This document shows, piece after piece, positions 1-64,000 of a stretch of 64,000 nt of DNA (position 1 is the stretch's first letter; each line of letters starts with the position of its first letter). The notes under the pieces were generated by a model, which saw only the letters and a program-made list of their open reading frames with translations, searched no databases and was not told the origin of the DNA. This DNA comes from Lachnospiraceae bacterium (GTDB lineage Bacteria > Bacillota > Clostridia > Lachnospirales > Lachnospiraceae): NCBI GenBank assembly GCA_017479935.1, contig JAFVBO010000118.1, forward strand, positions 62,001 through 126,000, given 5' to 3'. Both the position numbers and the translations under genes were made by a program.

Positions 1-277
1 TCAGCGCGTCGATGCTTTCTGCTGTCGCGCTCTTCCAGTCGCGGATCAGGCCCTTCGGGTAGACGAAAGCACCCATGGGGCTTCCGACTAAGGCCTTCGC
101 CTTTGCGAGATCCTCCAGCATGAGGTTCGAGTAACGCTCAATCTTCGGCTGGGTTCGTCCGATGGAACTCTCGGAACGAAGCCAGAAAGTGACATCCTTT
201 CCGGCATACGCGCACATCAGGCCAATCTGCGTGCCAAGTACGCCGCCGCCGGCAACTGTAATCTTCTGTGATTTCAT
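1..277 (-). CDS. 3-hydroxyacyl-CoA dehydrogenase, NAD-binding N-terminus (partial)
   Basis: The first 92 residues are visible; the gene runs off the left edge. The N-terminus is a Rossmann fold whose glycine-rich loop reads GGGVLGTQIG (residues 10-19), followed by a helix and the strand DVTFWLR. This is typical of the NAD-binding domain of 3-hydroxyacyl-CoA dehydrogenases, which oxidise 3-hydroxyacyl-CoA to 3-oxoacyl-CoA in butyrate or beta-oxidation metabolism. The start is the ATG at 277, with a GGAGGT ribosome binding site just upstream at 284-289. It is transcribed divergently from the DUF1349 gene. Other 6-phosphogluconate-dehydrogenase-like oxidoreductases share this fold, so the substrate is not fixed by what is visible. 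Confidence 0.7.
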   Translation of the reverse strand, partial: MKSQKITVAGGGVLGTQIGLMCAYAGKDVTFWLRSESSIGRTQPKIERYSNLMLEDLAKAKALVGSPMGAFVYPKGLIRDWKSATAESIDAL

Positions 278-392
278 GTTTTTACCTCCGTTTGTACATA
301 CTGTTGTAGGTGGGTGTAGATGAAACTTGGGTAAAAAGTTTACTTTGCATGGTATTATCTCTAAATATTTAGATCAATACCCCTTTCCCCGT

Positions 393-443
393 CTGCAAAG
401 AATATCAAAGAAGTTCTTTTTTGTAAAGGGACATTCTTTGCAG
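393..443. repeat. Inverted repeat in the divergent intergenic region
   Basis: An 11-bp perfect inverted repeat, CTGCAAAGAAT (393-403) and ATTCTTTGCAG (433-443), encloses a second A/T-rich inverted match (AAAGAA/TTCTTT). It lies in the 260-bp region between two divergent genes. It could be an operator or a hairpin in a leader. I see no convincing sigma-A promoter elsewhere in 278-538. Confidence 0.4.
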
Positions 444-538
444 AAAGTTGGAATACACAAAGAAATACTGCGACTGAGTTAAGAATATCAACAAAAATAG
501 ATATCAAGTCGTTAGAATATCATTGTAAGAGGAGATGT

Positions 539-1141
539 ATGATTATGGAATGGAAATGGACAAGGAAGCCTGCGAAGAGCTGCGTTTCCGATGAAAAAAT
601 TACGATCACGACTGAACCGCACACGGATCTGTGGCAGCGCACCTACTATCATTTTCGGAATGATAATGCGCCCGTTCTTCAGATGGAGACGGACGAGAAG
701 TTCTTCAGCTTTATTGTAAAGACGGACTTCTCCGGCGCGCATCATCGCTTTGACCAGTGCGGCATTGTCATGTACCTGGATTCGGAGAACTGGCTCAAGG
801 GCTCGATTGAATATGAGAACGAAGAGTTTCAGCATCTCGGATCGGTGGTGACCAACCACGGGTATTCGGACTGGGCGACGACGGCGATCCCCGCGGATGT
901 CAAATCCATGTGGTATCGCTTCAGCCGCAGGGAGGACGATTATTGTGTGGAGTGTTCGGCGGATGGCGTCCATTTCAGCCAGATGCGCGTAGCCCACATG
1001 TGGGAAGGCGCAAAAACGATCCGGTTTGGCATCTACGCCTGCAGCCCGGAAGATTCCAGCTTCACCGCGGAGTTTACGGGAATGAAGATAACCGAGTGTG
1101 CGTGGAAGGCGCACGATGGGCAAAAACCTGATGAAGAGTAA
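539..1141 (+). CDS. DUF1349 domain-containing protein
   Basis: This 200-aa cytosolic protein has no signal peptide or membrane segment. The whole length matches the DUF1349 beta-sandwich (concanavalin-like) family; the signature strand pair is around FDQCGIVMYLDSENWLKGSI (residues 71-90), and the C-terminal strand region is FGIYACSPEDSSFTAEF. The start ATG at 539 follows AGAGGAG at 528-534. DUF1349 proteins are usually annotated by resemblance to a yeast enolase-regulation protein, but their biochemical role is unsettled; the fold suggests carbohydrate binding. The 3' end overlaps the next gene, a putative D,D-carboxypeptidase, so the two are probably co-translated. Confidence 0.8.
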   Translation: MIMEWKWTRKPAKSCVSDEKITITTEPHTDLWQRTYYHFRNDNAPVLQMETDEKFFSFIVKTDFSGAHHRFDQCGIVMYLDSENWLKGSIEYENEEFQHLGSVVTNHGYSDWATTAIPADVKSMWYRFSRREDDYCVECSADGVHFSQMRVAHMWEGAKTIRFGIYACSPEDSSFTAEFTGMKITECAWKAHDGQKPDEE

Positions 1142-1943
1142 CGAGACGGAAGAGCAGAAAACTTGGGATTCTGATGAGTCCAAGGTGGAAGGACGAAAGC
1201 TCTCACACATCAATGAAGCCAAGGCGCAGGATCCGGTTCGCGTTTTCTTTCGCTGGATGAAAGAAGATCGAAAGTTTCGCTTTAAGGTGCTGATCACAGC
1301 CGCGCTGATCGGTCTGATTGCGCTGCCGACACTTTCTGGCGTTGTCAGATCCGTCCTGATTGGTGCCTGGAACCTGCCTGCGCAGACGGAGGATCCATCT
1401 GCTGAAAACGGCTGGGATCCTGCGTATTACAAAAAACTTGCCGACTCGATCCCGGAGGGCATGGCGAGTGAAATCCCCATCTCGCTTCGGATGTGGTGGC
1501 TGTTTCCGGACGGCGTGCCTGAGGATGAAGCAGGCATGCGCCGGATGATGATAACGGTCACGGTGCCGCTCTACCAGGAAGATGGCTCGACAAAGGACGC
1601 GGAGATTACCTGTCATCCAAGGCTGGCGACGGAAATTGCCGTCATCTTCGAGGAGATGAAGGAGGCAAAGTTTCCGATCTCTCAGGTGGGGTGCTATGGA
1701 TATCGGCGCATGAACAACGGCACCGGAACGCACGCACTTTCCCACCATAGCTATGGGGTCTGTATTGACCTGAACTGGGATGTGAACCCGCACATTTCCT
1801 GGGGAACGACACCGGATGAGACAAGCCCGTATTACATCAGCCAGGAAGTTGTAGACATCTGGAAGAAGCATGGCTTCTATTGGGGTGGCGACTGGGGCGA
1901 GCCATATACGGACTGGATGCACTTCACCTACACAGACCACTAA
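1116..1943 (+). CDS. VanY-like M15 family D-alanyl-D-alanine carboxypeptidase
   Basis: A predicted membrane-anchored zinc peptidase. From the ATG at 1116 (about 275 aa), a hydrophobic segment around residues 56-77 follows a charged cytosolic tail, and the catalytic domain occupies the C-terminal half. Zinc ligands are visible in SHHSYGVCID (about H211 and D218) and DWMHF (H269), with the conserved GGDW just before the last histidine. Family members trim the terminal D-Ala of peptidoglycan stem peptides outside the membrane. A GTG at 1098 and an ATG at 1131 are alternative starts; GGAAGGC at 1104-1110 favours 1116. The gene overlaps the DUF1349 gene by 26 bp. The 180 bp after it hold no gene. 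Confidence 0.8.
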   Translation: MGKNLMKSNETEEQKTWDSDESKVEGRKLSHINEAKAQDPVRVFFRWMKEDRKFRFKVLITAALIGLIALPTLSGVVRSVLIGAWNLPAQTEDPSAENGWDPAYYKKLADSIPEGMASEIPISLRMWWLFPDGVPEDEAGMRRMMITVTVPLYQEDGSTKDAEITCHPRLATEIAVIFEEMKEAKFPISQVGCYGYRRMNNGTGTHALSHHSYGVCIDLNWDVNPHISWGTTPDETSPYYISQEVVDIWKKHGFYWGGDWGEPYTDWMHFTYTDH

Positions 1944-2125
1944 GCAAATGACCTGCTATGTCATTGTGATTCAATACGTAAATAAGCCTGCCAAGATGTT
2001 TGTCAGGCGTAGGCATTAGCTTGTTTGTGGGTCTTGCCTGCGTTTTCCAGACCTTCAATGGTGCAGCACGGCGACCTGAGACATAGCCAAGTCCATGAAC
2101 ACGTGCTATATTTGCGCAATAGCTT

Positions 2126-2482
2126 GTCAAAAAGTGGCTGAGGCAGCAATAGAGCCAGTTGCTGTCATGCATGAGGAGGCCCTAGGCGTCGGCGGAGAAT
2201 TTCCAGGCAGATGGTGGGAGCAAGGGGAAAGTACCACTTATGGCAGCGAAGCCCTGCACTTCCGCGAAATCGTGGTATTTCAGCTACCGCGATTTCAGGG
2301 GCACTAAGAGGAACACCGTCATCAGACGGGGTTCCGAAATGTGCCCCGGCGGATGTGCAGGGCTTCGCTGTCGTTAGTGGTACTACCCGAAGATCCCATA
2401 TCTGCCGGAAATCTTCCCGACGTTTAAGGCCTCCTTACGCATGACCACAACAACTTGATCGCTGCCTCGGCCACTTTTTGAC
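2126..2482. repeat. Multibranched structured repeat, copy A
   Basis: Nearly the whole 357-bp segment folds onto itself. The outer stem pairs 2126-2138 with 2470-2482 and 2140-2147 with 2461-2468. The middle stem pairs GGAGGCC (2175-2181) with 2428-2434 and 2199-2212 with 2399-2411. An inner stem pairs 2231-2259 with 2355-2383. The head carries two hairpins: 2266-2277 with 2285-2296, and 2298-2304 with 2341-2347 enclosing 2310-2335. The core recurs at 61899-62162 with paired substitutions. It fills the gap between the carboxypeptidase gene and the next promoter. It could encode a structured RNA or be a non-autonomous mobile element. No protein reading is credible. Confidence 0.8.
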
Positions 2483-2550
2483 GGGGTACCTGACCGGGAA
2501 GATAACAATGACATAGCAGATCACAGGCAAGAAGAAATAGATTTTCGGTA

Positions 2551-2579
2551 TTGTTTGGGGCGGGCAGATGGGTTATACT
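2551..2579 (+). promoter_or_regulatory. Sigma-A promoter for the 2TM protein gene
   Basis: TTGTTT at 2551-2556 and TATACT at 2574-2579 are separated by exactly 17 bp, 52 bp before the start codon at 2631. Confidence 0.65.
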
Positions 2580-2630
2580 ACAAGAAAAGTTACTTGTACA
2601 TTTGTGACAGAAGAATGAGGAGGAGAAAGT

Positions 2631-3590
2631 ATGATAGGAAAGTTGAAGGCATTTTTCCGGTTTCAGGGCATCCATTGGGACAAGAGAACCGCAGAGAGCG
2701 AAAGCTGTAAAGAGTACAATTCGACGCATCGCCTGTTCACCGTGTGGTTTCTGGGCGTGCTGCCGATTCTGCTGCCGCAGATTAATAAGCTGCAGAATTT
2801 TGTACAGCAGCAGGTAGCCAATCTGGACGCGTGGCTTTTGCAGTTTCCGGCGGGAACATTTCTGGTGGAGAAGGGCGTGACGGCATGGCTGGGCAATTAT
2901 CTGCTTCAGCTTGTATCGATCGGCGTGCTGTTTGGTGTGCTGTACAAGCTGTTCCAGGGCTGGCACAGATGCCAGTGGATCCGGGAGAATCCCCGGTATA
3001 TGCTGAAGGGCAACTGGCTGATGATTCACAAAAAGGTGGATGGCGAGGTCCGCTTAGGATGCGCCAACTTTGATCAGAACTACTACGATTACGATGTGAC
3101 GGCCAGCAACATCTGGTCCTGCGATGCCGACGGGGATCTGGTGGAGCGTCCCACGGACTGGAGATACTATACCTCCAAAATGATCAAGTCCGCGGAGAAT
3201 GACAATCACATCGATACGATGGATCTGGTTGCCTTCTATGGCGCGCACAAACGCGAGAGACAGGGGCTCAATCTGGGTACGCATCAGCTCTTTATCCAGT
3301 CGTATGACGAGCAGACTGGCTGGCCCACGTATATGTGGGGATATTTCTCGGATTCCAAGGAAATTGAGGAAGGGGATCTGCAGAGGAATATGACTCCGGG
3401 CGGCGTGAACCTGGTCAACATGTCGAACCGCTATGGACACCTGTACATGTACCGGATCGATGACAAGCTGGCCAAGAAGAGAGAGCTCAAGGAATTTCTG
3501 GAAAACGCTGCTGCCAAGACCGATCATTTCGCAAACCTGGGCATGATGCAGACGCTTTTGACAGCAGAGATGACAGCCGAAAAGAGATAA
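2631..3590 (+). CDS. Two-TM membrane protein with soluble beta-rich domain
   Basis: This 319-aa protein has two predicted membrane helices, at about residues 34-50 and 88-108, then a soluble domain (about 124-272) rich in alternating beta-type sequence starting LKGNWLMIHKK. It ends in a charged helix. I do not recognise a named family with certainty. The order 2TM then beta-barrel-like domain, opening with G-x-W, resembles the SMODS-associated 2TM/beta-strand-rich effectors (Cap15 type) of CBASS defence. No cyclase lies nearby, so that link is inference. It has its own promoter at 2551. The start ATG at 2631 follows GAGGAG. Confidence 0.6.
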   Translation: MIGKLKAFFRFQGIHWDKRTAESESCKEYNSTHRLFTVWFLGVLPILLPQINKLQNFVQQQVANLDAWLLQFPAGTFLVEKGVTAWLGNYLLQLVSIGVLFGVLYKLFQGWHRCQWIRENPRYMLKGNWLMIHKKVDGEVRLGCANFDQNYYDYDVTASNIWSCDADGDLVERPTDWRYYTSKMIKSAENDNHIDTMDLVAFYGAHKRERQGLNLGTHQLFIQSYDEQTGWPTYMWGYFSDSKEIEEGDLQRNMTPGGVNLVNMSNRYGHLYMYRIDDKLAKKRELKEFLENAAAKTDHFANLGMMQTLLTAEMTAEKR

Positions 3591-3654
3591 TGCATGCAGC
3601 GAAACTGTGCAGTATTGTTGCATACACATTAATGTACGGGATGGCATGTGAAAT

Positions 3655-4491
3655 ATGATTCGTTTTAGTAAAAAGGGGATCAGAAGCCGCACGGTTTCTA
3701 TTTCGGTCGCTGGCAGGAAAGTAAAACTCCTGATTCTGACACCGCCCGAAGCGCCGCAGGGAGCGCCGGGGGTGCTTTGGATTCATGGCGGCGGATATAT
3801 GACCGGCATGAAAGAGATGGCCTTTATGGGCCGGGCGGCGGACCTGGTGAGAAACCACGGCGCGGTTGTCATTTCCGTTGGGTATCATCTGTCGTTTCGT
3901 TATCCGTATCCGACTGCGCTGAATGAGTGCTATGAAGCGCTTCGGTACATGAAGGCGCATGCCGCGGAGTTGGGGATCAACCCGAATCAACTGATGGTCG
4001 GCGGAGAGAGCGCCGGCGGCGGGCTGACAGCGGCCGTGTGCATGTTGGCACGGGATAAGAAAGAGGTGAATGTGGCCTTTCAGATGCCGCTTTACCCCAT
4101 GATCGACAATTTCGACACGGAATCGTCGCGGAACAATCATGCGAAAATCTGGAATACCCGGCGAAACCATCAGGCCTGGTACATGTATCTGCGGAAGGAT
4201 GCGAAAAAGGAAGTGTCGCCGTACGCGGCCCCGGCCAGACAGACGGATTATCGAAACCTTCAGCCTTGCTATACCTTTGTGTGCACGGCTGAGCCGTTTT
4301 TGGATGAAACGCTTGCCTATGTCGAAAATCTGAAGAAAGCGGGCGTGGAGGCACAGGCGGATGTATATGAGGGAATGTATCATGCGTTTGACATGATGGA
4401 GCCGGATCATCCGACAAGCCAGGAGGCGATCCGGAAGTTCAACGAATCGTTTGCCTACGCAAAAGGGCATTTCTTTTCTGAAAATGAGTGA
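3655..4491 (+). CDS. HSL-type alpha/beta hydrolase (esterase)
   Basis: A 278-aa hormone-sensitive-lipase-like carboxylesterase. The oxyanion motif HGGG is at residues 44-47, the nucleophile elbow GESAG at 117-121 (Ser119), the likely acid is Asp217 in LDET, and the base is His243 in YHAFD. There is no signal peptide, so it acts in the cytosol on short-chain esters, with the natural substrate unknown. The stop codon lies inside the next gene, which begins at 4484. The short 3591-3654 gap shows no terminator, so it may be co-transcribed with the 2TM gene upstream. Confidence 0.85.
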   Translation: MIRFSKKGIRSRTVSISVAGRKVKLLILTPPEAPQGAPGVLWIHGGGYMTGMKEMAFMGRAADLVRNHGAVVISVGYHLSFRYPYPTALNECYEALRYMKAHAAELGINPNQLMVGGESAGGGLTAAVCMLARDKKEVNVAFQMPLYPMIDNFDTESSRNNHAKIWNTRRNHQAWYMYLRKDAKKEVSPYAAPARQTDYRNLQPCYTFVCTAEPFLDETLAYVENLKKAGVEAQADVYEGMYHAFDMMEPDHPTSQEAIRKFNESFAYAKGHFFSENE

Positions 4492-5071
4492 TACACAATA
4501 CGATAAACTTCTGAAAATTCATACCACCGGGCGGGACGACAGTCATTCCGACACGTTCCGCTACCCGTATGAGCCTACGCCCTATGAGGTGCTGGAGAGA
4601 CTTGCGCGAAGTGGTTATCTGACCAAGAAAAATAAACTGCTGGATTACGGCTGCGGGAAAGGCCGGGTGGATTTCTACCTGGCCTTTCAGGTTAAGTGCC
4701 GGTGCATCGGCGTGGAATATGAGGAACGGATCTACGACCGTGCCATGCAGAACAAGGAAAGCGGCATCTCCGGCGGCAGGGTGGAGCTGGTTCGGACTGC
4801 GGCCGAGGATTTTGATGTTCCCTCGGACGTGGACCGGCTCTATTTTTTTAATCCTTTTTCCGTGGAAATCCTGAAAAAGGTGATGAGCCGCGTGCTGGTA
4901 TCTTGGTATGAAAACCCCAGGGAGCTGCTGCTGTTCTTTTATTATCCTTCAGACGAATATGTCCCGTACCTTTTGACAAGAGAAGAATTGATGTTCGCAG
5001 ACGAAATCAGCTGCGAGGATTTGTTCCCAGGGGACAGCCGGGAGCGGATTTTGGTGTTTGAAATGGGATGA
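4484..5071 (+). CDS. Class I SAM-dependent methyltransferase
   Basis: A 195-aa predicted methyltransferase. Motif I is DYGCGKG (residues 54-60), the acidic residue after strand 2 is in GVEYE (76-80), and FFNPF (121-125) occupies the motif IV position. It resembles small class I methyltransferases whose substrate is not predictable from sequence. The ATG at 4484 overlaps the upstream hydrolase by 8 bp, so translation is likely coupled. A TTG at 4451 would add 11 residues but has no better ribosome binding site. Confidence 0.75.
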   Translation: MSDTQYDKLLKIHTTGRDDSHSDTFRYPYEPTPYEVLERLARSGYLTKKNKLLDYGCGKGRVDFYLAFQVKCRCIGVEYEERIYDRAMQNKESGISGGRVELVRTAAEDFDVPSDVDRLYFFNPFSVEILKKVMSRVLVSWYENPRELLLFFYYPSDEYVPYLLTREELMFADEISCEDLFPGDSRERILVFEMG

Positions 5072-5091
5072 ATTCCCCGTCTGGGTATGGC

Positions 5092-5166
5092 GAGGATGGC
5101 AAATAAGAAAGAGAACGGCCTGGGAGTGATGAGGATGGCAAATAAGAAAGAAAAACTGCCTGGGAG
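5092..5166 (+). repeat. Tandem 35-36 bp duplication before the ATPase start
   Basis: Two copies, at 5092-5126 and 5131-5166, differ at only a few positions. Each starts GAGGATGGCAAATAAGAAAG and ends CCTGGGAG. The second copy supplies the GGGAGGA ribosome binding site of the gene at 5175. A degenerate third copy (CATGGCAGAGAGAAGTGAAC) overlaps the start codon itself. Confidence 0.75.
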
Positions 5167-5174
5167 GAGTGCGC

Positions 5175-5909
5175 ATGGCAGAGAGAAGTGAACTACTGCT
5201 TTTTCTTCGGGGCTTAACCATTGACTGGGATAAGATTGCCCGAGATAGCTATTTAAGAGAGATTGAGGCCATTGCGGGAATGAAGACGCTCGAGTTTCAT
5301 AAGCCGGTCACGTTTTTTGTCGGTGAAAACGGAAGCGGAAAATCCACCCTCTTAGAAGCGATTGCGGTAGCCTATGGTTTTAACCCGGAGGGGGGAACCA
5401 GAAACTACCGCTTTTCGACGTATGATTCCCATTCCGGGCTGTGGGAGGCTATTCGCTTAAGCAAGGGGCTTTACAAACCGGGGTGGGGATATTTTCTTCG
5501 CGCCGAGAGCTTTTACAACGTGGCGACGGCGGAAGAGGAGTACAGCCGGGGGCCGGGCGGAAGACCGCAGCATTTCCATGAAAGGTCTCATGGGGAGAGC
5601 TTCCTTCAGATGGCGCAGAGCAATTTCAAGGACAACGGCATTTATCTTTTGGACGAGCCGGAGGCTGCGCTTTCGCCTCAACGGCAGCTTTCCCTGATGC
5701 TGGAGATCGCCCGGTGCGCCGGGGCTGCATCGCAGTTTATTATTGTGACGCACTCGCCGATCCTCCTCGCGCTTCCGGATGCGGAAATCCTGTCCTTTGA
5801 CGGAGGACCGGTGCATGCCTGCAGCTATGAGGACACGGAGAGCTATCAGATCACGGAGATGTTCATCAACAACCGGGAGCAGATCCTGCGGCACTTATTT
5901 GACGAATAA
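5175..5909 (+). CDS. AAA family ATPase (ABC-type, RecF/Rad50-like head)
   Basis: A 244-aa single-domain ATPase. Walker A is GENGSGKS (residues 50-57), the signature-like SHGES is at 138-142, Walker B is LLDEPE (158-163), and the switch histidine is His193 in VTHSP. This is the SMC/ABC-type predicted ATP-binding protein family found alone in many Firmicutes; no nuclease or coiled-coil domain is present. Its target is unknown. The start ATG at 5175 follows GGGAGGA with 6-bp spacing. It may belong to a run with the methyltransferase upstream. A bidirectional terminator follows. Confidence 0.8.
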   Translation: MAERSELLLFLRGLTIDWDKIARDSYLREIEAIAGMKTLEFHKPVTFFVGENGSGKSTLLEAIAVAYGFNPEGGTRNYRFSTYDSHSGLWEAIRLSKGLYKPGWGYFLRAESFYNVATAEEEYSRGPGGRPQHFHERSHGESFLQMAQSNFKDNGIYLLDEPEAALSPQRQLSLMLEIARCAGAASQFIIVTHSPILLALPDAEILSFDGGPVHACSYEDTESYQITEMFINNREQILRHLFDE

Positions 5910-5913
5910 AGAA

Positions 5914-5945
5914 ACCGGATGTCATGTAAAATGGCATCCGGCTTT
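5914..5945. terminator. Bidirectional intrinsic terminator
   Basis: ACCGGATG...CATCCGGC pairs around an A/T loop and is followed by CTTTTTGG. It sits between the convergent ATPase and SpoIIE-phosphatase genes. Confidence 0.8.
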
Positions 5946-5951
5946 TTGGTT

Positions 5952-7580
5952 TTACTGGACTCCTTTGTATTCCAGGCACAGCATCGTCAGGTCATCAAAC
6001 TGCTCCGCGTCCTGCACGAACGCGTCAACAGATGCGCGAACATTTTGCAGAAGCTGCCTTGGAGAGGCTTCTGGGTGACTGTTTAAAGCAGCGAGCATCC
6101 GCTCCGTTCCAAACATTTCATTGTGGGCGTCGGTTGCCTCCGGAACGCCATCTGTGTAGATGAACAACTTGGAGCCGGGGGTGAGCTGGAGCTCATAATC
6201 CTTATAGCGAACCATGTCCATGCCGCCTATCACGAAGCCGTGTTTATCTTTCACAAGTTCGAACGGACCGTCGGCAGTCTTAAGCACAGGGTACTCGTGG
6301 CCGGCGCTGACAGCGGTCAGCTTGCCGGTGGAGATTTCCAGAATTCCCAGCCAGACGGTTACAAACATCTCCGCTGTGTTGTGCGCGCACAGTTCGTGGT
6401 TGACGAAGGTCAGAATTTCGGACGGGGAACCGCCCATGCGGGCCCGCTCGGTGATCAGAATGTTCGAAACCATCATGAACAGCGCAGCCGGAATGCCCTT
6501 TCCGGACACATCCCCGATGACCAGGGCGAGATGGTCATCATCCAGCAGGAGGAAATTGTAGAAATCGCCGCCCACTTGTCTGGCCGCGTCCATGGAGGCG
6601 TAGAGATCAAACTCGGAGCGCTCCGGGAAGGGCGGGAAGATGGTGGGAATGGAGTTTTCCTGAATTCTGCTGGCCAGGGAAAGCTCGGCCCCGATGCGTT
6701 CCTTTTCTGCCGTGATGGTGGTCAGATTTTCCATGTAGCGGATCATGTCCGTCTCCATGGTGTCGATGGATTTGGCCAGATTCAGGAGTTCCTGATAGCG
6801 GCTGATCACGCCGAGCTCCTCGCCTTTGGTGTTTTCCCGGGCAAAACGGGTGGCTTCTTCCGAGACTCTCTGAAGCGGAACAACAAACTGCTTCCGGATC
6901 AGGAAGGCTGCGGACAGGGAGGCGACGAGGGCCAGGAGTGCCGTCGTACAGGCGATGATGATTAGGTACGGCCGTGTCGTATCGCGGATTTCCCGCACGG
7001 GGCGCTGCACGCACAGGATGGCGGCTACACTGCCGTCCGATTTTTTTACGGGAGCCAGCGTGGTGATGTGCGGATGCTGCCCATCCGTCGTATGAATGCG
7101 GTAGACGGTTTCGTAGGGAGCCTCCTGCTCGTAGATGGCGCGATACTTCTGACGGTATTCGTCATTGGTTGTGTTCCGTTGATACCCCAGTTCCCATTCC
7201 GTATAGGCTGTGTTGTCCACGTTATTGTTTACCGGGTTAAGAACGGATACAAAGCGGCCGTAATCACTTCTATCTACCAGAATGACATAGATCAGGGAAA
7301 CGTTGATTTTATGGCAGTAGATGTCCAGAGCGCGTTTCGTCTCGAAATATTCTTCTTTTCTCTCTCCAGCAAGGTAATCCTCCAGATGGTCCCCGTTTAC
7401 GACTGCTGCGGCGGTGTCCGCTATATGATAGGTGGTAACGGCGTATTCGTGCCGGATGGCGTTATCGAAGCTGATATAGCCAACGGTGCTGACGATCAGG
7501 CCAAAAATGACTAGAAGCAGAATGACGGATCCGATAATGTGAACGGCCAGGTTAGAGCGCAGCTTCTGTATGATGTCCAT
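5952..7580 (-). CDS. Membrane sensor SpoIIE/RsbU-type PP2C phosphatase
   Basis: A 542-aa protein with a helix at about 12-34, an extracytoplasmic sensor domain (35-203), a second helix (204-228), a HAMP segment with coiled coil (229-300) and a PP2C/SpoIIE domain to the end. Metal-binding motifs are GGDFYNF (337-343) and DVSGKG (357-362), with YTDGVPEA and DDLTML near the C-terminus. Family members dephosphorylate STAS-domain anti-anti-sigma factors in response to signals outside the cell. No partner is adjacent; the only STAS gene seen is at 28671, so cross-talk is possible but unproven. The ATG at 7580 has a GGAGGA ribosome binding site. Confidence 0.9.
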   Translation of the reverse strand: MDIIQKLRSNLAVHIIGSVILLLVIFGLIVSTVGYISFDNAIRHEYAVTTYHIADTAAAVVNGDHLEDYLAGERKEEYFETKRALDIYCHKINVSLIYVILVDRSDYGRFVSVLNPVNNNVDNTAYTEWELGYQRNTTNDEYRQKYRAIYEQEAPYETVYRIHTTDGQHPHITTLAPVKKSDGSVAAILCVQRPVREIRDTTRPYLIIIACTTALLALVASLSAAFLIRKQFVVPLQRVSEEATRFARENTKGEELGVISRYQELLNLAKSIDTMETDMIRYMENLTTITAEKERIGAELSLASRIQENSIPTIFPPFPERSEFDLYASMDAARQVGGDFYNFLLLDDDHLALVIGDVSGKGIPAALFMMVSNILITERARMGGSPSEILTFVNHELCAHNTAEMFVTVWLGILEISTGKLTAVSAGHEYPVLKTADGPFELVKDKHGFVIGGMDMVRYKDYELQLTPGSKLFIYTDGVPEATDAHNEMFGTERMLAALNSHPEASPRQLLQNVRASVDAFVQDAEQFDDLTMLCLEYKGVQ

Positions 7581-7691
7581 GTGGTAGTCCTCCTTGCAGG
7601 TGGGTAGTTACCAGGGTAGTATACACCAAAATCGGAAAGAAGTATATCCCTTCGTGATGTGATACAGCTCTGCAAGAAGCGCAGAATCGTG

Positions 7692-7720
7692 TTGCAGGAA
7701 TGAGACTTTTCTACTATAAT
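7692..7720 (+). promoter_or_regulatory. Sigma-A promoter for the 65-aa protein/nuclease pair
   Basis: TTGCAG at 7692-7697 and TATAAT at 7715-7720 with 17-bp spacing. The leader of about 120 bp to the start at 7846 contains a GC-rich stretch around 7766-7803 that may fold. Apart from promoter elements I see nothing else in 7581-7845. Confidence 0.75.
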
Positions 7721-7845
7721 AGCTCCGTCATCATACGCTGTAAGAATTCACGTGTTGTGAAAGCAAGCGCGTCGCTTTGCGCTTTGCTCACTCGCGCCGC
7801 GTTTATAAAGAATCCGGCATAAGCCGACAAAAAAGAGGAGAAAAA

Positions 7846-8043
7846 ATGAACGCAATCGATAAGCTGCTTGTCATGATTAATGTACTGGAAGACGCAAAGA
7901 ACAGCCTGTCTGCTATGGCAGAAGAGGGAAAGGAAGAATTCGCAGGAAAGAACGTACAGGAGCTTTTAAAGAACGTAAGCGCCGAGCTGGAGACGGCAGT
8001 CGGCGGCCTGGATGAGGCGGTTTCGCTTCTGGATGTGGAATAA
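7846..8043 (+). CDS. Small acidic helical protein, 65 aa
   Basis: From ATG 7846 (AGAGGAG ribosome binding site at 7834-7840) the product is 65 aa, acidic and almost entirely helical in appearance, with hydrophobic residues at heptad-like spacing. No domain is recognised. The stop codon directly abuts the ATG of the nuclease-like gene at 8044, so the two are an operon with coupled translation. A partner or inhibitor role for the nuclease is inference from this arrangement. The frame stays open upstream to 7777, but the ribosome binding site supports 7846. Confidence 0.7.
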   Translation: MNAIDKLLVMINVLEDAKNSLSAMAEEGKEEFAGKNVQELLKNVSAELETAVGGLDEAVSLLDVE

Positions 8044-8787
8044 ATGGATGAAACTGAGAGGAAAATGTACGCGGTCATCTGCCGCCACGACGGGATCAAG
8101 GCCAGGGATATTGCCAGAGAGATCGGCGTGACGAGGGAGGAGATTAACCATCTTCTTTACAGCAAGCCGTTTATTCATGACTTGTGCTACCAGGACAGCG
8201 AGTTTCAGTGGCATGGGCTGATCCGGCAAAAACGGCCGCATACAGGGCTGGGGGACTTCTGCGGCTATTACGGGAGCGTGCAGAGGTTTCTGAATGAGCC
8301 CGAGGAGGAGTGGTTTTCGGAGCTCCTTGACGGGTGCCGGCAGATCGGCCGGAACTTAAACGATACAAGGGGATTGTTCCATTCGTTTCGGGATACCAGG
8401 GAGGTCATGCTCGGACTCATGCGGGACCTTGATGGGGTGGATGTCTCCTCCTGGGAGATAGCGTTTGAGCTTCGCATCAAACGATCCCGGTATATCCGGA
8501 TTTACGCGGACGTGCTGGTCATCACGGAGAATCGCGTTTTTTCCCTGGAATTTAAAATGAAGGATGAAATCGATCCGGAGGAAGAGCTGCAGGCGGTCAA
8601 ATATGCCCGGTATCTGGACGTTCTATTCGGCGAGGACTATGAGGTCATTCCGGCCCTGGTGCTGACGAGGGCCACGGATCTGTACAAATGGGTTACTCTC
8701 CCGGGCAGCACGGCGGAGCTGCCGGTTTGCTCCGGGGATATGCTGTTTAATCTGTTTGATGAGTTTCTGGGATTTTTAAACGCTTGA
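8044..8787 (+). CDS. Winged-helix protein with RecB-like PD-(D/E)XK nuclease domain
   Basis: A 247-aa protein with two parts. Residues about 5-45 look like a winged helix-turn-helix (ARDIAREIGVTREEINHLL). Residues about 135-200 carry what reads as a complete RecB-family nuclease core: Glu142, Asp156 in YADVLVI, the E-F-K triad (Glu169, Lys171), and QAVKY at 183-187, matching the QxxxY motif. The C-terminal part is unassigned. The architecture suggests sequence-guided DNA cleavage or repair, but no homologue is identified by name. It starts one base after the stop of the 65-aa gene and shares its promoter. There is no separate ribosome binding site within the 65-aa gene's end, consistent with translational coupling. 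Confidence 0.6.
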   Translation: MDETERKMYAVICRHDGIKARDIAREIGVTREEINHLLYSKPFIHDLCYQDSEFQWHGLIRQKRPHTGLGDFCGYYGSVQRFLNEPEEEWFSELLDGCRQIGRNLNDTRGLFHSFRDTREVMLGLMRDLDGVDVSSWEIAFELRIKRSRYIRIYADVLVITENRVFSLEFKMKDEIDPEEELQAVKYARYLDVLFGEDYEVIPALVLTRATDLYKWVTLPGSTAELPVCSGDMLFNLFDEFLGFLNA

Positions 8788-8827
8788 GCCTTGAGTACAG
8801 AAGATTACATGAAGGGGTTTGGGACAA

Positions 8828-9535
8828 ATGAAACAATTGGAGAAAATTCGCATTCTGGACGGGACGGTCTTAAAGATCATCGCCATGGTCTGCATGGTGC
8901 TTGATCATGTGGGAGATCTCTTTTTCCCGAATTTGGCTGTTTTCCGGGTGCTCGGGCGAATCGCCATGCCCGTTTTTGCTTTTTGTATTGCAGAGGGGTA
9001 TTCGCATACCAGTGATCAGAAAAAGTACCTCGCGCGCCTGGGCATTTTCGCGCTGATCAGTGAGATCCCGTTTGATCTGGCCTTTTTTGGCAAGATCGGG
9101 TTCGAGCACCAGAACATCATGCTCACGTTTTTCCTGGCCGTGCTGGCGTTGATGCTGTACGACCGGGTCGCCAAGGGAACCGAGATGGAAGAGAAGCCGG
9201 ATTATCTGATGATGCTGGCCGGGTTCGGGTTTGTGCTTCTGTTTGCGGTCATCGCTTTGCTTCTCAGAACGGATTACACGTTCTTTGGCGTACTGACAGT
9301 CTTTATTTTCTATGTTTTAAGAAATCATAAATGGCCGTTTCGAGAGGTGGCAGGTGTCCTGTTCCTTTCCATTACCCGCACCGTGGGGTATTACATTTTT
9401 ACGGGTTTGAGTTTGATTCCGATCCTGATGTACAACGGAAAGCGCGGTAAGGGGCTCAAGTGGCTGTTTTATCTGTTCTATCCGGGACATTTGCTGGTGC
9501 TGTACCTGATCAGACGGTTTCTTGGGATCGGTTAA
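8828..9535 (+). CDS. TraX family membrane protein
   Basis: A 235-aa polytopic membrane protein matching the TraX family, with the typical opening LDGTVLKIIAMVCMVLDHVGD and GRIAMPVFAFCIAEGY. TraX of the F plasmid acetylates pilin; chromosomal relatives in Firmicutes are thought to be acyltransferase-like membrane enzymes of unknown acceptor. No conjugation genes are nearby. The ATG at 8828 is preferred over the TTG at 8819, because AAGGGG at 8812-8817 is spaced correctly for 8828. The lone gene begins 40 bp after the nuclease gene. Confidence 0.85.
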   Translation: MKQLEKIRILDGTVLKIIAMVCMVLDHVGDLFFPNLAVFRVLGRIAMPVFAFCIAEGYSHTSDQKKYLARLGIFALISEIPFDLAFFGKIGFEHQNIMLTFFLAVLALMLYDRVAKGTEMEEKPDYLMMLAGFGFVLLFAVIALLLRTDYTFFGVLTVFIFYVLRNHKWPFREVAGVLFLSITRTVGYYIFTGLSLIPILMYNGKRGKGLKWLFYLFYPGHLLVLYLIRRFLGIG

Positions 9536-9745
9536 TGCATTGGCTTTCCTAACCTATATAGGAGTGGAGGCAATCTGTAAGGTCTATTCTGTGTGGTGAA
9601 ATGTGCCATCTAATATGAATTTTGAAGAGAGTAAGAACTTTCTAACGAAAATGAAAAGTTTTTGCTCTTTTTTTGTGACCGGCTTTCAGGATTTCTGTCT
9701 GCGATATTGTAGGAAAGGGAAGGGGGAGGCTCCGGCCAGATGTTT

Positions 9746-9776
9746 GTTTCTCTGTCAGATAGTCTGACAGAGAAAC
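9746..9776. repeat. Perfect 31-bp palindrome
   Basis: Two perfect 14-bp arms (GTTTCTCTGTCAGA and its complement) surround TAG. There is no T-run after it, so it does not look like a terminator. It lies about 85 bp before the lipoprotein start and could be an operator or a leader hairpin. I see nothing else in the 9536-9859 gap. Confidence 0.7.
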
Positions 9777-9859
9777 TGCCCCTGCCGCAAAAAGGAAGAA
9801 TCAATTATGACAGAAACAAAAAGACTTAAGTGAGAGGCGTAAATGAAAGGAGTTCATCA

Positions 9860-10915
9860 ATGAAAAAAGGAATTTGCCTGCTACTTAGTATCGTACTCTG
9901 TGCGTCTGCGCTGGTCGCCTGCGAAGGGACAGTGCAACCGGGAAGCCAGGGGGGTGAGACACCCTCGTCAGTTGTAGAAGTTCCGGGGGAAAGTGGTCCG
10001 GCTGGGGCTGGAACTGAGACACCAGCAGCAGGAGCAAATGAGACCGAACCGGCAGGGGCTGCCACCGAGACACCGGGCGCGCCTGAAGAGCCTGCCGAAG
10101 ACAAACCGCTTGACATGGAGGCGTTTCTGAAAAGCTTTGCAGCGGAAAATAAGGATAAAAACGCGGAGCAGATGTGTGACGCCATGCTGGAGAATCCCTA
10201 TTTCCGTATGTTTACGAAACAGAGTACCGAATGGTACTATCCGGCTTTAAATTATGAATTTAAACCGGAAGGCGTGAAGGAAGCCTGGTGTATAGCGGAT
10301 TACATAACGGGTTCCAATGCGGTTGTGTATGTGATTGTCCCGGAGGAAGGCACGGATCAGGAAGCGCTTGGAGAGTCTTTCAAAAAGGCGATCGATCCAT
10401 ACTATCTGGAGGATGGCACGCTCAAGACGCTGTCGGTTGTGGCGGAAGGAAAGGCCTTTGTGGCGTTTTATCCGGAGGGCATGATGCCGGTGAATGGACC
10501 TCTTGCCGGGAAGATCCGGGATTTTGTAGAGATGTTCCATGCATTCGTAAAGGAGAACCCGGAGGCATCTCCGCTTGAGATTGTGGAGTATTTCTCTAAT
10601 CACCAGAAGTTTACCAGCTTTATCCCGATGGCTGTGGAGGAAGGCCGGCTGACAGGGTTTGGAGACTTTGAGAAGACGGTGGAGATCAAGGGCTTTGAGG
10701 AAGGCGCAGTCCTTTCTCCCATGATGATGCCCAACACGAACATCGCGTATGTCTTTAAGCTTGCGGAGGGAGCGGATACGGCAGCCTTTGCGAAGATGCT
10801 GGAGGACAATGCCAATCTTGCCTGGAATGTCTGCGTAGGCGCAGATACAAAGATTTCCGAAGTGGATGGTCAGTTGGTTCTGTTTATGATGTGCTCGGAG
10901 GGGACGAACCAGTAA
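9860..10915 (+). CDS. Predicted lipoprotein of unknown function
   Basis: A 351-aa exported lipoprotein. The signal peptide ends in a lipobox ALVAC with Cys21. A low-complexity Gly/Pro/Thr/Glu linker follows (about 22-85), containing imperfect GTETPAAG-type repeats. The mature domain (about 90-351) appears to contain two related halves, each with a PEG/FxxKxVEI-like beta-alpha pattern; no family is recognised. The start ATG at 9860 follows AAAGGAG. A terminator follows at 10982, so it is monocistronic. Confidence 0.75.
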   Translation: MKKGICLLLSIVLCASALVACEGTVQPGSQGGETPSSVVEVPGESGPAGAGTETPAAGANETEPAGAATETPGAPEEPAEDKPLDMEAFLKSFAAENKDKNAEQMCDAMLENPYFRMFTKQSTEWYYPALNYEFKPEGVKEAWCIADYITGSNAVVYVIVPEEGTDQEALGESFKKAIDPYYLEDGTLKTLSVVAEGKAFVAFYPEGMMPVNGPLAGKIRDFVEMFHAFVKENPEASPLEIVEYFSNHQKFTSFIPMAVEEGRLTGFGDFEKTVEIKGFEEGAVLSPMMMPNTNIAYVFKLAEGADTAAFAKMLEDNANLAWNVCVGADTKISEVDGQLVLFMMCSEGTNQ

Positions 10916-10981
10916 AGCGTTCCAGTATGGAGCCGGGTATCTACGCAACATAGGGACTGTCGTACAAATTAAGACACGTGC

Positions 10982-11012
10982 GGGCGTCAGAAAGTTTCTG
11001 ACGCCCTTCTAT
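10982..11012 (+). terminator. Intrinsic terminator after the lipoprotein gene
   Basis: GGGCGTCAGAAA pairs with TTTCTGACGCCC (10982-11006), followed by a T-rich TTCTATTTATT. Confidence 0.75.
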
Positions 11013-11055
11013 TTATTCGGCTGTGTGCGGCAGCCCTACCGGATAGGGCAAACGT

Positions 11056-12747
11056 ATGGTTTTCTCAAGTTTACTATTTTTATATCTATTCTTGCCAGCG
11101 ACACTGCTCCTGTATATTCTGATGCCAGACAAGGGGAAGAACCTGCTGCTTCTGGCGGCCAGCCTGGTTTTCTATTTTGCCGGCTCTGGCAGGTATCTCT
11201 TTCTTATGTTGGGGATGATTCTTTTGTCCTATCTGGCAGGCAGATGGTTGGGACAGGAAGATCGGGGCTTTTCTGCTGCGAAGGAAGAAAAGGAAGATCG
11301 GGGTCTTGTTGCTACAAAGGAAGCACAGGAAGATCGTAGCCTTGTTGCTGCAAAGGATGCGAAAAGCGACGTTGCTTTAAGCCCCCAATATCGGAAAATC
11401 ACACTGGCAGTGTTCCTTTTGATCGCCCTGGGGCTTTTGGGGTTTTTTAAGTATGCCGATCTTGTGGCAGATACCATCAATGCGGTGGGCGGAGGGAAAA
11501 TCCTGAGGCCACTTCATCTGGCGCTTCCCATCGGGATCAGTTTTTATAGCTTTCAGTGTATCAGCTATGTGGTCGATGTGTACCGGGGCACCTATCCGGC
11601 AGAGAGGAATCTCATTCGGTTTGCCACCTATGTGTCCTTCTTTCCGCAGCTGATCGCTGGCCCCATCGTGCGATATGACGCGGTAAAGGATGCGCTTAAG
11701 GCGAGGAAGCATTCTTTTGAGAATTATAGTGCGGGTGTCATTCGATTTACTATCGGGCTTGGCAAAAAGGTGCTTGTGGCGGACCGGCTGTTTGCGTTCT
11801 GCACGGCAGCGGCTGCCGTAAGAGAGCCATCTGCCGTGCTTGCCTGGGCGGAGAGCGCCGCCTATCTGCTGTACGTCTATTTTGATTTTTCCGGGTACAG
11901 CGATATGGCCATCGGCCTGGGAAAATGCTTTGGCTTTGACATTCCGGAAAACTTCAACTACCCGCTCATTAGCGGCTCCATTCGGGAATTCTGGAGAAGG
12001 TGGCACATATCGCTGGGCAGCTGGTTTCGGGATTATGTGTACATTCCGATGGGAGGCAGCAGAGAAGGGCGGGTTCGCCATATAAGAAACCTTCTAATCG
12101 TATGGGGGCTCACCGGTTTGTGGCACGGCGCAGGCTGGAACTTCGCGCTGTGGGGGTTATCCTTTGGAGTGCTGCTTTGTCTGGAGGCGTCTCTTGGAGA
12201 GAAGAGTTCCCTGGGGAGCAGGGATTCTATGGAGGGCAAGGATCCTATGGCGGGCAAGAACTCACGGGAGAGAAAAGATCCACTGGAAAGAAAGGATCCA
12301 CTGGAAAGAAAGGATCCACTGGAAAGAAAGGATCCACTGGAAAGAAAAGATCCACTGGAAAGAAAAGATCCTCTGGAAAGAACGAATCCTCTTGGGGAAA
12401 CGCTACCCAGACATCTGGGCGTCCTGATCGCGGCCATTCTCATTTTTGTCTGGTTCCGCTTTCCAAGCTTCGAGCTGGCGCTCAATCAGTTTGGAAAAAT
12501 GTTTACGGCTCCGTTGTGGAGCAGTGAGAGCGCTTATCTGCTCAAAAACAGTGTCGTGACCCTGCTGGCATCAGCAATTGGGGCGACCCCGCTTTTGCAC
12601 AAGGCGTGGGATGCCATAACGAAAACGCGGGCGGGGAGAATGCTGTCCCTGGTACTTTCGGTATGTTTTCTGGTCGCTGTGCTAATTCTGGTCACGGCGT
12701 ATCTGGTGGACGGGAGTTTTTCACCGTTTTTATACTTCCGCTTCTGA
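11056..12747 (+). CDS. MBOAT family O-acyltransferase (AlgI-like)
   Basis: A 563-aa polytopic membrane protein beginning MVFSSLLFLYLFLP, typical of AlgI/PatA-type MBOAT enzymes that move acetyl groups across the membrane onto cell-surface polymers. FWRRWH (312-317) and the catalytic histidine His357 in GLWHGAGWN are present. Two cytosolic-type hydrophilic insertions stand out: an Ala/Lys/Asp/Arg repeat at about 73-106, and an extended ERKDPL repeat at about 383-447. The DHHW gene downstream is its usual extracellular partner. The gene lacks a strong ribosome binding site. Confidence 0.9.
   Translation: MVFSSLLFLYLFLPATLLLYILMPDKGKNLLLLAASLVFYFAGSGRYLFLMLGMILLSYLAGRWLGQEDRGFSAAKEEKEDRGLVATKEAQEDRSLVAAKDAKSDVALSPQYRKITLAVFLLIALGLLGFFKYADLVADTINAVGGGKILRPLHLALPIGISFYSFQCISYVVDVYRGTYPAERNLIRFATYVSFFPQLIAGPIVRYDAVKDALKARKHSFENYSAGVIRFTIGLGKKVLVADRLFAFCTAAAAVREPSAVLAWAESAAYLLYVYFDFSGYSDMAIGLGKCFGFDIPENFNYPLISGSIREFWRRWHISLGSWFRDYVYIPMGGSREGRVRHIRNLLIVWGLTGLWHGAGWNFALWGLSFGVLLCLEASLGEKSSLGSRDSMEGKDPMAGKNSRERKDPLERKDPLERKDPLERKDPLERKDPLERKDPLERTNPLGETLPRHLGVLIAAILIFVWFRFPSFELALNQFGKMFTAPLWSSESAYLLKNSVVTLLASAIGATPLLHKAWDAITKTRAGRMLSLVLSVCFLVAVLILVTAYLVDGSFSPFLYFRF
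12268..12393 (+). repeat. 18-bp tandem repeat inside the MBOAT gene
   Basis: Seven in-frame 18-bp units encode six ERKDPL hexapeptides plus one ERTNPL. Degenerate units (such as GKDPM) precede the array from about 12220. Units are nearly identical in DNA, so expansion is recent or ongoing and copy number may vary between strains. Confidence 0.9.
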
Positions 12748-12759
12748 TATTCATGGGTA

Positions 12760-12859
12760 GTGTAGCAGCGCGTAAGGATGATATCATATGGCGTGTAGCA
12801 GCGCATGAGGGCGATATCATATGATGTGTCGCGGCCGTAAGGCCGCACGGTGGTTTTTA
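12760..12859 (+). repeat. Short intergenic repeats with GATATCATATG core
   Basis: Two 31-bp copies (12760-12790 and 12793-12823) begin GTGTAGCAGCGC and end ATATCATATG. A degenerate third unit contains the hairpin GCGGCCGTAAGGCCGC (12831-12846) and runs to the start codon at 12859. The last 55 bp resemble the segment at 26965-27020. Confidence 0.75.
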
Positions 12860-13962
12860 TGAAAAAAATACCTTCGATTTTAATCAGCATTCTGTTTACG
12901 CTGATCCTGATGCTGGGCAGCATCCTTTTACTGATCCTTCCGAAAGAAACCTATTCGGAGGCGGAACGCAGGCCACTTTCGACTCCGCCGTCTGTCAGTC
13001 TGGATACGCTTTTGGATGGCCGTTTCTTTTCGGAGCTGGACACGTATATGGCGGATCACTTTCCGGGGAGAGAGTTCTTCCGGATGATGAAGGCTGTCTG
13101 GCAAAAGGATGTTTTAAAGGAATGGGAGAATAATGGATATGTGCTCTTTGAGGGTTCGATCATCAAGCTGGAAAAGCAGGTGAACACAGCTTCCCTGGCG
13201 TATGCGGGGGAGCGGTTTCAGGCTGTGTATGAGCAGTACTTAAAGAACAGCGATTGCCGTCTGTATGCGGCCGTGATTCCGGATAAGAGCTTTTTTCTTT
13301 CAGCGGAAGGTTTTCCTGTGATGGATTTTTCGGATATGGAAAACCGTTTTGCTGATAGTATCCCGGGAGCAGAGTATATTTCACTAAAAGATTCCCTTAC
13401 CTTGGAAGACTATTACCGCACGGACAGCCACTGGAGACAGGATCGGCTGCTTCCGGCTGCCGAAACGCTTCTTTTGGCAATGGGAGCGGCTGCCCCGGAG
13501 GAGGAAAGCGCATTTCAGATCGAAACGTATGCCCCGTTTACCGGAGTTTATGCAAAGCAGGCGGCTTTCCCCTATGAACCGGAAAGTATACAGTATCTCA
13601 CAGGCACTTACCTGGACCAGTTGGAGGTGCGGGATTATGACACCAGCACCGTGATTCCGGTGTACGATCCCGAAAACTGCGACCCTCGCGATGCCTATAC
13701 TTTGTTCCTGGGTGGGGCCAAAGCCTTCCTCCGGCTGGAGAATCCGAATGCAAAGACCGACAGAAATCTGGTCGTGTTTCGCGATTCCTTCGGGTCTTCG
13801 ATCGCGCCGCTCCTGGCGGGGAGCTACAGGAGCGTGACGCTGATCGACCTTCGCTATATCTCCCGTGATTTTATCCGCCGGTATATGCGCTTCACCAACC
13901 AGGACGTGCTGTTTTTGTACTCCGCCACACTCCTAAACAACAGTCAGGGACTGATCGAATAA
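12859..13962 (+). CDS. DHHW family protein (AlgJ/X-like acetylation partner)
   Basis: A 367-aa protein with an N-terminal signal-anchor (about 5-27) and an extracytoplasmic SGNH-like domain. The diagnostic D-S-H-W at about 189-192 (in YRTDSHW) and the nucleophile region FRDSFGSS near the C-terminus are present. Such proteins act with MBOAT enzymes in O-acetylating secreted or cell-wall glycans. It follows the MBOAT gene by 111 bp of repeat DNA. The ATG at 12859 lacks a good Shine-Dalgarno; a GTG at 12850 is the alternative. The stop codon abuts the stop of the convergent transporter gene. Confidence 0.85.
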   Translation: MKKIPSILISILFTLILMLGSILLLILPKETYSEAERRPLSTPPSVSLDTLLDGRFFSELDTYMADHFPGREFFRMMKAVWQKDVLKEWENNGYVLFEGSIIKLEKQVNTASLAYAGERFQAVYEQYLKNSDCRLYAAVIPDKSFFLSAEGFPVMDFSDMENRFADSIPGAEYISLKDSLTLEDYYRTDSHWRQDRLLPAAETLLLAMGAAAPEEESAFQIETYAPFTGVYAKQAAFPYEPESIQYLTGTYLDQLEVRDYDTSTVIPVYDPENCDPRDAYTLFLGGAKAFLRLENPNAKTDRNLVVFRDSFGSSIAPLLAGSYRSVTLIDLRYISRDFIRRYMRFTNQDVLFLYSATLLNNSQGLIE

Positions 13963-15768
13963 CTAGATCTGATCGACGGCGTTTAAACGCTCCATATACT
14001 CGTTGTACGCGGTCTCATAGACATTCATGAAGGTCGTATCCCCACTCGTCATCAGCCCTTCATAATAGCGGTGCTCGTGGTCGGCCAGGTCCGGCTGGAT
14101 ACGAACCACGGTGGCGATGCCCACGTTGGAGCAGCCGCCCGCGATGCGGTGACATTCCACCATCAGGTTGGAGAAGTAGGCGTCTGCGAGCATGTCGCAT
14201 TCACCGGCGCTCATGCGCTTTAAGTGGTTCTTCTTCAGGTGCTCCAGAAGCTGGATGGTGACCTTGGAGAGAGGCTCAATCTGGGTGGCGGCCTCCAGGT
14301 CGCGCCGCTCGAAAGCCTTCTTCGTCAGATCCATCAGCCGATCAATCAGATCCTTTAATACGTCAAGCTCCCCTTCCAGTGACTTGGAAAATGAGGTTCC
14401 ACTCTTCTTCAGGTCTGCGGCGATCTTGGAGATGTGAACGGCGTGGTCGCCCAGACGTTCAAATTCCGAGTTTACTTTATAATATTGGTCCAGGATGCCG
14501 ACGTGTCTCTCCATCTGCAGATGGGGAAGGAGTTCTACGATATAGCGGCTTAAACCATCTGTCATGTGGTCCAGCTCTTCCTCATCCGCCAGGATTTCCT
14601 GGTGGATTTTTTCGTCATAGGAGAAGAGAAGACGGAAGGATTTGTCAATGTTGTTTTTGGCCGTGGCAAACATGGTCATCAGAATATCGTAGCAGCCGCG
14701 GAGCGCCAGGGCTGGTGTGGCAAAGAAGACCGGGTTCAACATGGCCAGCTTGGTCTTGGCAAGGCCTTCCGGTTCCGGATCGTCCTTTACGATCTTCCGG
14801 CTCCACTTCTCGTAGGTGTTAAACATCGGGAACAGGACGATGGCGCAGGTCAGGTTGAAGATGGTGTTGGTGTTGGCGATCATACCGGAGTTGACGGTCT
14901 GATCCCACAGGCCGTCTAAGAGGCCCATCGCGTGAACAACTGTCACGACCACCAGAACCAGCACGGTCTCACTTAAGTTGAAAAGAATGTTCACGATACC
15001 AACACGTTTCGCCTCTGCCTTCGCGCCGATGGAGCAGACGATGGCGGTGGTCACGCAGTCGCCCAGGTAGATACCGACGATGACCGCGTAGATTCCTTTA
15101 AAGGAGAGCAGGCCGGTGGAAGAAAACGCCTGCAAAATACCGATGGTGGCGGAGGAACTCTGCAGGACAAACGCGACCGCCGCACCGGTTAAATAGCCGA
15201 GAACCGGGTTTTGATCCAGTCCGGAAAACATCTGCTCGACGATGCCGGATTCGGTCAGGGAGCTGACGGCTCCGGTCATATTTAAAAGGCCGGAGAATAG
15301 GATACCAAAGCCGACGGCAATGTTTCCGATGGACTTCGCGTTTTTGACCGGGTTGCTCATGATCAGCACGATACCGATGATCAGGGCAATGGGAGCCAGC
15401 GTGGAAGGCTGGAAGAACCGGAGCCATTCCGCGCCGCCCGAGGCATCTAAGTCAAGAAGTCGGATAATCTGGCCGGTGACGGTGGTACCGACATTGGCGC
15501 CCACGATGATGCCCAGGGACTGGGTGAGCGTTAGGATTCCGGCGCCCACCAGACCGGAGGTGATGACGATGGTGGCCGTGGAAGACTGGATCAGTGCCGT
15601 GACCGCCACGCCCAGAAGAAAGGCGCGCACGGGATTGTTGGTGACTGTCTCCATGGCTTTTTTCAGGGTGCCGGAGGAATTTTCCTTCAGAGAGTCTCCC
15701 ATGAGGCGCATGCCGTACAGGAACATGGCAAGGCCGCCCAGGAGGGAGATTACGTGAAAAATATTCAT
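13963..15768 (-). CDS. Na/Pi cotransporter family protein with PhoU domain
   Basis: A 601-aa protein. The N-terminal half is a membrane domain with two inverted QSS motifs (QSSTATI at 61-67 and QSSSATI near 205), the hallmark of the NptA/SLC34 sodium-phosphate cotransporter family. The C-terminal part (about 365-590) is a PhoU-like helical domain that probably senses phosphate status. From the ATG at 15768 (after GAGG), the protein starts MNIFHVISLLGG; an upstream start at 15801 is less likely. Convergent with the DHHW gene, with no intergenic base and no visible terminator. Confidence 0.9.
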   Translation of the reverse strand: MNIFHVISLLGGLAMFLYGMRLMGDSLKENSSGTLKKAMETVTNNPVRAFLLGVAVTALIQSSTATIVITSGLVGAGILTLTQSLGIIVGANVGTTVTGQIIRLLDLDASGGAEWLRFFQPSTLAPIALIIGIVLIMSNPVKNAKSIGNIAVGFGILFSGLLNMTGAVSSLTESGIVEQMFSGLDQNPVLGYLTGAAVAFVLQSSSATIGILQAFSSTGLLSFKGIYAVIVGIYLGDCVTTAIVCSIGAKAEAKRVGIVNILFNLSETVLVLVVVTVVHAMGLLDGLWDQTVNSGMIANTNTIFNLTCAIVLFPMFNTYEKWSRKIVKDDPEPEGLAKTKLAMLNPVFFATPALALRGCYDILMTMFATAKNNIDKSFRLLFSYDEKIHQEILADEEELDHMTDGLSRYIVELLPHLQMERHVGILDQYYKVNSEFERLGDHAVHISKIAADLKKSGTSFSKSLEGELDVLKDLIDRLMDLTKKAFERRDLEAATQIEPLSKVTIQLLEHLKKNHLKRMSAGECDMLADAYFSNLMVECHRIAGGCSNVGIATVVRIQPDLADHEHRYYEGLMTSGDTTFMNVYETAYNEYMERLNAVDQI

Positions 15769-16038
15769 GGTAAAACCTCGTATGCAAAAAGATTTTGGCA
15801 TTCAGAAATAGCAGGCTTCTGGTCAATCCTCTGATCTCAGAACAGAAAAAATTGCCTGACATTCCATATTTACTTCTACATCGTTACGGGGCTGAAATCA
15901 AGTAAAAAAATTTTGTACTCTTAAAAAAGTACAAGGATATGGATATAACGGCTTTTCGAATGGATAATGAAGATAATTGGCGCTGGATGAAACGCGCAGC
16001 GGATTTCTGTCGCTCAAACGTTTTTTCTTTCCAGTGCA

Positions 16039-16067
16039 TTGCAATGTAAGAAATAATCCTGTATACT
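16039..16067 (+). promoter_or_regulatory. Sigma-A promoter for the aldo/keto reductase
   Basis: TTGCAA at 16039-16044 and TATACT at 16062-16067, spacer 17 bp. The rest of the 400-bp gap 15769-16172 shows only A/T-rich sequence and the repeats listed next. Confidence 0.75.
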
Positions 16068-16076
16068 AGAAAAAAA

Positions 16077-16136
16077 CGTTCCGCAAAACGCAAAATCGAC
16101 AGGAAAAGCGTTCTGCGAAACACAATATCTACAGGA
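16077..16136 (+). repeat. Two 28-bp direct repeats just downstream of a promoter
   Basis: Copies at 16077-16104 and 16109-16136 match at 23 of 28 positions, with a 32-bp period (about three helical turns). Both start CGTTC and end ACAGGA. Their place immediately after the promoter suggests tandem operator sites, or a duplication in the leader. Confidence 0.6.
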
Positions 16137-16172
16137 CGATTTTGGATGACATGAGGAAAGGAAGGAAGAGTC

Positions 16173-17294
16173 ATGTCGGATTATTTTGGAAAAGATGTTC
16201 CCAAGCTGGGATTTGGTTTGATGCGCCTGCCGAAGAAGCTTTTTGCGACAGATATAGAACAGGTAAAAACGATGGTGGACCTGTTTATGGAGGCAGGCTT
16301 TACCTATTTTGACACCGCTTATGTATACATGGGCTCCGAAGCCGCCATCAAAAAGGCGTTGGTGGATCGCTATCCCAGAGAGAAATTTACGCTGGCCGAC
16401 AAGATGAACGCGTTTATGATGGCTCCGACGGAGGAAGCGGCCAAAAAGCAGTTTGCGACCAGCCTGGAGCGCACCGGCGCAGGATACTTTGATTACTACC
16501 TGCTTCACTCGCTGATGGAGGACAACTATACCAAGTACGAAAAATTCCATCTGTGGGATTATGTCAAGGAGCAGAAGGAGAAGGGACTGATCAAGCATCT
16601 CGGTTTCTCTTTCCACGCAGGGCCGGAGCTTTTGGACAAGCTTTTGACCGAGCACCCGGAGGTGGACTTCATTCAGCTGCAGATTAACTATGCCGACTGG
16701 GAGAATCCGTCGGTCACGTCGCGCGCCAACTATGAAGTGGCCAGAAAGCACGGAAAGTCCATCACCGTCATGGAGCCGGTGAAGGGCGGACGGTTGGCCA
16801 ACCCGCCCGCAGCCGTGAAGAAGCTGTTTAAGGACTACCATCCGGATATGTCCTGCGCCTCGTGGGCGATCCGCTTTGTGGCCTCCTTAGACGGCATCAT
16901 CACCGTACTGTCCGGCATGTCCAACATCGAGCAGATGCAGGACAACCTTTCCTATATGAAGAACTTCCAGCCGTTAAACGAGGAAGAGCAAAAGATCATT
17001 CAGGAGGCGCAGCGCATCTTAGGAAAATCCTCCACGATCCCCTGCACGGCCTGCCATTACTGTACGGAAGGATGCCCGAAGCAGATTGCCATCCCGGACA
17101 TCTTTGCGGCGGTGAATAAGCAGCTGGGGAACGGCCAGATGGCTGAGGCGCTGGAAGCCTACAACGAAGCGGCGCCGGAAGGGCACAGGGCGTCGGATTG
17201 CATCAAGTGCCGCCAGTGCGAGAGATCCTGCCCGCAGCATCTGCCGATCACAGAGTATTTGGAGCAGGCAGCGCAAATGCTGGAAGCGAAATAA
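16173..17294 (+). CDS. Aldo/keto reductase with C-terminal [4Fe-4S] ferredoxin domain
   Basis: A 373-aa oxidoreductase. The N-terminal TIM barrel has the aldo/keto reductase signatures (GFGLMRLP; catalytic Asp47, Tyr52 region and Lys77). Two cysteine clusters follow: C291/C294/C297/C301 and C343/C346/C349/C353, each CxxCxxCxxxC(P), predicted to bind two [4Fe-4S] clusters. The family is common in anaerobes; electron donor and substrate are not established. The start ATG at 16173 follows GGAAGGAAG. It has its own promoter and terminator. Confidence 0.9.
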   Translation: MSDYFGKDVPKLGFGLMRLPKKLFATDIEQVKTMVDLFMEAGFTYFDTAYVYMGSEAAIKKALVDRYPREKFTLADKMNAFMMAPTEEAAKKQFATSLERTGAGYFDYYLLHSLMEDNYTKYEKFHLWDYVKEQKEKGLIKHLGFSFHAGPELLDKLLTEHPEVDFIQLQINYADWENPSVTSRANYEVARKHGKSITVMEPVKGGRLANPPAAVKKLFKDYHPDMSCASWAIRFVASLDGIITVLSGMSNIEQMQDNLSYMKNFQPLNEEEQKIIQEAQRILGKSSTIPCTACHYCTEGCPKQIAIPDIFAAVNKQLGNGQMAEALEAYNEAAPEGHRASDCIKCRQCERSCPQHLPITEYLEQAAQMLEAK

Positions 17295-17345
17295 GATCTG
17301 TTCAGACTGGCGCTTGAAGTGGAAAATAAGACATAAAATGAGCCA

Positions 17346-17384
17346 ATGCTCCCCTCTTCAAGTACGTAAGAGGGGGGATTTTTG
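17346..17384 (+). terminator. Intrinsic terminator
   Basis: CTCCCCTCTT pairs with AAGAGGGGGG around CAAGTACGT, then ATTTTTG. Confidence 0.8.
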
Positions 17385-17424
17385 CTTGGAAACGTGATAC
17401 GTGCAATGAGGGAGGAAGACAACG

Positions 17425-19269
17425 ATGATGATGTTTCAATTCGTGTGGGAGACTCTTCAGGGACTTCCGGAGTATTATCAAAGAGAAAAGGGACTGTTTC
17501 TCTTCACGTTGGGGCTGGTGGGGGTGATCGCCATTTTCCATCTGGTGAAGACCATTCGGACAGCCGGGCAGATTAAGAGCCTGCCGATCCGAATCGTTTA
17601 CTTCCTGGTCGAACTGATCGGGATTTTTGCCGTGCTCCTGTCGGGCGTTTTGTTTAACCGGGCCGGTGAGATTGGCGAACTGAAACCGGAGATGCTAAAC
17701 TGGCGCTTTTTCCTGGAAATCATCGTTGCGGCTGTCGTGTATATCATTTTTTACTGGCGACTGTATGTCCGCCAGGACGAGGAGAGGGAAAAGCTCAGGG
17801 AAGCAAAGGCCTGGTCTTCCTGGGACGAAGAGGAATACAGTGAAACCGTGAGCGAATATGGAAAATCCATGTTGCGGGCGATCGGGATCATTGTAGCCTC
17901 GGTGATCGGGATTTTTGCAGGAACGAGCATCATAAAGGCGGGGCCTGTCCTTTTTGGAAAGCGACTGGGCGAGTGGGCCTTTAATACGTATGCGGCCTGG
18001 ATTGTAAATGTGATCGTGACGTTTGTCTCCATTCTGATCGAGCTTCCTCTCATCAAGCTGTTCGGCAATAAGGTCATGCAGGCCATGGATGCCTATGAGG
18101 ATGCGATTGACGAGCACGGGGATGCCATTTCCGAGAAGTATCTTGATCCGCTGTGGGACAAGTGGGATGATTTCAAGGAGAAATGGAAGGGCAGACGATC
18201 GGAAAAGTCTGTCAGTAATCGGACGAGTGCATCGCATGCAAGACGAATGACGAAGGCCGAAATAGGAGCAAAGGCTGGAGGGTCAACGGGGAGTGGGGGC
18301 TCTTCCCGAAAACAGACGATACCTTGGAAGGGGATTTTGGCTGTTGCTGTTTTAGTCGTTGGCTTTTTCCTGATCCGCGGGTTCTTTAACGGGAATTCTT
18401 CGGAAAGTCTCCCGGTGAATTCCAGTCAGATGACGGAACGCGACGTGAAAACCCTGCAAAAGCAATCGTCAGAAGGAAACCTGGAAGCCATGACGCGGCT
18501 GGCGGAAGCCTACCAGTATGGCTGGGGCGGGCTTGCCAAGGATCAGGAGGAGGCGGTTTCTCTTTACCGGCAGGCTGCGGAGGCAGGCTATGCGGAGGCT
18601 CAGTACCAGATGGGGCGTGTCTACGATTTTGGAAACGGTGAGGAACAGAACTATGACGAGGCGTTCGCCTGGTATATGCGGGCAGCGGAGCAAGGACACG
18701 CGAGCGCGCAAAGAGAGGTGGGACTGTTCTATTCCATGGGCCGTTCAGTGCGGAAGGATTACACAGAAGCCATGAACTGGTACAAGCTGGCGGCTGAGCA
18801 GAACGAACCGTATGCGCTGCGGGACCTGGGACTAATGTATGCCCGCGGTGACGGCGTCGAGGCCGACACGGTGGAAGCCATGTGGTATTATATGCAGGCC
18901 GTGGAGCAGGGATACATTGGCGCGTATCACGACCTGGGCAATCTGTATCTGATTTACAACATGGAACGGGAGCCTGACAAGGCCGCGGAATGGTTCGCCA
19001 AAGGCGCGGAGGCGGGCGATTCGTTTTCCGCCTTCGACTTAGCGAAGATGTATGAGACAGGCGACGGCGTAGAACAAAGCTATGCGAAAGCCTTCGACCT
19101 CTACATGCAGTATTCTGACTATCATAGCGAAGCGCAGTACAACCTGGGGCGCTACTACGAGGAAGGCCTCGGCGTGGAAGCGGACCGGGAGCAGGCCATC
19201 GCCTGGTACCAAAAGGCGGCAGACTTAGGGCATCAGAAAGCAAAGGAAGCGCTGGAAAGATATTATTGA
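17425..19269 (+). CDS. Membrane protein with Sel1-like repeats
   Basis: A 614-aa protein. The N-terminal third holds about five predicted membrane helices, followed by a charged linker with Ser/Gly/Ala stretches (about 265-300), one more helix (about 305-325) and a C-terminal Sel1-like repeat solenoid (about 345-612). Each repeat is roughly 36 residues, with motifs such as AxxxYxxAAExGxxxAQYxLGxxY. The solenoid is probably extracytoplasmic if the topology call is right. Sel1 repeats mediate protein-protein contacts. Function unknown. It precedes the double-TIR gene. The ATG at 17425 has GGAGGAAG upstream; two more ATG codons follow immediately. Confidence 0.75.
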   Translation: MMMFQFVWETLQGLPEYYQREKGLFLFTLGLVGVIAIFHLVKTIRTAGQIKSLPIRIVYFLVELIGIFAVLLSGVLFNRAGEIGELKPEMLNWRFFLEIIVAAVVYIIFYWRLYVRQDEEREKLREAKAWSSWDEEEYSETVSEYGKSMLRAIGIIVASVIGIFAGTSIIKAGPVLFGKRLGEWAFNTYAAWIVNVIVTFVSILIELPLIKLFGNKVMQAMDAYEDAIDEHGDAISEKYLDPLWDKWDDFKEKWKGRRSEKSVSNRTSASHARRMTKAEIGAKAGGSTGSGGSSRKQTIPWKGILAVAVLVVGFFLIRGFFNGNSSESLPVNSSQMTERDVKTLQKQSSEGNLEAMTRLAEAYQYGWGGLAKDQEEAVSLYRQAAEAGYAEAQYQMGRVYDFGNGEEQNYDEAFAWYMRAAEQGHASAQREVGLFYSMGRSVRKDYTEAMNWYKLAAEQNEPYALRDLGLMYARGDGVEADTVEAMWYYMQAVEQGYIGAYHDLGNLYLIYNMEREPDKAAEWFAKGAEAGDSFSAFDLAKMYETGDGVEQSYAKAFDLYMQYSDYHSEAQYNLGRYYEEGLGVEADREQAIAWYQKAADLGHQKAKEALERYY

Positions 19270-19292
19270 TGCTGGCAGCTTTTATCTGAGTA

Positions 19293-19331
19293 AGTATATC
19301 ATATTTAAGAGTGTATTGGCAAGGGAAAACG
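19293..19331 (-). repeat. 39-bp repeat with minus-strand promoter, copy 1
   Basis: Identical over 39 bp to 23632-23670. On the minus strand it reads TTGCCA, 18 bp, TATACT, a good sigma-A promoter. Here it would drive transcription antisense into the 3' end of the Sel1 membrane gene. It lies in the 261-bp gap before the double-TIR gene; no strong plus-strand promoter is visible in that gap. Confidence 0.85.
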
Positions 19332-19530
19332 TAGTGGACAGAATTCTGCGTCAAGGAAGAGAATTGTTAAAATCTCTTAAGAATTAGTAATAACGCACAA
19401 ACATCCCTTGAATAAAAATTCTATTTCCGTTATATTTGATAACGAGAGCCGCTATTTTGCATGGAACGCAGAAAATGCAGGAAAATGGCTGCGGGCAGTC
19501 ACTTTTCATTGCCGCTTCGGGAGGGATGTT

Positions 19531-22188
19531 ATGAGTTATTTGAAATGTCAGACTATGGCTGGTGTATCTCCGCAGGGCAAGCCAAGAGTGTTCTTTTCCT
19601 GTCACCCGGATGATTTTGCAGAATACAGTCAAAAGGTTTTCTATGAGTTGTTCAGCTATGTTAACTGCGCCATCTATTACATGGATCCTACAGAAAAGTA
19701 TGATCTGGAAGAGGTTTTGCAGGATGTTTCGCAGATGCAGCTGTTTGTTTTCGCGGTGACGAAAAAGCTGCTTCTGACTCCGAACCCCGGAATGGATAAG
19801 TTGTTCCCCTTCGCGGAACAGCTTCATATTCCGGTACTTCCTCTCGTTCAGGAGGAAGTGGACCCCAGAACATTCAGCAAGCGATTTGGCGATCTCCAAT
19901 ATTTAAGTCGTGCGGATATAACCGCTACTTCCATCAGCTATGAGGAAAAACTGAAGAAATATCTGGATTCGGTGCTGGCGAATGACAAACTGACCCAAAA
20001 AGTGCGGGAAGCGTTTGATGCATACATTTTTCTGAGTTATCGAAAAAAGGACCGAATGTATGCTCAGAAACTGATGAAAAAGATCCATGAGGCCGATTTT
20101 TGCCGGGATGTAGCCATTTGGTATGATGAGTTTCTGGTTCCGGGAGAAAACTATAACAACGCCATCGGTGAGATGATCGAAAAGAGTGATCTGTTTGCGC
20201 TGGCTGTCACCCCAAACCTGGTGAATGAAATCAATTACGTCCAGACGACGGAATACCCGGCAGCCTTCTTACGGGGGAAAACCGTGCTGGCTGCGGAAAT
20301 GGTAAAGACCAGTCGTGCCATGCTGGAAAGCCAGTACAAAGAGATTCCTCCCTGTGTTGACCCAGACGATAAAAAACGCTTTGAAAAAGAACTGGCTCAA
20401 AAACTTCCTTCGTTACAGGGGCACCCACTGAAGGATGATTCCGAACATCTTTATTACATGGGGCTTGCCTATCTGGGCGGTATTGATGTCGAAGTAGATC
20501 ATGAAAAAGCCGTTTCGCTGATTACGGCTTCTTCCGATAAAGGCTACTCCGAGGCTACCCTGAAGCTGGTTTCCATGTATAAAAACGGAGACGGTGTCGC
20601 GCGCAGTTACCAGAAAGCGATTGAGCTGCAAAATCATTATATCTCCGTTCTTGAGAAGTTCTATGAGGCCGTTGAACAGATCCGCGTCTCCTCCACACTT
20701 GCGGAAGCCCTGAGGGAGTTAAGCTCCTTGTATGAGGCTGCCCGTGACAAAAACGCCTGCAGGAGCACGCTGAAAAAACTGATTCGCCTTTGTGAGCAAT
20801 ATGATCAGGCATGGGGATATCCCTATAAACTGGCCGCTACTCAATTATTAGGAGATCTTGCCCGTTCAGAAGGAAACTTTCAGGAAGCAAAGCAATATTA
20901 TCTGGACACGCTTGCGCAATGCCAGAATGACCTGGATAAGGGAAGGAACGCAGGAGCTGTTTTTGCGGCTCAAAGCTATCTGATGTTGGGAAACCTGTGC
21001 GCAACCTATCATGATCGGGAGGAGGCAAAATCTTATTATCTGAAAGCAGTAGCCCTTGCCGATCAATATAAGGATAAACACGATTTTACTTCCACATATT
21101 TGATTGCCTATCAGGCCCTCGGCAACCTGGCTACAGAAACCGGAAATCTGTCGGTTGCAAATGATTATTTACAGAAGACCCAGGACCTGTACCTGGATTT
21201 GCAGAAATCCGGAAAAAAAGTGGCAGGCAGTCTGGCTGGTCTGATGCATGAAAAAAATGAGCTGGAACAGGCGCAAAAATACAGGAAAAGCCTTGATGAT
21301 ATTTACAGAGACTACCGCATTCATATGAGTTCGGATCCGGAACAGGACAAAAAAGACTTTAAGAAAATGCAGAGTCGGATCCAGGAACTGGATCGTTTAA
21401 ACAGCCAGAACATGAATTATTCTTCTGAAATCGAGAAGCGTAAGGAAGCTCTGGAAACTATGAAAGAGTACGCAACCAGTTCCGAAATCGCGGATCGCCG
21501 TAAGTATGCAGATGAATGTATTGTGTTAGGACTCGTTCAGATACAAAACAATGAATATGAAGAGGCGGAACCGCTTCTTCGCAAAGCGCTTGGCTTTTAT
21601 GAAGAATACGGAAAGACCCATGGAGACGATGAGGTTCGTCTGTCGTTGATGTCGATCTATACAGGACTCTTTGAGATTGCCGTTTCGAAGGGGGATACAG
21701 CGGAGGAAACCCGGCTGGGGGACAAGGTTCTTGCCCTGAACGAGGAAGCCGTGAAAAAGCGCGGCAACGCCAGGGATTACGTTCTTCTGATCAATTCCTA
21801 TATCGATCGGGGAGCCAAAGAAAAAGCGCATGGTCATCTGGATAAGGCAGAAAAGATGATAAAGAAAGCGATTGATGCAGGAAAAGAGCTTGTCCGGAAG
21901 GATCCAGGCCGGAACCACAAAGAGCTCTTGTCTGCGTCCTATTATGCGCTTGCATACCTGCGAAGTGACGCAAAGCCGGACAAAGACCCTCTTCTGTCCT
22001 CTTATCGGATTATGTCTGAAATGCAAAAGGATTTTCCGGACGATCAGAAGATTCTGAAGGAGATGAGCAAGATTCGTGCAAGCCTGATGAAGATAGGTGT
22101 AAAACTGTCCGAGATTGACGAGCTTGCGAAGAAAGCGGGAAAAACCGGGTGGTTATCGCGATTGTTTGGAAAAAAACATGGCTTTTGA
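19531..22188 (+). CDS. Double TIR domain protein with Sel1 and TPR repeats
   Basis: From the ATG at 19531 (GGGAGGG ribosome binding site) the product is 885 aa. Residues 18-108 form a first TIR-like domain (RVFFSCHPDD...PVLPLVQEE). Residues 162-258 form a canonical TIR (AYIFLSYRKKD, WYDEFLVPGENY, and Glu241 in TTEYPAA, the likely NADase glutamate). In the first domain the aligned position appears to be Leu91, so it is probably inactive. One or two Sel1 repeats (about 305-370) and a long TPR-like helical region follow, ending in WLSRLFGKK. TIR plus repeat scaffolds are typical of prokaryotic NAD-depleting defence or signalling proteins. A TTG at 19408 would add 41 residues. Confidence 0.8.
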   Translation: MSYLKCQTMAGVSPQGKPRVFFSCHPDDFAEYSQKVFYELFSYVNCAIYYMDPTEKYDLEEVLQDVSQMQLFVFAVTKKLLLTPNPGMDKLFPFAEQLHIPVLPLVQEEVDPRTFSKRFGDLQYLSRADITATSISYEEKLKKYLDSVLANDKLTQKVREAFDAYIFLSYRKKDRMYAQKLMKKIHEADFCRDVAIWYDEFLVPGENYNNAIGEMIEKSDLFALAVTPNLVNEINYVQTTEYPAAFLRGKTVLAAEMVKTSRAMLESQYKEIPPCVDPDDKKRFEKELAQKLPSLQGHPLKDDSEHLYYMGLAYLGGIDVEVDHEKAVSLITASSDKGYSEATLKLVSMYKNGDGVARSYQKAIELQNHYISVLEKFYEAVEQIRVSSTLAEALRELSSLYEAARDKNACRSTLKKLIRLCEQYDQAWGYPYKLAATQLLGDLARSEGNFQEAKQYYLDTLAQCQNDLDKGRNAGAVFAAQSYLMLGNLCATYHDREEAKSYYLKAVALADQYKDKHDFTSTYLIAYQALGNLATETGNLSVANDYLQKTQDLYLDLQKSGKKVAGSLAGLMHEKNELEQAQKYRKSLDDIYRDYRIHMSSDPEQDKKDFKKMQSRIQELDRLNSQNMNYSSEIEKRKEALETMKEYATSSEIADRRKYADECIVLGLVQIQNNEYEEAEPLLRKALGFYEEYGKTHGDDEVRLSLMSIYTGLFEIAVSKGDTAEETRLGDKVLALNEEAVKKRGNARDYVLLINSYIDRGAKEKAHGHLDKAEKMIKKAIDAGKELVRKDPGRNHKELLSASYYALAYLRSDAKPDKDPLLSSYRIMSEMQKDFPDDQKILKEMSKIRASLMKIGVKLSEIDELAKKAGKTGWLSRLFGKKHGF

Positions 22189-22271
22189 CAGTTGCGTTTA
22201 GCTATCCCGTGTGTTTCTTTATAGAAGCAATGAAACATGTTCACGACACATTCAAAGAAGGAGGTACTCAC

Positions 22272-22589
22272 ATGGGACTGTTTGATTTGTTTGGCAAGAA
22301 GATCTCTCTGGATGAAATGGGAAAATTCAACAAACAGGTTCTGACGGACGCTCTGGAACTGGTCATTAACAGTGGAATTGGCGATCAGTACAAGGAGTTG
22401 TTCAAGTCGGTAAAGGAAGGCAGCTTGAAAAAAGCACAGTTAAAGGAATGCCAGGCTTTCGTCAAGTGGTATGAGGATCTGGTAGCGTCTCAGCCGAATC
22501 TGAAGGCATCGTTCGGAGAAGCCAACTATAAGGCTACGATCAAGGCTCTTCAGGATATTGGCAGTTTTGCAGCCAGGAAACTTGGATGA
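22272..22589 (+). CDS. Small helical protein downstream of the TIR gene, 105 aa
   Basis: A 105-aa protein starting MGLFDLFGKK, with an excellent AAGGAGGT ribosome binding site 8 bp before ATG 22272. The rest is predicted helical and mildly basic; no family is recognised. It lies 83 bp after the double-TIR gene, on the same strand, with no terminator between. Its N-terminal LFGKK motif repeats the C-terminal motif of the TIR protein (RLFGKK). A partner or regulator role is inference from position. A long palindrome ends the unit. Confidence 0.75.
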   Translation: MGLFDLFGKKISLDEMGKFNKQVLTDALELVINSGIGDQYKELFKSVKEGSLKKAQLKECQAFVKWYEDLVASQPNLKASFGEANYKATIKALQDIGSFAARKLG

Positions 22590-22623
22590 GTGATCTTGTT
22601 TTGTGACTCGCTCTCTCAATCAC

Positions 22624-22710
22624 AATTTCTGACAGGGGACGGGCCTGTGTCACAAAAGCTGACAGCCGTCAGCTTTTGTGACACAGACCCGTCCCATGTC
22701 AGAAATTTTT
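22624..22710. terminator. 84-nt near-perfect palindrome, bidirectional terminator-like
   Basis: Arms of about 40 nt (AATTTCTGACA at 22624-22634 down to GCTGAC at 22658-22663, matched by GTCAGC at 22668 up to TGTCAGAAATT at 22707) surround AGCC. A T-run follows on the plus strand and an A/T-rich run on the other side. It separates the convergent TIR operon and the dehydrogenase gene. It is far longer than an ordinary terminator and may be a MITE-like palindrome. Confidence 0.75.
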
Positions 22711-22714
22711 TTGC

Positions 22715-23587
22715 TTAATGTTTTTTCTCTTCGTAAATCTTGATCAGAGCCTGCGTACCAAGCTTCGATCCGCCTTCGGCATCGAGTTTTTCAAACATGG
22801 AAAGGACGTCGGCAAGAACCGGCAGGGCGGTTTCGCGCTCCGTGGCTTCTTCCATGGCGATGCGCATGTCCTTGATGTAGTGATAGACAAAGAAACCGGG
22901 ATCGAAGTTTTCCGCCAGGATCTTGTAGCCGTTGTTGCTCATCTGCCAGCTGCCGGCGGCACCGGTGCTGATGGTGTCTAACATGGTCTTTGTGTCAAGG
23001 CCGACGGATTTTGCGTAGGTGATGGCTTCGCAGGTGGAAGCTAATGCGCCGGAAAGCGCGATCTGGTTGGCCATCTTGCAGTGCTGGCCCATGCCGGCGC
23101 CGCCTTCGTACACAATGTTGGTGCCCATGGCGGAAAAAACATCCTGGGCGGCATCAAAGACTTCCTTGTCGCCGCCGACCATAATGGCCAGCGTGCCCTT
23201 CTGCGCGCCGATGTCTCCGCCGGAGACGGGAGCGTCTAAGGCATACACGCCGCGCGCCTTGGCTGCCTCATAGATGCGGACGGACAGCTTCGGGCTGGTG
23301 GTGGTCATATCGATGATGGTGGCCCCTGCCGGAACATTTTCGATAATTCCGTTCTCGCCAAAGTACACTTCTTCCACATCCTTCGGGAAGCCCACGATAG
23401 TGATCACCACGTCCTTGCCGGCGGCGCATTCTTTCACGGAAGGGCACCAGATAGCGCCTTCGGATACGACCGCATCGGCTTTTTCTTTTGTGCGGGTGTA
23501 GACGGACACTTCAAAACCATGCTTCATCAAGTTACGAACCATCGACTGTCCCATGACGCCGACGCCGATAAAACCAATTTTCTTCAT
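22715..23587 (-). CDS. garR: 2-hydroxy-3-oxopropionate reductase / 3-hydroxyisobutyrate dehydrogenase family
   Basis: A 290-aa beta-hydroxyacid dehydrogenase. The NAD(P)-binding loop GFIGVGVMG is at 5-13, the substrate-binding DAPVSGGDIGA at 118-128, and the catalytic Lys171 in HCKMANQ. Family members reduce tartronate semialdehyde to glycerate or oxidise 3-hydroxyisobutyrate; the two cannot be separated from sequence alone, so the symbol is tentative. The ATG at 23587 has GGAGGT upstream. Its promoter lies in the 39-bp repeat at 23632-23670. Confidence 0.8.
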   Translation of the reverse strand: MKKIGFIGVGVMGQSMVRNLMKHGFEVSVYTRTKEKADAVVSEGAIWCPSVKECAAGKDVVITIVGFPKDVEEVYFGENGIIENVPAGATIIDMTTTSPKLSVRIYEAAKARGVYALDAPVSGGDIGAQKGTLAIMVGGDKEVFDAAQDVFSAMGTNIVYEGGAGMGQHCKMANQIALSGALASTCEAITYAKSVGLDTKTMLDTISTGAAGSWQMSNNGYKILAENFDPGFFVYHYIKDMRIAMEEATERETALPVLADVLSMFEKLDAEGGSKLGTQALIKIYEEKKH

Positions 23588-23631
23588 AAATACCTCCATA
23601 CAGCGCACGGGCGCTTTTATTAATCTCAAAG

Positions 23632-23670
23632 AGTATATCATATTTAAGAGTGTATTGGCAAGGGAAAACG
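23632..23670 (-). repeat. 39-bp repeat with minus-strand promoter, copy 2 (dehydrogenase promoter)
   Basis: Identical to 19293-19331. The -10 TATACT (plus-strand 23632-23637) and -35 TTGCCA (23656-23661) are 18 bp apart, correctly placed and oriented for the dehydrogenase gene starting at 23587. Confidence 0.85.
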
Positions 23671-23767
23671 CTGACAGGATCACCGAATCGCTCCGAGTTC
23701 AAATATTTAGGACTGTTCAAATTCCACTAAAAATGGTATGATTAATTGTTGGCCTAAGTAGAATGTC

Positions 23768-25216
23768 ATGCCGGAAAATCAAGTGAAACAGGAGGAGATT
23801 CCGATCATGGATCTTCGAAATACGTCCCAGGGACTTTGGAAAACCATGTTTTTTGCCTTGATCGCTGAGATGGATCTTGTGGTAAAAAACCTGATCAATC
23901 TCTTTTTTATCACGCGCTTTCTTGGCTCGGAAGGCGCGGCGGCGTATGAGGTGGTCATGCCGTGCGTGATGATCGCGTCCGCCTTTGTCGCGATGGGATA
24001 TAACGGTGTGCAGGCGGTCTGCGCCAAGGATTATGGCGCGAAAGATCCCGATTCGTTTGAACGTCATAAGAATGCGGGGTATACCTGGCTGCTCCTTGTG
24101 ATGGTGGCGATGTCGCTGCTTTTTGCGGGCTTTTCAGACTCCGTACTGGACCTGCTGGGGGCAAACGAGGGCAGTCAGGCGCTCTACACCTTAAGCCGTG
24201 ACTGTTATCATATGTTCCTGCTTTGTTTTGTGCCGCAGAGCATCTTCAGCATCGCATGCTGTCTGCTGTATCTGGAGGAACGAAAGCGGTTGCTTGTCGT
24301 CGAGCTTTTGCTCTACGGGTGTATGCTGTCGGGCAATCTCTTGGTGACGGCTGTAGCCCCAAGTATGATTGGCTATATGGCCGTGAACGTGGTGAGCGTC
24401 ACGATCGCGGACCTTTACCTGATCGTGTACTGTTTCATCTTAAAACGAAAGGATTCTGTCGCGGCCTTTACCGCGTTTCGGGTGAACCCCGCCGATATCC
24501 GGGAGGCGTTCTTTACGGGGCTTCCGGATTTCATGGAATATGGCTTTGTCGCCATCTTTTATCTGGTGGAGAACAACTACCTGCTGTCCCGGTTTTCGGA
24601 ATCGATGGTAGCGGGAGTGGGAGTTTTTGAGGCGATCGATAACCTGCCGGAGACCCTCTGCGTCGGTTTCAGCTTTCTTGTGACTGCTTCGCTCGGCACG
24701 AGAGTGGGACGGATTACTGTCACGTCTGCGGGACCGAACCGGTCGGCGGCGGTGAAGGAGCTGGACGAGACGGCCGGTCGGCTGACAAAAGGCGCGGTCA
24801 TCGGGTCCCTGCTGTTTGGCATCCTGCTTGTTCTTTTGGCTCGTCCGATTGTTGAAGCGTTTTTGATGGACGGGGATGTGGAAGCGAAAAGAACAGCCCT
24901 TTGGCTGACCATTTCGTGCGCGTCCGGGTTTGTGTTTTATATGTTAAATTCCGAACTGGTTTGCTATTACAAGATCGTGGAAGCCTATGCGCCGGCGCAC
25001 ATCATGTTTCTGGCGGAAGCGCTTTTGTTCCCCCTGGGCTTTAAATTGCTGATGGGCGAGCTGTTTGGAGTGATCGGCTTTTGCATGGGAGGCTTTGTGG
25101 GGGAAGTGTTTACGTTCCTGCTCAACTTGACTTTAGTGTGGAAGTTCAGCGGATGTTTTCCGAGACGCGTTTCGGATTTTCGGATGGATAACTATCTGAA
25201 CCGGCTGAACCGGTAA
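23768..25216 (+). CDS. MATE family efflux transporter
   Basis: A 482-aa polytopic protein of the MATE/MOP superfamily. About twelve hydrophobic segments are visible, with features such as GSEGAAAYEVVMPC in the first half and GVGVFEAIDNLPETLC in the second. Such proteins export drugs or metabolites by cation antiport. It is followed after 21 bp by a second MATE-like gene fused to an ATPase domain, so it probably belongs to the same operon as the phosphatase and STAS genes. The start ATG 23768 has no strong ribosome binding site; an internal ATG at 23807 after GGAGGAGA (MDLRNTSQG) is a better-supported alternative. Confidence 0.8.
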   Translation: MPENQVKQEEIPIMDLRNTSQGLWKTMFFALIAEMDLVVKNLINLFFITRFLGSEGAAAYEVVMPCVMIASAFVAMGYNGVQAVCAKDYGAKDPDSFERHKNAGYTWLLLVMVAMSLLFAGFSDSVLDLLGANEGSQALYTLSRDCYHMFLLCFVPQSIFSIACCLLYLEERKRLLVVELLLYGCMLSGNLLVTAVAPSMIGYMAVNVVSVTIADLYLIVYCFILKRKDSVAAFTAFRVNPADIREAFFTGLPDFMEYGFVAIFYLVENNYLLSRFSESMVAGVGVFEAIDNLPETLCVGFSFLVTASLGTRVGRITVTSAGPNRSAAVKELDETAGRLTKGAVIGSLLFGILLVLLARPIVEAFLMDGDVEAKRTALWLTISCASGFVFYMLNSELVCYYKIVEAYAPAHIMFLAEALLFPLGFKLLMGELFGVIGFCMGGFVGEVFTFLLNLTLVWKFSGCFPRRVSDFRMDNYLNRLNR

Positions 25217-25237
25217 GGCGCGGGGGAGGAAGAGAAA

Positions 25238-26968
25238 ATGCGTGTTTTCTGGAATAGAAAAAAGACGCTGATGTCCGAAAAATACATGTCCATGCTGCTG
25301 GGCGGAACGCTGACCATGATGGTGGTTTCCGCGCTCCTGATGTCCGATTCCGTTATCGCAGGCGCCGTCATCGGCTCCCATGCGGTGGCCGGGATCACGC
25401 TGGTTACACCGCTGTATTCCCTGGCCGCGTTTTTCGGTTCTGTATTTTCCCTTGGCGTTCCGATTGTGTATTCCACGGAGATGGGGAAGTTCAACAAAAA
25501 GGAAGCGGATCACGCCTTTGGCTTCGGGCTTTTGATGGCGCTCGTGGTGGGAGTGGCTTTGTTTGTGCTGGTGAGCCTGTTCGGGGATGCCTATCTTCGC
25601 AGCAGCGGGCCGCTTGCGGCGGTGCTTGAGGAAGCGCGCGGGTATCTTTTCTGGATGCGTTTTACCATTCTTCTTTTGCCTATGCAGATGTTGATTGCCG
25701 CAGCCGTGTACAGCGATGGGGACGAAACGCTGTCGACTGTGGCCAACGGGGTACAGGGCCTGGGAAACATTGTCGCGTCCATTTTGCTCAGCCGCCATAT
25801 GGGCGTGCGGGGCATCGGACTGGCCTCGTTTTTGTTTAACGTGGTCGCGCTGGCGATCCTGCTTCTTCACTTTCTGAAAAAGAGCAATTCCCTCCGGTGG
25901 AATGTATTTTTCTCTGCTGATATGTTGAAGAAAGTGGTGCGATACAGTATCATTGATTCCAGCTCGTATCTGTTTCTGGCGGCTCTGACCGCGGTGTTAA
26001 ACGCGTTTGTGAGTGCCTGTTTCGGCGCGGATTACCTGATTGTGGTCTCCGTCATCGCGCTCTGCCGGGAAATGCAGATGGTGTTCGACGGGATCGGGGA
26101 GGCCATCACGCCGCTCTTAAGCGTCTACCTGGGAGAGGGGAGCCTCTGCGGCATCGCTTCCCTTTACCGTCTGGCGAGAAAAACCGCCATCTTGGAAGGA
26201 CTCCTTGTCACGCTGGCGCTTTTGCTTCTGGCTCCGGTGTTTCCGGGAATTCTGGGAATTGCAGGACCGGAGATGGCAGCCTGCGTAATCGGAGAAATCC
26301 GCCTGGTTGCGCTGGGATCGGTGTTTGTCAGCCTTTTGTACCTTCTGACTTCGTATTATCTGGTGATCGAACGGATTGGCCTCGGGCTGATGGCCAGCGC
26401 ACTCCGAGACGTGGCGCTCGCCGCGCTACTTGCCGTGTCGCTCGGACGGATATGGGGACTGACTGGGATGTTTCTTGGCCTGGCACTAGCCCCGGCGGGG
26501 GCGTTTGTGCTCCTTTGGCTGTATATCACCAGGCGTTACGGGCGGGAAGCCTGGCCGCTATTTCTTCCCACGCTGGGAAGTACGCCGTCGTTTCTGTACG
26601 ATTTATCTACCGAGCCGGAGCAGATCATTGATCTGCAGAAAAAGGTGGAAACGCTGCTGACGGAAAAAGGGTATGCCCATCGGACGATCGGGCGCGTCAA
26701 GCTTTTGATTGAAGAAGTGTATATGCTGATTCGGGAGAAGAACGGAGGTAAGGCCGTCTTAAGCGAGTGCTCCGTGCTTCTTAAAAGAGACGGCATTCAG
26801 ATCATCATCAAGGACGATGGCGTGTTGTTTGACATCTCCGAAGAAGATGTAACGGTCACATCCCTTGTCTCCCTGATGGTTTCCGGCTACATGGAAAAGC
26901 TGGGGCAGAACAAGCGCCATCTGACAACCATCAGCTTTAATCGAAGCTCCTTCCTGATTAAGGCGTAA
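25238..26968 (+). CDS. MATE transporter fused to a HATPase/anti-sigma-kinase-like domain
   Basis: A 576-aa protein. Residues about 1-445 are a MATE-type membrane domain. From about 452 a soluble tail resembles the HATPase_c domain of RsbW/SpoIIAB anti-sigma kinases: a helix with LLIEEVYMLIREKN (490-502) at the N-box position, and KDDGVLFD (525-532) at the G1 position. The usual N-box asparagine is not in its standard place, so catalysis may be altered. Downstream genes encode a SpoIIE phosphatase and a STAS protein, the normal partners of such kinases. The inferred role is a transporter gated by partner switching. The ATG at 25238 follows GGGGGAGG. Confidence 0.8.
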   Translation: MRVFWNRKKTLMSEKYMSMLLGGTLTMMVVSALLMSDSVIAGAVIGSHAVAGITLVTPLYSLAAFFGSVFSLGVPIVYSTEMGKFNKKEADHAFGFGLLMALVVGVALFVLVSLFGDAYLRSSGPLAAVLEEARGYLFWMRFTILLLPMQMLIAAAVYSDGDETLSTVANGVQGLGNIVASILLSRHMGVRGIGLASFLFNVVALAILLLHFLKKSNSLRWNVFFSADMLKKVVRYSIIDSSSYLFLAALTAVLNAFVSACFGADYLIVVSVIALCREMQMVFDGIGEAITPLLSVYLGEGSLCGIASLYRLARKTAILEGLLVTLALLLLAPVFPGILGIAGPEMAACVIGEIRLVALGSVFVSLLYLLTSYYLVIERIGLGLMASALRDVALAALLAVSLGRIWGLTGMFLGLALAPAGAFVLLWLYITRRYGREAWPLFLPTLGSTPSFLYDLSTEPEQIIDLQKKVETLLTEKGYAHRTIGRVKLLIEEVYMLIREKNGGKAVLSECSVLLKRDGIQIIIKDDGVLFDISEEDVTVTSLVSLMVSGYMEKLGQNKRHLTTISFNRSSFLIKA

Positions 26969-27020
26969 GGCCGATCTCATATGGTGTGGCTGAGCCGTAA
27001 GGCCGCAGGGGAGTTTTTAT
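26965..27020 (+). repeat. Second copy of the CATATG/GGCCGTAAGGCCGC-type repeat
   Basis: From the stop codon of the fusion gene, this segment aligns with 12805-12859 over about 55 bp, both containing TCATATG, CCGTAAGGCCGCA and ending GTTTTTAT. It lies between the fusion gene and the phosphatase gene of the same operon. Confidence 0.6.
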
Positions 27021-27087
27021 TAGGAAGACTGCCGCGCGAGAAAGAGAAAAAGCGAATCACGCAAAAAACTGTTAAAAGGAGACCGTT

Positions 27088-28563
27088 ATGTCTTATCTGT
27101 CCACCATCGATAGCCTGTATCGAGTCGTGCTCTTGATGGGGCTCATCCTATCCGCCATTCTACTGTACAACAATCTGGTGCTGTATCGCCGAAAACTGAC
27201 CGATAGCCTTTCGCTGATGCTGCTGTCGGTTACCATCATGTGCCTGTTTGAGATTGTGTGGGAGGTCTGCGACGGGCATCTTGAACTGAGCGTGTTCAGT
27301 TATATCGGAGCTTGCGGGTACGCGATTTCGTTTCTGCTGTTCGGAGCGATGTTCAACTATTTTTTCCTGGAACAGTTTGAAATGAAGCCGCGAAGCCGCT
27401 GGCAGATCAACCTGTTTTACGTGATGCCGATCGCGATGTTTGCCCTGCTTTGCCTCACGACGCCATGGACCAGGCTGCTCTTTTGGGTGGATCAAAATGG
27501 CATTTTACAGGAGATGATTCTATTTTCCACGTTGTTTTACGGGATACTGATGGCATATCTTCTGGGAGCGCTGCTGCCGGCGTTTTACTATGCGTTCATC
27601 GCCCGCCACAAGAATCCGCTTCGGGCGAAGATGGCGGAAAGCATGATTGTTTTCGGGATTATGGGCCCCGCGTTTTTTGTCCTTCAAATGGTAGTCCTGG
27701 GCGATTCCAACAGCGACTATCTGGCGCTTTCGCCCGCCTGCATCCTGGCGCTGGTTTACTTAAGCACCAACGTAAACACCCACCTTTTGATGGATACGCA
27801 GGCTAAAGTGGAGGCCGTAGAGGCGGACCTTCGCATCGCGGCCAGGATCCAGCTGAATGCCTTGCCTTCCCCCGCGCCGGAGTTTGAAGGCCATCCGGAG
27901 ATCCATTTGCGGGCGTCCATGAATACCGCCAGGGAAGTGGGAGGAGATTTCTACGACTACTTCGCGATCGGGGACGATAAACTTTGTTTCGTGATCGCGG
28001 ATGTATCGGGCAAAGGGACACCGGCGGCCCTGTTTATGATGACGGTCAAAACCATGATCAGGGATTACGCGTTAACGAAAGGAAGCACCTCGGAGATCTT
28101 TAACGAGGTCAACCAAAGGCTTTGTGAAAACAACAAGGAAGGAATGTTTGCCACCGCGTGGATCGGCATTCTGGATACCCGCACGAAAATACTGCAGTAC
28201 ACAAACGCGGGGCATAACTATCCACTGATCCTGCGGGACGGGGCTTCTTGTGAGCGGTTAAAGAAAAAGCATGGACTGTTTCTGGGCGGCCTGGATGATA
28301 CGATCTACGGGCAGAGCGAGATGCAACTTGGCAAAGGTGACCGGCTGCTGTTGTATACGGATGGCGTGACAGAGGCGCACAATCCGGAGGGGAAGCTTTA
28401 CGGGCTGGAGCGCCTTGCAGGCGTTCTTGACGAGACGCCTTCTGAAAGTGGGGAGGATGTGCTGGTGCATATTATCAAGGATGTGAGCGCGTTCTCCAAC
28501 GGTTCGCCTCAGTTTGACGATATGACGATGATGCTGCTGACGATGGCCGGGGAGGGCAGATGA
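27088..28563 (+). CDS. 7TM-type membrane SpoIIE-like PP2C phosphatase
   Basis: A 491-aa protein. About seven membrane helices (residues 10-235) are joined by a short coiled coil to a PP2C/SpoIIE domain (about 245-490). Metal and active-site motifs are GGDFYDY, DVSGKGTPAALF, AGHNYP, YTDGVTEAH and FDDMTMM. It should dephosphorylate a STAS-domain partner, most plausibly the protein encoded 107 bp downstream. The membrane part resembles 7TM receptor-type sensor regions; its ligand is unknown. The ATG at 27088 follows AAAAGGAG. Confidence 0.9.
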   Translation: MSYLSTIDSLYRVVLLMGLILSAILLYNNLVLYRRKLTDSLSLMLLSVTIMCLFEIVWEVCDGHLELSVFSYIGACGYAISFLLFGAMFNYFFLEQFEMKPRSRWQINLFYVMPIAMFALLCLTTPWTRLLFWVDQNGILQEMILFSTLFYGILMAYLLGALLPAFYYAFIARHKNPLRAKMAESMIVFGIMGPAFFVLQMVVLGDSNSDYLALSPACILALVYLSTNVNTHLLMDTQAKVEAVEADLRIAARIQLNALPSPAPEFEGHPEIHLRASMNTAREVGGDFYDYFAIGDDKLCFVIADVSGKGTPAALFMMTVKTMIRDYALTKGSTSEIFNEVNQRLCENNKEGMFATAWIGILDTRTKILQYTNAGHNYPLILRDGASCERLKKKHGLFLGGLDDTIYGQSEMQLGKGDRLLLYTDGVTEAHNPEGKLYGLERLAGVLDETPSESGEDVLVHIIKDVSAFSNGSPQFDDMTMMLLTMAGEGR

Positions 28564-28630
28564 GGCTGTGCGCGGTTATTGCGATGACGGAATAATCAGG
28601 GCAGATGAGAATGTGCGCGCAGTTTTGCGA
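28553..28630 (+). repeat. Tandem duplication across the phosphatase stop codon
   Basis: Imperfect copies at 28553-28584 and 28598-28630 both start AGGGCAGATGAG and contain TGTGCGCG and TTGCGA. The first includes the TGA stop of the phosphatase gene. Confidence 0.7.
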
Positions 28631-28670
28631 GAAGCAGGGGAACTCAAGATGATAGGAGAATATTGGTAAA

Positions 28671-28970
28671 ATGAAACTGGATTACAGGAAAGAGGGAACG
28701 GAATTGACCGTTCTTCTGAATGGGGAACTGAATACGCTGACGGCTCCGGAGCTATCGGCGCTTTTGGAGACGCAGCTGCCGGGGATAATGTCTCTGATAC
28801 TGGACTTCACGGACTGTGATTTTGTATCTTCGGCGGGAATTCGCGTGCTTCTTGGCACGTTTAAAGAACTGAAGGGCAGAAAGGGACATATGTGCCTTCA
28901 GAATGTCGGGGAAGTTTTTATGGATGTCCTGGAAAACACAGGGCTTGACGCGGTGTTTGATCTGAAATAG
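28671..28970 (+). CDS. STAS domain anti-sigma factor antagonist
   Basis: A 99-aa single STAS domain protein of the SpoIIAA/RsbV type. The phosphorylation site lies in DFVSSAGIRVLLG, with Ser54 (or Ser53) the likely target. In known systems a HATPase kinase phosphorylates this serine and a SpoIIE phosphatase removes it. Both types of protein are encoded immediately upstream (25238 and 27088), so all three probably form one circuit. The ATG at 28671 follows AGGAG. Confidence 0.9.
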   Translation: MKLDYRKEGTELTVLLNGELNTLTAPELSALLETQLPGIMSLILDFTDCDFVSSAGIRVLLGTFKELKGRKGHMCLQNVGEVFMDVLENTGLDAVFDLK

Positions 28971-29015
28971 TGTGGCGGTGAGGCAGCAGCTTGTGTGGAA
29001 TAATGGAGAAGAAAA

Positions 29016-31430
29016 ATGGAAAGAACAGAAGATATTCTTGTGCTGGCAGATGGAAGCACTGTCATAATGCAGAGCGCGGTACGGGATACGACCAATGGTA
29101 TCGTTTTCTTTTTTCGGGATTCGGCCAGCGGTGCCTCGCATTTGGATGACGATCAGATGGCGGTGATCCTTGGCGCGCATGACATCGCTCTCGTTACACT
29201 GGACATCGGAAAGGATGAGACATGGGATGGGACGCATTGCCGGGAAGCGCTTACCCTTGTAAAAAATCATTTTGCAAAGTACGATCCCTGGTTTGCCTTT
29301 ATGGCGGAGGGAAGAGCCTGCGGTCCGCTGTATGAGTGCCTGCAGCAGAGCGAGGCATACGAACTGGCCTACTTGTTCGTGAACCCGTGGATTGAAATAC
29401 GACTTCCCGAGTCCTTTCCAACAAAAAAGGTTCGGTTATACTCCCAAGCATCCGGGATGGGGTGGGAGTTTGACGCACCGGTATGGATCAGGGGTTTTGC
29501 GGAGAAGGATCGGATCGGTTCTATGATCCAGAATGTTAAGGAGAAGGATCAGGCATTTTCAGTGGCCCAGGATTTGGAAGAAACCCATCGTGAAAATTCT
29601 GTGGCTCAGGATTTGGAAGAACCACATTTTGATAATTCTGTGGTCCACGAGGCAACTACGTTTATCCTGCGATGTTTCTGGCACACCAGAGAAAGAGCCT
29701 GGGAGTGCTTCTCTTCGATCCTGCAAGAGGAAGATTTTCTGGAAGCATCGCCTGTTCTTCAGACAAGGGACCTGGTGGAACGGCTGCTGAATGGGAATGT
29801 GGAAGCAGCCATTTGGTTGCAAGAAAATTGGGAGTATCTGTTCACGAAAGAAGAAACGGAATGGATCAGCCCGGAAAAGTGGATGGAAGAGGAGGAAGCC
29901 CGCTACCTTCTTCTGGATTTGAAGGAAACAATCAGGAAAGGTTGGCGACAGAACTGGCCGGAGCGCTTTTTCTTTGAGGCGGTCGCCGCGGATAAAGGGC
30001 ATCCGATGGCTCGCCGCAAACTGATGTGCCATCTGCTCGATGATCTGACGGAGGAGGAACGGGAAGCAGTTTTGACGATCCTTCCGTTTGAGGCAAAGGA
30101 AAAGCACAGCTATGCCTGCGTCTTTCTTGGACTTTTGGCGGAGAGCGGGCAGTACCCGTATGAGAAACCGGAACCTGAGACGGCGCTCGTGTATTATCGG
30201 GAAGCGGCGGCCCTGTGTGATCCCGAAGGAAATTACCGGGCCGGCAGGTTGATGGAATATCACTTTCACAACCAGGAGGAGGCCTTTCAGTTGTATCGCA
30301 AAGCGTCGGAAACCGGTTATCCCCCATCCGTAGCCAAGAGGGCACATGAGCTTTCGCTTTATCCGGATCGAGCGGACTATTCGGATGAAAAGCTGGATCT
30401 GTATGAGGTGCTGGCAGAAAAAGAGGATTTATACCTGGCGTGGATGCGCCTGGCAAGGGGCAGGGAAGAAAAGAAAGACTGGGAAGGCGCCGCATCCGCG
30501 TATGCCGGGGCGCTGGCAAGTGCCTGGGATGATGAACGGATAGAGGAAAGCTGGAGTTATCCGATCGGAAACGACCGGGAAGGCGTATTTTTGCTCGATG
30601 AGCAATGGGAAGTGCCGGATATAACATTTCTTCAGATCCACCTGGGGAAAATTCTTTACGAATACCCGAAGCTCGAGGATGACACCAGTGCTGCCGAGTA
30701 TTTTCAGATGGCGGCGGAAGAGGCGCTTCACGAGACGCTGGAGGAACGGGAGGAGATCGAGGCGTGCAGGCGGACGATCGAAAAAAACGACTATAAGGAT
30801 CCGAATGTCGGCGAGGCCTTGTACTTTCTTGGCGAGTGCAAAACAGAGGGGAAAGGGTGCGAACAGAACCCGGCAGCCGGGATGGCCTGCTATTTCCTGG
30901 CGGAGCAGCTTGGCTTTGAAAAGGCAGGAGAGAAAACGGCTTTCTGGAAAGAGGCAAAGCGCTTCCTGGAAGAGTCGCAGGGACGGGAAGCAGACGAGGA
31001 GATGCGCCGGAAAGAGGCGGTTTATCAGCTTCAGATGCTGACGAAGATGGGGCTCGATGACGAAGCGGTAGAAAAATTCGCGCTGGGCGGATCCGTCTGT
31101 TTTGCGTATGAGGATGACTACGGGGTTTCGCTGCCGGATCCGGAAGATGAAAGAACCCGCGTGATCCTGGACGAGATCCGCGTGATGGAGCATGTGCATG
31201 ACGCGACGGCCTATCTGGTTCAGGTGACCTGGGACTTTGGGGTTACGCACGTCAGCGTGTTCTTTGTCGCTGCCGAGACAGATGAATGGGAGTTTTACCG
31301 CGAACAGCTTTTACATGGGGAACCCTATGTATACGCATTTGATCTGCGCTACGACAGCGATGAGTATTGTGCGGATATCGGTCCCATTGGCATTCATTTT
31401 GAGAATGGCAGGATGGAACGGGTGTGGTAA
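29016..31430 (+). CDS. Large Sel1/TPR-like repeat protein, function unknown
   Basis: An 804-aa soluble acidic protein. The N-terminal 180 residues show no known domain. A duplicated 14-residue motif (SVAQDLEE twice) follows at about 187-216. Helical Sel1/TPR-like repeats cover about 330-680 (for example ETALVYYREAAALCDPEGNYRAGRL-like units). The C-terminal 110 residues look beta-rich (DATAYLVQVTWDFGVTHVSVFF) and may be a separate domain. It starts 45 bp after the STAS gene, on the same strand, so it may be part of that operon. No catalytic motif was seen. Confidence 0.65.
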   Translation: MERTEDILVLADGSTVIMQSAVRDTTNGIVFFFRDSASGASHLDDDQMAVILGAHDIALVTLDIGKDETWDGTHCREALTLVKNHFAKYDPWFAFMAEGRACGPLYECLQQSEAYELAYLFVNPWIEIRLPESFPTKKVRLYSQASGMGWEFDAPVWIRGFAEKDRIGSMIQNVKEKDQAFSVAQDLEETHRENSVAQDLEEPHFDNSVVHEATTFILRCFWHTRERAWECFSSILQEEDFLEASPVLQTRDLVERLLNGNVEAAIWLQENWEYLFTKEETEWISPEKWMEEEEARYLLLDLKETIRKGWRQNWPERFFFEAVAADKGHPMARRKLMCHLLDDLTEEEREAVLTILPFEAKEKHSYACVFLGLLAESGQYPYEKPEPETALVYYREAAALCDPEGNYRAGRLMEYHFHNQEEAFQLYRKASETGYPPSVAKRAHELSLYPDRADYSDEKLDLYEVLAEKEDLYLAWMRLARGREEKKDWEGAASAYAGALASAWDDERIEESWSYPIGNDREGVFLLDEQWEVPDITFLQIHLGKILYEYPKLEDDTSAAEYFQMAAEEALHETLEEREEIEACRRTIEKNDYKDPNVGEALYFLGECKTEGKGCEQNPAAGMACYFLAEQLGFEKAGEKTAFWKEAKRFLEESQGREADEEMRRKEAVYQLQMLTKMGLDDEAVEKFALGGSVCFAYEDDYGVSLPDPEDERTRVILDEIRVMEHVHDATAYLVQVTWDFGVTHVSVFFVAAETDEWEFYREQLLHGEPYVYAFDLRYDSDEYCADIGPIGIHFENGRMERVW

Positions 31431-31525
31431 AAAGAAAGCATGACAGGTACCCGGGCACTTCCTGGGAGATCATGCTTGCGTGATCATGGTAGGAAAGAGT
31501 GTAACAGCAAGGGAGGAAGAAAACA

Positions 31526-32287
31526 ATGACAGAATTGGAAGCAATGGAAGCACGACATTCCGTGAGAAACTATCTGGACAAGGAAATTGAGCCGGAAAAG
31601 GCGGAAAAGATCACGAAACTGATCGAAGCGTGCAACAAAGAAGGAAACCTGCACCTGCAGTTTCTGCCCGATGCAGGCAAGACCTTCAGTAGATTTTTAA
31701 ACAAGATGATGGGGCTTGGGAGCGCGAAAAGTGTGATCGCCTGCGTCGGCCCGGATGATGAGACGCTGGAAGAACGGGTCGGCTACTATGGGGAGAAGGT
31801 GGTGCTCTTTGCGCAGACGCTGGGGTTAAACACCTGCTGGGCCGGAACGTTCAGTGAAAAAGGCGTCCCTGCAAAGGTGCGTCCGGGTGAACGGCTGGTG
31901 ATCGTCATCGCCATCGGTTACGGGGTTAATCAGGGCGTGAAGCGTCGCACGAAAACCTATGAAGACGTTGTGGATACGCCGGAGGGAAAGCCGGAGTGGT
32001 TTAAGAAGGGCGTGGAGCTGGCGCTCCTGGCTCCTACCGCCATCAACCAGCAGAAGTTCCGCTTCCGCTTACAGGAAGATGGCAGCGTGGCGATGGAGGA
32101 TCTGGGAGGCCCGTTCTCGAAGGTCGACCAGGGGATTGTGCGGTATCATTTCGATGTGGGAGTGACACCCAGCGATGCGAGCGCGAAGCGCGAAGAGGAG
32201 CTGTTGGTGTCACCCCCGCTACAGGAGTCCGCGATTGGCGAGCGCGAAGCGCGAAGACAGAGCGGAAACGACGATCGCGGGGAGTGA
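31526..32287 (+). CDS. Nitroreductase family protein with repeat-derived C-terminus
   Basis: A 253-aa FMN-dependent nitroreductase-like protein: RHSVRNYLDKEI at the N-terminus, GLNTCWAGTF and LVIVIAIGYG in the core, LALLAPTAINQQKFRF near the second FMN site. Such enzymes reduce nitro compounds, quinones or flavins with NAD(P)H. From residue 229 the sequence and stop codon are supplied by a 79-bp mini-repeat inserted at 32210. The natural protein probably ended near residue 213-230, so activity may be kept. The start ATG at 31526 follows GGGAGGAAG. Confidence 0.8.
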   Translation: MTELEAMEARHSVRNYLDKEIEPEKAEKITKLIEACNKEGNLHLQFLPDAGKTFSRFLNKMMGLGSAKSVIACVGPDDETLEERVGYYGEKVVLFAQTLGLNTCWAGTFSEKGVPAKVRPGERLVIVIAIGYGVNQGVKRRTKTYEDVVDTPEGKPEWFKKGVELALLAPTAINQQKFRFRLQEDGSVAMEDLGGPFSKVDQGIVRYHFDVGVTPSDASAKREEELLVSPPLQESAIGEREARRQSGNDDRGE

Positions 32288-32409
32288 TCGAAGGAGTACA
32301 AAGTAGTAGGCGAACGACGATCGGGTAACATCACCCCCGCTACAGGAATCCGCGATTGGTGAGCGCGAAGCGCGAAGACAGAGCGGAACCGACGATCGCG
32401 GGGAGTGAT
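32210..32409. mobile_element. Pair of 79-bp mini-elements with terminal inverted repeats
   Basis: Two copies, 32210-32288 and 32331-32409, differ at three positions. Each begins TCACCCCCGC and ends GCGGGGAGTGA, an imperfect terminal inverted repeat of about 11 bp, and carries an internal GAGCGCGAAGCGCGAA palindrome. A fragment of the internal part also occurs at 32178-32196. Size and structure fit a REP- or MITE-like element that inserted into the nitroreductase 3' end and then duplicated. Confidence 0.75.
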
Positions 32410-32513
32410 ATATCGAATGAAACCGAAATGTATCGGCAATGTAGACAAAATGGAAATATGAAATATGCACAAAAATGACACTTCTGAATTGTGCGATATG
32501 TATAGGTTGGCTC

Positions 32514-32542
32514 TTGCTTTTCCTTCCTCATCGCGATATACT
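32514..32542 (+). promoter_or_regulatory. Sigma-A promoter for the 40-aa gene
   Basis: TTGCTT (32514-32519) and TATACT (32537-32542) with a 17-bp spacer, 31 bp before the ATG at 32574. Confidence 0.7.
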
Positions 32543-32573
32543 ACGCTTGCATCGTGAAGAAAGGAAGTGAAGT

Positions 32574-32696
32574 ATGATGCTTAAAATGTTACAGAAACTC
32601 TTTGGTTTAAAGGAAGAAAACGAGTACCGTTTCCCGAATCTGCTTGAGGATAAGGATTTCGTAGAGTATTACTGGACGCTGCCGATCATGGCATAA
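32574..32696 (+). CDS. Small protein, 40 aa
   Basis: ATG ATG at 32574/32577 opens a 40-aa frame with an amphipathic N-terminus (MMLKMLQKLFGLKEE) and an aromatic, acidic C-terminal half (EYYWTLPIMA). A purine-rich AAAGGAAGTGA precedes the start. A well-placed promoter lies upstream and an intrinsic terminator downstream at 32776-32830, so this is likely a real monocistronic gene. Function unknown; a membrane-associating or regulatory peptide is possible. Confidence 0.6.
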   Translation: MMLKMLQKLFGLKEENEYRFPNLLEDKDFVEYYWTLPIMA

Positions 32697-32775
32697 TTTA
32701 CAAAACCGTCCCCAAATCAAGGAAGATGTAAGGGTGCAGCACCTGAAGCATCCGTAAGAAAAAATTGAAATGCTA

Positions 32776-32830
32776 CGGGGTGATGAACCTGCCAGGAAAA
32801 GGTGGGGGCATCACTCCGTTTATGTTTTTT
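32776..32830 (+). terminator. Intrinsic terminator after the 40-aa gene
   Basis: CGGGGTGATG (32776-32785) pairs with CATCACTCCG (32809-32818); an inner ACCT/AGGT pair extends it; TTTATGTTTTTT follows. Confidence 0.7.
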
Positions 32831-32835
32831 CTATT

Positions 32836-32920
32836 GCCAGGACGACCAGAGTGTGGTACAGTAAAAGTCCTTGGCAGGGGCAAGGCGGCGGGATTTTCCT
32901 TTCGGGGAATGTTCCGCCGT
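32836..32920 (+). other. Two consecutive hairpins before the PHP gene
   Basis: GCCAGGAC (32836-32843) pairs with GTCCTTGGC (32867-32875), and GGCGGCGGGATTTTCC (32884-32899) pairs imperfectly with GGGGAATGTTCCGCC (about 32904-32918). Possibly a structured leader of the gene at 33028. No riboswitch class was recognised. Confidence 0.35.
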
Positions 32921-33027
32921 CTTCATCTTATAAAAATGTGTGCGTCGGCCATGAAATAACCGGAACGTTACTTTTTTTTCAATTGCACACGTCACAAACC
33001 TTCAACAAAGGGAAAGGAGAACCAACC

Positions 33028-33774
33028 ATGCGTATCGGTATCAGAGAAAACGGCCTGTTTCATGTACACACCTATCGTTGCGGTCACGCGCAGGATGTCC
33101 CCGATGAAGCCTATGTCCGCCAGGCCATCGCCATGGAGGCACCTGAAATCTGGTTCTCGGATCATGCGCCTTTCCCGGAAGATCCCTTCCTGCAAAGAAT
33201 GAAGTACGCCGAACTGGACGAATATCTGACAACATTACAGGAACTGAAGGCCAAATACAGAAGGCAGATCGATGTTCACATTGGTCTGGAGATCGAATAC
33301 TTCCCAACTTATGACGCACAAGGATATTACCAGGAACTAAAGAAGAACCCGGCAATTGAATTTTTGCTCCTGGGACAGCACATGGCACAGGATCCTGCCC
33401 GTCCGGGCGAATACTCCTTTTCCTGGCCAGAAGAACAACTCGATCTTCAGGAATTCCGGGCTTTGGGAGAAGCCATCTGTCAGGGCATAGAGAGCGGACA
33501 TTTCGCGGCGGTGGCGCACCCGGACCGGATTTTCCGCAGACAAAAGGAATGGACGCCGGACATGGCAGCCATGAGCGAAAAAATTCTTCGGGCAGCAGAG
33601 CGGGCAGGCCTGCCAATCGAAATCAACATCAGCTCCTATCTGAGCGGGAAACTGTTCCGCCCGGAATTTTGGAAGCTGGCCGGGGACAGGTGTCCAATCC
33701 TCTATGGCTTGGACGCGCATTCCCTCCTGGAACTGGAAGAACACGACCGGGTAAGGAGGCAGCTAATTCTCTAA
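33028..33774 (+). CDS. PHP domain phosphoesterase (histidinol-phosphatase-like)
   Basis: A 248-aa metal-dependent PHP family protein. Ligands are visible as His12 and His14 (FHVHTYRCGH), His46 in SDHAPF, Glu in GLEIEYFP, His in GQHM, and the C-terminal AHPDR and DAHS motifs. The set matches HisJ-type histidinol phosphatases and related phosphoesterases; no other histidine genes are nearby, so the substrate is open. The ATG at 33028 follows GGAAAGGAGA; the open frame upstream to 32770 is not coding. Only 6 bp separate its stop from that of the convergent DUF3990 gene. Confidence 0.85.
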   Translation: MRIGIRENGLFHVHTYRCGHAQDVPDEAYVRQAIAMEAPEIWFSDHAPFPEDPFLQRMKYAELDEYLTTLQELKAKYRRQIDVHIGLEIEYFPTYDAQGYYQELKKNPAIEFLLLGQHMAQDPARPGEYSFSWPEEQLDLQEFRALGEAICQGIESGHFAAVAHPDRIFRRQKEWTPDMAAMSEKILRAAERAGLPIEINISSYLSGKLFRPEFWKLAGDRCPILYGLDAHSLLELEEHDRVRRQLIL

Positions 33775-33780
33775 TTGCCA

Positions 33781-34332
33781 TTAGAGCATTTCCACCATGG
33801 CTGAAGCCAGCTGGCTCTGGTATACTTCCTCCTCCTTGCGGTGCAAGGCAGCCATCTCTGCCAATTCTTCCTCTCCTAAAAGCTCTGAGGAGAGCCAGGT
33901 AAGCGCCCGACGCGCAGCGGGCGTTTTAATCGTGAGCTGCGTATACAAAGGCCCGATCTGAAAGAGTTTCTCCTGCGCTTCACGGCCGACAAAGCCGTTT
34001 GCCAGAAGCCCCATGGTATCAAAGATCGTGTCATTTGCAATGGGCCCGAGGATGATGTCCGCCTCCGGATACAGATCCGGTTTCACAGCGCGGTTGCTTA
34101 GAATATAGTCGACCCAATCCTTGTCGCGTGTAAACTCATGGATGCGCAGACCTTCCGGATTCAATTCATAGCAGTTGACAAAAACCTGGCTTCCCTTCAT
34201 CGGCTTTGCCCACCTCCGGGCAAATTCCAGATCAGGCGTCAGGTAAAAGCCCTGGCCAAAATCGGCGTTTTTTCTTCCATGATAAATGTCAGGGTCCGGT
34301 ATTTCCAGGTACGCAGTATGATATAGACGCAT
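33781..34332 (-). CDS. DUF3990 domain-containing protein
   Basis: A 183-aa protein. The N-terminal 130 residues match DUF3990: LYHTAYLEIPDPDI, then NADFGQGFYLT and ARRWA. This family is common in gut Firmicutes and is thought to share an ADP-ribosyltransferase-like fold. Its genes often sit with DUF3791 partners in toxin-antitoxin-like groups. I found no clear DUF3791 gene here, only a 31-aa frame upstream at 34603-34698. From ATG 34332, AAGGAGG is well spaced; the frame upstream to 34506 is not needed. Confidence 0.75.
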   Translation of the reverse strand: MRLYHTAYLEIPDPDIYHGRKNADFGQGFYLTPDLEFARRWAKPMKGSQVFVNCYELNPEGLRIHEFTRDKDWVDYILSNRAVKPDLYPEADIILGPIANDTIFDTMGLLANGFVGREAQEKLFQIGPLYTQLTIKTPAARRALTWLSSELLGEEELAEMAALHRKEEEVYQSQLASAMVEML

Positions 34333-34602
34333 AAGTTTCCGCGGCCTCCTTTTTGTCGATTGCATTCTTTTTGGACTCATGATGAAAGTGTTTCTACTCG
34401 GCCAATATACCACAATCCCCTCTGCGCGAAAAGTGCTTTCCCACATTTCCTTATGACAACCCGCTACAATAATGATCTGCCATGTCATTCCTGCACAGAG
34501 CGTCAATAAACGAGCCGGAGTCAGAGATATATCGTTCGCAGTCTAAGTTCCCCCGGCCTGATATCCTCTTGCTTTTTAAGCTGCCCCTTTGGACACTGCG
34601 AC

Positions 34603-34698
34603 TTAAGTCATTCGGATTACTTCGATATCGATTCCTTGCTCTCCCAGGTAGTCGATAACGCTCTTCATGTTCAGCTCGGTTGTTTTTTGTTTTTGCAT
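34603..34698 (-). CDS. Possible 31-aa protein or gene remnant
   Basis: A short minus-strand frame starting MQKQKTTELNMKSVIDYLGE and ending IEVIRMT, upstream of the DUF3990 gene. No clear ribosome binding site. It might be the worn remains of a partner gene. The wider interval 34333-35149 otherwise shows no intact gene, only this and the transposase-like fragment at 34802. Confidence 0.25.
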   Translation of the reverse strand: MQKQKTTELNMKSVIDYLGEQGIDIEVIRMT

Positions 34699-34801
34699 TG
34701 TGACCTTATCATGATCAATCGGCTTAAAGTCGCAGCGGCTCTCTCATATCGGTAACTTAAGACATACTCCCTATACCGGTAATCCCGTCAGGGGAAAGCG
34801 T

Positions 34802-34996
34802 ATGTCCGAGATCCTCATGCTGATCTACGGCACGGATATCTGTTCCTGCCCGAATTGTCACGCGAAGATGTTCTCTTACCGCTGCAGCCATCCGCCGCGC
34901 ATGCGGGACTTGGTTCAAACGGAAAGTACAAAATCCAGGGCCTGGAGTTTATCTTCGGGCCTCATTTTTTGTGCCCCGGACTTTGAACTTTCCTAA
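34802..34996 (+). pseudogene. Possible transposase C-terminal remnant
   Basis: A 64-aa frame with LIYGTDICSCPNCHAKMFSY, a single CxxC zinc-ribbon-like motif of the sort found at the ends of some transposases. It lacks any catalytic domain and its end degenerates. It marks the left border of the polysaccharide island that begins at 35150. Confidence 0.3.
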
Positions 34997-35149
34997 TGTA
35001 TTCACCCGATATGACGTGGCTTTTTCTGACAATCTGCACAATTTCAGATGTTGATGTCAAAAATAACATATTTCAGTGGTTATAAAACGCGGTACTTTTT
35101 CATTTTGCTTTATGCTATCATAAAATCATTAAAGACAAGGAGCAGTATT

Positions 35150-37560
35150 ATGGAGAGACTACCTTACGTTTTTAGCGATAATGACCGTGAAATACGATTT
35201 GACCGCTTCGACCTGCCGCAGCCGTGGATAAACTATCTGTCTAACGGAACCTTCCACGCCTTCGTTTCACAGGCGGGCGGCGGCATGACCTGGTGGCGCT
35301 CGCCCATAGCGTTTCGCATTACCCGCTATCGCTTCTATAACCTTCCCATAGATTCACCGGGGTATTATGTATATATCCGGATGAAGAATGGTACGATCTG
35401 GTCGCCCACTTTCCGTCCTTGCGACACTCCGGTTGACGAGCGCAACGCCTCTCACGCTCCAGGCGTTTCCACTTTCACGGCGAAAAAGAATGGCCTTCGC
35501 GCCAAGCTGAGGTTCTTTATGGCGCAGGACAGCGATACGCTTCTCTGGGATCTGAAGCTCACAAATGAGAGCGGCGAGGATATTTCCTGCGATGTATTCG
35601 CTTACGTGGAGCTTTCCCAGTTCCTCTCCAAGGAAGAGAACAGCTTGGGCTACTATCTCAAGTGGAACACCCGGGCAGTTTATGATAAAGAACTGGACGC
35701 CATTATCTATGCCTATACCGCCTGGATGCACCCCAGAAAGGACGAGTCGCCGCTGGTGTACTTCGCGCAGAGCGAAAAAACCGTCTCCTGGTGCTGCAAC
35801 CGTGACGAGTTTTGCGGCAATTACAGGGATGAAAGAAACCCCGCCGAGGTGGAATGCGGCATACTCAGCAACACCGACCTGAACGGCGGCGAGCCCTGCG
35901 GAGCGCTGCACAGCGCCCTGACCGTTCCTGCAAAGGGCGAAAAAACAATCAACTACTACCTCGGTGTCACCTCCGGTGCACTGGTGGATTACGAAAAAGC
36001 CGTAGCGGAAACGAAGAAGACGCTGACCGGGTTGAAAAGGCCGGGATCCATTGCTGAGCAGTTTGAAAAATGCAGAAGCTGGTGGAATAAACACCTCTCC
36101 GTCTATCAGTGCCGACTTCCTGACGTGGACGCGGAAAGACATATCAATATATGGAATCCGCTGCAATGCGTTCAGACTGCGCGCTATTCCCGCTCCGTAA
36201 GCTCGTCGGCCTCCGGTGTGCGGGGCATAGGCTTCCGCGACAGCGCCCAGGATATGCTGGCCCAAGCCTACAGAAAGCCGGAGTGGGCTTACGAAATGCT
36301 TTGCTATCTGGCATCCCAGCAGTTTGAGGACGGCCACCCGGTGCATATCATGTGGCCGGTGGAAAAAGCGCCGGCTCAGGACATAACCCGCTCCGATAAC
36401 CACCTGTGGCTCATCTATCTCGCATACGCCATTTTTGCTGAAACGGGGGACATGAGCCTTCTGGATAAGGAAATACCCTTTCTTGCTGCTGACAAGATCA
36501 ACCATACCGGCGGAGCGAGCCTTTGGGAGCACCTTTTGCGCGGCATAGACTTCACCGAAAAGCACCTGGGAGAGCATGGGTTGCCGCTTATCCTGTTTTC
36601 AGACTGGAACGACCATCTCGGCCCCTTTGGGAGAAAGGGCCGGGGTGAGAGCACAATGGTTGCGGAGCAGCTTATCTACGCACTCACAGAGCTTGCAGAG
36701 CTGGCGGAGCTGCGGGGAGAAAGCGAGCTTGTCCGGCGGTTCAATAGCCGCATAGTCCAGCAGAAGGAGGCGCTTGCCAAATATTCCTGGGACGGCGAGT
36801 GGTATCTGCGGGGCCTGGATGACGACGGGAATCCCATCGGCTCCCACAGAGCGGAGCATATGAAAATCTGGCTTAACGCCCAGAGCTGGCCGGTAATTGC
36901 CGGAATCGGCGATCGGGAGAAGCAGACGATGGTAATGGACTCCGCATGGAGAGAGCTCGGCACCGGGCTGGGGATGCTGCTCAACGCACCGGGATTTCCC
37001 GGCTGGCCCTCCAAGGAATCTGCCATGGTAAACGGTTTGCCCGCCGGATATTCTGAAAACGGCGGTGTATTCTGCCAGGCCAACTGCTGGGCTATTATAG
37101 CGGAGGCGCTTCTGGGACGGGGCAACAGGGCGTGGGAACTCTACAAGCAGCTTCTGCCTCAGGAGATCATAAAAAAATTGGCGTCCAACGCTATAAATCC
37201 GAAGTCTATGCCTACTGCTCCACGCTTTTGGGAAAGGCAAACGAGAAATTCGGTTGGGGCTGCGTCAGCCAGGTTACCGGCACGGCGGCATGGATGGACG
37301 TCGCTGCAACCCAGTACATTCTGGGCGTCCGTCCGACAGCGAAAGGGCTTCTTATCGATCCATCCATTCCCGCTGAGTGGGATGGCTTCTCCGTCGAAAG
37401 GCAGTATCGAGGCTATAGGCTCGCCATTGCAGTCGAAAATCCGGACCACATCCAATATGGGATTAAGTCCGTAATCATCGGAGGCAAATCCATAAATGGA
37501 AATATCATTACAGAAGATATGCTTGACGGAGACTGTACCGTCAGGGTTCTAATGGGGTAG
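35150..37560 (+). CDS. GH94-like glycoside phosphorylase, frame change at a slippery site
   Basis: The zero frame from ATG 35150 covers the N-terminal beta domain (PWINYLSNGTFHAFVSQAGG) and the helical catalytic domain of the GH94 / glycosyltransferase-36 family, with the likely catalytic Asp485 in DWND. GH94 enzymes phosphorolyse beta-linked disaccharides. At 37171-37177 an A7 run, read A_AAA_AAA in the zero frame, precedes loss of homology. Homology resumes in the -1 frame (GVQRYKSEVYAYCSTLLG to 37560), giving about 803 aa. The zero frame alone runs to 37474 with an unrelated tail. Either -1 frameshifting, an indel mutation or a sequencing error explains this. Confidence 0.75.
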
Positions 37561-37751
37561 AAAGTGGGAACAAGAAAATGGAGAAGAAAGAGAGACTAAA
37601 CAAACACCCGGACTGGCGGCTCAGCACGCAACGGCGGCGCCTGGGTCGGTTTGGACGCCGTGGATCGGGTATTACGCGATGAAGAATAAAATATACCCGC
37701 CTATGGCCTCCTTCACTAAGAACGGAGTGGCCTGGGAGCGGGAAATAACCA

Positions 37752-38675
37752 ATTATTGAGATCGAGAATGGCTCTATTATCGTAAAATTCTACACCTATG
37801 GCGCCGCTGTGGGAAGCTCTCTTCTTACTATCGCCACGATCATATGCTCCTTCTGCGCCGCAGCCGGTCAGTCCACGCAGTTTGCGAAGATTTTCGATGA
37901 AAAAGAGGAGGATATAGCCCGTGGTAGCGAAATGCCGGATATGGCGGAAGATATATGCATAGAAAATGCCGACTTTAGCTACGACGGGAATAAGAAGGTG
38001 CTGGAGGGCGTGAGCTGCACCATAAAGGAGGGGAAGGTAAACGCCATCATAGGCACAAATGGCAGCGGTAAATCTACCCTGGTAAAGCTTATCGACCGTC
38101 TTTATACCGCAGCGGACGGAAACATGACCCTCGGCGGCCAAAAAGCCTCTGAAATCAGCCTCAAAGCGTGGCGGTCAAAATTTGGCATCGTCAGTCAGAA
38201 CGCTTCTCTGTTCTCAGGCACCATTCGCTCTAATATTCTCTATGGAATGGAGCGGGAGGTGAGTGAGGATGAGCTTTGGCAGGTGATCCGCATAACAGGA
38301 ATCGAGGATATTCTCGCTGCTCACGAGGATGGCCTGGATTTCGACGTGGGAATAAATGGCAGCCACCTCTCCGGCGGCGAGCAGCAGCGCATAGCTATTG
38401 CCCGCGCCATGATCAAAAACCCCGACTACCTCATTCTCGACGAGGCTACGGCAAACCTTGACACCAAGACGGCAAAGAAGATCGAGGCGGGCATCGACGC
38501 CATCATGAAGGGACGCACGGTTATCTCTATCGCCCACAGCTTCGATGCCATCAAGAAGGCAGATAACATCATCGTTCTGGACAAGGGCGAGGTCATCGGA
38601 TCCGGCAGCCATAATGAGCTTCTGGATACCTGCGATTTTTACGCCAAGCTCTACAGAGCGGGCTTTGAAATGTAA
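37752..38675 (+). pseudogene. ABC exporter, truncated: ATPase domain without membrane domain
   Basis: The frame contains a complete nucleotide-binding domain: Walker A GTNGSGKST, Q-loop VSQNASLF, signature LSGGEQQR, Walker B YLILDEAT, H-loop IAHS. It is preceded only by one hydrophobic remnant (VGSSLLTIATIICSFCAAAG) of what should be a roughly 300-residue six-helix domain. Upstream DNA (37561-37751) holds short frame-shifted scraps and no gene. Family members are homo- or heterodimeric exporters, so this fragment is unlikely to transport anything. A GTG at 37809 could start a 288-aa product. Confidence 0.75.
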
Positions 38676-38686
38676 GGAAGGTACAA

Positions 38687-39799
38687 ATGGAAAAAGAACT
38701 ATTCAACGACGGCTGGCTGTTTTACAATTCCTCCGGCACGTCGCTGGAGGATACTGTCAGAGGCAAGGTTGAGCCGGTTGCGGTCACGCTTCCCCACGAC
38801 GCCATGGTACTCGAAAAGCGTGACCCGGACAGCCCATCAGGTAACGCCACCGGGTTCTATCCCTACAAAACCGTTCACTATCTGAAAAACCTCCATATAG
38901 ACAAGCTCGTCGGCTCCGTATACATTTGCTTTGAGGGCGTATATATGAACACCGCCGTCTATGTAAACGGTGCGCTGGCAATAAGACATATGAACGGCTA
39001 TACTCCCTTCACGGCGGATATCTCTCCCTATCTGACCGAAGGAGACAATACGATAAAGGTCCTCGTAAGAAACAGCTCTCCCTCCTCCCGCTGGTACTCG
39101 GGGACCGGTATCTACCGTGATGTGTACCTTCTCCGAGGCGGCAATGTGCATATTGCGCCGGAGGGCGGTGAAAATCACAACTCTCGAAGCGGACAGCAAT
39201 ATAGCCGTTCTCTTCGTAGAGGCCGCCCTTGTAAACCGGGAAAACGTGGTAAAGGACGTCGTCCTGCGCCACAAAATCGCCGTGCAGGATCCGGCTCACT
39301 TCGGCGAAAAGCAGTCACCCACCAAATGGGGCTGGTCAGACGCGGTGCGCAGTTGGAATCACAGGGGCTTTGAGGGAAAACCCATCGCCGTGGAGGTCTA
39401 TTCCGGCTCTGACGAGCTTTTTATAAACAGTGAGAGCGTGGGCAGAGTGAGAACCGAGAAGTGCAAGGCGCTGTTTCATACCGTGTTCACACCCGGCATA
39501 TTGAGCGCCGTGAGCTATACGGAAGGCATAGAAACCGGCCGGGACGAGCTTAAACCGCCTCTTACAGCGTCCATATTGAGACAAAATCCAAAAACGGCAT
39601 AACCGAGATCTCTGTTGTGGATGACAACGGCATTCCGAACCCGGACGCGGATATGGAAATTACCGCAGAGGGGGATATTCTGGGCTTCGGCTCTGCCGAT
39701 CCCAAGGGTGAGAAAAACTTTTTTGACAAGACTATCAGAACATGGCACGGCAGGGCGCTGCTTATAAGCCGCGAGGAGGGAAAAGCATGGCTAAGGTAA
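38687..39799 (+). pseudogene. GH2 beta-galactosidase family pseudogene, catalytic domain deleted
   Basis: Frame 1 (38687 to about 39170) encodes the GH2 sugar-binding domain (LFNDGWLFYN, LPHDAM, NGYTPFTADIS, RWYSGTGIYRDVYL). Homology continues in a second frame (about 39170-39565; ITTLEADSNIAVLF, then jumping straight to WGWSDAVRSWNHRGF and EVYSGSDELFINSESVG) and a third (about 39565-39799; ISVVDDNGIPNPDADMEIT). The TIM-barrel region with both catalytic glutamates, some 300 residues, is missing between HKIA and DPAHFGE. It has a good ribosome binding site and starts 12 bp after the ABC fragment. Confidence 0.85.
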
Positions 39800-40932
39800 A
39801 GGAAAAGAAGCCTGATATGAAGGGCTGGTCGCTGATCAATAAAGCGCTCTTTACATACATAAACCTGACCCGTTTTCCGGAGCTGCCGGAGAAACCGGCG
39901 ATGGGAAAAAACTACGAGTACCACCCGGAGGGCGCTGTCTGCGCGAACGGTGAGCCCTATCACGGCTGCCTGCGGCTGGGAAAGGAAAACAAGCTCATGA
40001 TCGCATTTTCCGGCGGCGGCGTGTCCTTCGACGAGTACACCGCGGCTAGGCCTAATACCGTGGGCACAACGGGGCAGAATTTCTACTCTCAGGAGGTGTT
40101 TTTTGCCGACATCGTTATGAAGGTGGGCACCTACGGAAGGAGCAAGCAAAACCCCTTCCGGGATTGGAGCATTCTCTTCGTACCCTACGCCACCGGCGAC
40201 TTCCATTGCGGCACGAACGACTTTCCCTACACCGATCTAAACGGCAAGCCAGCCATTCTGCACCACCATGGCTATAGAAACTACCGGGCTCTGCTCTCTA
40301 AAATAAAGGAGCTTGTTCCCAACCCGGAAAAGCTCATCGTCACAGGCTTCTCTGCCGGAGCCTTTGCAACCAGCCTCCTTACCGACGACGTGTGCAATGA
40401 GTTCCCGATTTGCGGCGACGTGACTGCCATCGTGGACAGCGCCATCATGCGCCGGGAGTGGAAGAGCGTAGCCGAGAACGTATGGAAATCGCCCAAAGAG
40501 ATTTCCGACAGGCTCATTGGGGACGAAATCGTAACAGACAGTCTTCTGGCACTCCATGAAAAGCGCCCGGAGGTCAAAATCATGTACTGCTGCTCCAAGC
40601 GTGACGCGGCGCTGACACAATACGTAGGCTATTTACAGGAGAACGGAAACTGGAAGCCAACCGCCCACACCGGCGACCTGTTCCAGCGTGATTTAGAGGA
40701 GCTGGTGGAGACGCTGTCTCAAAAAATTCCCAATCTCGCCGTTTTCATCTTTGACACGCCGGAAAAGTCCAGCGGTGACGCCAACCTGACCGCCCACTGC
40801 ATCTGCGGCTCCGGTGCGGCCTTTACCACCAAGGTGGAGGGAGTGACCTGCATGGACTGGATGGTAAGCGGCGTAAACGGAAGACCGCTGAAATTAGGCT
40901 TCTACCGCGATGATACGAAAGGAATGCTATGA
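39787..40932 (+). CDS. Pectin acetylesterase-like hydrolase
   Basis: A 381-aa protein of the pectin acetylesterase/Notum-like family. The oxyanion segment is AFSGGGVS (73-80) and the nucleophile Ser189 is in GFSAGAFATS; LTAHCIC near the C-terminus probably carries the base. It has no signal peptide, so would act on imported oligogalacturonide or other acetylated sugars. The ATG at 39787 follows GAGGAGGG and overlaps the last 13 bp of the GH2 pseudogene. Its stop overlaps the next start (ATGA), so both are translated together. The frame is intact. Confidence 0.8.
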   Translation: MAKVKEKKPDMKGWSLINKALFTYINLTRFPELPEKPAMGKNYEYHPEGAVCANGEPYHGCLRLGKENKLMIAFSGGGVSFDEYTAARPNTVGTTGQNFYSQEVFFADIVMKVGTYGRSKQNPFRDWSILFVPYATGDFHCGTNDFPYTDLNGKPAILHHHGYRNYRALLSKIKELVPNPEKLIVTGFSAGAFATSLLTDDVCNEFPICGDVTAIVDSAIMRREWKSVAENVWKSPKEISDRLIGDEIVTDSLLALHEKRPEVKIMYCCSKRDAALTQYVGYLQENGNWKPTAHTGDLFQRDLEELVETLSQKIPNLAVFIFDTPEKSSGDANLTAHCICGSGAAFTTKVEGVTCMDWMVSGVNGRPLKLGFYRDDTKGML

Positions 40933-41891
40933 AAAAAATGATCAAGGTTCTTCTTATTATTGTGGCCATTATAGCCGTTTTGGCAGTGGCAGGGATTCTG
41001 TATATCAAGTCTATGCTGCCCAGTGGTGACGGGAACAACGACATTGTAGAGGGTTATTACAAAAACTTCCAATCGGATGCTCCGCTGGAGATGAAGTATT
41101 CTCAGCCGGGTTCTTATGAGACAGCCTACACAGAATTTGCTTCTGATAATGAGTCCATCGGCAAAATCCGGGTTTGGTACCCCAAGGACCTGGAAGCCCA
41201 AGACAAGGTGTGGCCGATGATCACGGTGGTCAACGCCAGCGGCACGCCCGCCGCTTCCTTTGAGCCGTTTTTCCCGCGCTTAGCCTCCTGGGGCTTTATC
41301 GTGGTGGGCAACGAGGACGGGCAGACCGGAAACGGCGAGACGGCCTCCCTCACTCTGGACTTCATGCTGAATGTTCCTGCCGACAGTGTGCTTTCCGGGA
41401 AGATCGACTATGACAACATGGGCATCCTCGGCTATTCCCAGGGTGGTGCAGGAGCGATCTGCGCACTGACAAATTACGAAAACGGCAGGTACTACAAGAC
41501 CATCTTCACCGGAAGCGCGGCCTATCCCACGCTTGCTAAGAATATGGGCTGGGAGTATGATACTTCAAAGGTCACGGTGCCCTATTTCATGGCTGCCGGC
41601 ACCGGGAAATCAGACGACTCCGGCACCGACCCCGAAAAGGGCTTTGGCGGCGTCTCACCCTTGTCCGCTCTTATTGATAATTACAACAAGGTTTCCGGCA
41701 GCGTCATGAAGGTTCGAGGCAGAGCCGTCGGCGCAGAGCACGAGCAGATGCTGATGCGCTCGGATGGCTATATGACCGCCTGGATGCTTTTTGAACTCAC
41801 AGGAAATGAAGAGGCCGGAACGGTATTCATCGGGGAAAATGCAGAGATCCTCCATAACGCCAATTGGCAGGATGTAGAGAAAAATAGATAA
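40929..41891 (+). CDS. Membrane-anchored alpha/beta hydrolase
   Basis: A 320-aa protein with an N-terminal signal-anchor helix (about 5-27) and an extracytoplasmic alpha/beta hydrolase domain. The nucleophile Ser170 is in GYSQGGAG and the base is probably the histidine in GAEHEQML. It resembles chlorophyllase/PET-hydrolase-type esterases used on acetylated or feruloylated polymers, but the substrate is not determinable. It overlaps the pectin acetylesterase by 4 bp. A terminator follows. Confidence 0.75.
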   Translation: MKKMIKVLLIIVAIIAVLAVAGILYIKSMLPSGDGNNDIVEGYYKNFQSDAPLEMKYSQPGSYETAYTEFASDNESIGKIRVWYPKDLEAQDKVWPMITVVNASGTPAASFEPFFPRLASWGFIVVGNEDGQTGNGETASLTLDFMLNVPADSVLSGKIDYDNMGILGYSQGGAGAICALTNYENGRYYKTIFTGSAAYPTLAKNMGWEYDTSKVTVPYFMAAGTGKSDDSGTDPEKGFGGVSPLSALIDNYNKVSGSVMKVRGRAVGAEHEQMLMRSDGYMTAWMLFELTGNEEAGTVFIGENAEILHNANWQDVEKNR

Positions 41892-41903
41892 TACAAAACG
41901 TCT

Positions 41904-41942
41904 AATTCGGCAATGCGGCATTAACACATTGCCGAATTTTTA
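41904..41942 (+). terminator. Intrinsic terminator after the hydrolase pair
   Basis: AATTCGGCAATG (41904-41915) pairs perfectly with CATTGCCGAATT (41927-41938), followed by TTTT. Confidence 0.85.
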
Positions 41943-41954
41943 AAGGAGGCAACC

Positions 41955-44163
41955 ATGAGGCTATATGCCATTAAGATAAACGGCTTAACAAATCCTATTG
42001 GTTATGACTTAAACCCTCCCGTTGTTTCGTGGAAGGTTAGAGACGCCGCCGGAAAAACGCAAAAGCAGGTAACGGTACAAGTCCTTTGCGGAAGAAACGA
42101 TATATGTTCCTGCAGCGGCGACAGCCTTGGCACGGTAATGGACGTTCCGCTTGAACCTCGCACACGCTATGATGTGAAAGTAACAGTTGAAAGCGACTCC
42201 GGAGAAATAGCGGAAGGTCGAGCCTTCTTTGAGACCGGAAAGCTCTCAGAGCCATGGATGGCAAAATGGATTGGCGGCGTGTTTGACTTCCACCCTGAGC
42301 TTCAAAAGGCCTTTTCTCTGCGGAAGGGTATCAAATCCGCCCGCCTGTATATCAGCGGGCTGGGACTCTTTGAAGCCTATTTGAACGGCGAGAAAGTAGG
42401 AAATGATTTCCTTGCACATTTCATAAACGACTATGCCTCTGGTGTCCAATACTGTACCTACGACGTTACGGAGCTTGTAAAAACTGACAATACGCTCGCC
42501 GTGCTTCTGGGTAACGGCTGGTACCGCGGACGCTATGGCTTGTCCGGCAGGGCGCACTGTCCGCCCGCATTTCACCTTTTTCGGTTTCCGTTACGTGCGT
42601 GTCAGCGGAATGGTGCGGCTGAACGCTGCCGATATCACCGGCGTGGCGGTCTACACCGAGATGGACAGAACGGGCTTTTTCCAAACAGGCAACGAGAAGA
42701 TAAACCGTCTGCACGAAAATACGCTCTGGGGGCTTAAATCCAACTTCCTGGATATGCCCACCGATTGCCCGCAGCGGGATGAACGCCTGGGCTGGACCGG
42801 CGATGCCAACATCTTTTCCCGAACGGCTGGTTACCTCATGGACACCAGGGCCTTTTATGGCAAATTCCTCAGAGACCTGAGAAGCGATCAGCTGCGAAAC
42901 GGCGGCAGAGTGGCGATATATTTGCCCAACGAGCGTGCCGGCATGACCAGCGCCATGTGGAGCGATATTGCTACCTTCCTTCCGGATATGATGTGGGATT
43001 ACTACGGCGACAGAGCGGCTCTTCGCAGGGAATATCCTCTCATGCGGGATTGGGTGGAGTGGGTACGGTCCCAAGCGAAAGATGACCTGTGGGATTCCGG
43101 ATTCCATTTCGGCGACTGGCTGGCTTTGGACGGCCCCACCGAAAAGAGCATGGTGGGAAGAACAGACAGCTACTTCATCGCCTCCGCCTACTACTACGCC
43201 AGCACCAGAAACCTTGCCAAAGCCGCCCGGGTGCTGGGCTATGAGGCGTGCGAGGACTATGAGGCGCTGGCAGAACGCATTAAGGCTGCCATCTTCCGTG
43301 AATACTTCACGCCATCCGGAAGGCTCGCCATTGACACCCAGACAGGCTATCTTGTGGCGCTGAAATTTGGTCTGTATCCGGACAAAAATAGAGTTCTTGA
43401 GGGCCTTAAGCGACGTGTAAAGCAGGATTTGGGCCGCATCAAGGGCGGTTTTGTGGGAGCAACGATGATGAACACCGTGCTGGCGGAAAACGACATGGTC
43501 AAAATGGCCTATGATTTGCTGTTTTATGAGGGCTTTCCGGGGTGGCTTTATGCGGTAAACCTGGGCGCTACGACCATATGGGAGCGCTGGAACAGCGTTC
43601 TCTCGGACGGCACCATTTCCAACGCCGGCATGAATAGCCTTAATCACTATTCCTACGGTTCGGTCATGGAGTTTTGTTACCGCTTCTCCGGCGGTATCAG
43701 CCCTCTTGAGCCCGGCTTCCGGCGGGCGAGGATTGCGCCCAAGCCGGATGTTCGTCTCGGACACGTGAGCTGCTCCTACGACTCCGCCTCCGGCAGGTGG
43801 GTATCGGATTGGAAGCTAATGAGCAATGGCAGCCTTTTCTTCCACGTTGAGGTACCCTTTGGCTGTACAGCACAGCTTGTTCTTCCGGAGCGGGAGACGG
43901 CAGAGCTGACGGCCGGGAGCTATGATTACATAGTAACAACCGAGCGGGACTACCTGGCGCTGTACGATGAAAACACCCCGATGGAACGTCTTGTTTCGGA
44001 TGAGCGTGCGGTAAAGCTCATGGGCTCGCTTGGCTTTATAGACAGGAATGACCCGGAGTCGATGGCTCAGACGCTTTCAGATATGAAAAAGCGTGCCGTT
44101 CTGTTAGGTCAGCCCAGCGAAACAATGGAAAGGCTCATTACAGAGGTAAAAAAGCTCAGATAA
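41955..44163 (+). pseudogene. GH78 alpha-L-rhamnosidase pseudogene, internal deletion and frameshift
   Basis: The first frame (41955 to about 42558) encodes the N-terminal fibronectin-like and beta domains (ARLYISGLGLFEAYLNGEKVG, GNGWYRGRYGL). A second frame from about 42560 to 44163 carries FRYVRVSG, the catalytic barrel with DCPQRDERLGWTGDA, the active-site region ATTIWERW, and the C-terminal beta domain. Between the two, about 200-250 residues expected in the family are missing, and the frame shifts. GH78 enzymes release rhamnose from rhamnogalacturonan or glycosides. The start ATG 41955 has AAAGGAGG. A TTG/GTG-started product of the second frame would be inactive or unstable. Confidence 0.85.
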
Positions 44164-44164
44164 C

Positions 44165-44196
44165 GAAAAAGCTGGCGGAAAATCCGTCAGCTTTTC
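44165..44196. terminator. Bidirectional terminator
   Basis: GAAAAAGCTGGCGG pairs with CCGTCAGCTTTTC around AAAAT. It overlaps the last codons of the convergent AraC gene. Confidence 0.75.
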
Positions 44197-45218
44197 TGTT
44201 CTCTGCGGTATTTCATCGGAGTGGTGCCAAAGCGCTCCTTGAAGCTGTGAATAAACTGCGCCGTATCGGAGTAGCCCACCTCAGCACAAAGGTCGAAGAG
44301 CTTCAAATCGGTGCTTTTCAATAGCTCCGCTGCGCTGTCCAGCTTGTATGCCTTCAGGAGCGTGGAGAAATTGGTGTGCAGTGTCTCGGAGATGAGCCGG
44401 GACATATAAGCGTCGGAATAATGAAAGCGCTCCGCCAGCGAATGAAGAGTCACGGTACGGTAGTTCTCCATCATATAGCCTACGATCGAGATGATCTTCT
44501 CATTCTGCGAGATCCTGCTGGTGAGATACTGCACCGTGTCCTGATAGTTCTGCATGATGTAGAGGAACAGCACCTCAAAGAGCCGCTTCATGAGCTGATC
44601 GCAGTACGGCGGCTTTTCCCTCTGCTGCCTTGCAAGGGAGAGCATGAGCTCGCTGAAAAGTGGATCGTCCCCACAGCTGAACATGACCGAGTTTATAAAG
44701 TGTATCATATTTGGCAGGCGCAGGCTTTGAAAGTAGTCAGACCGAAGCTTCATGGTGACACAAAAGGAGTTCCCCACTGCTTCCAGCTTATGGAGCGTCC
44801 CTACGGTGACGAAGGCCAGACTGCCTGACGGCTGAACATACTCGACACCGTTTATCGTATGCTTGCACTCGCCGGAGAGCACGGCTGCGCACTCCACAAA
44901 ATCGTGGCGGTGAGGCGGAATATCAATGTAGCGCTGAAGATATTCCACCTCAATTGGACAGTCATCGTTAATAAAATCCTCGGCGTTGAGCTTTTCTGTG
45001 TCAAATCGCTTACGAAACTGGGCTCGCAGCTTAGCCGCCTCTGCCTGCACCCAGGGCGAGGCCAGCTCCGAAACCGTTGGCAGCGGATCCGGGTGGGTCA
45101 GAACGTAGAGGTACTCCTCATATGTCATATTCTTGCCAGTGGAAGCGTATTTCTCACGCGCCAACAGTTCAATTATATTAAGGCTTTGTATTTCGGGAAC
45201 TGTCTCATTCTTTTTCAT
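44187..45218 (-). CDS. AraC family transcriptional regulator
   Basis: A 343-aa regulator. The N-terminal half is a cupin-type sensor domain (PPHRHDFVECAAVLSGECKHTING). The C-terminal 100 residues hold the two AraC helix-turn-helix motifs (LHSLAERFHYSDAYMSRLISE and LFDLCAEVGYSDTAQFIHSFKERFG, then TPMKYRR). Such proteins activate sugar-utilisation genes when a sugar binds the cupin. It is divergent from the truncated esterase and convergent with the rhamnosidase, so it is the presumed regulator of this island. The ATG at 45218 lies after GGGGGCG. Confidence 0.9.
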   Translation of the reverse strand: MKKNETVPEIQSLNIIELLAREKYASTGKNMTYEEYLYVLTHPDPLPTVSELASPWVQAEAAKLRAQFRKRFDTEKLNAEDFINDDCPIEVEYLQRYIDIPPHRHDFVECAAVLSGECKHTINGVEYVQPSGSLAFVTVGTLHKLEAVGNSFCVTMKLRSDYFQSLRLPNMIHFINSVMFSCGDDPLFSELMLSLARQQREKPPYCDQLMKRLFEVLFLYIMQNYQDTVQYLTSRISQNEKIISIVGYMMENYRTVTLHSLAERFHYSDAYMSRLISETLHTNFSTLLKAYKLDSAAELLKSTDLKLFDLCAEVGYSDTAQFIHSFKERFGTTPMKYRREQKS

Positions 45219-45358
45219 TTGAACGCCCCCTTTTTTCGTCACTTTATACAATATCACAGGGCGAGTTAAAAATCAACCAATTCACAAGGGTAAGAAAAGG
45301 CATTTTTATTATTGAGTTGCCGCGATATAATACACCTAGTAAAAAAAGAGGAGGAAAA

Positions 45359-45889
45359 ATGATGAGTATAGAGCTACTTTCTATGAAGATGGCAGCGGAA
45401 AAGGGCAGGAGTGAATGCGTTGCGTACGCAAAAAGCGTCGGTGCGCCGACAGGAGAGCATTTTATAGTGCCACGGGAAGGCAAAAAGCCCGTGGAGGTCT
45501 ACATATACCGCCCGGAGAAATTTGGGGTGCTGCCCTGTGTTTTCAACGTACATGGCGGGGCGTGGGTAGGCAATGATGCCCTTTACCTCGATACCCAGAG
45601 CCGCCTCATGGCTGAGAGACTTGGCGCAGTGGTAGTGAATATCAATTATACAAAGGCTGATGTGATGCCGTTTCCATATCAGCAGTATGAAGTTGCGGAC
45701 ACGGTGAAATACTTTATTCGCAATGCGGAAAGGTTCAACGTAGATAGTAACCGTCTGGCGCTTATGGGTTATTCTGCAGGCGGACATCTCTGCGCGGCAG
45801 CCGGGCAAATGCTGAATCGGGAGGGCGTAAAGCTCTCGGCGCTGGATTATCAGACGCGGATCGCAGTATCTATCGATACCCGCTCTTAA
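45359..45889 (+). pseudogene. Truncated HSL-type esterase
   Basis: A 176-aa frame with the oxyanion HGGAWVG and the nucleophile motif GYSAGGH. It stops about 20 residues after AGG..AAGQMLN, where intact relatives continue another 100 or more residues with the acid and base of the triad, which are missing here. It is preceded by GAGGAGG and a possible -10 TATAAT at 45326-45331. It marks the right end of the decayed island. The following 206 bp hold no gene. Confidence 0.75.
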
Positions 45890-46095
45890 CAATGACATGG
45901 CAGCTCATTGTCTACAGAAAATGTGCAGAATGCACAAAAAGCTGATGGCGAATGTGATAAAGATAGGCTTGTATTTTTGCATAACTCATTTTAAAATGTA
46001 TAAAGAGATTTCCATGAGGGGCGGAAATCCCATTTTACAAGGAAAAACAAAATGTTTTCCGAGTGTATATCCAATGTTTGGAGGGTTGTAAAGAA

Positions 46096-46470
46096 ATGAG
46101 AAAGAAAAACGAAGAAGTAGTGAAAGAAGCAGTGGTAGTAGAAGAGAAGAAGACTGTAAAGAGAGCCGCCAAGAAAGCAGAAAAAGCGGTGGAAGCTGTG
46201 GCAGAAGCTGTGAGCACGGGAGAAGAAGCCCCTGTAGAAGAGCCGAAGGCAAAGAAGACGACGAAGAGAACCACGAAGAAGGCGGCGGAGGCTCCGGTAG
46301 CCGTTGAGATCCAGTATGCGGGTGCTTCCATCACCTATGATGAACTGGTGAAGAAAGCCAGAGAGGCAGCAGGTGAGAAGGCGGAAGCGATCACCCTGTA
46401 TGTGAAGCCCGAAGAGAGACGCGCGTACTTTGTTCTGGCTGGTGGTGAGACCGGAAGCTTTGAGATTTAA
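46096..46470 (+). CDS. DUF6465 family protein with Lys/Ala-rich tail
   Basis: A 124-aa protein. Residues 1-70 are Lys/Ala/Glu-rich, with histone-H1-like KKTTKRTTKKAAE stretches. Residues about 72-124 form a small beta-alpha domain (VEIQYAGASITYDELVKKA, TLYVKPEERRAYFVL) matching the DUF6465 family of Clostridia. A nucleic-acid-binding role is suggested by the tail but is not established. The ATG at 46096 follows GGAGGG. A terminator follows at 46491. Confidence 0.75.
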   Translation: MRKKNEEVVKEAVVVEEKKTVKRAAKKAEKAVEAVAEAVSTGEEAPVEEPKAKKTTKRTTKKAAEAPVAVEIQYAGASITYDELVKKAREAAGEKAEAITLYVKPEERRAYFVLAGGETGSFEI

Positions 46471-46490
46471 AATTTGCTAACAATGAACTG

Positions 46491-46525
46491 AGCCCGGAGG
46501 CTTTTCTCCGGGCTCTTACTTTTTT
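46491..46525 (+). terminator. Intrinsic terminator
   Basis: AGCCCGGAG (46491-46499) pairs with CTCCGGGCT (46506-46514) and is followed by a T-run at 46520-46525. Confidence 0.85.
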
Positions 46526-46531
46526 CCGGGA

Positions 46532-46560
46532 TTGACAGATCAGATCCCGGAAATTATACT
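46532..46560 (+). promoter_or_regulatory. Sigma-A promoter for the NUDIX gene
   Basis: A consensus TTGACA (46532-46537), a 17-bp spacer and TATACT (46555-46560), 45 bp before the start codon. Confidence 0.85.
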
Positions 46561-46604
46561 AATCTTTAGCGTTCTTTGTGCCAGAAATAAGGGAGGATCC
46601 GCTT

Positions 46605-47249
46605 ATGTACGTGCCTAAAACACAGGAAGAAGCTGACTTTTTGAACAGCTATGATCCAAATCGGTATGAGAAACCATCTGTAACAGCGGATGTCGTCATC
46701 TTTACTTTAAATGAAGAGAATGAACTGGCGCTGCTGCTGATTAAAAGAGGCGGATTTCCTTATAAGGACTGCTTTGCCATTCCGGGCGGTTTTGTAAACA
46801 TGGATGAAACCGTGGAGGAAGGTGCAAAACGGGAACTGGAAGAGGAAACCGGCATGAAGGGAGTTCCTGTATTTGCGTTTGGAACATACAGCGACCCTGA
46901 CAGAGATCCCCGTATGCGTGTGATCACAGTGGCGCATCTGGCTTTTATCCCCAGGGAACGCCTTCGTTTCGCGGCAGGGGATGATGCTGCGGACGCAAAG
47001 GTATTTCGGATCCGCATGACGGAAGAAGGACTTTCGTTTGAGAACGGGGAATACCGTTTTACCGAAGCGGAACTTGCTTTTGACCATGGAAAAGTGCTTC
47101 GGGATGCGCTTTGTGCGCTGCGAAGACGTGTGGAACGTACGACGGATGCTTTGGAGTTCTTTGGCAGTCAGATTTGTACTGTTTTTGAACTGAAAAAGAA
47201 TTTCGAGGCTATCTTGCGAGCTGTGAATGAATATGATTCGTTTCGCTGA
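46605..47249 (+). CDS. NUDIX hydrolase (ADP-ribose pyrophosphatase-like)
   Basis: A 214-aa protein. The Nudix box is complete at 61-83 (GGFVNMDETVEEGAKRELEE plus ETG). The C-terminal helices (FDHGKVLRDALCALRRRVE) resemble those of the NrtR/ADP-ribose pyrophosphatase group, but the usual full winged helix is not clearly present. It probably cleaves ADP-ribose or a related nucleoside diphosphate. The ATG at 46605 follows GGGAGGA. It may extend into the sortase gene downstream as one transcript, since no terminator lies between. Confidence 0.85.
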   Translation: MYVPKTQEEADFLNSYDPNRYEKPSVTADVVIFTLNEENELALLLIKRGGFPYKDCFAIPGGFVNMDETVEEGAKRELEEETGMKGVPVFAFGTYSDPDRDPRMRVITVAHLAFIPRERLRFAAGDDAADAKVFRIRMTEEGLSFENGEYRFTEAELAFDHGKVLRDALCALRRRVERTTDALEFFGSQICTVFELKKNFEAILRAVNEYDSFR

Positions 47250-47309
47250 TGGAGCAGAGCGGGAGTATGAACTTAAGAATCCCGAAAGGACGAGGAGGAG
47301 AAAGAAAAC

Positions 47310-48398
47310 ATGGGCGGCCGTAAAAGAAATGAAAGAGCTGCACGCATAAGAGCGATCGGAATGCTTGTTGTTTGTCTTTTTGTGATAGGCAGACCCGGGA
47401 ACTTGTCATTGCAGGTGCAGGCAGAGGAGAATATCCAGCAGGAGAGCGGGTCGAATGCTTCCGATTTGACCGGTATATCTGATGATCCGTCCATGGCCAG
47501 GGAGAAAGTAAGAGGCTGCATGGAGCTCTCCGCCCGTACGCTTCAGGAGGAGGCCCGGCGTTTTGCGCAGATCGCCGTCGCAAGAAATCAGGAGCAGGGG
47601 GGTGAAATACCGGAGGAAACCGGGTGGCTTTGGGAAGGGGCCAGCGTAGAAGATACGGAGCCAGGCGAATACAGCGGCAGCGGAGACGCGGTGGAAGTGC
47701 TTACGGCTGCTGAGAATGGAGAAGCAGGCGCGGGCGAAGAAACAGCGGGGGAAAACGCGGGAGGCGGAGAGGATCCCGGATATGAAACCGGTTCGCCTAA
47801 CCTGGATGACTGGCCGTACCTGAATTATTATATGTCCATCAACAGCGATGTCATCGGCTATATCTATGTTCCCGGAACCTACGTGGACTATCCTATTCTC
47901 AGAAGTCAGGACTGGGAGGACCCGGACTACTATCTGATGCACCGGATCGACTATTCCTACGGCTATCCGGGCGCCATCTACATGCAGAATTACAACAGCG
48001 CGGATTTCTCTGACCCGATGACGATCCTGTACGGACATAACATGTACGACTGGTATACGATGTTCTCCTCGCTCCATTACCTGCGTGATCCGGGGTATCT
48101 GGAAGCGTACCATTACATTTATGTCTATACACCGTCAGCTACATACGTGTACGACATCTTTGCGGTTTATCCGTTCGACAGCCGGCACATCCTGTTCATG
48201 TACAATTTCTGGGATCCGAACCAGATGCAGGCGTACCTGGATAACGAGGTGTTTACTCCCTGGGATTACCGGGCCGTCTACCGGAACGTAGGAGTAAACG
48301 GATACAGCAAAATTCTGACGCTGTCCACCTGTATGTTCACGGACGAACGGGATCTGCGCTTCCTGGTGCAGGGCGTGCTTGTATCGGTAGAACATTAG
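47310..48398 (+). CDS. srtB: Class B sortase
   Basis: A 362-aa transpeptidase. An N-terminal signal-anchor (about 13-38) leads to a long acidic Gly/Glu-rich linker (40-165) and the sortase domain. The catalytic histidine is His243 in YGHNM, Cys341 in TLSTC, and the arginine is Arg350 in DLRFLV. Class B sortases attach pilin or surface proteins to peptidoglycan. No LPXTG-type substrate gene is adjacent, so its substrates are elsewhere. It starts 60 bp after the NUDIX gene. A terminator follows at 48409. Confidence 0.9.
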   Translation: MGGRKRNERAARIRAIGMLVVCLFVIGRPGNLSLQVQAEENIQQESGSNASDLTGISDDPSMAREKVRGCMELSARTLQEEARRFAQIAVARNQEQGGEIPEETGWLWEGASVEDTEPGEYSGSGDAVEVLTAAENGEAGAGEETAGENAGGGEDPGYETGSPNLDDWPYLNYYMSINSDVIGYIYVPGTYVDYPILRSQDWEDPDYYLMHRIDYSYGYPGAIYMQNYNSADFSDPMTILYGHNMYDWYTMFSSLHYLRDPGYLEAYHYIYVYTPSATYVYDIFAVYPFDSRHILFMYNFWDPNQMQAYLDNEVFTPWDYRAVYRNVGVNGYSKILTLSTCMFTDERDLRFLVQGVLVSVEH

Positions 48399-48408
48399 TC
48401 AGACCGGA

Positions 48409-48450
48409 GGAGCCGTCGCGCAAATATTTGCGCGGCGGCTCCTTCTTTTT
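48409..48450 (+). terminator. Intrinsic terminator after the sortase gene
   Basis: GGAGCCGTCGCGCAAA pairs with TTTGCGCGGCGGCTCC around a TAT loop and is followed by TTCTTTTT. Confidence 0.9.
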
Positions 48451-48491
48451 CGCTTCAACGCAAAAAAGTATTCCTGATTTACATTTTTCTC

Positions 48492-48520
48492 TTTCCGAAT
48501 GCGAAAAGATATGTTATAAT
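48492..48520 (+). promoter_or_regulatory. Extended -10 promoter for the ior operon
   Basis: TATAAT at 48515-48520 with an upstream TG (48512-48513) and a weak -35 TTTCCG at 48492-48497, 17 bp away. Confidence 0.65.
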
Positions 48521-48563
48521 CCTTCACAATCCGTTTTCAACAAAGAGAGGAGGACTTATTGAA

Positions 48564-50294
48564 ATGAAACAACTGATGTTGGGAAACAAGGCGGCGGCGC
48601 GTGGCCTGTACGAAGCCGGCTGCTGTTTTGTGTCCAGCTATCCCGGCACTCCCAGTACGGAAATCACGGAAGAGGCTGCCAAGTATGATGAAATCTACTG
48701 CGAATGGGCTCCGAACGAGAAGGTGGCCTTAGAAGCGGCCTTCGGCGCCAGCTTAGCCGGCCGCCGTTCTTTCTGCGGTATGAAGCATGTGGGCTTAAAT
48801 GTGGCGGCAGATCCTCTTTTTACCATGTCCTATACGGGCGTCAATGCCGGTCTGGTCATCGCGGTAGCGGATGATGCCGGCATGCATTCTTCTCAGAATG
48901 AGCAGGATTCCCGTCATCACGCCATCGCGGCCAAGGTTCCGATGCTGGAGCCGTCCAACGCGGCCGAATCGCTCGCGTTCGCGAAGCTGGCGTATGAGCT
49001 GTCGGAAGAATTCGATACGCCGGTCTTCTTAAAGATGTGCACCCGCGTGGCACACTCACAGTCCGTCGTAGAAACGTCCGAACGGGTGGTTCCTGAAAAG
49101 AAGGCGTACGAGAAGAATATTCCGAAGTACGTGATGACTCCCGCAAACGCGATCCGCAGACACCCGATGGTGGAAGAGCGCATGAAGAAGCTCGCCCTGT
49201 GGGCCGAGACCGCTCCCATCAACCGCGTGGAAAAGGGCGGGGATGAACTGGGTATCATCACCTCCTCCACCTGCTATCAGTATGTGAAGGAAGTCTTCGG
49301 GGACAGCGTCTCCGTTTTGAAACTGGGCATGATCAATCCGCTTCCCGAAAAGCTGATCCGTGACTTTGCCGCGTCGGTGAAGCGCCTGGTGGTTGTGGAA
49401 GAGCTGGATCCGATCATTGAGAATTATTGCAAGACCCTCGGCCTGACTGTGGAAGGAAAGAATCTGTTCCCGGTTACGGGCGAGTTCTCCCAGAACCTGG
49501 TTGCGCGCGCGTTTGGATTGGAAACGCCGGAAACCTGGAAGCTGGATGAAAATATCCCGCCCCGTCCGCCGGCCATGTGCTCCGGCTGCCCTCACAGAGG
49601 CATGTTCTTCACGCTGAAGAAGAATAAGTGCACGGTGCTTGGCGACATCGGCTGCTATTCGCTGGGCGCGGCACCGCCCCTGGGCGCCATCGAGATGACG
49701 CTTTGCATGGGTGCGTCCTTAAGCGCCATCCATGGATTTAACAAGGCGGGAGAGGGCGAGAATGAAAAGCATACGGTGGCCGTGATCGGCGATTCCACCT
49801 TCATGCATTCCGGTATGACCGGCCTCGCGAACATCGCCTACAATCAGTCGAATTCCGTCGTCATCATTCTGGACAACTCCATCACCGGCATGACCGGTCA
49901 TCAGCAGAACCCGACCACGGGCTACAACATCAAGGGTGACCCGGCCGGAAAGATCGATCTGGAAGCGCTGTGCAAGGCCATGGGCTTTGAGCGCGTGCGC
50001 GTGGTGGATCCGTACGACCTGGCGGCGTGCGATGCGGCCGTGAAGGAAGAGCTGGCGGCGGACGGTCCTTCGGTGATCATCTCCCGGAGACCTTGTGCGC
50101 TCTTAAAGTATGTGAAGCACAAAGCACCGCTGGTGGTGGACACCGACAAGTGCGTGGGTTGCAAGTCCTGTATGCAGATCGGCTGCCCGTCCATCTCCTT
50201 TAAGGATGGCAAGGCCCATGTGGATGCCACGCTGTGCGTAGGATGCGGCGTCTGCTCGCAGCTCTGCAAATTCGGCGCGTTAACGCAGCAGTAA
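48564..50294 (+). CDS. iorA: Indolepyruvate ferredoxin oxidoreductase, alpha subunit
   Basis: A 576-aa protein with the thiamine-pyrophosphate fold (SSYPGTPSTEITEEAA, GDSTFMHSGMTGLANIAYNQS) and two C-terminal [4Fe-4S] motifs, CVGCKSCMQIGCP and CVGCGVCSQLC. With IorB it oxidatively decarboxylates aryl-pyruvates from Trp, Phe and Tyr to aryl-acetyl-CoA and reduces ferredoxin. It heads an operon with iorB, a phenylacetate-CoA ligase, an ACT protein and a CoA ligase. The ATG at 48564 lies after GAGGAGG. Confidence 0.95.
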   Translation: MKQLMLGNKAAARGLYEAGCCFVSSYPGTPSTEITEEAAKYDEIYCEWAPNEKVALEAAFGASLAGRRSFCGMKHVGLNVAADPLFTMSYTGVNAGLVIAVADDAGMHSSQNEQDSRHHAIAAKVPMLEPSNAAESLAFAKLAYELSEEFDTPVFLKMCTRVAHSQSVVETSERVVPEKKAYEKNIPKYVMTPANAIRRHPMVEERMKKLALWAETAPINRVEKGGDELGIITSSTCYQYVKEVFGDSVSVLKLGMINPLPEKLIRDFAASVKRLVVVEELDPIIENYCKTLGLTVEGKNLFPVTGEFSQNLVARAFGLETPETWKLDENIPPRPPAMCSGCPHRGMFFTLKKNKCTVLGDIGCYSLGAAPPLGAIEMTLCMGASLSAIHGFNKAGEGENEKHTVAVIGDSTFMHSGMTGLANIAYNQSNSVVIILDNSITGMTGHQQNPTTGYNIKGDPAGKIDLEALCKAMGFERVRVVDPYDLAACDAAVKEELAADGPSVIISRRPCALLKYVKHKAPLVVDTDKCVGCKSCMQIGCPSISFKDGKAHVDATLCVGCGVCSQLCKFGALTQQ

Positions 50295-50310
50295 GGAAGG
50301 AGGATAAGGC

Positions 50311-50886
50311 ATGAAAACAAAGAATGTGATGATGGTTGGCGTAGGCGGTCAGGGATCCCTTCTTGCCAGCAAGCTTTTAGGCCAGCTCCTCTTAGATGCC
50401 GGCTATGATGTAAAGGTTTCCGAGGTGCACGGCATGAGCCAGCGCGGCGGAAGCGTTGTCACGTATGTGCGCTACGGTTCGTCGGTCGCCTCCCCGGTGA
50501 TTGATGAGGGCGAAGCGGATTTCATCGTTTCCTTTGAGCTTTTGGAGGCAGCCAGATGGCTTTCCTACTTAAAGAAGGACGGCCAGATCGTCACCAGCAT
50601 CCAGCAGGTCGATCCGATGCCCGTCATCACCGGCGCTGCTTCCTATCCGGAGAACCTGGTGGAGAAGATGCGCGCGACCGGCGCGAAGGTAGACGCGATG
50701 GATTGCTTAAAGCTGGCGGAGCAAGCCGGCTCGGCCAAGGCGGTCAACATGGTCCTGATGGGACGCCTTTCCCATTACTTTGACATGCCGGAGGAAGCCT
50801 GGCAGAAAGCCATGGAAGTCATTGTTCCGCCGAAGTTTTTGGAAATGAATAAGGTCGCTTTCCATTTAGGAAAGAATGCGAATTAA
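50311..50886 (+). CDS. iorB: Indolepyruvate ferredoxin oxidoreductase, beta subunit
   Basis: A 191-aa gamma/beta-type subunit. The signature GVGGQGSLLASKLLGQ opens the protein, with SEVHGMSQRGGSVVTYVRYG after it. It combines with IorA to form the active enzyme. It follows iorA by 16 bp with an excellent AAGGAGG ribosome binding site. The 97-bp gap to paaK shows a possible weak promoter (TTAGCT, 17 bp, TATCAT) but no terminator. Confidence 0.95.
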   Translation: MKTKNVMMVGVGGQGSLLASKLLGQLLLDAGYDVKVSEVHGMSQRGGSVVTYVRYGSSVASPVIDEGEADFIVSFELLEAARWLSYLKKDGQIVTSIQQVDPMPVITGAASYPENLVEKMRATGAKVDAMDCLKLAEQAGSAKAVNMVLMGRLSHYFDMPEEAWQKAMEVIVPPKFLEMNKVAFHLGKNAN

Positions 50887-50983
50887 AGAAAATATTATAG
50901 CAACTTTAGCTACGCATCGTCAGGGTCATATCATTTAGAGTAACTTTGACAGCAAATGAAACGACAGGAGAGGAAAAATTAGG

Positions 50984-52285
50984 ATGGAACGTTACTACCA
51001 ACCCGAAATTGAATGTGCCTCCCGTGAGGAGATCATTGCCATTCAGAACAAAAAACTGAAAGAACAGGTCAAACACGTCTGGGACAATGTCCCCTACTAC
51101 CGGAAAAAGATGGAGGAGGCAGGGGTTACTCCGGACGATGTTCAGACGATTGACGATCTGAAGAAGCTTCCGTTTTTATCCAAATCGGATCTTCGGGATG
51201 CCTATCCCTATGGCCTTGTGGGTGTTCCGTTAAAGGACTGCGTGCGTATCCAGTCCACGTCCGGAACCACCGGAAAGAGAGTCGTGGCTTTCTATACCAA
51301 GGAAGACATCGACCTCTGGGAAGATTGCTGCGCGCGTGCCATCGTGGCGGCGGGCGGCACGAATGAGGATGTCTGCCAGGTGTCCTATGGCTACGGCCTG
51401 TTTACCGGCGGCCCCGGCTTAAACGGCGGAAGCCACAAGGTGGGGTGCCTCACGGTTCCCACTTCCTCCGGAAACACGGAACGTCAGATCATGTTCATCC
51501 GCGACCTGAATACCACGATCCTTTGCTGCACGCCTTCTTACGCGGCCTACCTGGGAGAGACCATGAAGGAAATGGGCCTTTCCCCCGAGGAAATTCCGTT
51601 AAAGGCCGGTATCTTTGGCGCGGAAGCCTGGAGCGAAGAGATGCGTCACGACATCGAAAAGACGCTGGGCATCAAGGCTTATGACATCTATGGCCTGACC
51701 GAGCTGTCCGGCCCCGGTGTGGCGTTTGAGTGCTGCGCGCAGAGCGGTATGCACATCAATGAGGACCATTTCCTGGCGGAGATCATCGATCCCAACACGG
51801 GCGAACCGCTTCCGGATGGCACGAAGGGTGAGCTGGTCTTTACGTCCCTGGATAAGAAGGCGTTCCCGCTCCTTCGCTATCGCACCCGCGACGTGTGCAT
51901 GCTGACCCGTGAGAAATGCCCTTGCGGCCGCACCCATGTCAAGATGGCCAAGCCCATGGGCCGCACGGACGACATGCTGATCATCCGCGGTGTCAACGTA
52001 TTCCCGTCCCAGATTGAGACGGTGCTCTTAAATCATGGCTATCCGGCCAACTACCAGATCCTGGTGGATCGCGTCAACAACAGCGATACGCTGGAAGTGC
52101 TGGTGGAGATGACGCCGGAAATGTTCACCGACGACATGGGCGAAATCACCCGCCGTCAGAAGCAGCTCGTAGATGGCTTAAAGTCCATGCTGGGTATCAA
52201 GGCGAAGGTGACGCTTGTGTCGCCTAAGACCATCACCCGCAGCGAGGGCAAGGCTGTCCGCGTGATCGACAAGCGCAAGATCTAA
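50984..52285 (+). CDS. paaK: Phenylacetate-CoA ligase
   Basis: A 433-aa AMP-forming ligase with the PaaK-type signature QSTSGTTGKRVVAFYT and the domain arrangement of phenylacetate-CoA ligases, including the C-terminal TRSEGKAVRV region. It interconverts aryl-acetate and aryl-acetyl-CoA. Placed after iorAB, it can act on the CoA thioester made there, or re-activate the acid. The ATG at 50984 follows AGGAGAGG. The next gene starts 12 bp later. Confidence 0.9.
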   Translation: MERYYQPEIECASREEIIAIQNKKLKEQVKHVWDNVPYYRKKMEEAGVTPDDVQTIDDLKKLPFLSKSDLRDAYPYGLVGVPLKDCVRIQSTSGTTGKRVVAFYTKEDIDLWEDCCARAIVAAGGTNEDVCQVSYGYGLFTGGPGLNGGSHKVGCLTVPTSSGNTERQIMFIRDLNTTILCCTPSYAAYLGETMKEMGLSPEEIPLKAGIFGAEAWSEEMRHDIEKTLGIKAYDIYGLTELSGPGVAFECCAQSGMHINEDHFLAEIIDPNTGEPLPDGTKGELVFTSLDKKAFPLLRYRTRDVCMLTREKCPCGRTHVKMAKPMGRTDDMLIIRGVNVFPSQIETVLLNHGYPANYQILVDRVNNSDTLEVLVEMTPEMFTDDMGEITRRQKQLVDGLKSMLGIKAKVTLVSPKTITRSEGKAVRVIDKRKI

Positions 52286-52297
52286 GGAGGCATAAAC

Positions 52298-52723
52298 ATG
52301 AGCGTAAAACAGATTTCCGTTTTTATTGAGAACAAGCCGGGAACCATGCATGAGCTGACGAAGGTTCTGGCGGAAAACCACATCGACATGCGCGCTCTGT
52401 CTCTGGCCGAGACGGAAGGCTTTGGTATCGTCCGCATTTTAGTGGATGATGTCATGGAGACTTCTTCCGTCTTAAAAGACGCCGGATATATCTATCAGCT
52501 GACGCCTGTGGTGGTAGTCGCTGTTCCGGATGAACCGGGCGGATTAAACAAGGTGCTGACCGTATTTACCGCGGCGGGGATCAATCTGAATTATATGTAT
52601 GCGATACCTGGAAAAACCACGGCTTACATTATCTTCCGCGTGGAGGATGTGAAACTGGCGGAAAAGGAACTTCGCCAGGCAGGCATTCACATCGCGGATC
52701 AGGAGGAAATCTCCGCATTATAG
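52298..52723 (+). CDS. Tandem ACT domain protein
   Basis: A 141-aa protein of two ACT domains (ISVFIENKPGTMHELTKVLAE and VVAVPDEPGGLNKVLTVFTAAGI). These usually bind amino acids. Proteins of this type commonly accompany paaK and iorAB and probably report aromatic amino acid level to the pathway. No fused DNA-binding domain is present. A GGAGG ribosome binding site precedes ATG 52298. Confidence 0.9.
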   Translation: MSVKQISVFIENKPGTMHELTKVLAENHIDMRALSLAETEGFGIVRILVDDVMETSSVLKDAGYIYQLTPVVVVAVPDEPGGLNKVLTVFTAAGINLNYMYAIPGKTTAYIIFRVEDVKLAEKELRQAGIHIADQEEISAL

Positions 52724-52731
52724 ACTAAGTT

Positions 52732-52772
52732 AGGAAGGAATCCGGGCGGAAGCGTTTTTCCGCCCGGATGAT
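52732..52772 (+). promoter_or_regulatory. Hairpin between Shine-Dalgarno and start codon
   Basis: AGGAAGGA at 52732-52739 is followed at once by a hairpin with 12-bp arms (ATCCGGGCGGAA at 52740-52751 and TTCCGCCCGGAT at 52758-52769), then the ATG at 52773. No T-run follows. Folding would bring the Shine-Dalgarno to a normal distance from the start codon. Confidence 0.6.
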
Positions 52773-54422
52773 ATGGGAAACAAAATGCCAATCACAGAAT
52801 ATCTTGTACGTAACCGTAAGGAATATGGAAATGAAGTCGCTTTGGTGGATGTAAACCCGGAGCAGAAGGATACACAGCGCATTACCTGGAAGGATTTCTC
52901 GTTAATCCAGCCGACGGAAAAGCGTTTTTACCGCAAGGAGATCACCTGGCGGGTGTTTGATGAAAAGGCAAACCGCTGCGCGAACATGCTGCTGGGCCTT
53001 GGCGTTCACAAGGGTGACAAGGTTGCCATCCTGATGATGAACTGCCTGGAGTGGCTGCCGATCTATTTCGGAATTTTGAAGACCGGCGCCATCGCGGTTC
53101 CTTTCAACTTCCGCTATTCGTCGGATGAAATCCTTTACTGCGCCGAGCTGGCGGAAGTGGATGTCCTCATCTTTGGACCGCAGTTTGTGGGCCGTATCGA
53201 GGAAATCGTTGACAAGCTGAGTGATCACCGTCTGCTCGTCTACGTGGGAGAGCATCAGCCCACCTACGCGGAGAACTATTATCAGCTGGTGGCGGACTGC
53301 TCCAGCAAGGCTCCTGAAATCGAGATCACGGACGATGATTACGGTGCTATTTACTTCTCTTCCGGAACAACCGGTTTCCCGAAGGCCATTTTGCATAAGC
53401 ACAGAAGCCTGATGCATGCGGCCAAGGTGGAACAGCATCACCACGGCCAGACCCACGACGACTGCTTCCTCTGCATCCCGCCGCTGTATCACACGGGCGC
53501 AAAGATGCACTGGTTCGGAAGCCTGGTTTCCGGTTCCAGAGCGGTTCTGCTGCACGGCACCCGTCCGGAGTACATCTTCGACGCGATTTCCAAAGAGCAT
53601 TGCACGATCGTCTGGCTGCTGGTTCCGTGGGCACAGGATATTCTGGACGCGCTGGATTTCGGCGAGTTAAAGCTGGAGGATTATAAGCTGGATCAGTGGC
53701 GCCTGATGCACATCGGCGCGCAGCCGGTTCCTCCGTCGATGATCCGCCATTGGATGGATTACTTCCCGAATCATCAGTATGACACGAACTACGGTCTGTC
53801 CGAATCCATCGGCCCCGGCTGCGTGCATCTGGGCGTGGAGAACATCAACAAGGTTGGTGCCATCGGTGTGCCTGGTTACGGCTGGGAGTGTAAGATCATC
53901 AACGAAGACGGCAGCGAAGTGGAATTCGGCGAGACCGGCGAACTTTGCGTGCGCGGCGACGGCGTCATGACCTGCTACTACCGCAATCCGGAGGCAACGG
54001 CGGAAGTGCTGCAGCCGGACGGCTGGCTTCGCACGGGCGATGTAGCCATGCAGGATCCCGACGGCTTCTATTTCCTGGTCGACCGCAAGAAGGACGTCAT
54101 CGTCAGCGGCGGCGAGAACCTGTACCCGGTCCAGATCGAGGACTTCCTGCGCGGATACGAGAAGATTCACGACGTGGCTGTCATCGGCCTGCCGGATGAG
54201 CGTCTGGGCGAGATCGCCGGCGCGGTGATCCAGGTCAAGGAAGGCATGACCTGCACCGAAGAGGAAATCAACGAATTCTGCAAGGGAATGCCGCGCTACA
54301 AGCGCCCCAGAAAGATTATCTTTGCGGACGTGCCTCGCAATCCCACCGGAAAGATCGAGAAGCCGAAGCTGCGCAAGATGTATGGCGAGGAATACCTGGT
54401 CGCGTTCGAAAACAGGAAATAA
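52773..54422 (+). CDS. AMP-forming acyl/aryl-CoA synthetase
   Basis: A 549-aa AMP-binding enzyme. The P-loop-like YFSSGTTGFPKAILHKH, the TNYGLSES motif, GELCVRGDGVMTCYY, GWLRTGDVA and the C-terminal RNPTGKIEKPKLR (with the catalytic lysine) are all present. It activates a carboxylic acid with CoA, most likely an aryl-acetate or medium-chain acid given its position in the ior operon. The start at 52773 is read through a hairpin-containing leader; ATG 52785 (MPITEYL) is an alternative. Confidence 0.9.
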   Translation: MGNKMPITEYLVRNRKEYGNEVALVDVNPEQKDTQRITWKDFSLIQPTEKRFYRKEITWRVFDEKANRCANMLLGLGVHKGDKVAILMMNCLEWLPIYFGILKTGAIAVPFNFRYSSDEILYCAELAEVDVLIFGPQFVGRIEEIVDKLSDHRLLVYVGEHQPTYAENYYQLVADCSSKAPEIEITDDDYGAIYFSSGTTGFPKAILHKHRSLMHAAKVEQHHHGQTHDDCFLCIPPLYHTGAKMHWFGSLVSGSRAVLLHGTRPEYIFDAISKEHCTIVWLLVPWAQDILDALDFGELKLEDYKLDQWRLMHIGAQPVPPSMIRHWMDYFPNHQYDTNYGLSESIGPGCVHLGVENINKVGAIGVPGYGWECKIINEDGSEVEFGETGELCVRGDGVMTCYYRNPEATAEVLQPDGWLRTGDVAMQDPDGFYFLVDRKKDVIVSGGENLYPVQIEDFLRGYEKIHDVAVIGLPDERLGEIAGAVIQVKEGMTCTEEEINEFCKGMPRYKRPRKIIFADVPRNPTGKIEKPKLRKMYGEEYLVAFENRK

Positions 54423-54515
54423 AGCAGTCTTATTTATGAATGATCTGCGTATAGTCTTTAAGATGAACTGTGAAAAATGCAAATTTTTTCATGACCATAT
54501 CTTGTGTTTTTCCTC

Positions 54516-54544
54516 TTGTGTAAGCACAGTTTATGAGATATAAT
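54516..54544 (+). promoter_or_regulatory. Sigma-A promoter for the zapA operon
   Basis: TTGTGT (54516-54521), 17-bp spacer, TATAAT (54539-54544), about 190 bp before zapA. Confidence 0.65.
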
Positions 54545-54560
54545 GTATGTACTCAGCACA

Positions 54561-54681
54561 GCCGCTTGCACCCGCTGCAAGCGGCGTAAAGCAAAAGCTG
54601 GCATGCCAAGCCACAGGCAATTTGGAATGCGCGAAGCGCATTGCCTGTGGCTTCGTAACTGCTCAGGTACTGAGCAGTTAC
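54561..54681 (+). promoter_or_regulatory. Leader with three consecutive perfect hairpins
   Basis: Three stems in a row: GCCGCTTGCA/TGCAAGCGGC (54561-54585), AAGCCACAGGCAAT/ATTGCCTGTGGCTT (54608-54653, loop itself palindromic), and GTAACTGCTCA/TGAGCAGTTAC (54655-54681). A second TATAAT lies at 54684-54689. They occupy the leader between the promoter and zapA. They could be a structured leader or palindromic repeats. The rest of 54423-54560 holds nothing I can name. Confidence 0.65.
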
Positions 54682-54736
54682 GATATAATAGCGGAAACGA
54701 TTTCCGAGGATGCGGAAAGCGAAAGAGAGGAAAAAT

Positions 54737-55171
54737 ATGAGTTCCAAGAATTATACGCAGGTCAACATCGGCGGTAGAGTATATACATTAGGCGGACAGG
54801 AGGATGAAGAATATCTTCGCGAAGTGGCCGCTTACCTGAATGAAAAGCTGGAAGAGCTTCATCACATGAACGGATTTGGACGTCTGAACCCTGATATGCA
54901 GTCCATTCTGATTCAGCTGAACGTTTCGGACGACTATTTCCGCGCCAGAAAGCGCGCTGAAGAGTTAGACGAACGGGTTCAGGAGCTGGAGAAGGAAGTG
55001 TACGAACTGAAGCACAACCTGATCACCACCCAGATGAAGAGCGAATCGCTGCAGGAGCAGGTGACCCTTTTACAGGAGGAAGCCAATTCTCTTCAGGCCG
55101 AGCTGGACAGCAAGACGACCAAGGCTCCCGCGCCGGTTGTAGAAAAGAAAAAAGGGCTGTTCCGCCGTTAG
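54737..55171 (+). CDS. zapA: Cell division protein ZapA
   Basis: A 144-aa protein: the ZapA N-terminal domain (KNYTQVNIGGRVYTLGGQEDEEYLREVAAYLNEKLEEL) binds FtsZ, and a longer coiled coil follows (about 70-125). A basic tail ends KKKGLFRR. It stabilises FtsZ filaments at the division site. From ATG 54737 an AGAGAGGAAA ribosome binding site fits; the TTG/GTG-type start at 54710 does not. The downstream U32/RodA/PBP genes match a division and cell-wall cluster. Confidence 0.9.
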   Translation: MSSKNYTQVNIGGRVYTLGGQEDEEYLREVAAYLNEKLEELHHMNGFGRLNPDMQSILIQLNVSDDYFRARKRAEELDERVQELEKEVYELKHNLITTQMKSESLQEQVTLLQEEANSLQAELDSKTTKAPAPVVEKKKGLFRR

Positions 55172-55257
55172 CAGATGAAAAAGAAAACGGTTCGTAACTG
55201 CTTATGCATTTGAGCAGAGATAACCGATCTGTCTTACAAAGACACTTGAAAAAATAG

Positions 55258-55314
55258 AAAAGCCGACACACGAAAGATCGCCGGATAGAGGCGAAAGCAG
55301 GTGTGCCGGCTTTT
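55258..55314 (+). terminator. Terminator-like hairpin after zapA
   Basis: AAAAGCCGACACA pairs imperfectly with TGTGCCGGCTTTT, with an inner CGCC/GGCG stem, giving a T-run at the end. Confidence 0.65.
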
Positions 55315-55401
55315 CACCGTATTTATGACCGACACTGCTAAAAGAATGACAGCATCACGTTTGAGGGGTCAATCATTGATCGAATGAAAGAGGAGTAGAC
55401 C

Positions 55402-57612
55402 ATGAGACAACACTATGGTGACCGGGCGGAAGTTCTGGCGCCCGCGGGATCCATACAGAGTCTTCACGCCGCTTTGGCGGCCGGCGCGGATGCCGTATAC
55501 ATGGGAGGAAGCCGCTTTGGGGCGCGTGCCTACGCGGAAAATCCGGAGGAGAAGGAATTCCTGGAGGCGATTGACTATTGCCATCTTCATGGACGCCGGC
55601 TTTATCTGACGTTAAATACTCTCTTAAAACCCCGGGAAATCGAACGGGATTTGTATGCCTATGTGGAACCCATGTATCTGCAGGGGTTAGACGGTGTGAT
55701 CGTACAGGATTTTGGTGTTCTTCGATTTTTGCGTCAGGAATTTCCTGGTCTGCCTTTACACGCCAGCACGCAGATGACCATCACGGGGCCGGAAGGAGCT
55801 CGGGCAGCGAAAGACATGGGCTGCAGCCGGATCGTACCAGCCCGAGAACTGTCTTTAGCGGAAATCCGTCAGATCAAAGAGGAGACAGGGATCGAACTGG
55901 AGGTTTTCGTTCACGGAGCCCTCTGCTATTGTTATTCCGGACAGTGCCTGATGAGCAGTCTGATCGGGGGAAGAAGCGGAAACCGGGGCAGGTGCGCCGG
56001 AACCTGCCGCCTTCCGTTTACGGTGCCGCCGAAGGATCGGGAGGAGATCAACGCGCTGAGTTTAAAGGACCTCTGCGCGTTGCCCTTCTTGCCGGATCTT
56101 CTGGATGCGGGAGTGTACTCCTTCAAGATTGAGGGACGGATGAAAAGCCCGTTGTATGCGGCCGGAATTACCGAGATCTATCGGAAATATACGGATTTGT
56201 ATCTGGCAGAAGGCAGGGAAGGCTTTCGGATTGATCCACGCGATCTGGATCAGCTGCGGCAGATCTATGACCGCGGCGGTTTTACAAACCGCTATTTTAT
56301 CGCGAAAAACGGGCGCGACATGATGGCCTTCGCGGAAAAGCCGAAATTCCGGGAGGTCCCGCCGGAACTCGTGAAGCGTCTGAAGGAAAGCTATGTCGAC
56401 GCGGACTGGAAAGAAAAAATATCCGGAGAATGCGTTTGCCTTTCGGGGGAACCGATCCGGGCACGCGCCATATATCCGCTGAAAGATGGCGATGCAATAG
56501 AAGTAAGCGCAGAGGGAAATGTGGCAGATGCCGCGAAGAACCGCGCTGTGACAGAGGAGGAAATCCGTCGTCCGTTTGAGAAAACCGGGGATACGCCCTT
56601 TGAATGGGAAGCGCTGACCATCCAAACAGACGGGAAGTCCTTTGTCCCCATGGGTGCTGTGAAGGAGCTTCGTAGAGAGCTGCTGGAGAAACTGCGGGAG
56701 ACGTTGGTGCTGCCGTACAGGAGAGCGGGGCAGGAGAAAGGTGCGGCCATCCAAGGGGAAAGTGCGGCCATCCAGGGGAAGGAAAGAAGAGAACAATCGG
56801 TTGAATTCCTTGCCTACGTAGAGCAGCCTGGGCAGCTGAATGCCGCGCTTCGCTGCCCGGAGGTGACGGGGATCATTCTGGATTCGGAAGCGATTCCGAA
56901 TGCTGAGTGGCGGACCTTCCTGGATAACTGCCATAAGGCTCAAAAGCAAGGATTTCTTGCGTTTCCTTACATTTTTCGGATACAATCCCGCGTAGAATGG
57001 AAAGAAAGAGCGGCCACATTAAAGGAGCTCTCTCCGGACGGATTCCTCGTGCGCAACGTGGATGAGGCACGGTTTATGAGGGAGCAGGGCCTGCCCGGCA
57101 GGATGCTGGCAGAAAGCTCCCTGTATGCGTACAACTCGCTGGCGAGGGAGGAGGCAAGGGACGTCTTTGCCCCGGACCTTTTCATGGCTCCTTTGGAGGA
57201 AAAAGAAGGGGAGCTGGCCGCGCTGAATCTGAACGAGGAATGCCTTCTGGTATACGGATATTTACCTATGATGGTCACCGCAAACTGTGTGCAGAACAAT
57301 TTCGGCGGCTGTAAGAAAACGCCCGGATACCGCTTCCTGGGGGACCGGATGGGAGAAAAGTTCCCGGTTGCCTGCAGGTGCCACAGCTGCTGTAACGTGA
57401 TCTTCAACAGCCGGCCGTTTTCCCTTTTGGGTTGTCAAAAGGAAGTGCAGGCGCTTGCGCCCGTTGCGATCCGCATGAATTTCACGCTGGAAAGCGAGCA
57501 GGAGACGGAGGCGCTTTTAAAGGAGTACGCCGGCGTTTTCGCGCGGGGAGAGCAGGATCATGCTCCCGCGGGCTCCTTTACCAGAGGACATTTTAAGAGA
57601 GGCGTGCAATAA
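55402..57612 (+). CDS. U32 family peptidase / RlhA-like protein
   Basis: A 736-aa protein. The N-terminal U32 barrel contains LAPAGSIQSLHAALAAGADA, the conserved LHASTQMTI, EVFVHGALCYCYSGQCLMSS and GNRGRCAGTCRLPF motifs. A DUF3656-type middle domain and a second barrel-like C-terminal region with clustered cysteines (about 620-680) follow. U32 members such as RlhA act in rRNA or tRNA hydroxylation and probably carry an iron-sulfur cluster. An in-frame AAIQGES/AAIQGKE repeat lies near 450. The ATG at 55402 follows GAGGAG. The C-terminus runs into a tandem repeat. Confidence 0.85.
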   Translation: MRQHYGDRAEVLAPAGSIQSLHAALAAGADAVYMGGSRFGARAYAENPEEKEFLEAIDYCHLHGRRLYLTLNTLLKPREIERDLYAYVEPMYLQGLDGVIVQDFGVLRFLRQEFPGLPLHASTQMTITGPEGARAAKDMGCSRIVPARELSLAEIRQIKEETGIELEVFVHGALCYCYSGQCLMSSLIGGRSGNRGRCAGTCRLPFTVPPKDREEINALSLKDLCALPFLPDLLDAGVYSFKIEGRMKSPLYAAGITEIYRKYTDLYLAEGREGFRIDPRDLDQLRQIYDRGGFTNRYFIAKNGRDMMAFAEKPKFREVPPELVKRLKESYVDADWKEKISGECVCLSGEPIRARAIYPLKDGDAIEVSAEGNVADAAKNRAVTEEEIRRPFEKTGDTPFEWEALTIQTDGKSFVPMGAVKELRRELLEKLRETLVLPYRRAGQEKGAAIQGESAAIQGKERREQSVEFLAYVEQPGQLNAALRCPEVTGIILDSEAIPNAEWRTFLDNCHKAQKQGFLAFPYIFRIQSRVEWKERAATLKELSPDGFLVRNVDEARFMREQGLPGRMLAESSLYAYNSLAREEARDVFAPDLFMAPLEEKEGELAALNLNEECLLVYGYLPMMVTANCVQNNFGGCKKTPGYRFLGDRMGEKFPVACRCHSCCNVIFNSRPFSLLGCQKEVQALAPVAIRMNFTLESEQETEALLKEYAGVFARGEQDHAPAGSFTRGHFKRGVQ

Positions 57613-57720
57613 AGACTGGCATAGCATTTTTAGAGAGTCGCGCAATAAAGACCGGCATAGCATTTTAAGAAGCCCGCAAGACTGGTGACGTGAATCAGAA
57701 GAGGCGTGCAATAAGAAAGG
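57602..57720 (+). repeat. Tandem duplication spanning the U32 stop codon
   Basis: Copies at 57602-57636 and 57638-57672 share GCAATAAAGAC and GGCATAGCATTTT; a fragment (GCGTGCAATAA) recurs at 57704-57714. The first copy contains the TAA stop of the U32 gene. Confidence 0.7.
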
Positions 57721-57729
57721 AGTCTTTGC

Positions 57730-59040
57730 TTGGAATTGTATCTTCATGCGGCACGGTATGGGATGATCCTGATGATCCTCCTGTATGTGCTGTTTACCCT
57801 GTTTTACCTGTTTAAAAAGAACCAGAGTGGTTTTTCCATGCTGAACTACTTACAGCGCCTGCTTTTGTTTCTGTATCATGCAGCCGGATCTTCCATCTTG
57901 TATCTGATGACGGAAAATCAAACCATTCTGATTTTTTACGCCTTCCAGGTGCTCTTTTTCGTGGCCTTCCTCCTCTTCTGGAGAAAGCTGTATCCGGATT
58001 CGTCTAAGATGCTGCTGAACAACGTCTGCATGCTTTTATGTGTGGGATTTCTTATTCAGTCCAGACTCAACCTGGATAAATCCATTCGGCAATTCGTTAT
58101 CGTGGCCGTGGCCGGCATCGGGAGCCTTTTAATCCCCTGGATTATCCGGTATTTCCGTCACTTTGACATCGGCTGGTTTCTGTACTCGGTGGTCGGCATC
58201 GGGCTCCTTGGCCTGATCTACGTGGCCGGCAATACGGAATACGGCGCGAAGCTCTCGTTTAGCATCGGCTCCACGACCATCCAGCCATCGGAATTCGTGA
58301 AGATCCTGTTTGTCTTTTGCACCGCGTCCCTTTTAAGGGAAAGACAAAGCTTTAAACGGGTGTTCTTGGCGACCGCGATCGCAGGAGCCCACGTGCTTCT
58401 GTTGGTGTTATCCAGAGATTTGGGCACTGCCCTGGTCTTTTTCCTGGCCTACCTGGCGATGCTGTTTGTGGCCACGCAGAAAATCCGCTATCCGGCCCTG
58501 GGCATGCTGGCTGGGTCAGCCGCGGCTGTCGGTGCTTTTCACCTGTTTGCCCACGTGCAGACCCGCGTGGAGGTGTGGGCGGATCCCTTCGCGGATCCTT
58601 TAAACAGCGGGTATCAGATCCTGCAGTCCCTCTTTGCCATCACAACCGGCGGGTTCTTTGGCATGGGCCTTTACGAAGGAAGAGCGGCGGCCATTCCCGT
58701 GGCCAGCAAAGATTTCGTGTTTTCCGCCATCTCCGAAGAGATGGGCGGGCTGACCGCCCTTGCGGTGGTGTTTCTGTGCGTGATGAACATGCTGCAGATG
58801 CTCCGCATGTCCGCCAGACTGTCGGAACGCTTTGAAAAGATCGTCGTATTTGGCCTGGCGGTTGTGTACGCCAGCCAGGTACTGATCAACATCGGAGGAG
58901 TGACCAAGATGATCCCCTCCACGGGCATTACCCTGCCGTTTATCAGCTACGGCGGCAGTTCTATCCTAGCCACCTTCATCCTGTTTGCCATCATTCAGGG
59001 CTATTACATACGCTTAGAGGACGAGGAAGATGAGCTCTGA
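57730..59040 (+). CDS. FtsW/RodA/SpoVE family peptidoglycan glycosyltransferase
   Basis: A 436-aa polytopic SEDS protein with about ten to twelve helices. Hallmarks are GSTTIQPSEFVKI, SRDLGTALVFF, GGFFGMGLYEG and the C-terminal TGITLPFISYGGSS. SEDS proteins polymerise glycan strands with a class B penicillin-binding protein, which is encoded by the next, overlapping gene. The start is a TTG at 57730 after AAGGAG; no ATG fits better. Confidence 0.9.
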   Translation: MELYLHAARYGMILMILLYVLFTLFYLFKKNQSGFSMLNYLQRLLLFLYHAAGSSILYLMTENQTILIFYAFQVLFFVAFLLFWRKLYPDSSKMLLNNVCMLLCVGFLIQSRLNLDKSIRQFVIVAVAGIGSLLIPWIIRYFRHFDIGWFLYSVVGIGLLGLIYVAGNTEYGAKLSFSIGSTTIQPSEFVKILFVFCTASLLRERQSFKRVFLATAIAGAHVLLLVLSRDLGTALVFFLAYLAMLFVATQKIRYPALGMLAGSAAAVGAFHLFAHVQTRVEVWADPFADPLNSGYQILQSLFAITTGGFFGMGLYEGRAAAIPVASKDFVFSAISEEMGGLTALAVVFLCVMNMLQMLRMSARLSERFEKIVVFGLAVVYASQVLINIGGVTKMIPSTGITLPFISYGGSSILATFILFAIIQGYYIRLEDEEDEL

Positions 59041-60853
59041 TAATCTACTGAAAAACAGACGGAAAAAGCAGCTGCTGGCGGACTTAAACAAATGGAAAAG
59101 ACGCTTTTCGTCCGATTTTGCCAGGTGGAGGAAGCGCACGGCTTCAAACTGGGCGAAGTGGAAGAAGAGCGCCTGTTCGGACTGGGCAAAGTGGAAGAAC
59201 AATCGCTCTGCTGGAATAGAGAAAAAGGCGGTGAGTAGTATACAGAATAACAGTGAAAGGGTACAGCCGTCGGGCAAAGGTAACGCCCCGGGTACAAAAA
59301 AGAAAATACGGTGGTTCTGGGAAAAGCCACAGGTGAGCAAGGCTGTCCGGAAGGAGAGCGCGAAGGTGATTTCCCTGGAAGAGCTGAACCAGAAAGTGTT
59401 CCTGCCGAGGGAACATCTTAGGAGAAAGCACAGTAAACTGAACCGAGAAATTGTTGTGGTCACCGTGTTCTTCTCGTGTCTGTTTCTTCTTTTCACGGGA
59501 TATTTCATGGATCTGATTCTGAACCAGGCGGAAACGTATGCCGGAAGCGGTTACAACATCACCCGGCAGGACCTGTTGGATCAGAAGGTCGTGCGCGGGA
59601 GCATTCTGGATCGGAACGGAAATGTGCTGGCCGAGACCGTGACGGGGGAGGACGGCGAAGAAAGCAGAAACTACCTGTATGACGGACTGTTTGCCCACAC
59701 GCTGGGCTACGCCATCAACGGGAAAAGCGGGCTGGAAGCCCAGTATAATTATGAGCTGATGAGCACGGATGCGAGCCTGGAGGAGCAGGCAGTGGCGGAC
59801 TTTTACGCCAGAAAGCTGCCGGGCAACAACCTGGTCACCACTTTGGACTTAAGCCTTCAGAAGGCTGCCGCGGAAACCTTTGGCGACCAGAAAGGGGCCG
59901 TGATTGCCCTGGATCCGAAAACCGGCGAGGTGCTGGCGCTCTATTCCAACCCCGGCTTTAACCCCAACACGCTGGCTGAGGACTGGGACGCGCTCGTTTC
60001 CGAGGACAACCCCGATTCCAATTTTTTAAACAGGGCAACTCAAGGACTGTACCCGCCCGGATCCATCTTCAAGATTCTGACGGCCCTGGCCTACTATCGG
60101 GAATTTGGCCCCGAAGCGGTGGACGCCTTCGAATTCTCCTGTGTCGGCGGGTTTGAGAAGGACGGGTTCCGGATGAATTGCTTTAACGGAGCCGCCCACG
60201 GCTGGGAAGACTTTACGCGGGCCTTCGCCAACTCCTGCAATTCCGCGTTTTGCGAGCTGGGAACGCAGCTCAATCTGACCGCCTTCCGGACGCTCTGCGA
60301 AAGCTGCTTCTTTAACGAAAGCTTTCCTTTCCAGATGGCGAAAACCTCTGGCTCCTTCCAGCTGAACGCGGAATCTGGCACCTGGGATATCCTGCAGACC
60401 GTGATCGGCCAGGGCCAGACGCTGGTGACCCCTCTGCAGATGGCGCTCATCACGGCGGGAATTGCAGGCGGAGGCATCGTCATGGAACCGCATCTGGTGA
60501 ATTGTGTGACAGGTGCTGACGGTGTGGTTCTGAATAAAGTAGAAAATGCTTCTTACCGCGAAATCATGTCGCAGGAAGAAGCGGCCTTCCTTACCAGGAA
60601 CATGGTGGAAGTAACGCGCGTCGGCACAGGCATCATGATGCAGGACAGCCGTTACCAGGCTGCCGTGAAGACCGGAACCGCCGAGTATATCACCGGCGTT
60701 GACTTAACCCATGCCTGGGTGACGGGCTTTGCTCCGGCTGAAGACCCACAGATCGTGGTGACGGTTGTCTTAGAGGACGCCGGCACCGGGAGCGTGGCTG
60801 GCGCGGCAGTGGCGGATAGGCTCTTTAAGGTGTGGCTGCTTGGGGAAGAGTAG
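59030..60853 (+). CDS. Class B penicillin-binding protein (PbpA/MrdA-like transpeptidase)
   Basis: A 607-aa protein. An unusually long, Trp/Lys-rich cytosolic tail (1-135) with imperfect WAKWKK-type repeats precedes one membrane helix (about 141-160), the dimerisation domain and the transpeptidase domain. Active-site motifs are SIFK (Ser345, Lys348), SCN (402-404) and KTG (547-549). It is the expected partner of the SEDS glycosyltransferase encoded just upstream; the genes overlap by 11 bp. It cross-links new peptidoglycan. Confidence 0.9.
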   Translation: MSSDNLLKNRRKKQLLADLNKWKRRFSSDFARWRKRTASNWAKWKKSACSDWAKWKNNRSAGIEKKAVSSIQNNSERVQPSGKGNAPGTKKKIRWFWEKPQVSKAVRKESAKVISLEELNQKVFLPREHLRRKHSKLNREIVVVTVFFSCLFLLFTGYFMDLILNQAETYAGSGYNITRQDLLDQKVVRGSILDRNGNVLAETVTGEDGEESRNYLYDGLFAHTLGYAINGKSGLEAQYNYELMSTDASLEEQAVADFYARKLPGNNLVTTLDLSLQKAAAETFGDQKGAVIALDPKTGEVLALYSNPGFNPNTLAEDWDALVSEDNPDSNFLNRATQGLYPPGSIFKILTALAYYREFGPEAVDAFEFSCVGGFEKDGFRMNCFNGAAHGWEDFTRAFANSCNSAFCELGTQLNLTAFRTLCESCFFNESFPFQMAKTSGSFQLNAESGTWDILQTVIGQGQTLVTPLQMALITAGIAGGGIVMEPHLVNCVTGADGVVLNKVENASYREIMSQEEAAFLTRNMVEVTRVGTGIMMQDSRYQAAVKTGTAEYITGVDLTHAWVTGFAPAEDPQIVVTVVLEDAGTGSVAGAAVADRLFKVWLLGEE

Positions 60854-60966
60854 GAGGGAGTGTTCAGCGCAGGTCCCAGGCCATCCGCCTGCGGCGTATG
60901 TCGCAGTTTCGGTGCTGAATAAATATTGCTCAGATTGTTTCAAGATTCAAACATTCCTCTTGGGGC

Positions 60967-60995
60967 TTGCATCTTTCTCCAATACAGGATATACT
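60967..60995 (+). promoter_or_regulatory. Sigma-A promoter for the second NUDIX gene
   Basis: TTGCAT (60967-60972), 17-bp spacer, TATACT (60990-60995). The leader is only about 20 bp to the start at 61018. Confidence 0.8.
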
Positions 60996-61017
60996 TGTCC
61001 GGTTAGGAGGTACGGTT

Positions 61018-61470
61018 ATGAGTGAAGCCACAAGCTGCGGCGGTGTCGTGATCTACCGTGGAAAGATATTACTGCTGTATAAGAATTATCATAATAAATA
61101 TGAAGGCTGGGTCCTGCCAAAGGGAACCGTGGAAGAAGGCGAAGAGCACGAGCAGACAGCTCTGCGCGAAGTGAAGGAAGAAACCGGGGCGGATGCAACG
61201 ATTATCCGCTATATCGGGAAAAGTCGCTACACCTTCAACACAGCAAGCGACTTGGTCGAGAAGGATGTTTACTGGTATCTGATGCAGGGGCAGAGCTATT
61301 ACAGCAAGCCTCAGAAGGAAGAGTTTTTCACGGATTCCGGCTTTTACAAGTATCACGAGGCCTATCATCTTTTAAAATACTCCAATGAAAAACAGATTCT
61401 CGAGAAGGCTTACTCCGAGTATCTGGAACTGAAGAAGCACAACCTATGGGGCACCGGTGCTTCGGAGTAG
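61018..61470 (+). CDS. NUDIX hydrolase
   Basis: A 150-aa protein with a Nudix box beginning at about residue 38 (PKGTVEEGEEHEQTALREVK, then EETG). It resembles the small diadenosine-polyphosphate or house-cleaning Nudix group, but the substrate is not predictable. The ATG at 61018 has AGGAGGT upstream. It has its own promoter and terminator. Confidence 0.85.
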   Translation: MSEATSCGGVVIYRGKILLLYKNYHNKYEGWVLPKGTVEEGEEHEQTALREVKEETGADATIIRYIGKSRYTFNTASDLVEKDVYWYLMQGQSYYSKPQKEEFFTDSGFYKYHEAYHLLKYSNEKQILEKAYSEYLELKKHNLWGTGASE

Positions 61471-61490
61471 CATATTCTCTTGCATGAGCG

Positions 61491-61521
61491 GAGGTTGCGA
61501 TTTGTTTCGCAACCTCTTTTT
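61491..61521 (+). terminator. Intrinsic terminator
   Basis: GAGGTTGCGA (61491-61500) pairs with TCGCAACCTC (61507-61516) and is followed by TTTTT. Confidence 0.9.
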
Positions 61522-61617
61522 CTATCTTTCTTTGCCTACGCCACGGGCGCGAACTGGGAGGCAAGAAAGCGCAGGCAACACCTCTTATTCAGGTCATGCC
61601 TACGCCAGGTTATAGAG

Positions 61618-61850
61618 GCATGCACGGGAAACAAGCAATTTTAGTGCAATCCCCATGCAAAACAATAGCTTCCGGAGTCCGAGATGCATGGGGAACGAGC
61701 AATTTTAGTGCAATCCCCATGCAAATCAAAAGCTTCCGGGTTCTGAAATGCATGGGGAACAAGCAATTTTAGTGCAATCCCCATGCAAGCCAAAAGCTTC
61801 CGGAGTCTGAGATGCATGGGGTTCAAGCATTTTTAGCCAATTCCCCATGC
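61618..61850. repeat. 64-bp tandem hairpin satellite, about 3.5 units
   Basis: Units begin at 61618, 61686, 61750 and 61814, the last one partial. Each contains an 8-bp inverted repeat GCATGGGG...CCCCATGC around about 21 bp with AGCAATTTTAGTGCAAT, then a linker with AGCTTCCGG. In the first unit the left arm is altered to GCATGCACGGG, and the last unit changes several bases. The linkers are conserved, unlike CRISPR spacers. No frame in it is credible as a gene. Confidence 0.85.
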
Positions 61851-61898
61851 AATCAAGAAACAAGAGGTCAGGCTATGTGTGAAATCAGAAGACTAAAA

Positions 61899-62162
61899 GT
61901 GAATTGGGCCTAAGGCGGCGGGGAGATTTTCCGGCAGCATGTGGGAGCAAGGGGATAATGCCACTTATGGCAGCAAAGCGTCGCACTGACGAGAAATTGC
62001 GGTACCACAAGTACCGCAATTTCAGGGGTATCTGAGGAACACCGTCATCAGACGGGGTTTCGAATGTACCCCGGCGGCTGTGCGACGCTTTGCTGGCATT
62101 AGTGGCACTCCCCGAAGATCCCTTTGCTGCCGGAAAACTCCTCCGCCGCCTTAGGCCTTCAC
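61899..62162. repeat. Multibranched structured repeat, copy B
   Basis: A 264-nt segment homologous to the core of the copy at 2126-2482, in the same orientation. The outer stem is 61899-61921 with 62143-62162. The second stem pairs ATGCCACTTATGGCAGC and what follows to 61985 with 62081-62109. A hairpin joins 61993-62004 and 62012-62023; another pairs GGGGTAT with GTACCCC. A 25-nt block at 62035-62059 is identical to 2309-2333. Several stem base pairs differ from copy A by paired changes. It lies between the satellite and the promoter of the aldo/keto reductase. Confidence 0.8.
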
Positions 62163-62239
62163 ACATAAAGGCACCCAATATGTTCACACCTTCCCAGCAC
62201 CTCCTCATTGCAGCAATCATGAAACCAAAAGATTTCCGG

Positions 62240-62268
62240 TTGCATCAGAGTGGGTTTCTCTTTATAAT
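62240..62268 (+). promoter_or_regulatory. Sigma-A promoter for the second aldo/keto reductase
   Basis: TTGCAT (62240-62245), 17-bp spacer, TATAAT (62263-62268), 41 bp before the start codon. Confidence 0.85.
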
Positions 62269-62309
62269 AGTAGGGATAACGAACCACCTGCCACTTTAAG
62301 GAGGAGACC

Positions 62310-63275
62310 ATGGAATACAGAAAATTACCACAGCTTGACAGAGAAGCATCGAGATTGGTCTTAGGCACATCCGGAAAACGGTTCATCGCCGGTGAGGATG
62401 TGGAAGATATTATAGAGGCCGCGCTGGAGATCGGCATCAACTGCCTGGATACGGCCCGGGAGTACGGGAAGAGTGAAGAGGCGATCGGAAGATGGCTGAA
62501 GAAAAGCGGCAAGCGGGATCAGATTGTCCTGATTTCCAAGTGCTGCCACCCGCACTTTGCCTTCCTGCAGAGAATGAATGAGAAGGCGGCCGAGGAAGAT
62601 CTGAAGAAATCGCTGGACGCGCTAGGGACGGATCATATCGACCTGTATCTGTTCCACCGCGATCAGGAAAGCGTGCCGGTGGAGACGGTTGTGGAGTTTA
62701 TGAACCGCTTCCTGGAGGAAGGAAAGATTCGCGCGTACGGCGGATCCAACTGGTCGGCAAAGCGGATCGCGGCGGCCAACGCCTATGCGGAAAAGAACGG
62801 CCTGGTTGGGTTTACGGCTACAAGCCCGCACTATTCGTTGGGAAGACAAAAGCGCGACCCATGGGGGAATGGCTGCAAGAGCATCACGGGGGATCAGATG
62901 AAAGATGAGAGAGCGTACTATCTGCAGACGCAGATGCCGATCTTCTGCTGGTCCAGCCTGTGCAACGGCGTTTTCTCCGGGAAGTTAGCGAGCACGGACA
63001 AGGGGCAGATCATGAAGATGTTTGGATTTAACACCTTCTGGGGATATGACTGCCCGGACAACTACGAGCGTCTGGCAAGATGCGAAGAGCTGGCGAAGAA
63101 GAAAGACACCACGGTTTCTGCCATCACGCTGGCCTGGGTTCTCGGATCGGAGCTGAACACGTTTCCGATTGTCAGCGCGTCTTCACCGAAGCGCTTGAAG
63201 GAGAACGGAAAAGTGTCAGAACTGACACTCACCGAGGAAGAACGGACCTGGTTAAACCTCGGTGCAAAAGAATAA
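62310..63275 (+). CDS. Aldo/keto reductase
   Basis: A 321-aa NAD(P)H-dependent oxidoreductase. The family pattern is clear: LVLGTSGKRF, INCLDTAREYG (catalytic Asp and Tyr), LISKC (catalytic Lys), DLYLFHRD (His), and GGSNWSAKRI. No iron-sulfur domain is attached, unlike the reductase at 16173. The substrate is unknown. The ATG at 62310 follows AAGGAGGAG. It is the first gene after the structured repeat, and its promoter begins 78 bp beyond the repeat. Confidence 0.85.
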   Translation: MEYRKLPQLDREASRLVLGTSGKRFIAGEDVEDIIEAALEIGINCLDTAREYGKSEEAIGRWLKKSGKRDQIVLISKCCHPHFAFLQRMNEKAAEEDLKKSLDALGTDHIDLYLFHRDQESVPVETVVEFMNRFLEEGKIRAYGGSNWSAKRIAAANAYAEKNGLVGFTATSPHYSLGRQKRDPWGNGCKSITGDQMKDERAYYLQTQMPIFCWSSLCNGVFSGKLASTDKGQIMKMFGFNTFWGYDCPDNYERLARCEELAKKKDTTVSAITLAWVLGSELNTFPIVSASSPKRLKENGKVSELTLTEEERTWLNLGAKE

Positions 63276-63299
63276 AAGAGTTTGGAGAGTAGAGTTGTG

Positions 63300-64000
63300 A
63301 TGGAAACGTTACAGTCGATGATCAGGCAATGCTATGACATGTGTGAGGTGATGAACAAGGCAGGAATGGGCGGAGACCTTCGCCTGACCTTAAGGCAGAA
63401 CCTCCGGATGGAATTTATGCGTTTTGTGCTGTATCTGGTCCCGGAGGGAGATACACTGGGATATAAGCAGCTTTCCTTTATCCGGGATTACCTGGGAATG
63501 GAGATGACGCAGGAGAGCTGCGCGCAGTTTAAGAAGGCCCACCATGTGGCGGCGGATTACAAAAACGCGGCGCCCTCCACGCTGAAATATTTTGTGCTGG
63601 CGGATGCCGGTCATAAGCTGACTACCGCGTCGTTTGCGGGAAAGTGCTCCGTTACGCTGGTCAGAACCTATCGGGAGCTGGGGCGCCAGTTCATTGCCTG
63701 TGACGATGCCATCACGCAGGAGGAGATCAGCCGTCTGTCCGACTATATTGTTACGATGGAGAAGTTCTGCGGCGAGTATGGCGTGTATGTGGCGTCTGTC
63801 CCGATCCTTCTGACGCCGAACAGCGCACCGGCAGGGGCCGGAGGCGGCCAGACATCGGGTTCTAAGCGAGAGACGGCCAAGGCGGAGGAAACCAAGCGCA
63901 TCGATGCTGACGAGGTCTTAGCGGAGCTGGAGCAGATGGTGGGGATGCAGGCGGTGAAGAAGGAAGTCCGTCTGCTTGTCAATCTTTTAAAGATCCAAAA
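63300..64000 (+). CDS. AAA+ ATPase of the SpoVK/CbxX group, N-terminal part (partial)
   Basis: About 233 codons are visible before the window ends. The first 170 residues are a helical tellurite-resistance-TerB-like or otherwise unassigned region. A Gly/Ala/Lys linker follows, then ELEQMVGMQAVKKEVRLLVN, which is the entry to the CbxX/CfqX-type AAA+ domain of SpoVK-like ATPases. The Walker motifs lie beyond the edge. The ATG at 63300 is preceded by TGGAGAG; a GTG at 63297 overlaps it. It begins 24 bp after the aldo/keto reductase gene. Confidence 0.7.
   Translation, partial: METLQSMIRQCYDMCEVMNKAGMGGDLRLTLRQNLRMEFMRFVLYLVPEGDTLGYKQLSFIRDYLGMEMTQESCAQFKKAHHVAADYKNAAPSTLKYFVLADAGHKLTTASFAGKCSVTLVRTYRELGRQFIACDDAITQEEISRLSDYIVTMEKFCGEYGVYVASVPILLTPNSAPAGAGGGQTSGSKRETAKAEETKRIDADEVLAELEQMVGMQAVKKEVRLLVNLLKIQ

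What the first reader, a model, noticed from the sequence alone, without database searches (positions are those of the whole stretch)
2126..2482. Two-copy multibranched structured repeat with compensatory base changes
The segment at 2126-2482 and the one at 61899-62162 share a common fold: a long basal stem, an internal loop (GTGGGAGCAAGGGG opposite CCCGAAGATCCC), a second stem, then two apical hairpins. Between copies, paired positions change together. In the second stem AGCGAAGCCCTGCAC/GTGCAGGGCTTCGCT becomes AGCAAAGCGTCGCAC/GTGCGACGCTTTGCT. In the first apical hairpin a C-G pair becomes T-A, and GGGGCAC/GTGCCCC becomes GGGGTAT/GTACCCC. Loops and a 25-nt block are conserved. Selection on base pairing implies a functional RNA, or a DNA hairpin recognised by a protein. 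I cannot match it to a class I know.
Basis: partly seen in the sequence, partly recalled or inferred. Interest (0 to 1): 0.85.

Follow-up and report, generated by a model that had tools for sequence, protein, structure and literature searches.

The report
Giant palindromic repeat upstream of promoters
A gut-type bacterium carries about 25 copies of a non-coding DNA element, roughly 0.5-0.9 kb when complete, that folds into long branched hairpins, keeps its pairing by matched mutations on both arms, and sits almost always just upstream of a gene's promoter; it matches no catalogued family and probably spread as a mobile palindrome.

Summary
The segment is one of about 25 dispersed copies (plus fragments) in this genome, probably a Lachnospiraceae. 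Pairing is kept by real covariation: 20 of 57 core pairs change on both sides, with 0 of 500 shuffles as high. The three most diverged copies rebuild apical stems around a fixed CCGTCATCAGACGG. In the better-preserved copies the unit is larger: an outer stem (window 1949-1970 / 2502-2523) closes the reported hairpin "A" and, in about ten copies, a second long hairpin "B" (units 539-925 bp). B belongs to a family-wide class of long hairpins sharing one apical loop. A was not found in any other genome searched (sensitivity limited), in Rfam, or in the phage, plasmid and viral collections. Copies are intergenic, almost absent between convergent genes, and usually end just before a co-directional promoter. 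No coding gene, target-site duplication or transposase partner was found; the genome's RAYT transposases have unrelated repeats. Best reading: a lineage-specific, non-autonomous palindromic mobile element selected for folding as single-stranded or cruciform DNA. A structured RNA, or a supercoiling-responsive cruciform acting in cis, remains possible. New variant of a known kind (REP/ERIC/MITE-like); mechanism unproven.

The parts
1949..2523 (+). whole unit in this copy (575 bp): outer stem, remnant of hairpin B, hairpin A
   Evidence: outer inverted repeat I3; same boundaries in 8 copies; two similar copies (C71, C54) lose similarity at these ends
1949..1970 (+). outer stem P1, 5' strand TGACCTGCTATGTCATTGTGAT
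   Evidence: 91% complementary to 2502-2523; covaries among 8 copies (copies chosen by own match, so biased)
1971..2060 (+). probable remnant of hairpin B (base only: GTAAATAAGCCTGCC...GGCATTAGCTTGTTTG); full B is absent from this copy
   Evidence: read from sequence against full B copies; inference
2126..2482 (+). hairpin A: basal stem, conserved internal loop, second stem, two apical hairpins
2126..2150 (+). basal stem 5' arm (pairs with 2458-2482)
   Evidence: own partner fits better than other copies' partner, 0/5000 permutations
2230..2265 (+). second stem 5' arm (pairs with 2349-2384)
   Evidence: 14 of 25 pairs with both-side changes (helix 1)
2266..2296 (+). apical hairpin 1 (GAAATCGTGGTA...TACCGCGATTTC)
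   Evidence: helix 3: 5 of 13 pairs with both-side changes, 99% of cells paired; coordinates
2310..2335 (+). apical hairpin 2 (GGAACACCGTCATCAGACGGGGTTCC); loop and inner stem fixed, outer stem rebuilt in diverged copies
   Evidence: (helix 5)
2502..2523 (+). outer stem P1, 3' strand ATAACAATGACATAGCAGATCA
2549..2577 (+). probable promoter of the downstream gene (TTGTTT-17-TATACT), just past the unit, not part of it; coordinates approximate
   Evidence: (matched motif), position read; plus-strand best score exceeds minus-strand score across 25 copies, p=6e-5
61907..62157 (+). second window copy of hairpin A, without P1 and outermost basal stem
61993..62023 (+). apical hairpin 1 of second copy
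62036..62061 (+). apical hairpin 2 of second copy
34472..34561 (+). truncated relative: P1 5' strand plus 5' arm of hairpin B
   Evidence: (C20:96501-96561)
45885..45908 (-). solitary P1 end at the 3' end of a short alpha/beta-hydrolase-like ORF
   Evidence: (C20:107885-107908)

Best explanation
It is a lineage-specific, non-coding, dispersed palindromic element (MITE-like). The unit, 539-925 bp in eight measured copies, is an outer 17-24 bp stem enclosing hairpin A and often a second hairpin B. Shown: multicopy dispersal, unit boundaries in several copies, paired changes in the stems, fixed loop and inner stem of one hairpin, intergenic placement just upstream of promoters. Inferred: copies spread by a recombinase or transposase acting in trans on the folded single strand or on a cruciform extruded where negative supercoiling is high (upstream of promoters, between divergent genes). 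Selection, or hairpin-templated repair, keeps the arms complementary because unfolded copies cannot move; the fixed CCGTCATCAGACGG hairpin is then the likely contact site.
For: 25 core copies plus fragments in one genome at unrelated loci. Two similar copies share sequence from P1 to P1 and nothing clear outside. P1-bounded units of 539-925 bp in 8 copies. Covariation beyond shuffles; own arms fit each other better than other copies' arms; stems rebuilt around a fixed core in the diverged copies. Lineage-restricted. The groEL-guaB gap is 1,096 bp with two A copies here but 186 bp in one relative, G036. Folds strongly as DNA too (z = -20). No overall strand bias in wobble pairs. Convergent gaps depleted, 2 of 36 v 20 of 77, p=0.011. 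B's apex is TGTTTGAGCGNAGCGAGTT, varying at N (A, C, T), which matches the GNA DNA minihairpin d(GCGNAGC) (GNA minihairpins cited in PMC6479982). A solitary P1 end lies in an ORF.
Against: No transposase or recombinase partner found; the genome's two long Y1 (RAYT-like) transposases are flanked by different repeats. No target-site duplication (p=0.22). No same-species empty site could be examined. Copies are old (median pairwise identity 75%), so present activity is not shown. The core, unlike the arms, shows a plus-strand wobble excess, which a symmetric cruciform does not predict (a single DNA strand or an RNA would).
Confidence: 0.5

Rival explanations
1. A multicopy structured non-coding RNA: the plus strand is transcribed and folds as drawn; the loops bind a protein or ligand.
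For: Strong covariation; fixed loops and internal loop; plus-strand wobble excess in the core and the core's plus strand more stable in 24 of 25 copies.
Against: No promoter consistently in or ahead of A; in the 11 divergent settings no upstream gene could drive it; no overall strand bias; no Rfam match; about 25 diverged paralogues in one genome and none found in relatives is unusual for an RNA gene.
Confidence: 0.2
2. A cis-acting DNA element: the palindrome extrudes a cruciform under the negative supercoiling behind promoters and buffers or senses it, or is bound as a cruciform by a protein, insulating or tuning the adjacent promoter.
For: Placed directly upstream of co-directional promoters (p=6e-5); co-directional downstream gene in 20 of 23; depleted between convergent genes; cruciform-capable inverted repeats are enriched in E. 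coli promoter regions (PMC6060812).
Against: Only tandem settings are informative for orientation and give 9 v 2, p=0.065; downstream genes look unrelated; insertion preference explains the same placement.
Confidence: 0.2
3. Neutral fossils: old palindromic repeats whose arms stay complementary through template switching (quasipalindrome correction), without selection.
For: Both strands behave alike over the arms; patchy truncated copies exist.
Against: Conserved mismatched internal loops and a fixed apical sequence amid diverged stems would be erased or randomised by such correction.
Confidence: 0.1

Closest known systems
REP / BIME / REPIN repeats with RAYT (TnpA-REP) transposases
   Same: dispersed, intergenic, non-coding, hairpin-forming, lineage-specific families
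   Different: REPs are 20-40 bp with GTAG or CGTC tags, lie mainly downstream of genes and between unidirectional or convergent genes (PMC3733652); this unit is more than 10 times longer, sits upstream of promoters, and this genome's RAYT-like genes carry other repeats
ERIC/RU-type enterobacterial repeats and bacterial MITEs
   Same: non-autonomous, intergenic, mobile-like; described as MITE-like (PMC2759123)
   Different: 127, 168 or 103 bp and enterobacterial; no nested second hairpin; sequence relation was not tested
PATE / IS200-IS605-derived miniature elements (own knowledge)
   Same: hairpins recognised as single-stranded DNA, no target-site duplication
   Different: short end hairpins; no A, B or P1 sequence found next to the Y1 genes examined here
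Large ornate bacterial RNAs (OLE, ROOL, GOLLD)
   Same: hundreds of nucleotides, multibranched, covariation-supported
   Different: no Rfam match here; dozens of diverged copies at unrelated loci of one genome
Long hairpins with the apical loop AACTCGCTTCGCTCAAACA (seen here in 24 of 299 genera of the family; I found no publication)
   Same: hairpin B of this unit is one of them; long imperfect stems, conserved apex
   Different: hairpin A has two apical hairpins with other sequences and was found only in this genome

Membership tests
REP/REPIN (RAYT-associated) | 20-40 bp palindrome with GTAG or CGTC tag | tested here: not met
   unit 539-925 bp, no such tag at its P1 ends
REP/REPIN (RAYT-associated) | same repeat flanks the genome's RAYT gene | tested here: not met
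   two RAYT-like genes flanked by GGGGACGG-type repeats; no A/B/P1 match beyond chance-level words
MITE (DNA transposon derivative) | terminal inverted repeats, no coding capacity, many dispersed copies | tested here: met
MITE (DNA transposon derivative) | target-site duplication | tested here: not met
   flank words no longer than shuffled, p=0.22
MITE (DNA transposon derivative) | autonomous partner with the same ends | tested here: inconclusive
   P1 pattern search gave known copies and fragments, no transposase noticed; not every transposase family was scanned; draft genome of 139 contigs
Structured ncRNA gene | covarying base pairs | tested here: met
Structured ncRNA gene | strand-specific wobble pairing | tested here: inconclusive
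Structured ncRNA gene | own promoter and transcript | tested here: inconclusive
   no consistent promoter by consensus scan; transcript not testable here
Known Rfam family | score above gathering threshold | tested here: not met

The most novel reading that the evidence does not exclude
A genome-wide set of large, structure-conserved DNA cruciforms placed between and just upstream of promoters, acting as supercoiling sensors or insulators (or, alternatively, an undescribed multicopy structured RNA class), of which hairpin B's GCGNAGC-tipped class is the family-wide version.
Probability: 0.2. Interest if true: 0.8.

Novelty: new variant of a known kind. Interest (0 to 1): 0.52.

Why it matters
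Bacterial palindromic repeats are usually short. A composite of about 0.5-0.9 kb with nested, covarying hairpins, at roughly 25 sites directly upstream of promoters, would be an unusual case of selection on folding of non-coding DNA. It gives a concrete test of whether such elements move as folded single strands, tune promoters through supercoiling, or are RNAs. The shared apical loop of hairpin B across 24 genera suggests an undescribed class of long hairpins in a major gut family.

Tried and rejected
Rfam at gathering and relaxed thresholds: nothing. Relatives by DNA and by covariance model over about 400 genomes each at family, order and class level: only the own genome; caution, only 7 candidates were scored per genome. 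GTDB pattern scans: none with the exact motif, 2 chance hits with the relaxed one. Viral, plasmid and phage collections: none or chance. My first inference of a strong GU over AC bias was rejected as an artefact of choosing pairs on one strand and replaced by the mixed result. RAYT as partner: rejected. An apparent run of ~450-aa neighbours of B-type hairpins was an artefact of locus length. guaB as a shared hot spot with genus G123: the other neighbour differs. Literature: no paper found with the apex sequence or on such repeats in this group.

Full report
Observation. A genome search with the first copy gave dozens of matches, and a covariance model of the core (R1) found 25 full-core copies on many contigs; weaker matches to the opposite strand of the same places reflect the palindrome. 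Rfam has no match.

Covariation. On 22 aligned copies, 20 of 57 pairs have at least one both-side change and 97.4% of cells pair; no shuffle of 500 reaches either value and sliding the partner by one base drops pairing to 36%. Each copy's arms fit each other better than other copies' arms: 0 of 5000 permutations for the basal stem (13 copies) and for the second stem (25 copies). The three most diverged copies rebuild the second apical hairpin: GGAACACCGTCATCAGACGGGGTTCC becomes GGCCCCCGTCATCAGACGGGGGCC, GGCTCCCGTCATCAGACGGGGGCC, and in C126 TTCACGCCCCGTCATCAGGACGGGGCGTGA. So the loop and inner stem are fixed (one base is inserted in C126) and the outer stem is kept by paired change.

Strand. 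I first read as a strong GU over AC excess, which would point to RNA. That was biased, because the pairs had been chosen by plus-strand folding. Folding both strands of every copy gives 165 GU pairs on plus and 161 on minus. Split by region, the core gives 63 v 34 and the arms 102 v 127. Parsimony on a tree of the copies, with pairs taken from both strands, gives 85 double changes, 67 steps to GU and 32 to AC. The core therefore leans to the plus strand, the arms do not. This is compatible with an RNA or with one DNA strand folding, and does not settle the matter.

Anatomy. Upstream of A, about ten copies carry a second long hairpin B; B copies and fragments number several dozen in the genome. 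An outer stem P1 (consensus about TGAYCTGNCATGTCATTRTTATC) closes B plus A; in the window it is 1949-1970 / 2502-2523. Two similar copies (C71, C54) share sequence from P1 to P1 and diverge outside. Eight copies measure 539-925 bp between P1 ends. P1 also covaries, but those copies were selected by their own match, so that test is biased. Flanks show no target-site duplication. The window copy keeps P1 and A but only the base of B.

Hairpin B. Its apical loop AACTCGCTTCGCTCAAACA occurs in 24 of 299 genera of the family, in most sampled cases at the tip of a long imperfect hairpin with unrelated stem sequence. Near-matches vary almost only at one loop base and one flanking base; on the other strand this is TGTTTGAGCGNAGCGAGTT with N = A, C or T. 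That is the d(GCGNAGC) type of GNA DNA minihairpin, an exceptionally stable DNA fold (GNA and d(GCGAAGC) work cited in PMC6479982; that the tip forms here is my inference). It points to folding as DNA for B.

Setting. Copies are intergenic. For A, 11 lie between divergent genes, 9 in tandem regions pointing to the next gene, 2 the other way, 1 between convergent genes. Orientation is informative only in tandem regions (9 v 2, p = 0.065). Gaps with A or B are rarely convergent: 2 of 36, against 20 of 77 without (p = 0.011, from a home-made gene caller). A promoter-like site in the same direction follows A: best plus-strand score 9.36 on average against 7.70 on the minus strand and 7.74 in the 200 nt upstream (p = 6e-5 and 4e-4), while the score inside A is 7.48. 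Downstream sequences are not shared between copies, so these look like the genes' own promoters. The downstream genes look unrelated to one another (names would be my reading of the sequences).

Distribution. No other genome matched A: 60 relatives by DNA, about 400 genomes each at family, order and class level by model, GTDB species by pattern, viral contigs, phages and plasmids. Limits: only seven candidates per genome were scored in the large model searches, no other genome of the same genus was held, and near relatives may be left out of the contig collections. At groEL-guaB this genome has 1,096 bp holding two A copies, while one relative (G036) with the same neighbours has 186 bp; other relatives mostly have an extra small gene there.

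Partner. Nine Y1-transposase matches exist. The two long RAYT-like ones are flanked by GGGGACGG-type repeats unrelated to A, B or P1. B-type hairpins occur in genomes with no Y1 match (G235, G285, G123). No partner is known.

Conclusion. The evidence supports a lineage-specific palindromic composite maintained in folded form. I judge a mobile, non-autonomous DNA element most likely (0.5), with RNA (0.2), a cis-acting cruciform (0.2) and neutral fossils (0.1) as rivals. Mobility, transcription and function are all unproven.

Noticed in passing
window 61620-61852: Three 64-nt tandem repeats (ATGCATGGGG...), a separate repeat family; similar arrays lie on the 5' side of at least three other A copies (C1, C139:46317, C28).
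   Followed up: partly
window 22624-22707: A 40-bp near-perfect hairpin (GACAGGGGACGGGCCTGTGTCAC), resembling the repeats that flank this genome's RAYT-like gene at C87.
   Followed up: partly
L162-L191 (other genera): Family-wide class of very long imperfect hairpins sharing the apical loop AACTCGCTTCGCTCAAACA (GCGNAGC on the other strand), with recurrent CTAA near bulges; no publication found.
   Followed up: partly
window 45317-45908: A short alpha/beta-hydrolase-like ORF ends in a solitary P1 end of the element, as if truncated by it.
   Followed up: partly
L098 (C57), L090 (C21), L100 (C71): Hairpin B apex carries an extra ~119-nt insert (GGAGCGGAGCACTTAGCGCC...GTGCCCGGTGC) absent from other copies: a nested element.
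   Followed up: no
L092 10243 and 10697; L099 3523 and 3898: Pairs of A copies lie back to back in opposite orientation in one intergenic region.
   Followed up: partly

Follow-up and report, generated by a model that had tools for sequence, protein, structure and literature searches.

Domain architecture and predicted active sites

We propose that P0001, an 885-residue TIR-TIR-Sel1-TPR protein, is a TIR sensor-enzyme whose second TIR domain makes an ADPR-type signal that is read, in the family at large, by RyR-domain proteins, and we put the probability of this reading at roughly 55%. The gene (19531–22188, plus strand, as are all features of the protein given below; identified by its open reading frame, Pfam matches, relatives and AlphaFold2 models) lies in the window, that is, the entire 64,000-nucleotide stretch analysed, which corresponds to C20:62001-126000, a contig segment of a 3.73-Mb draft genome (G000). 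The first TIR domain, TIR1 (residues 16–152; 19576–19986), is divergent, silent in Pfam in this copy, and is supported by hhalign, AlphaFold2 and VIA. TIR2 (residues 160–298; 20008–20424) is of the catalytic type and matches Pfam TIR_2 over residues 166–246 with 34.2 bits (cut-off 28). The Sel1-type helical repeats that follow (residues ~304–380; 20440–20670) still belong to the constant head of the protein; their Pfam Sel1 match at residues ~308–339 scores 23.6 bits, below the cut-off, and the region gives PDB Sel1 matches (E 1.6e-11) and is modelled as helices by AlphaFold2. The variable TPR tail, a presumed sensor (20833–22080), is marked by its divergence relative to the head and by Pfam matches to TPR_12, TPR_14 and TPR_8, with several TPR models exceeding their cut-offs.

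TIR1 of P0001 has no Pfam match, yet TIR_2 is found in 7 of 77 first domains of the family alignment (best 4e-7), and the TIR1 and TIR2 profiles align with a probability of 98.0% (hhalign). Since a search of PDB sequences with the TIR1 profile returned nothing relevant, structure was needed to place this domain. AlphaFold2 models of TIR1 alone and of the 390-residue head reached pLDDT values of 92.2 and 91.6, respectively, and the TIR1 model is matched (VIA) by a SPARTA TIR (Z 13.2; rmsd 3.1; 128 residues), by MyD88 (Z 12.4) and by SARM1 (Z 12.0), nearly all among the 50 listed matches being TIRs. For TIR2 within the head model, the best structural match is the SARM1 TIR (Z 12.3; rmsd 2.8; 124 residues), with SPARTA TIRs at Z 11.8 (VIA), and the best PDB match to its sequence profile is AbTir, a known NADase. 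Both domains display, at a mean pLDDT above 91, the flavodoxin-like sheet and the TIRs as top structural matches that are expected of the TIR superfamily. Foldseek searched with the 390-residue model yielded mostly Der/EngA GTPases and Sel1 folds, and nothing on the tandem arrangement.

The predicted catalytic glutamate of TIR2, Glu241 (codon 20251–20253), is present in every one of the 90 relatives, and among these heads the FLSYRKKD, WYDE and PGE blocks show almost no variation; TIR2 combines the αC-region glutamate of a catalytic TIR with an intact BB loop (PGE almost invariant). TIR1 conserves other residues, shows no PGE/WYDE loop of the TIR2 kind in any family member, and in P0001 carries Leu91 (codon 19801–19803) instead of the αC-region glutamate; hhalign places Leu91 opposite Glu241. 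Among 90 relatives, column 91 contains Glu (55), Asp (17), Val (9), Leu (5), Ile (2), Ala (1) or Phe (1), and is thus acidic in 72 of them (80%). Eight changes between acidic and other states are needed on the tree, in which P0001 belongs, together with L057, to a small clade that has lost the acid. Because most relatives keep Glu or Asp at this position, Leu91 represents a derived loss and no family trait. A paralogue located 62 bp downstream of a full-length family member (L075:10519-12165) has lost TIR2 while retaining TIR1, with Val at position 91, the Sel1-like part and the TPR repeats, and such a loss suggests that TIR1 functions without catalysis. Taken together, the sequence comparisons suggest that TIR1 serves chiefly in assembly or regulation and not in catalysis, a reading to be applied cautiously to those copies that keep the glutamate: as 80% of the relatives retain an acidic residue, their TIR1 may possess a residual or second active site. 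P0001's own TIR1, devoid of the glutamate, is probably non-catalytic.

These results confirm the architecture given in the first-pass annotation and support its interpretation in part. Made from the letters alone, the annotation had proposed two TIR domains followed by Sel1 and TPR repeats, had singled out Glu241 as the likely catalytic residue, and had paired it by manual alignment with Leu91, a pairing that hhalign reproduces. It had named structure prediction as the check on TIR1 and a fold unlike that of a TIR as the outcome that would count against it; the predicted fold is TIR-like. Its further idea of an inactive, regulatory pseudo-TIR stands insofar as the Leu91 copy is probably non-catalytic, and does not extend to the family, in which loss of the acid is not general.

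A constant head joined to a variable tail

A pattern-based scan across 84,980 species genomes yielded 369 candidate relatives, and the best 80 of these 369 (79 distinct loci, all from other species) carry the head and originate almost exclusively from gut Clostridia, with tandem copies at several loci. Recurrence at 79 loci greatly exceeds what chance could produce. The tandem-TIR layout, previously taken to be uncommon, is thus that of a large clostridial family. Its distribution is patchy: seven relatives with the head were found among the 299 genomes of the same taxonomic family, and in a class-wide sample the head is present in 8 of 391 genomes, across 7 families. The closest relative of P0001 (L039) is 67% identical over the 285 residues located on its contig. 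Neighbour clustering over the 79 loci indicates that genes next to family members are generally not conserved, and a search of the literature, with partial coverage, found nothing on TIR-Sel1 proteins in Lachnospiraceae.

No family member was found on sequenced plasmids or phages, and only two on IMG/VR contigs. On the first of these contigs (L121:3-10874), the family member is located downstream of an AAA (McrB-like) and a McrC-type gene, a gene for a 250-residue protein and a long lipoprotein-like gene; on the second (L120:5796-15937), it is flanked directly on one side by genes for an integrase of the Tn916 type and an excisionase-like protein, and on the other by ParA/ParB-type genes. At a further locus (L170:5664-11135), a gene for an 819-residue single-TIR protein is followed on the same strand, after 22 bp, by a family member.

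The head is constant, with a length of ~390 residues, and is joined to tails of 161–1274 residues. Two members (L053 and L076) share 79% of their head residues and have tails without any match to each other; for L049 and L076 the identity is 77% in the head vs. 28% in the tail, and for the tandem paralogues at L041 it is 65% vs. 22%. Heads exhibiting 77–80% identity thus pair with tails at 28% or undetectable similarity. Judged from sequence, such fast divergence of the tail would be the pattern expected for a sensor under diversifying pressure.

RyR-domain genes next to TIR genes

A Pfam survey of proteins adjoining family genes revealed the RyR domain (PF02026) in 4 of 133. The RyR neighbours are of three types: membrane proteins of 470–490 residues with a channel-like N-terminus, a middle part that looks Rossmann-like on visual inspection and RyR at the C-terminus (TM-RyR); HD-like proteins of 550–710 residues with RyR at the end (HD-RyR); and stand-alone RyR proteins of 93–115 residues. 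A RyR gene is encountered within 5 kb at 12 of 97 family loci, while 0.04 would be expected from RyR density, or 0.29 from one RyR gene per genome (P ~5e-16); the few near-duplicates in the 97-locus set include no RyR-linked locus. Loci of the tandem-TIR family itself supplied the seeds for the family-level RyR models; at 9 of the 12 linked loci (L005/L154, L043, L081, L088, L104, L108, L109, L153 and L171) the RyR domain exceeds the Pfam cut-off. The spacing is often operon-like (19–145 bp, same strand): a TM-RyR gene precedes the TIR gene by 19 bp at L154 and by 31 bp at L043, a stand-alone RyR gene lies 145 bp upstream at L171, and at L159 an HD-RyR gene on one side (49 bp) and a TM-RyR gene on the other (58 bp) share the strand of the family member; at L109 the RyR and TIR genes overlap. 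In the tree, RyR-linked members are spread over several clades. At L039, the closest relative of P0001, the TIR gene is immediately preceded on its own strand by genes for an HD-RyR and an LRR protein, the RyR domain being degenerate (18.9 bits).

RyR domains occur in 44 of the 299 genomes, with 5 of the 8 that encode the tandem-TIR family having one, vs. 39 of the 291 that do not (p 0.002). In the 299 genomes, 9 of the 50 RyR matches have a listed TIR_2 match no more than 2 kb away (0.09 expected), and the fetched loci contain more RyR/TIR pairs (L173, L174, L177). Since RyR genes also adjoin TIR genes of other architectures (L173, L174, L177, L155, L157, L190 and, next to a TIR-LRR gene, L181), the link between TIR and RyR is wider than the tandem-TIR family. 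Seven RyR proteins contain the canonical potassium-channel filter TVGYGD, and two of them were confirmed to combine Ion_trans_2 with RyR. Fusions of RyR with a two-TM potassium channel (TVGYGD) are seen in relatives of the host (L137, L138, L140, L148-L151), and a TIR gene adjoins at least one TVGYGD-RyR fusion gene (G058, L138).

Earlier comparative genomics of nucleotide-signalling domains in prokaryotes may mention RyR domains. Within the partial coverage of our literature search, the only work found to name RyR domains alongside TIR domains in bacteria is a 2026 preprint on phages (PMC13232231). It describes phage RyR-domain proteins that either bind 2'/3'cADPR with nanomolar affinity or cleave it, with a His, a Trp three residues on, a second His and an Asp as ligand residues (PMC13232231). 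The corresponding HxxW is kept in 25 of the 25 RyR domains that we compared, and the distal His and Asp in most of them.

No RyR gene is located beside P0001, and the RyR protein of its genome, a channel-like TM-RyR protein of 512 residues (L152:6683-8218), is encoded on another contig (C103) without an adjoining TIR gene; its RyR domain scores 22.6 bits, which is under the Pfam cut-off. Because this protein is unlinked, coupling between P0001 and RyR would act in trans, and the RyR step is the weakest one for this particular copy.

Proposed mechanism and alternatives

In the mechanism that we propose, the variable TPR tail would sense a trigger that probably comes from a phage or another invader, and the constant head would then assemble. 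TIR1 would contribute TIR-TIR contacts and regulation, in a mainly non-catalytic manner, while TIR2 would cleave NAD+ through Glu241; the Sel1 repeats would connect head and tail. The product would then be an ADPR-type signal, in keeping with the ADPR products made by other TIR domains, to which the RyR proteins encoded by adjacent genes (channel-like membrane, HD-RyR or stand-alone) would respond, acting as effector, as a sink for the signal or as its hydrolase. For P0001, whose own locus has no RyR gene, the putative reader would be the TM-RyR protein of contig C103. A role of P0001 in phage defence is plausible. More specifically, and at what we consider odds of about one in three, one may envisage a TIR-to-RyR axis in gut Clostridia in which a cADPR-type molecule made by TIR enzymes, including those of the tandem-TIR family, gates channel-like RyR proteins, some with a TVGYGD K+ filter, or HD-RyR proteins, with the reader for P0001 encoded elsewhere in its genome.

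The most serious competitor, which we regard as possible although rather doubtful, is that P0001 is a stand-alone abortive-infection NADase: the TPR tail would sense infection, TIR2 would deplete NAD+ and the cell would die, RyR being accessory, for example in removal of the ADPR product. About 85 of the 97 family loci have no RyR gene within 5 kb, although many flanks are short, and this absence at most loci speaks for such a protein acting by itself, as do the NAD+ hydrolase activity of AbTir, the top PDB match of the TIR2 profile, and the example of SpbK-like single-protein TIR effectors, which operate in this way according to PMC12847820. However, RyR genes are found far above chance beside both the tandem-TIR family and other TIR genes, and the recurrent channel-like RyR proteins resemble effectors more than clean-up enzymes.

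We consider it unlikely that the protein has no antiviral role and serves housekeeping or stress signalling, with TIR and Sel1/TPR repeats as protein scaffolds and with or without NAD+ turnover. The genes flanking P0001 in the window do encode ordinary metabolism and housekeeping functions, PADLOC (threshold 1e-5; seven neighbouring proteins) matched nothing that would point to a defence island, and most relatives are likewise found among unrelated neighbours. Such a role is hard to reconcile, however, with the patchy spread over families, the tandem arrays of paralogues, the fast divergence of the tails, the invariance of the catalytic glutamate, and the members located on viral-collection contigs beside McrBC (one) and a Tn916-type integrase (one).

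That P0001 and the small downstream reading frame P0002 form a two-gene system, toxin with inhibitor or sensor with adaptor, is highly improbable: the 84-nucleotide gap, the shared strand and the strong ribosome-binding site would fit, but P0002 is an orphan and accompanies none of the relatives.

The locus and the flanking DNA

P0002 (22272–22589, plus strand) encodes 105 residues without a recognised domain, as judged from its open reading frame, Pfam and homology searches. Both P0001 and P0002 have good ribosome-binding sites (GGGAGG; AAGGAGGT), no terminator-like hairpin was found in the 84 nucleotides between them, and P0002 is possibly cotranscribed with P0001. No relatives of P0002 were found in the 299 genomes of the family or in viral contigs, phages and plasmids, 381 class genomes gave three doubtful partial matches only (E 0.001–0.006), and P0002 does not appear in the neighbour clustering of the 79 family loci. 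We therefore rejected it as a partner. The first-pass annotation had seen in it an operon partner and had regarded conserved linkage of the two genes in relatives as decisive; a small gene without a Pfam domain does lie downstream as described, but the neighbourhood survey shows no such linkage.

Two other candidates were likewise rejected. The gene upstream of P0001 (17425–19269, plus strand) encodes a 614-residue membrane protein with seven Sel1 repeats (Pfam Sel1, 4.5e-53), and was dismissed as a conserved partner, just one other Sel1-type neighbour being present in its cluster. A C-terminal LFGKK motif common to P0001 and the start of P0002 was dropped, being rare in relatives. An Rfam scan of the P0001 region gave nothing.

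A repeat search detected a direct repeat of 51 nucleotides (38 of them exact), the two copies of which (left, 19281–19331; right, 23620–23670; no strand assigned) are the only ones in the genome and flank P0001, P0002, a palindrome and a dehydrogenase gene. The repeat carries a sigma70-like promoter on the minus strand, which in the right copy comprises the promoter-like site of the dehydrogenase gene (22715–23683, minus strand) and in the left copy faces antisense into the Sel1 gene. The repeat may mark an insertion or duplication that introduced the TIR block. The palindrome, downstream of P0002 (22624–22707), is near-perfect with 40-nucleotide arms and belongs to a dispersed, REP- or MITE-like repeat with 116 genomic matches (58 per strand).

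Implications

Bacterial, plant and animal immunity have TIR enzymes, and the nucleotide signals made by them, in common. If TIR enzymes are genetically tied to RyR membrane proteins, the notion that RyR domains have an ancient function as receptors for ADP-ribose signals of TIR origin becomes directly testable, and the TIR-to-RyR axis, if true, would constitute a bacterial counterpart of the animal cADPR–ryanodine-receptor pathway. The tandem-TIR family also illustrates cleanly how an enzymatic head can stay constant while its sensor tail changes rapidly, and it provides an example of a fused helper TIR, with one natural copy that lacks the catalytic TIR.

Comparison with known systems

In Thoeris, ThsB is a TIR synthase of cADPR isomers and is paired with ThsA. 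P0001 shares with this system a TIR enzyme as sensor and, possibly, an ADPR-type messenger for a separate reader protein, and it matches the PADLOC ThsB model weakly (22.5 bits, E 1.3e-5). However, its two TIRs are fused to Sel1 and TPR repeats and the candidate reader is a RyR-domain protein; ThsA (SIR2-SLOG or Macro-TM) was found neither among its seven neighbours (PADLOC, 1e-5) nor as a dominant type among the neighbours of relatives. SPARTA, which consists of TIR-APAZ and a short pAgo, requires TIR-TIR assembly for activation, and TIR1 is structurally closest to SPARTA TIRs; P0001 differs in having both TIRs in one chain together with a repeat sensor, and neither APAZ nor Argonaute was matched in P0001 or its neighbours (Pfam, PADLOC). 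Large single-protein TIR effectors, such as plant TIR-NLRs and bacterial SpbK, likewise couple a sensing part to a TIR effector head, and NLRs, too, have a fast-changing repeat tail, whereas P0001 has a tandem TIR, and Pfam detects no NACHT or NB-ARC NTPase switch in it.

The RyDEP phage RyR proteins (PF02026; PMC13232231) contain the same RyR domain as the TIR-linked genes, which retain the HxxW ligand motif. In contrast to RyDEP, the TIR-linked RyR genes are mostly chromosomal, adjoin TIR genes and frequently encode fusions with membrane or HD domains, and for these reasons their products are probably signal readers and not agents of phage counter-defence. P0001 belongs to neither Thoeris, SPARTA nor the NLRs, and in its working it would resemble Thoeris or a single-protein TIR NADase.
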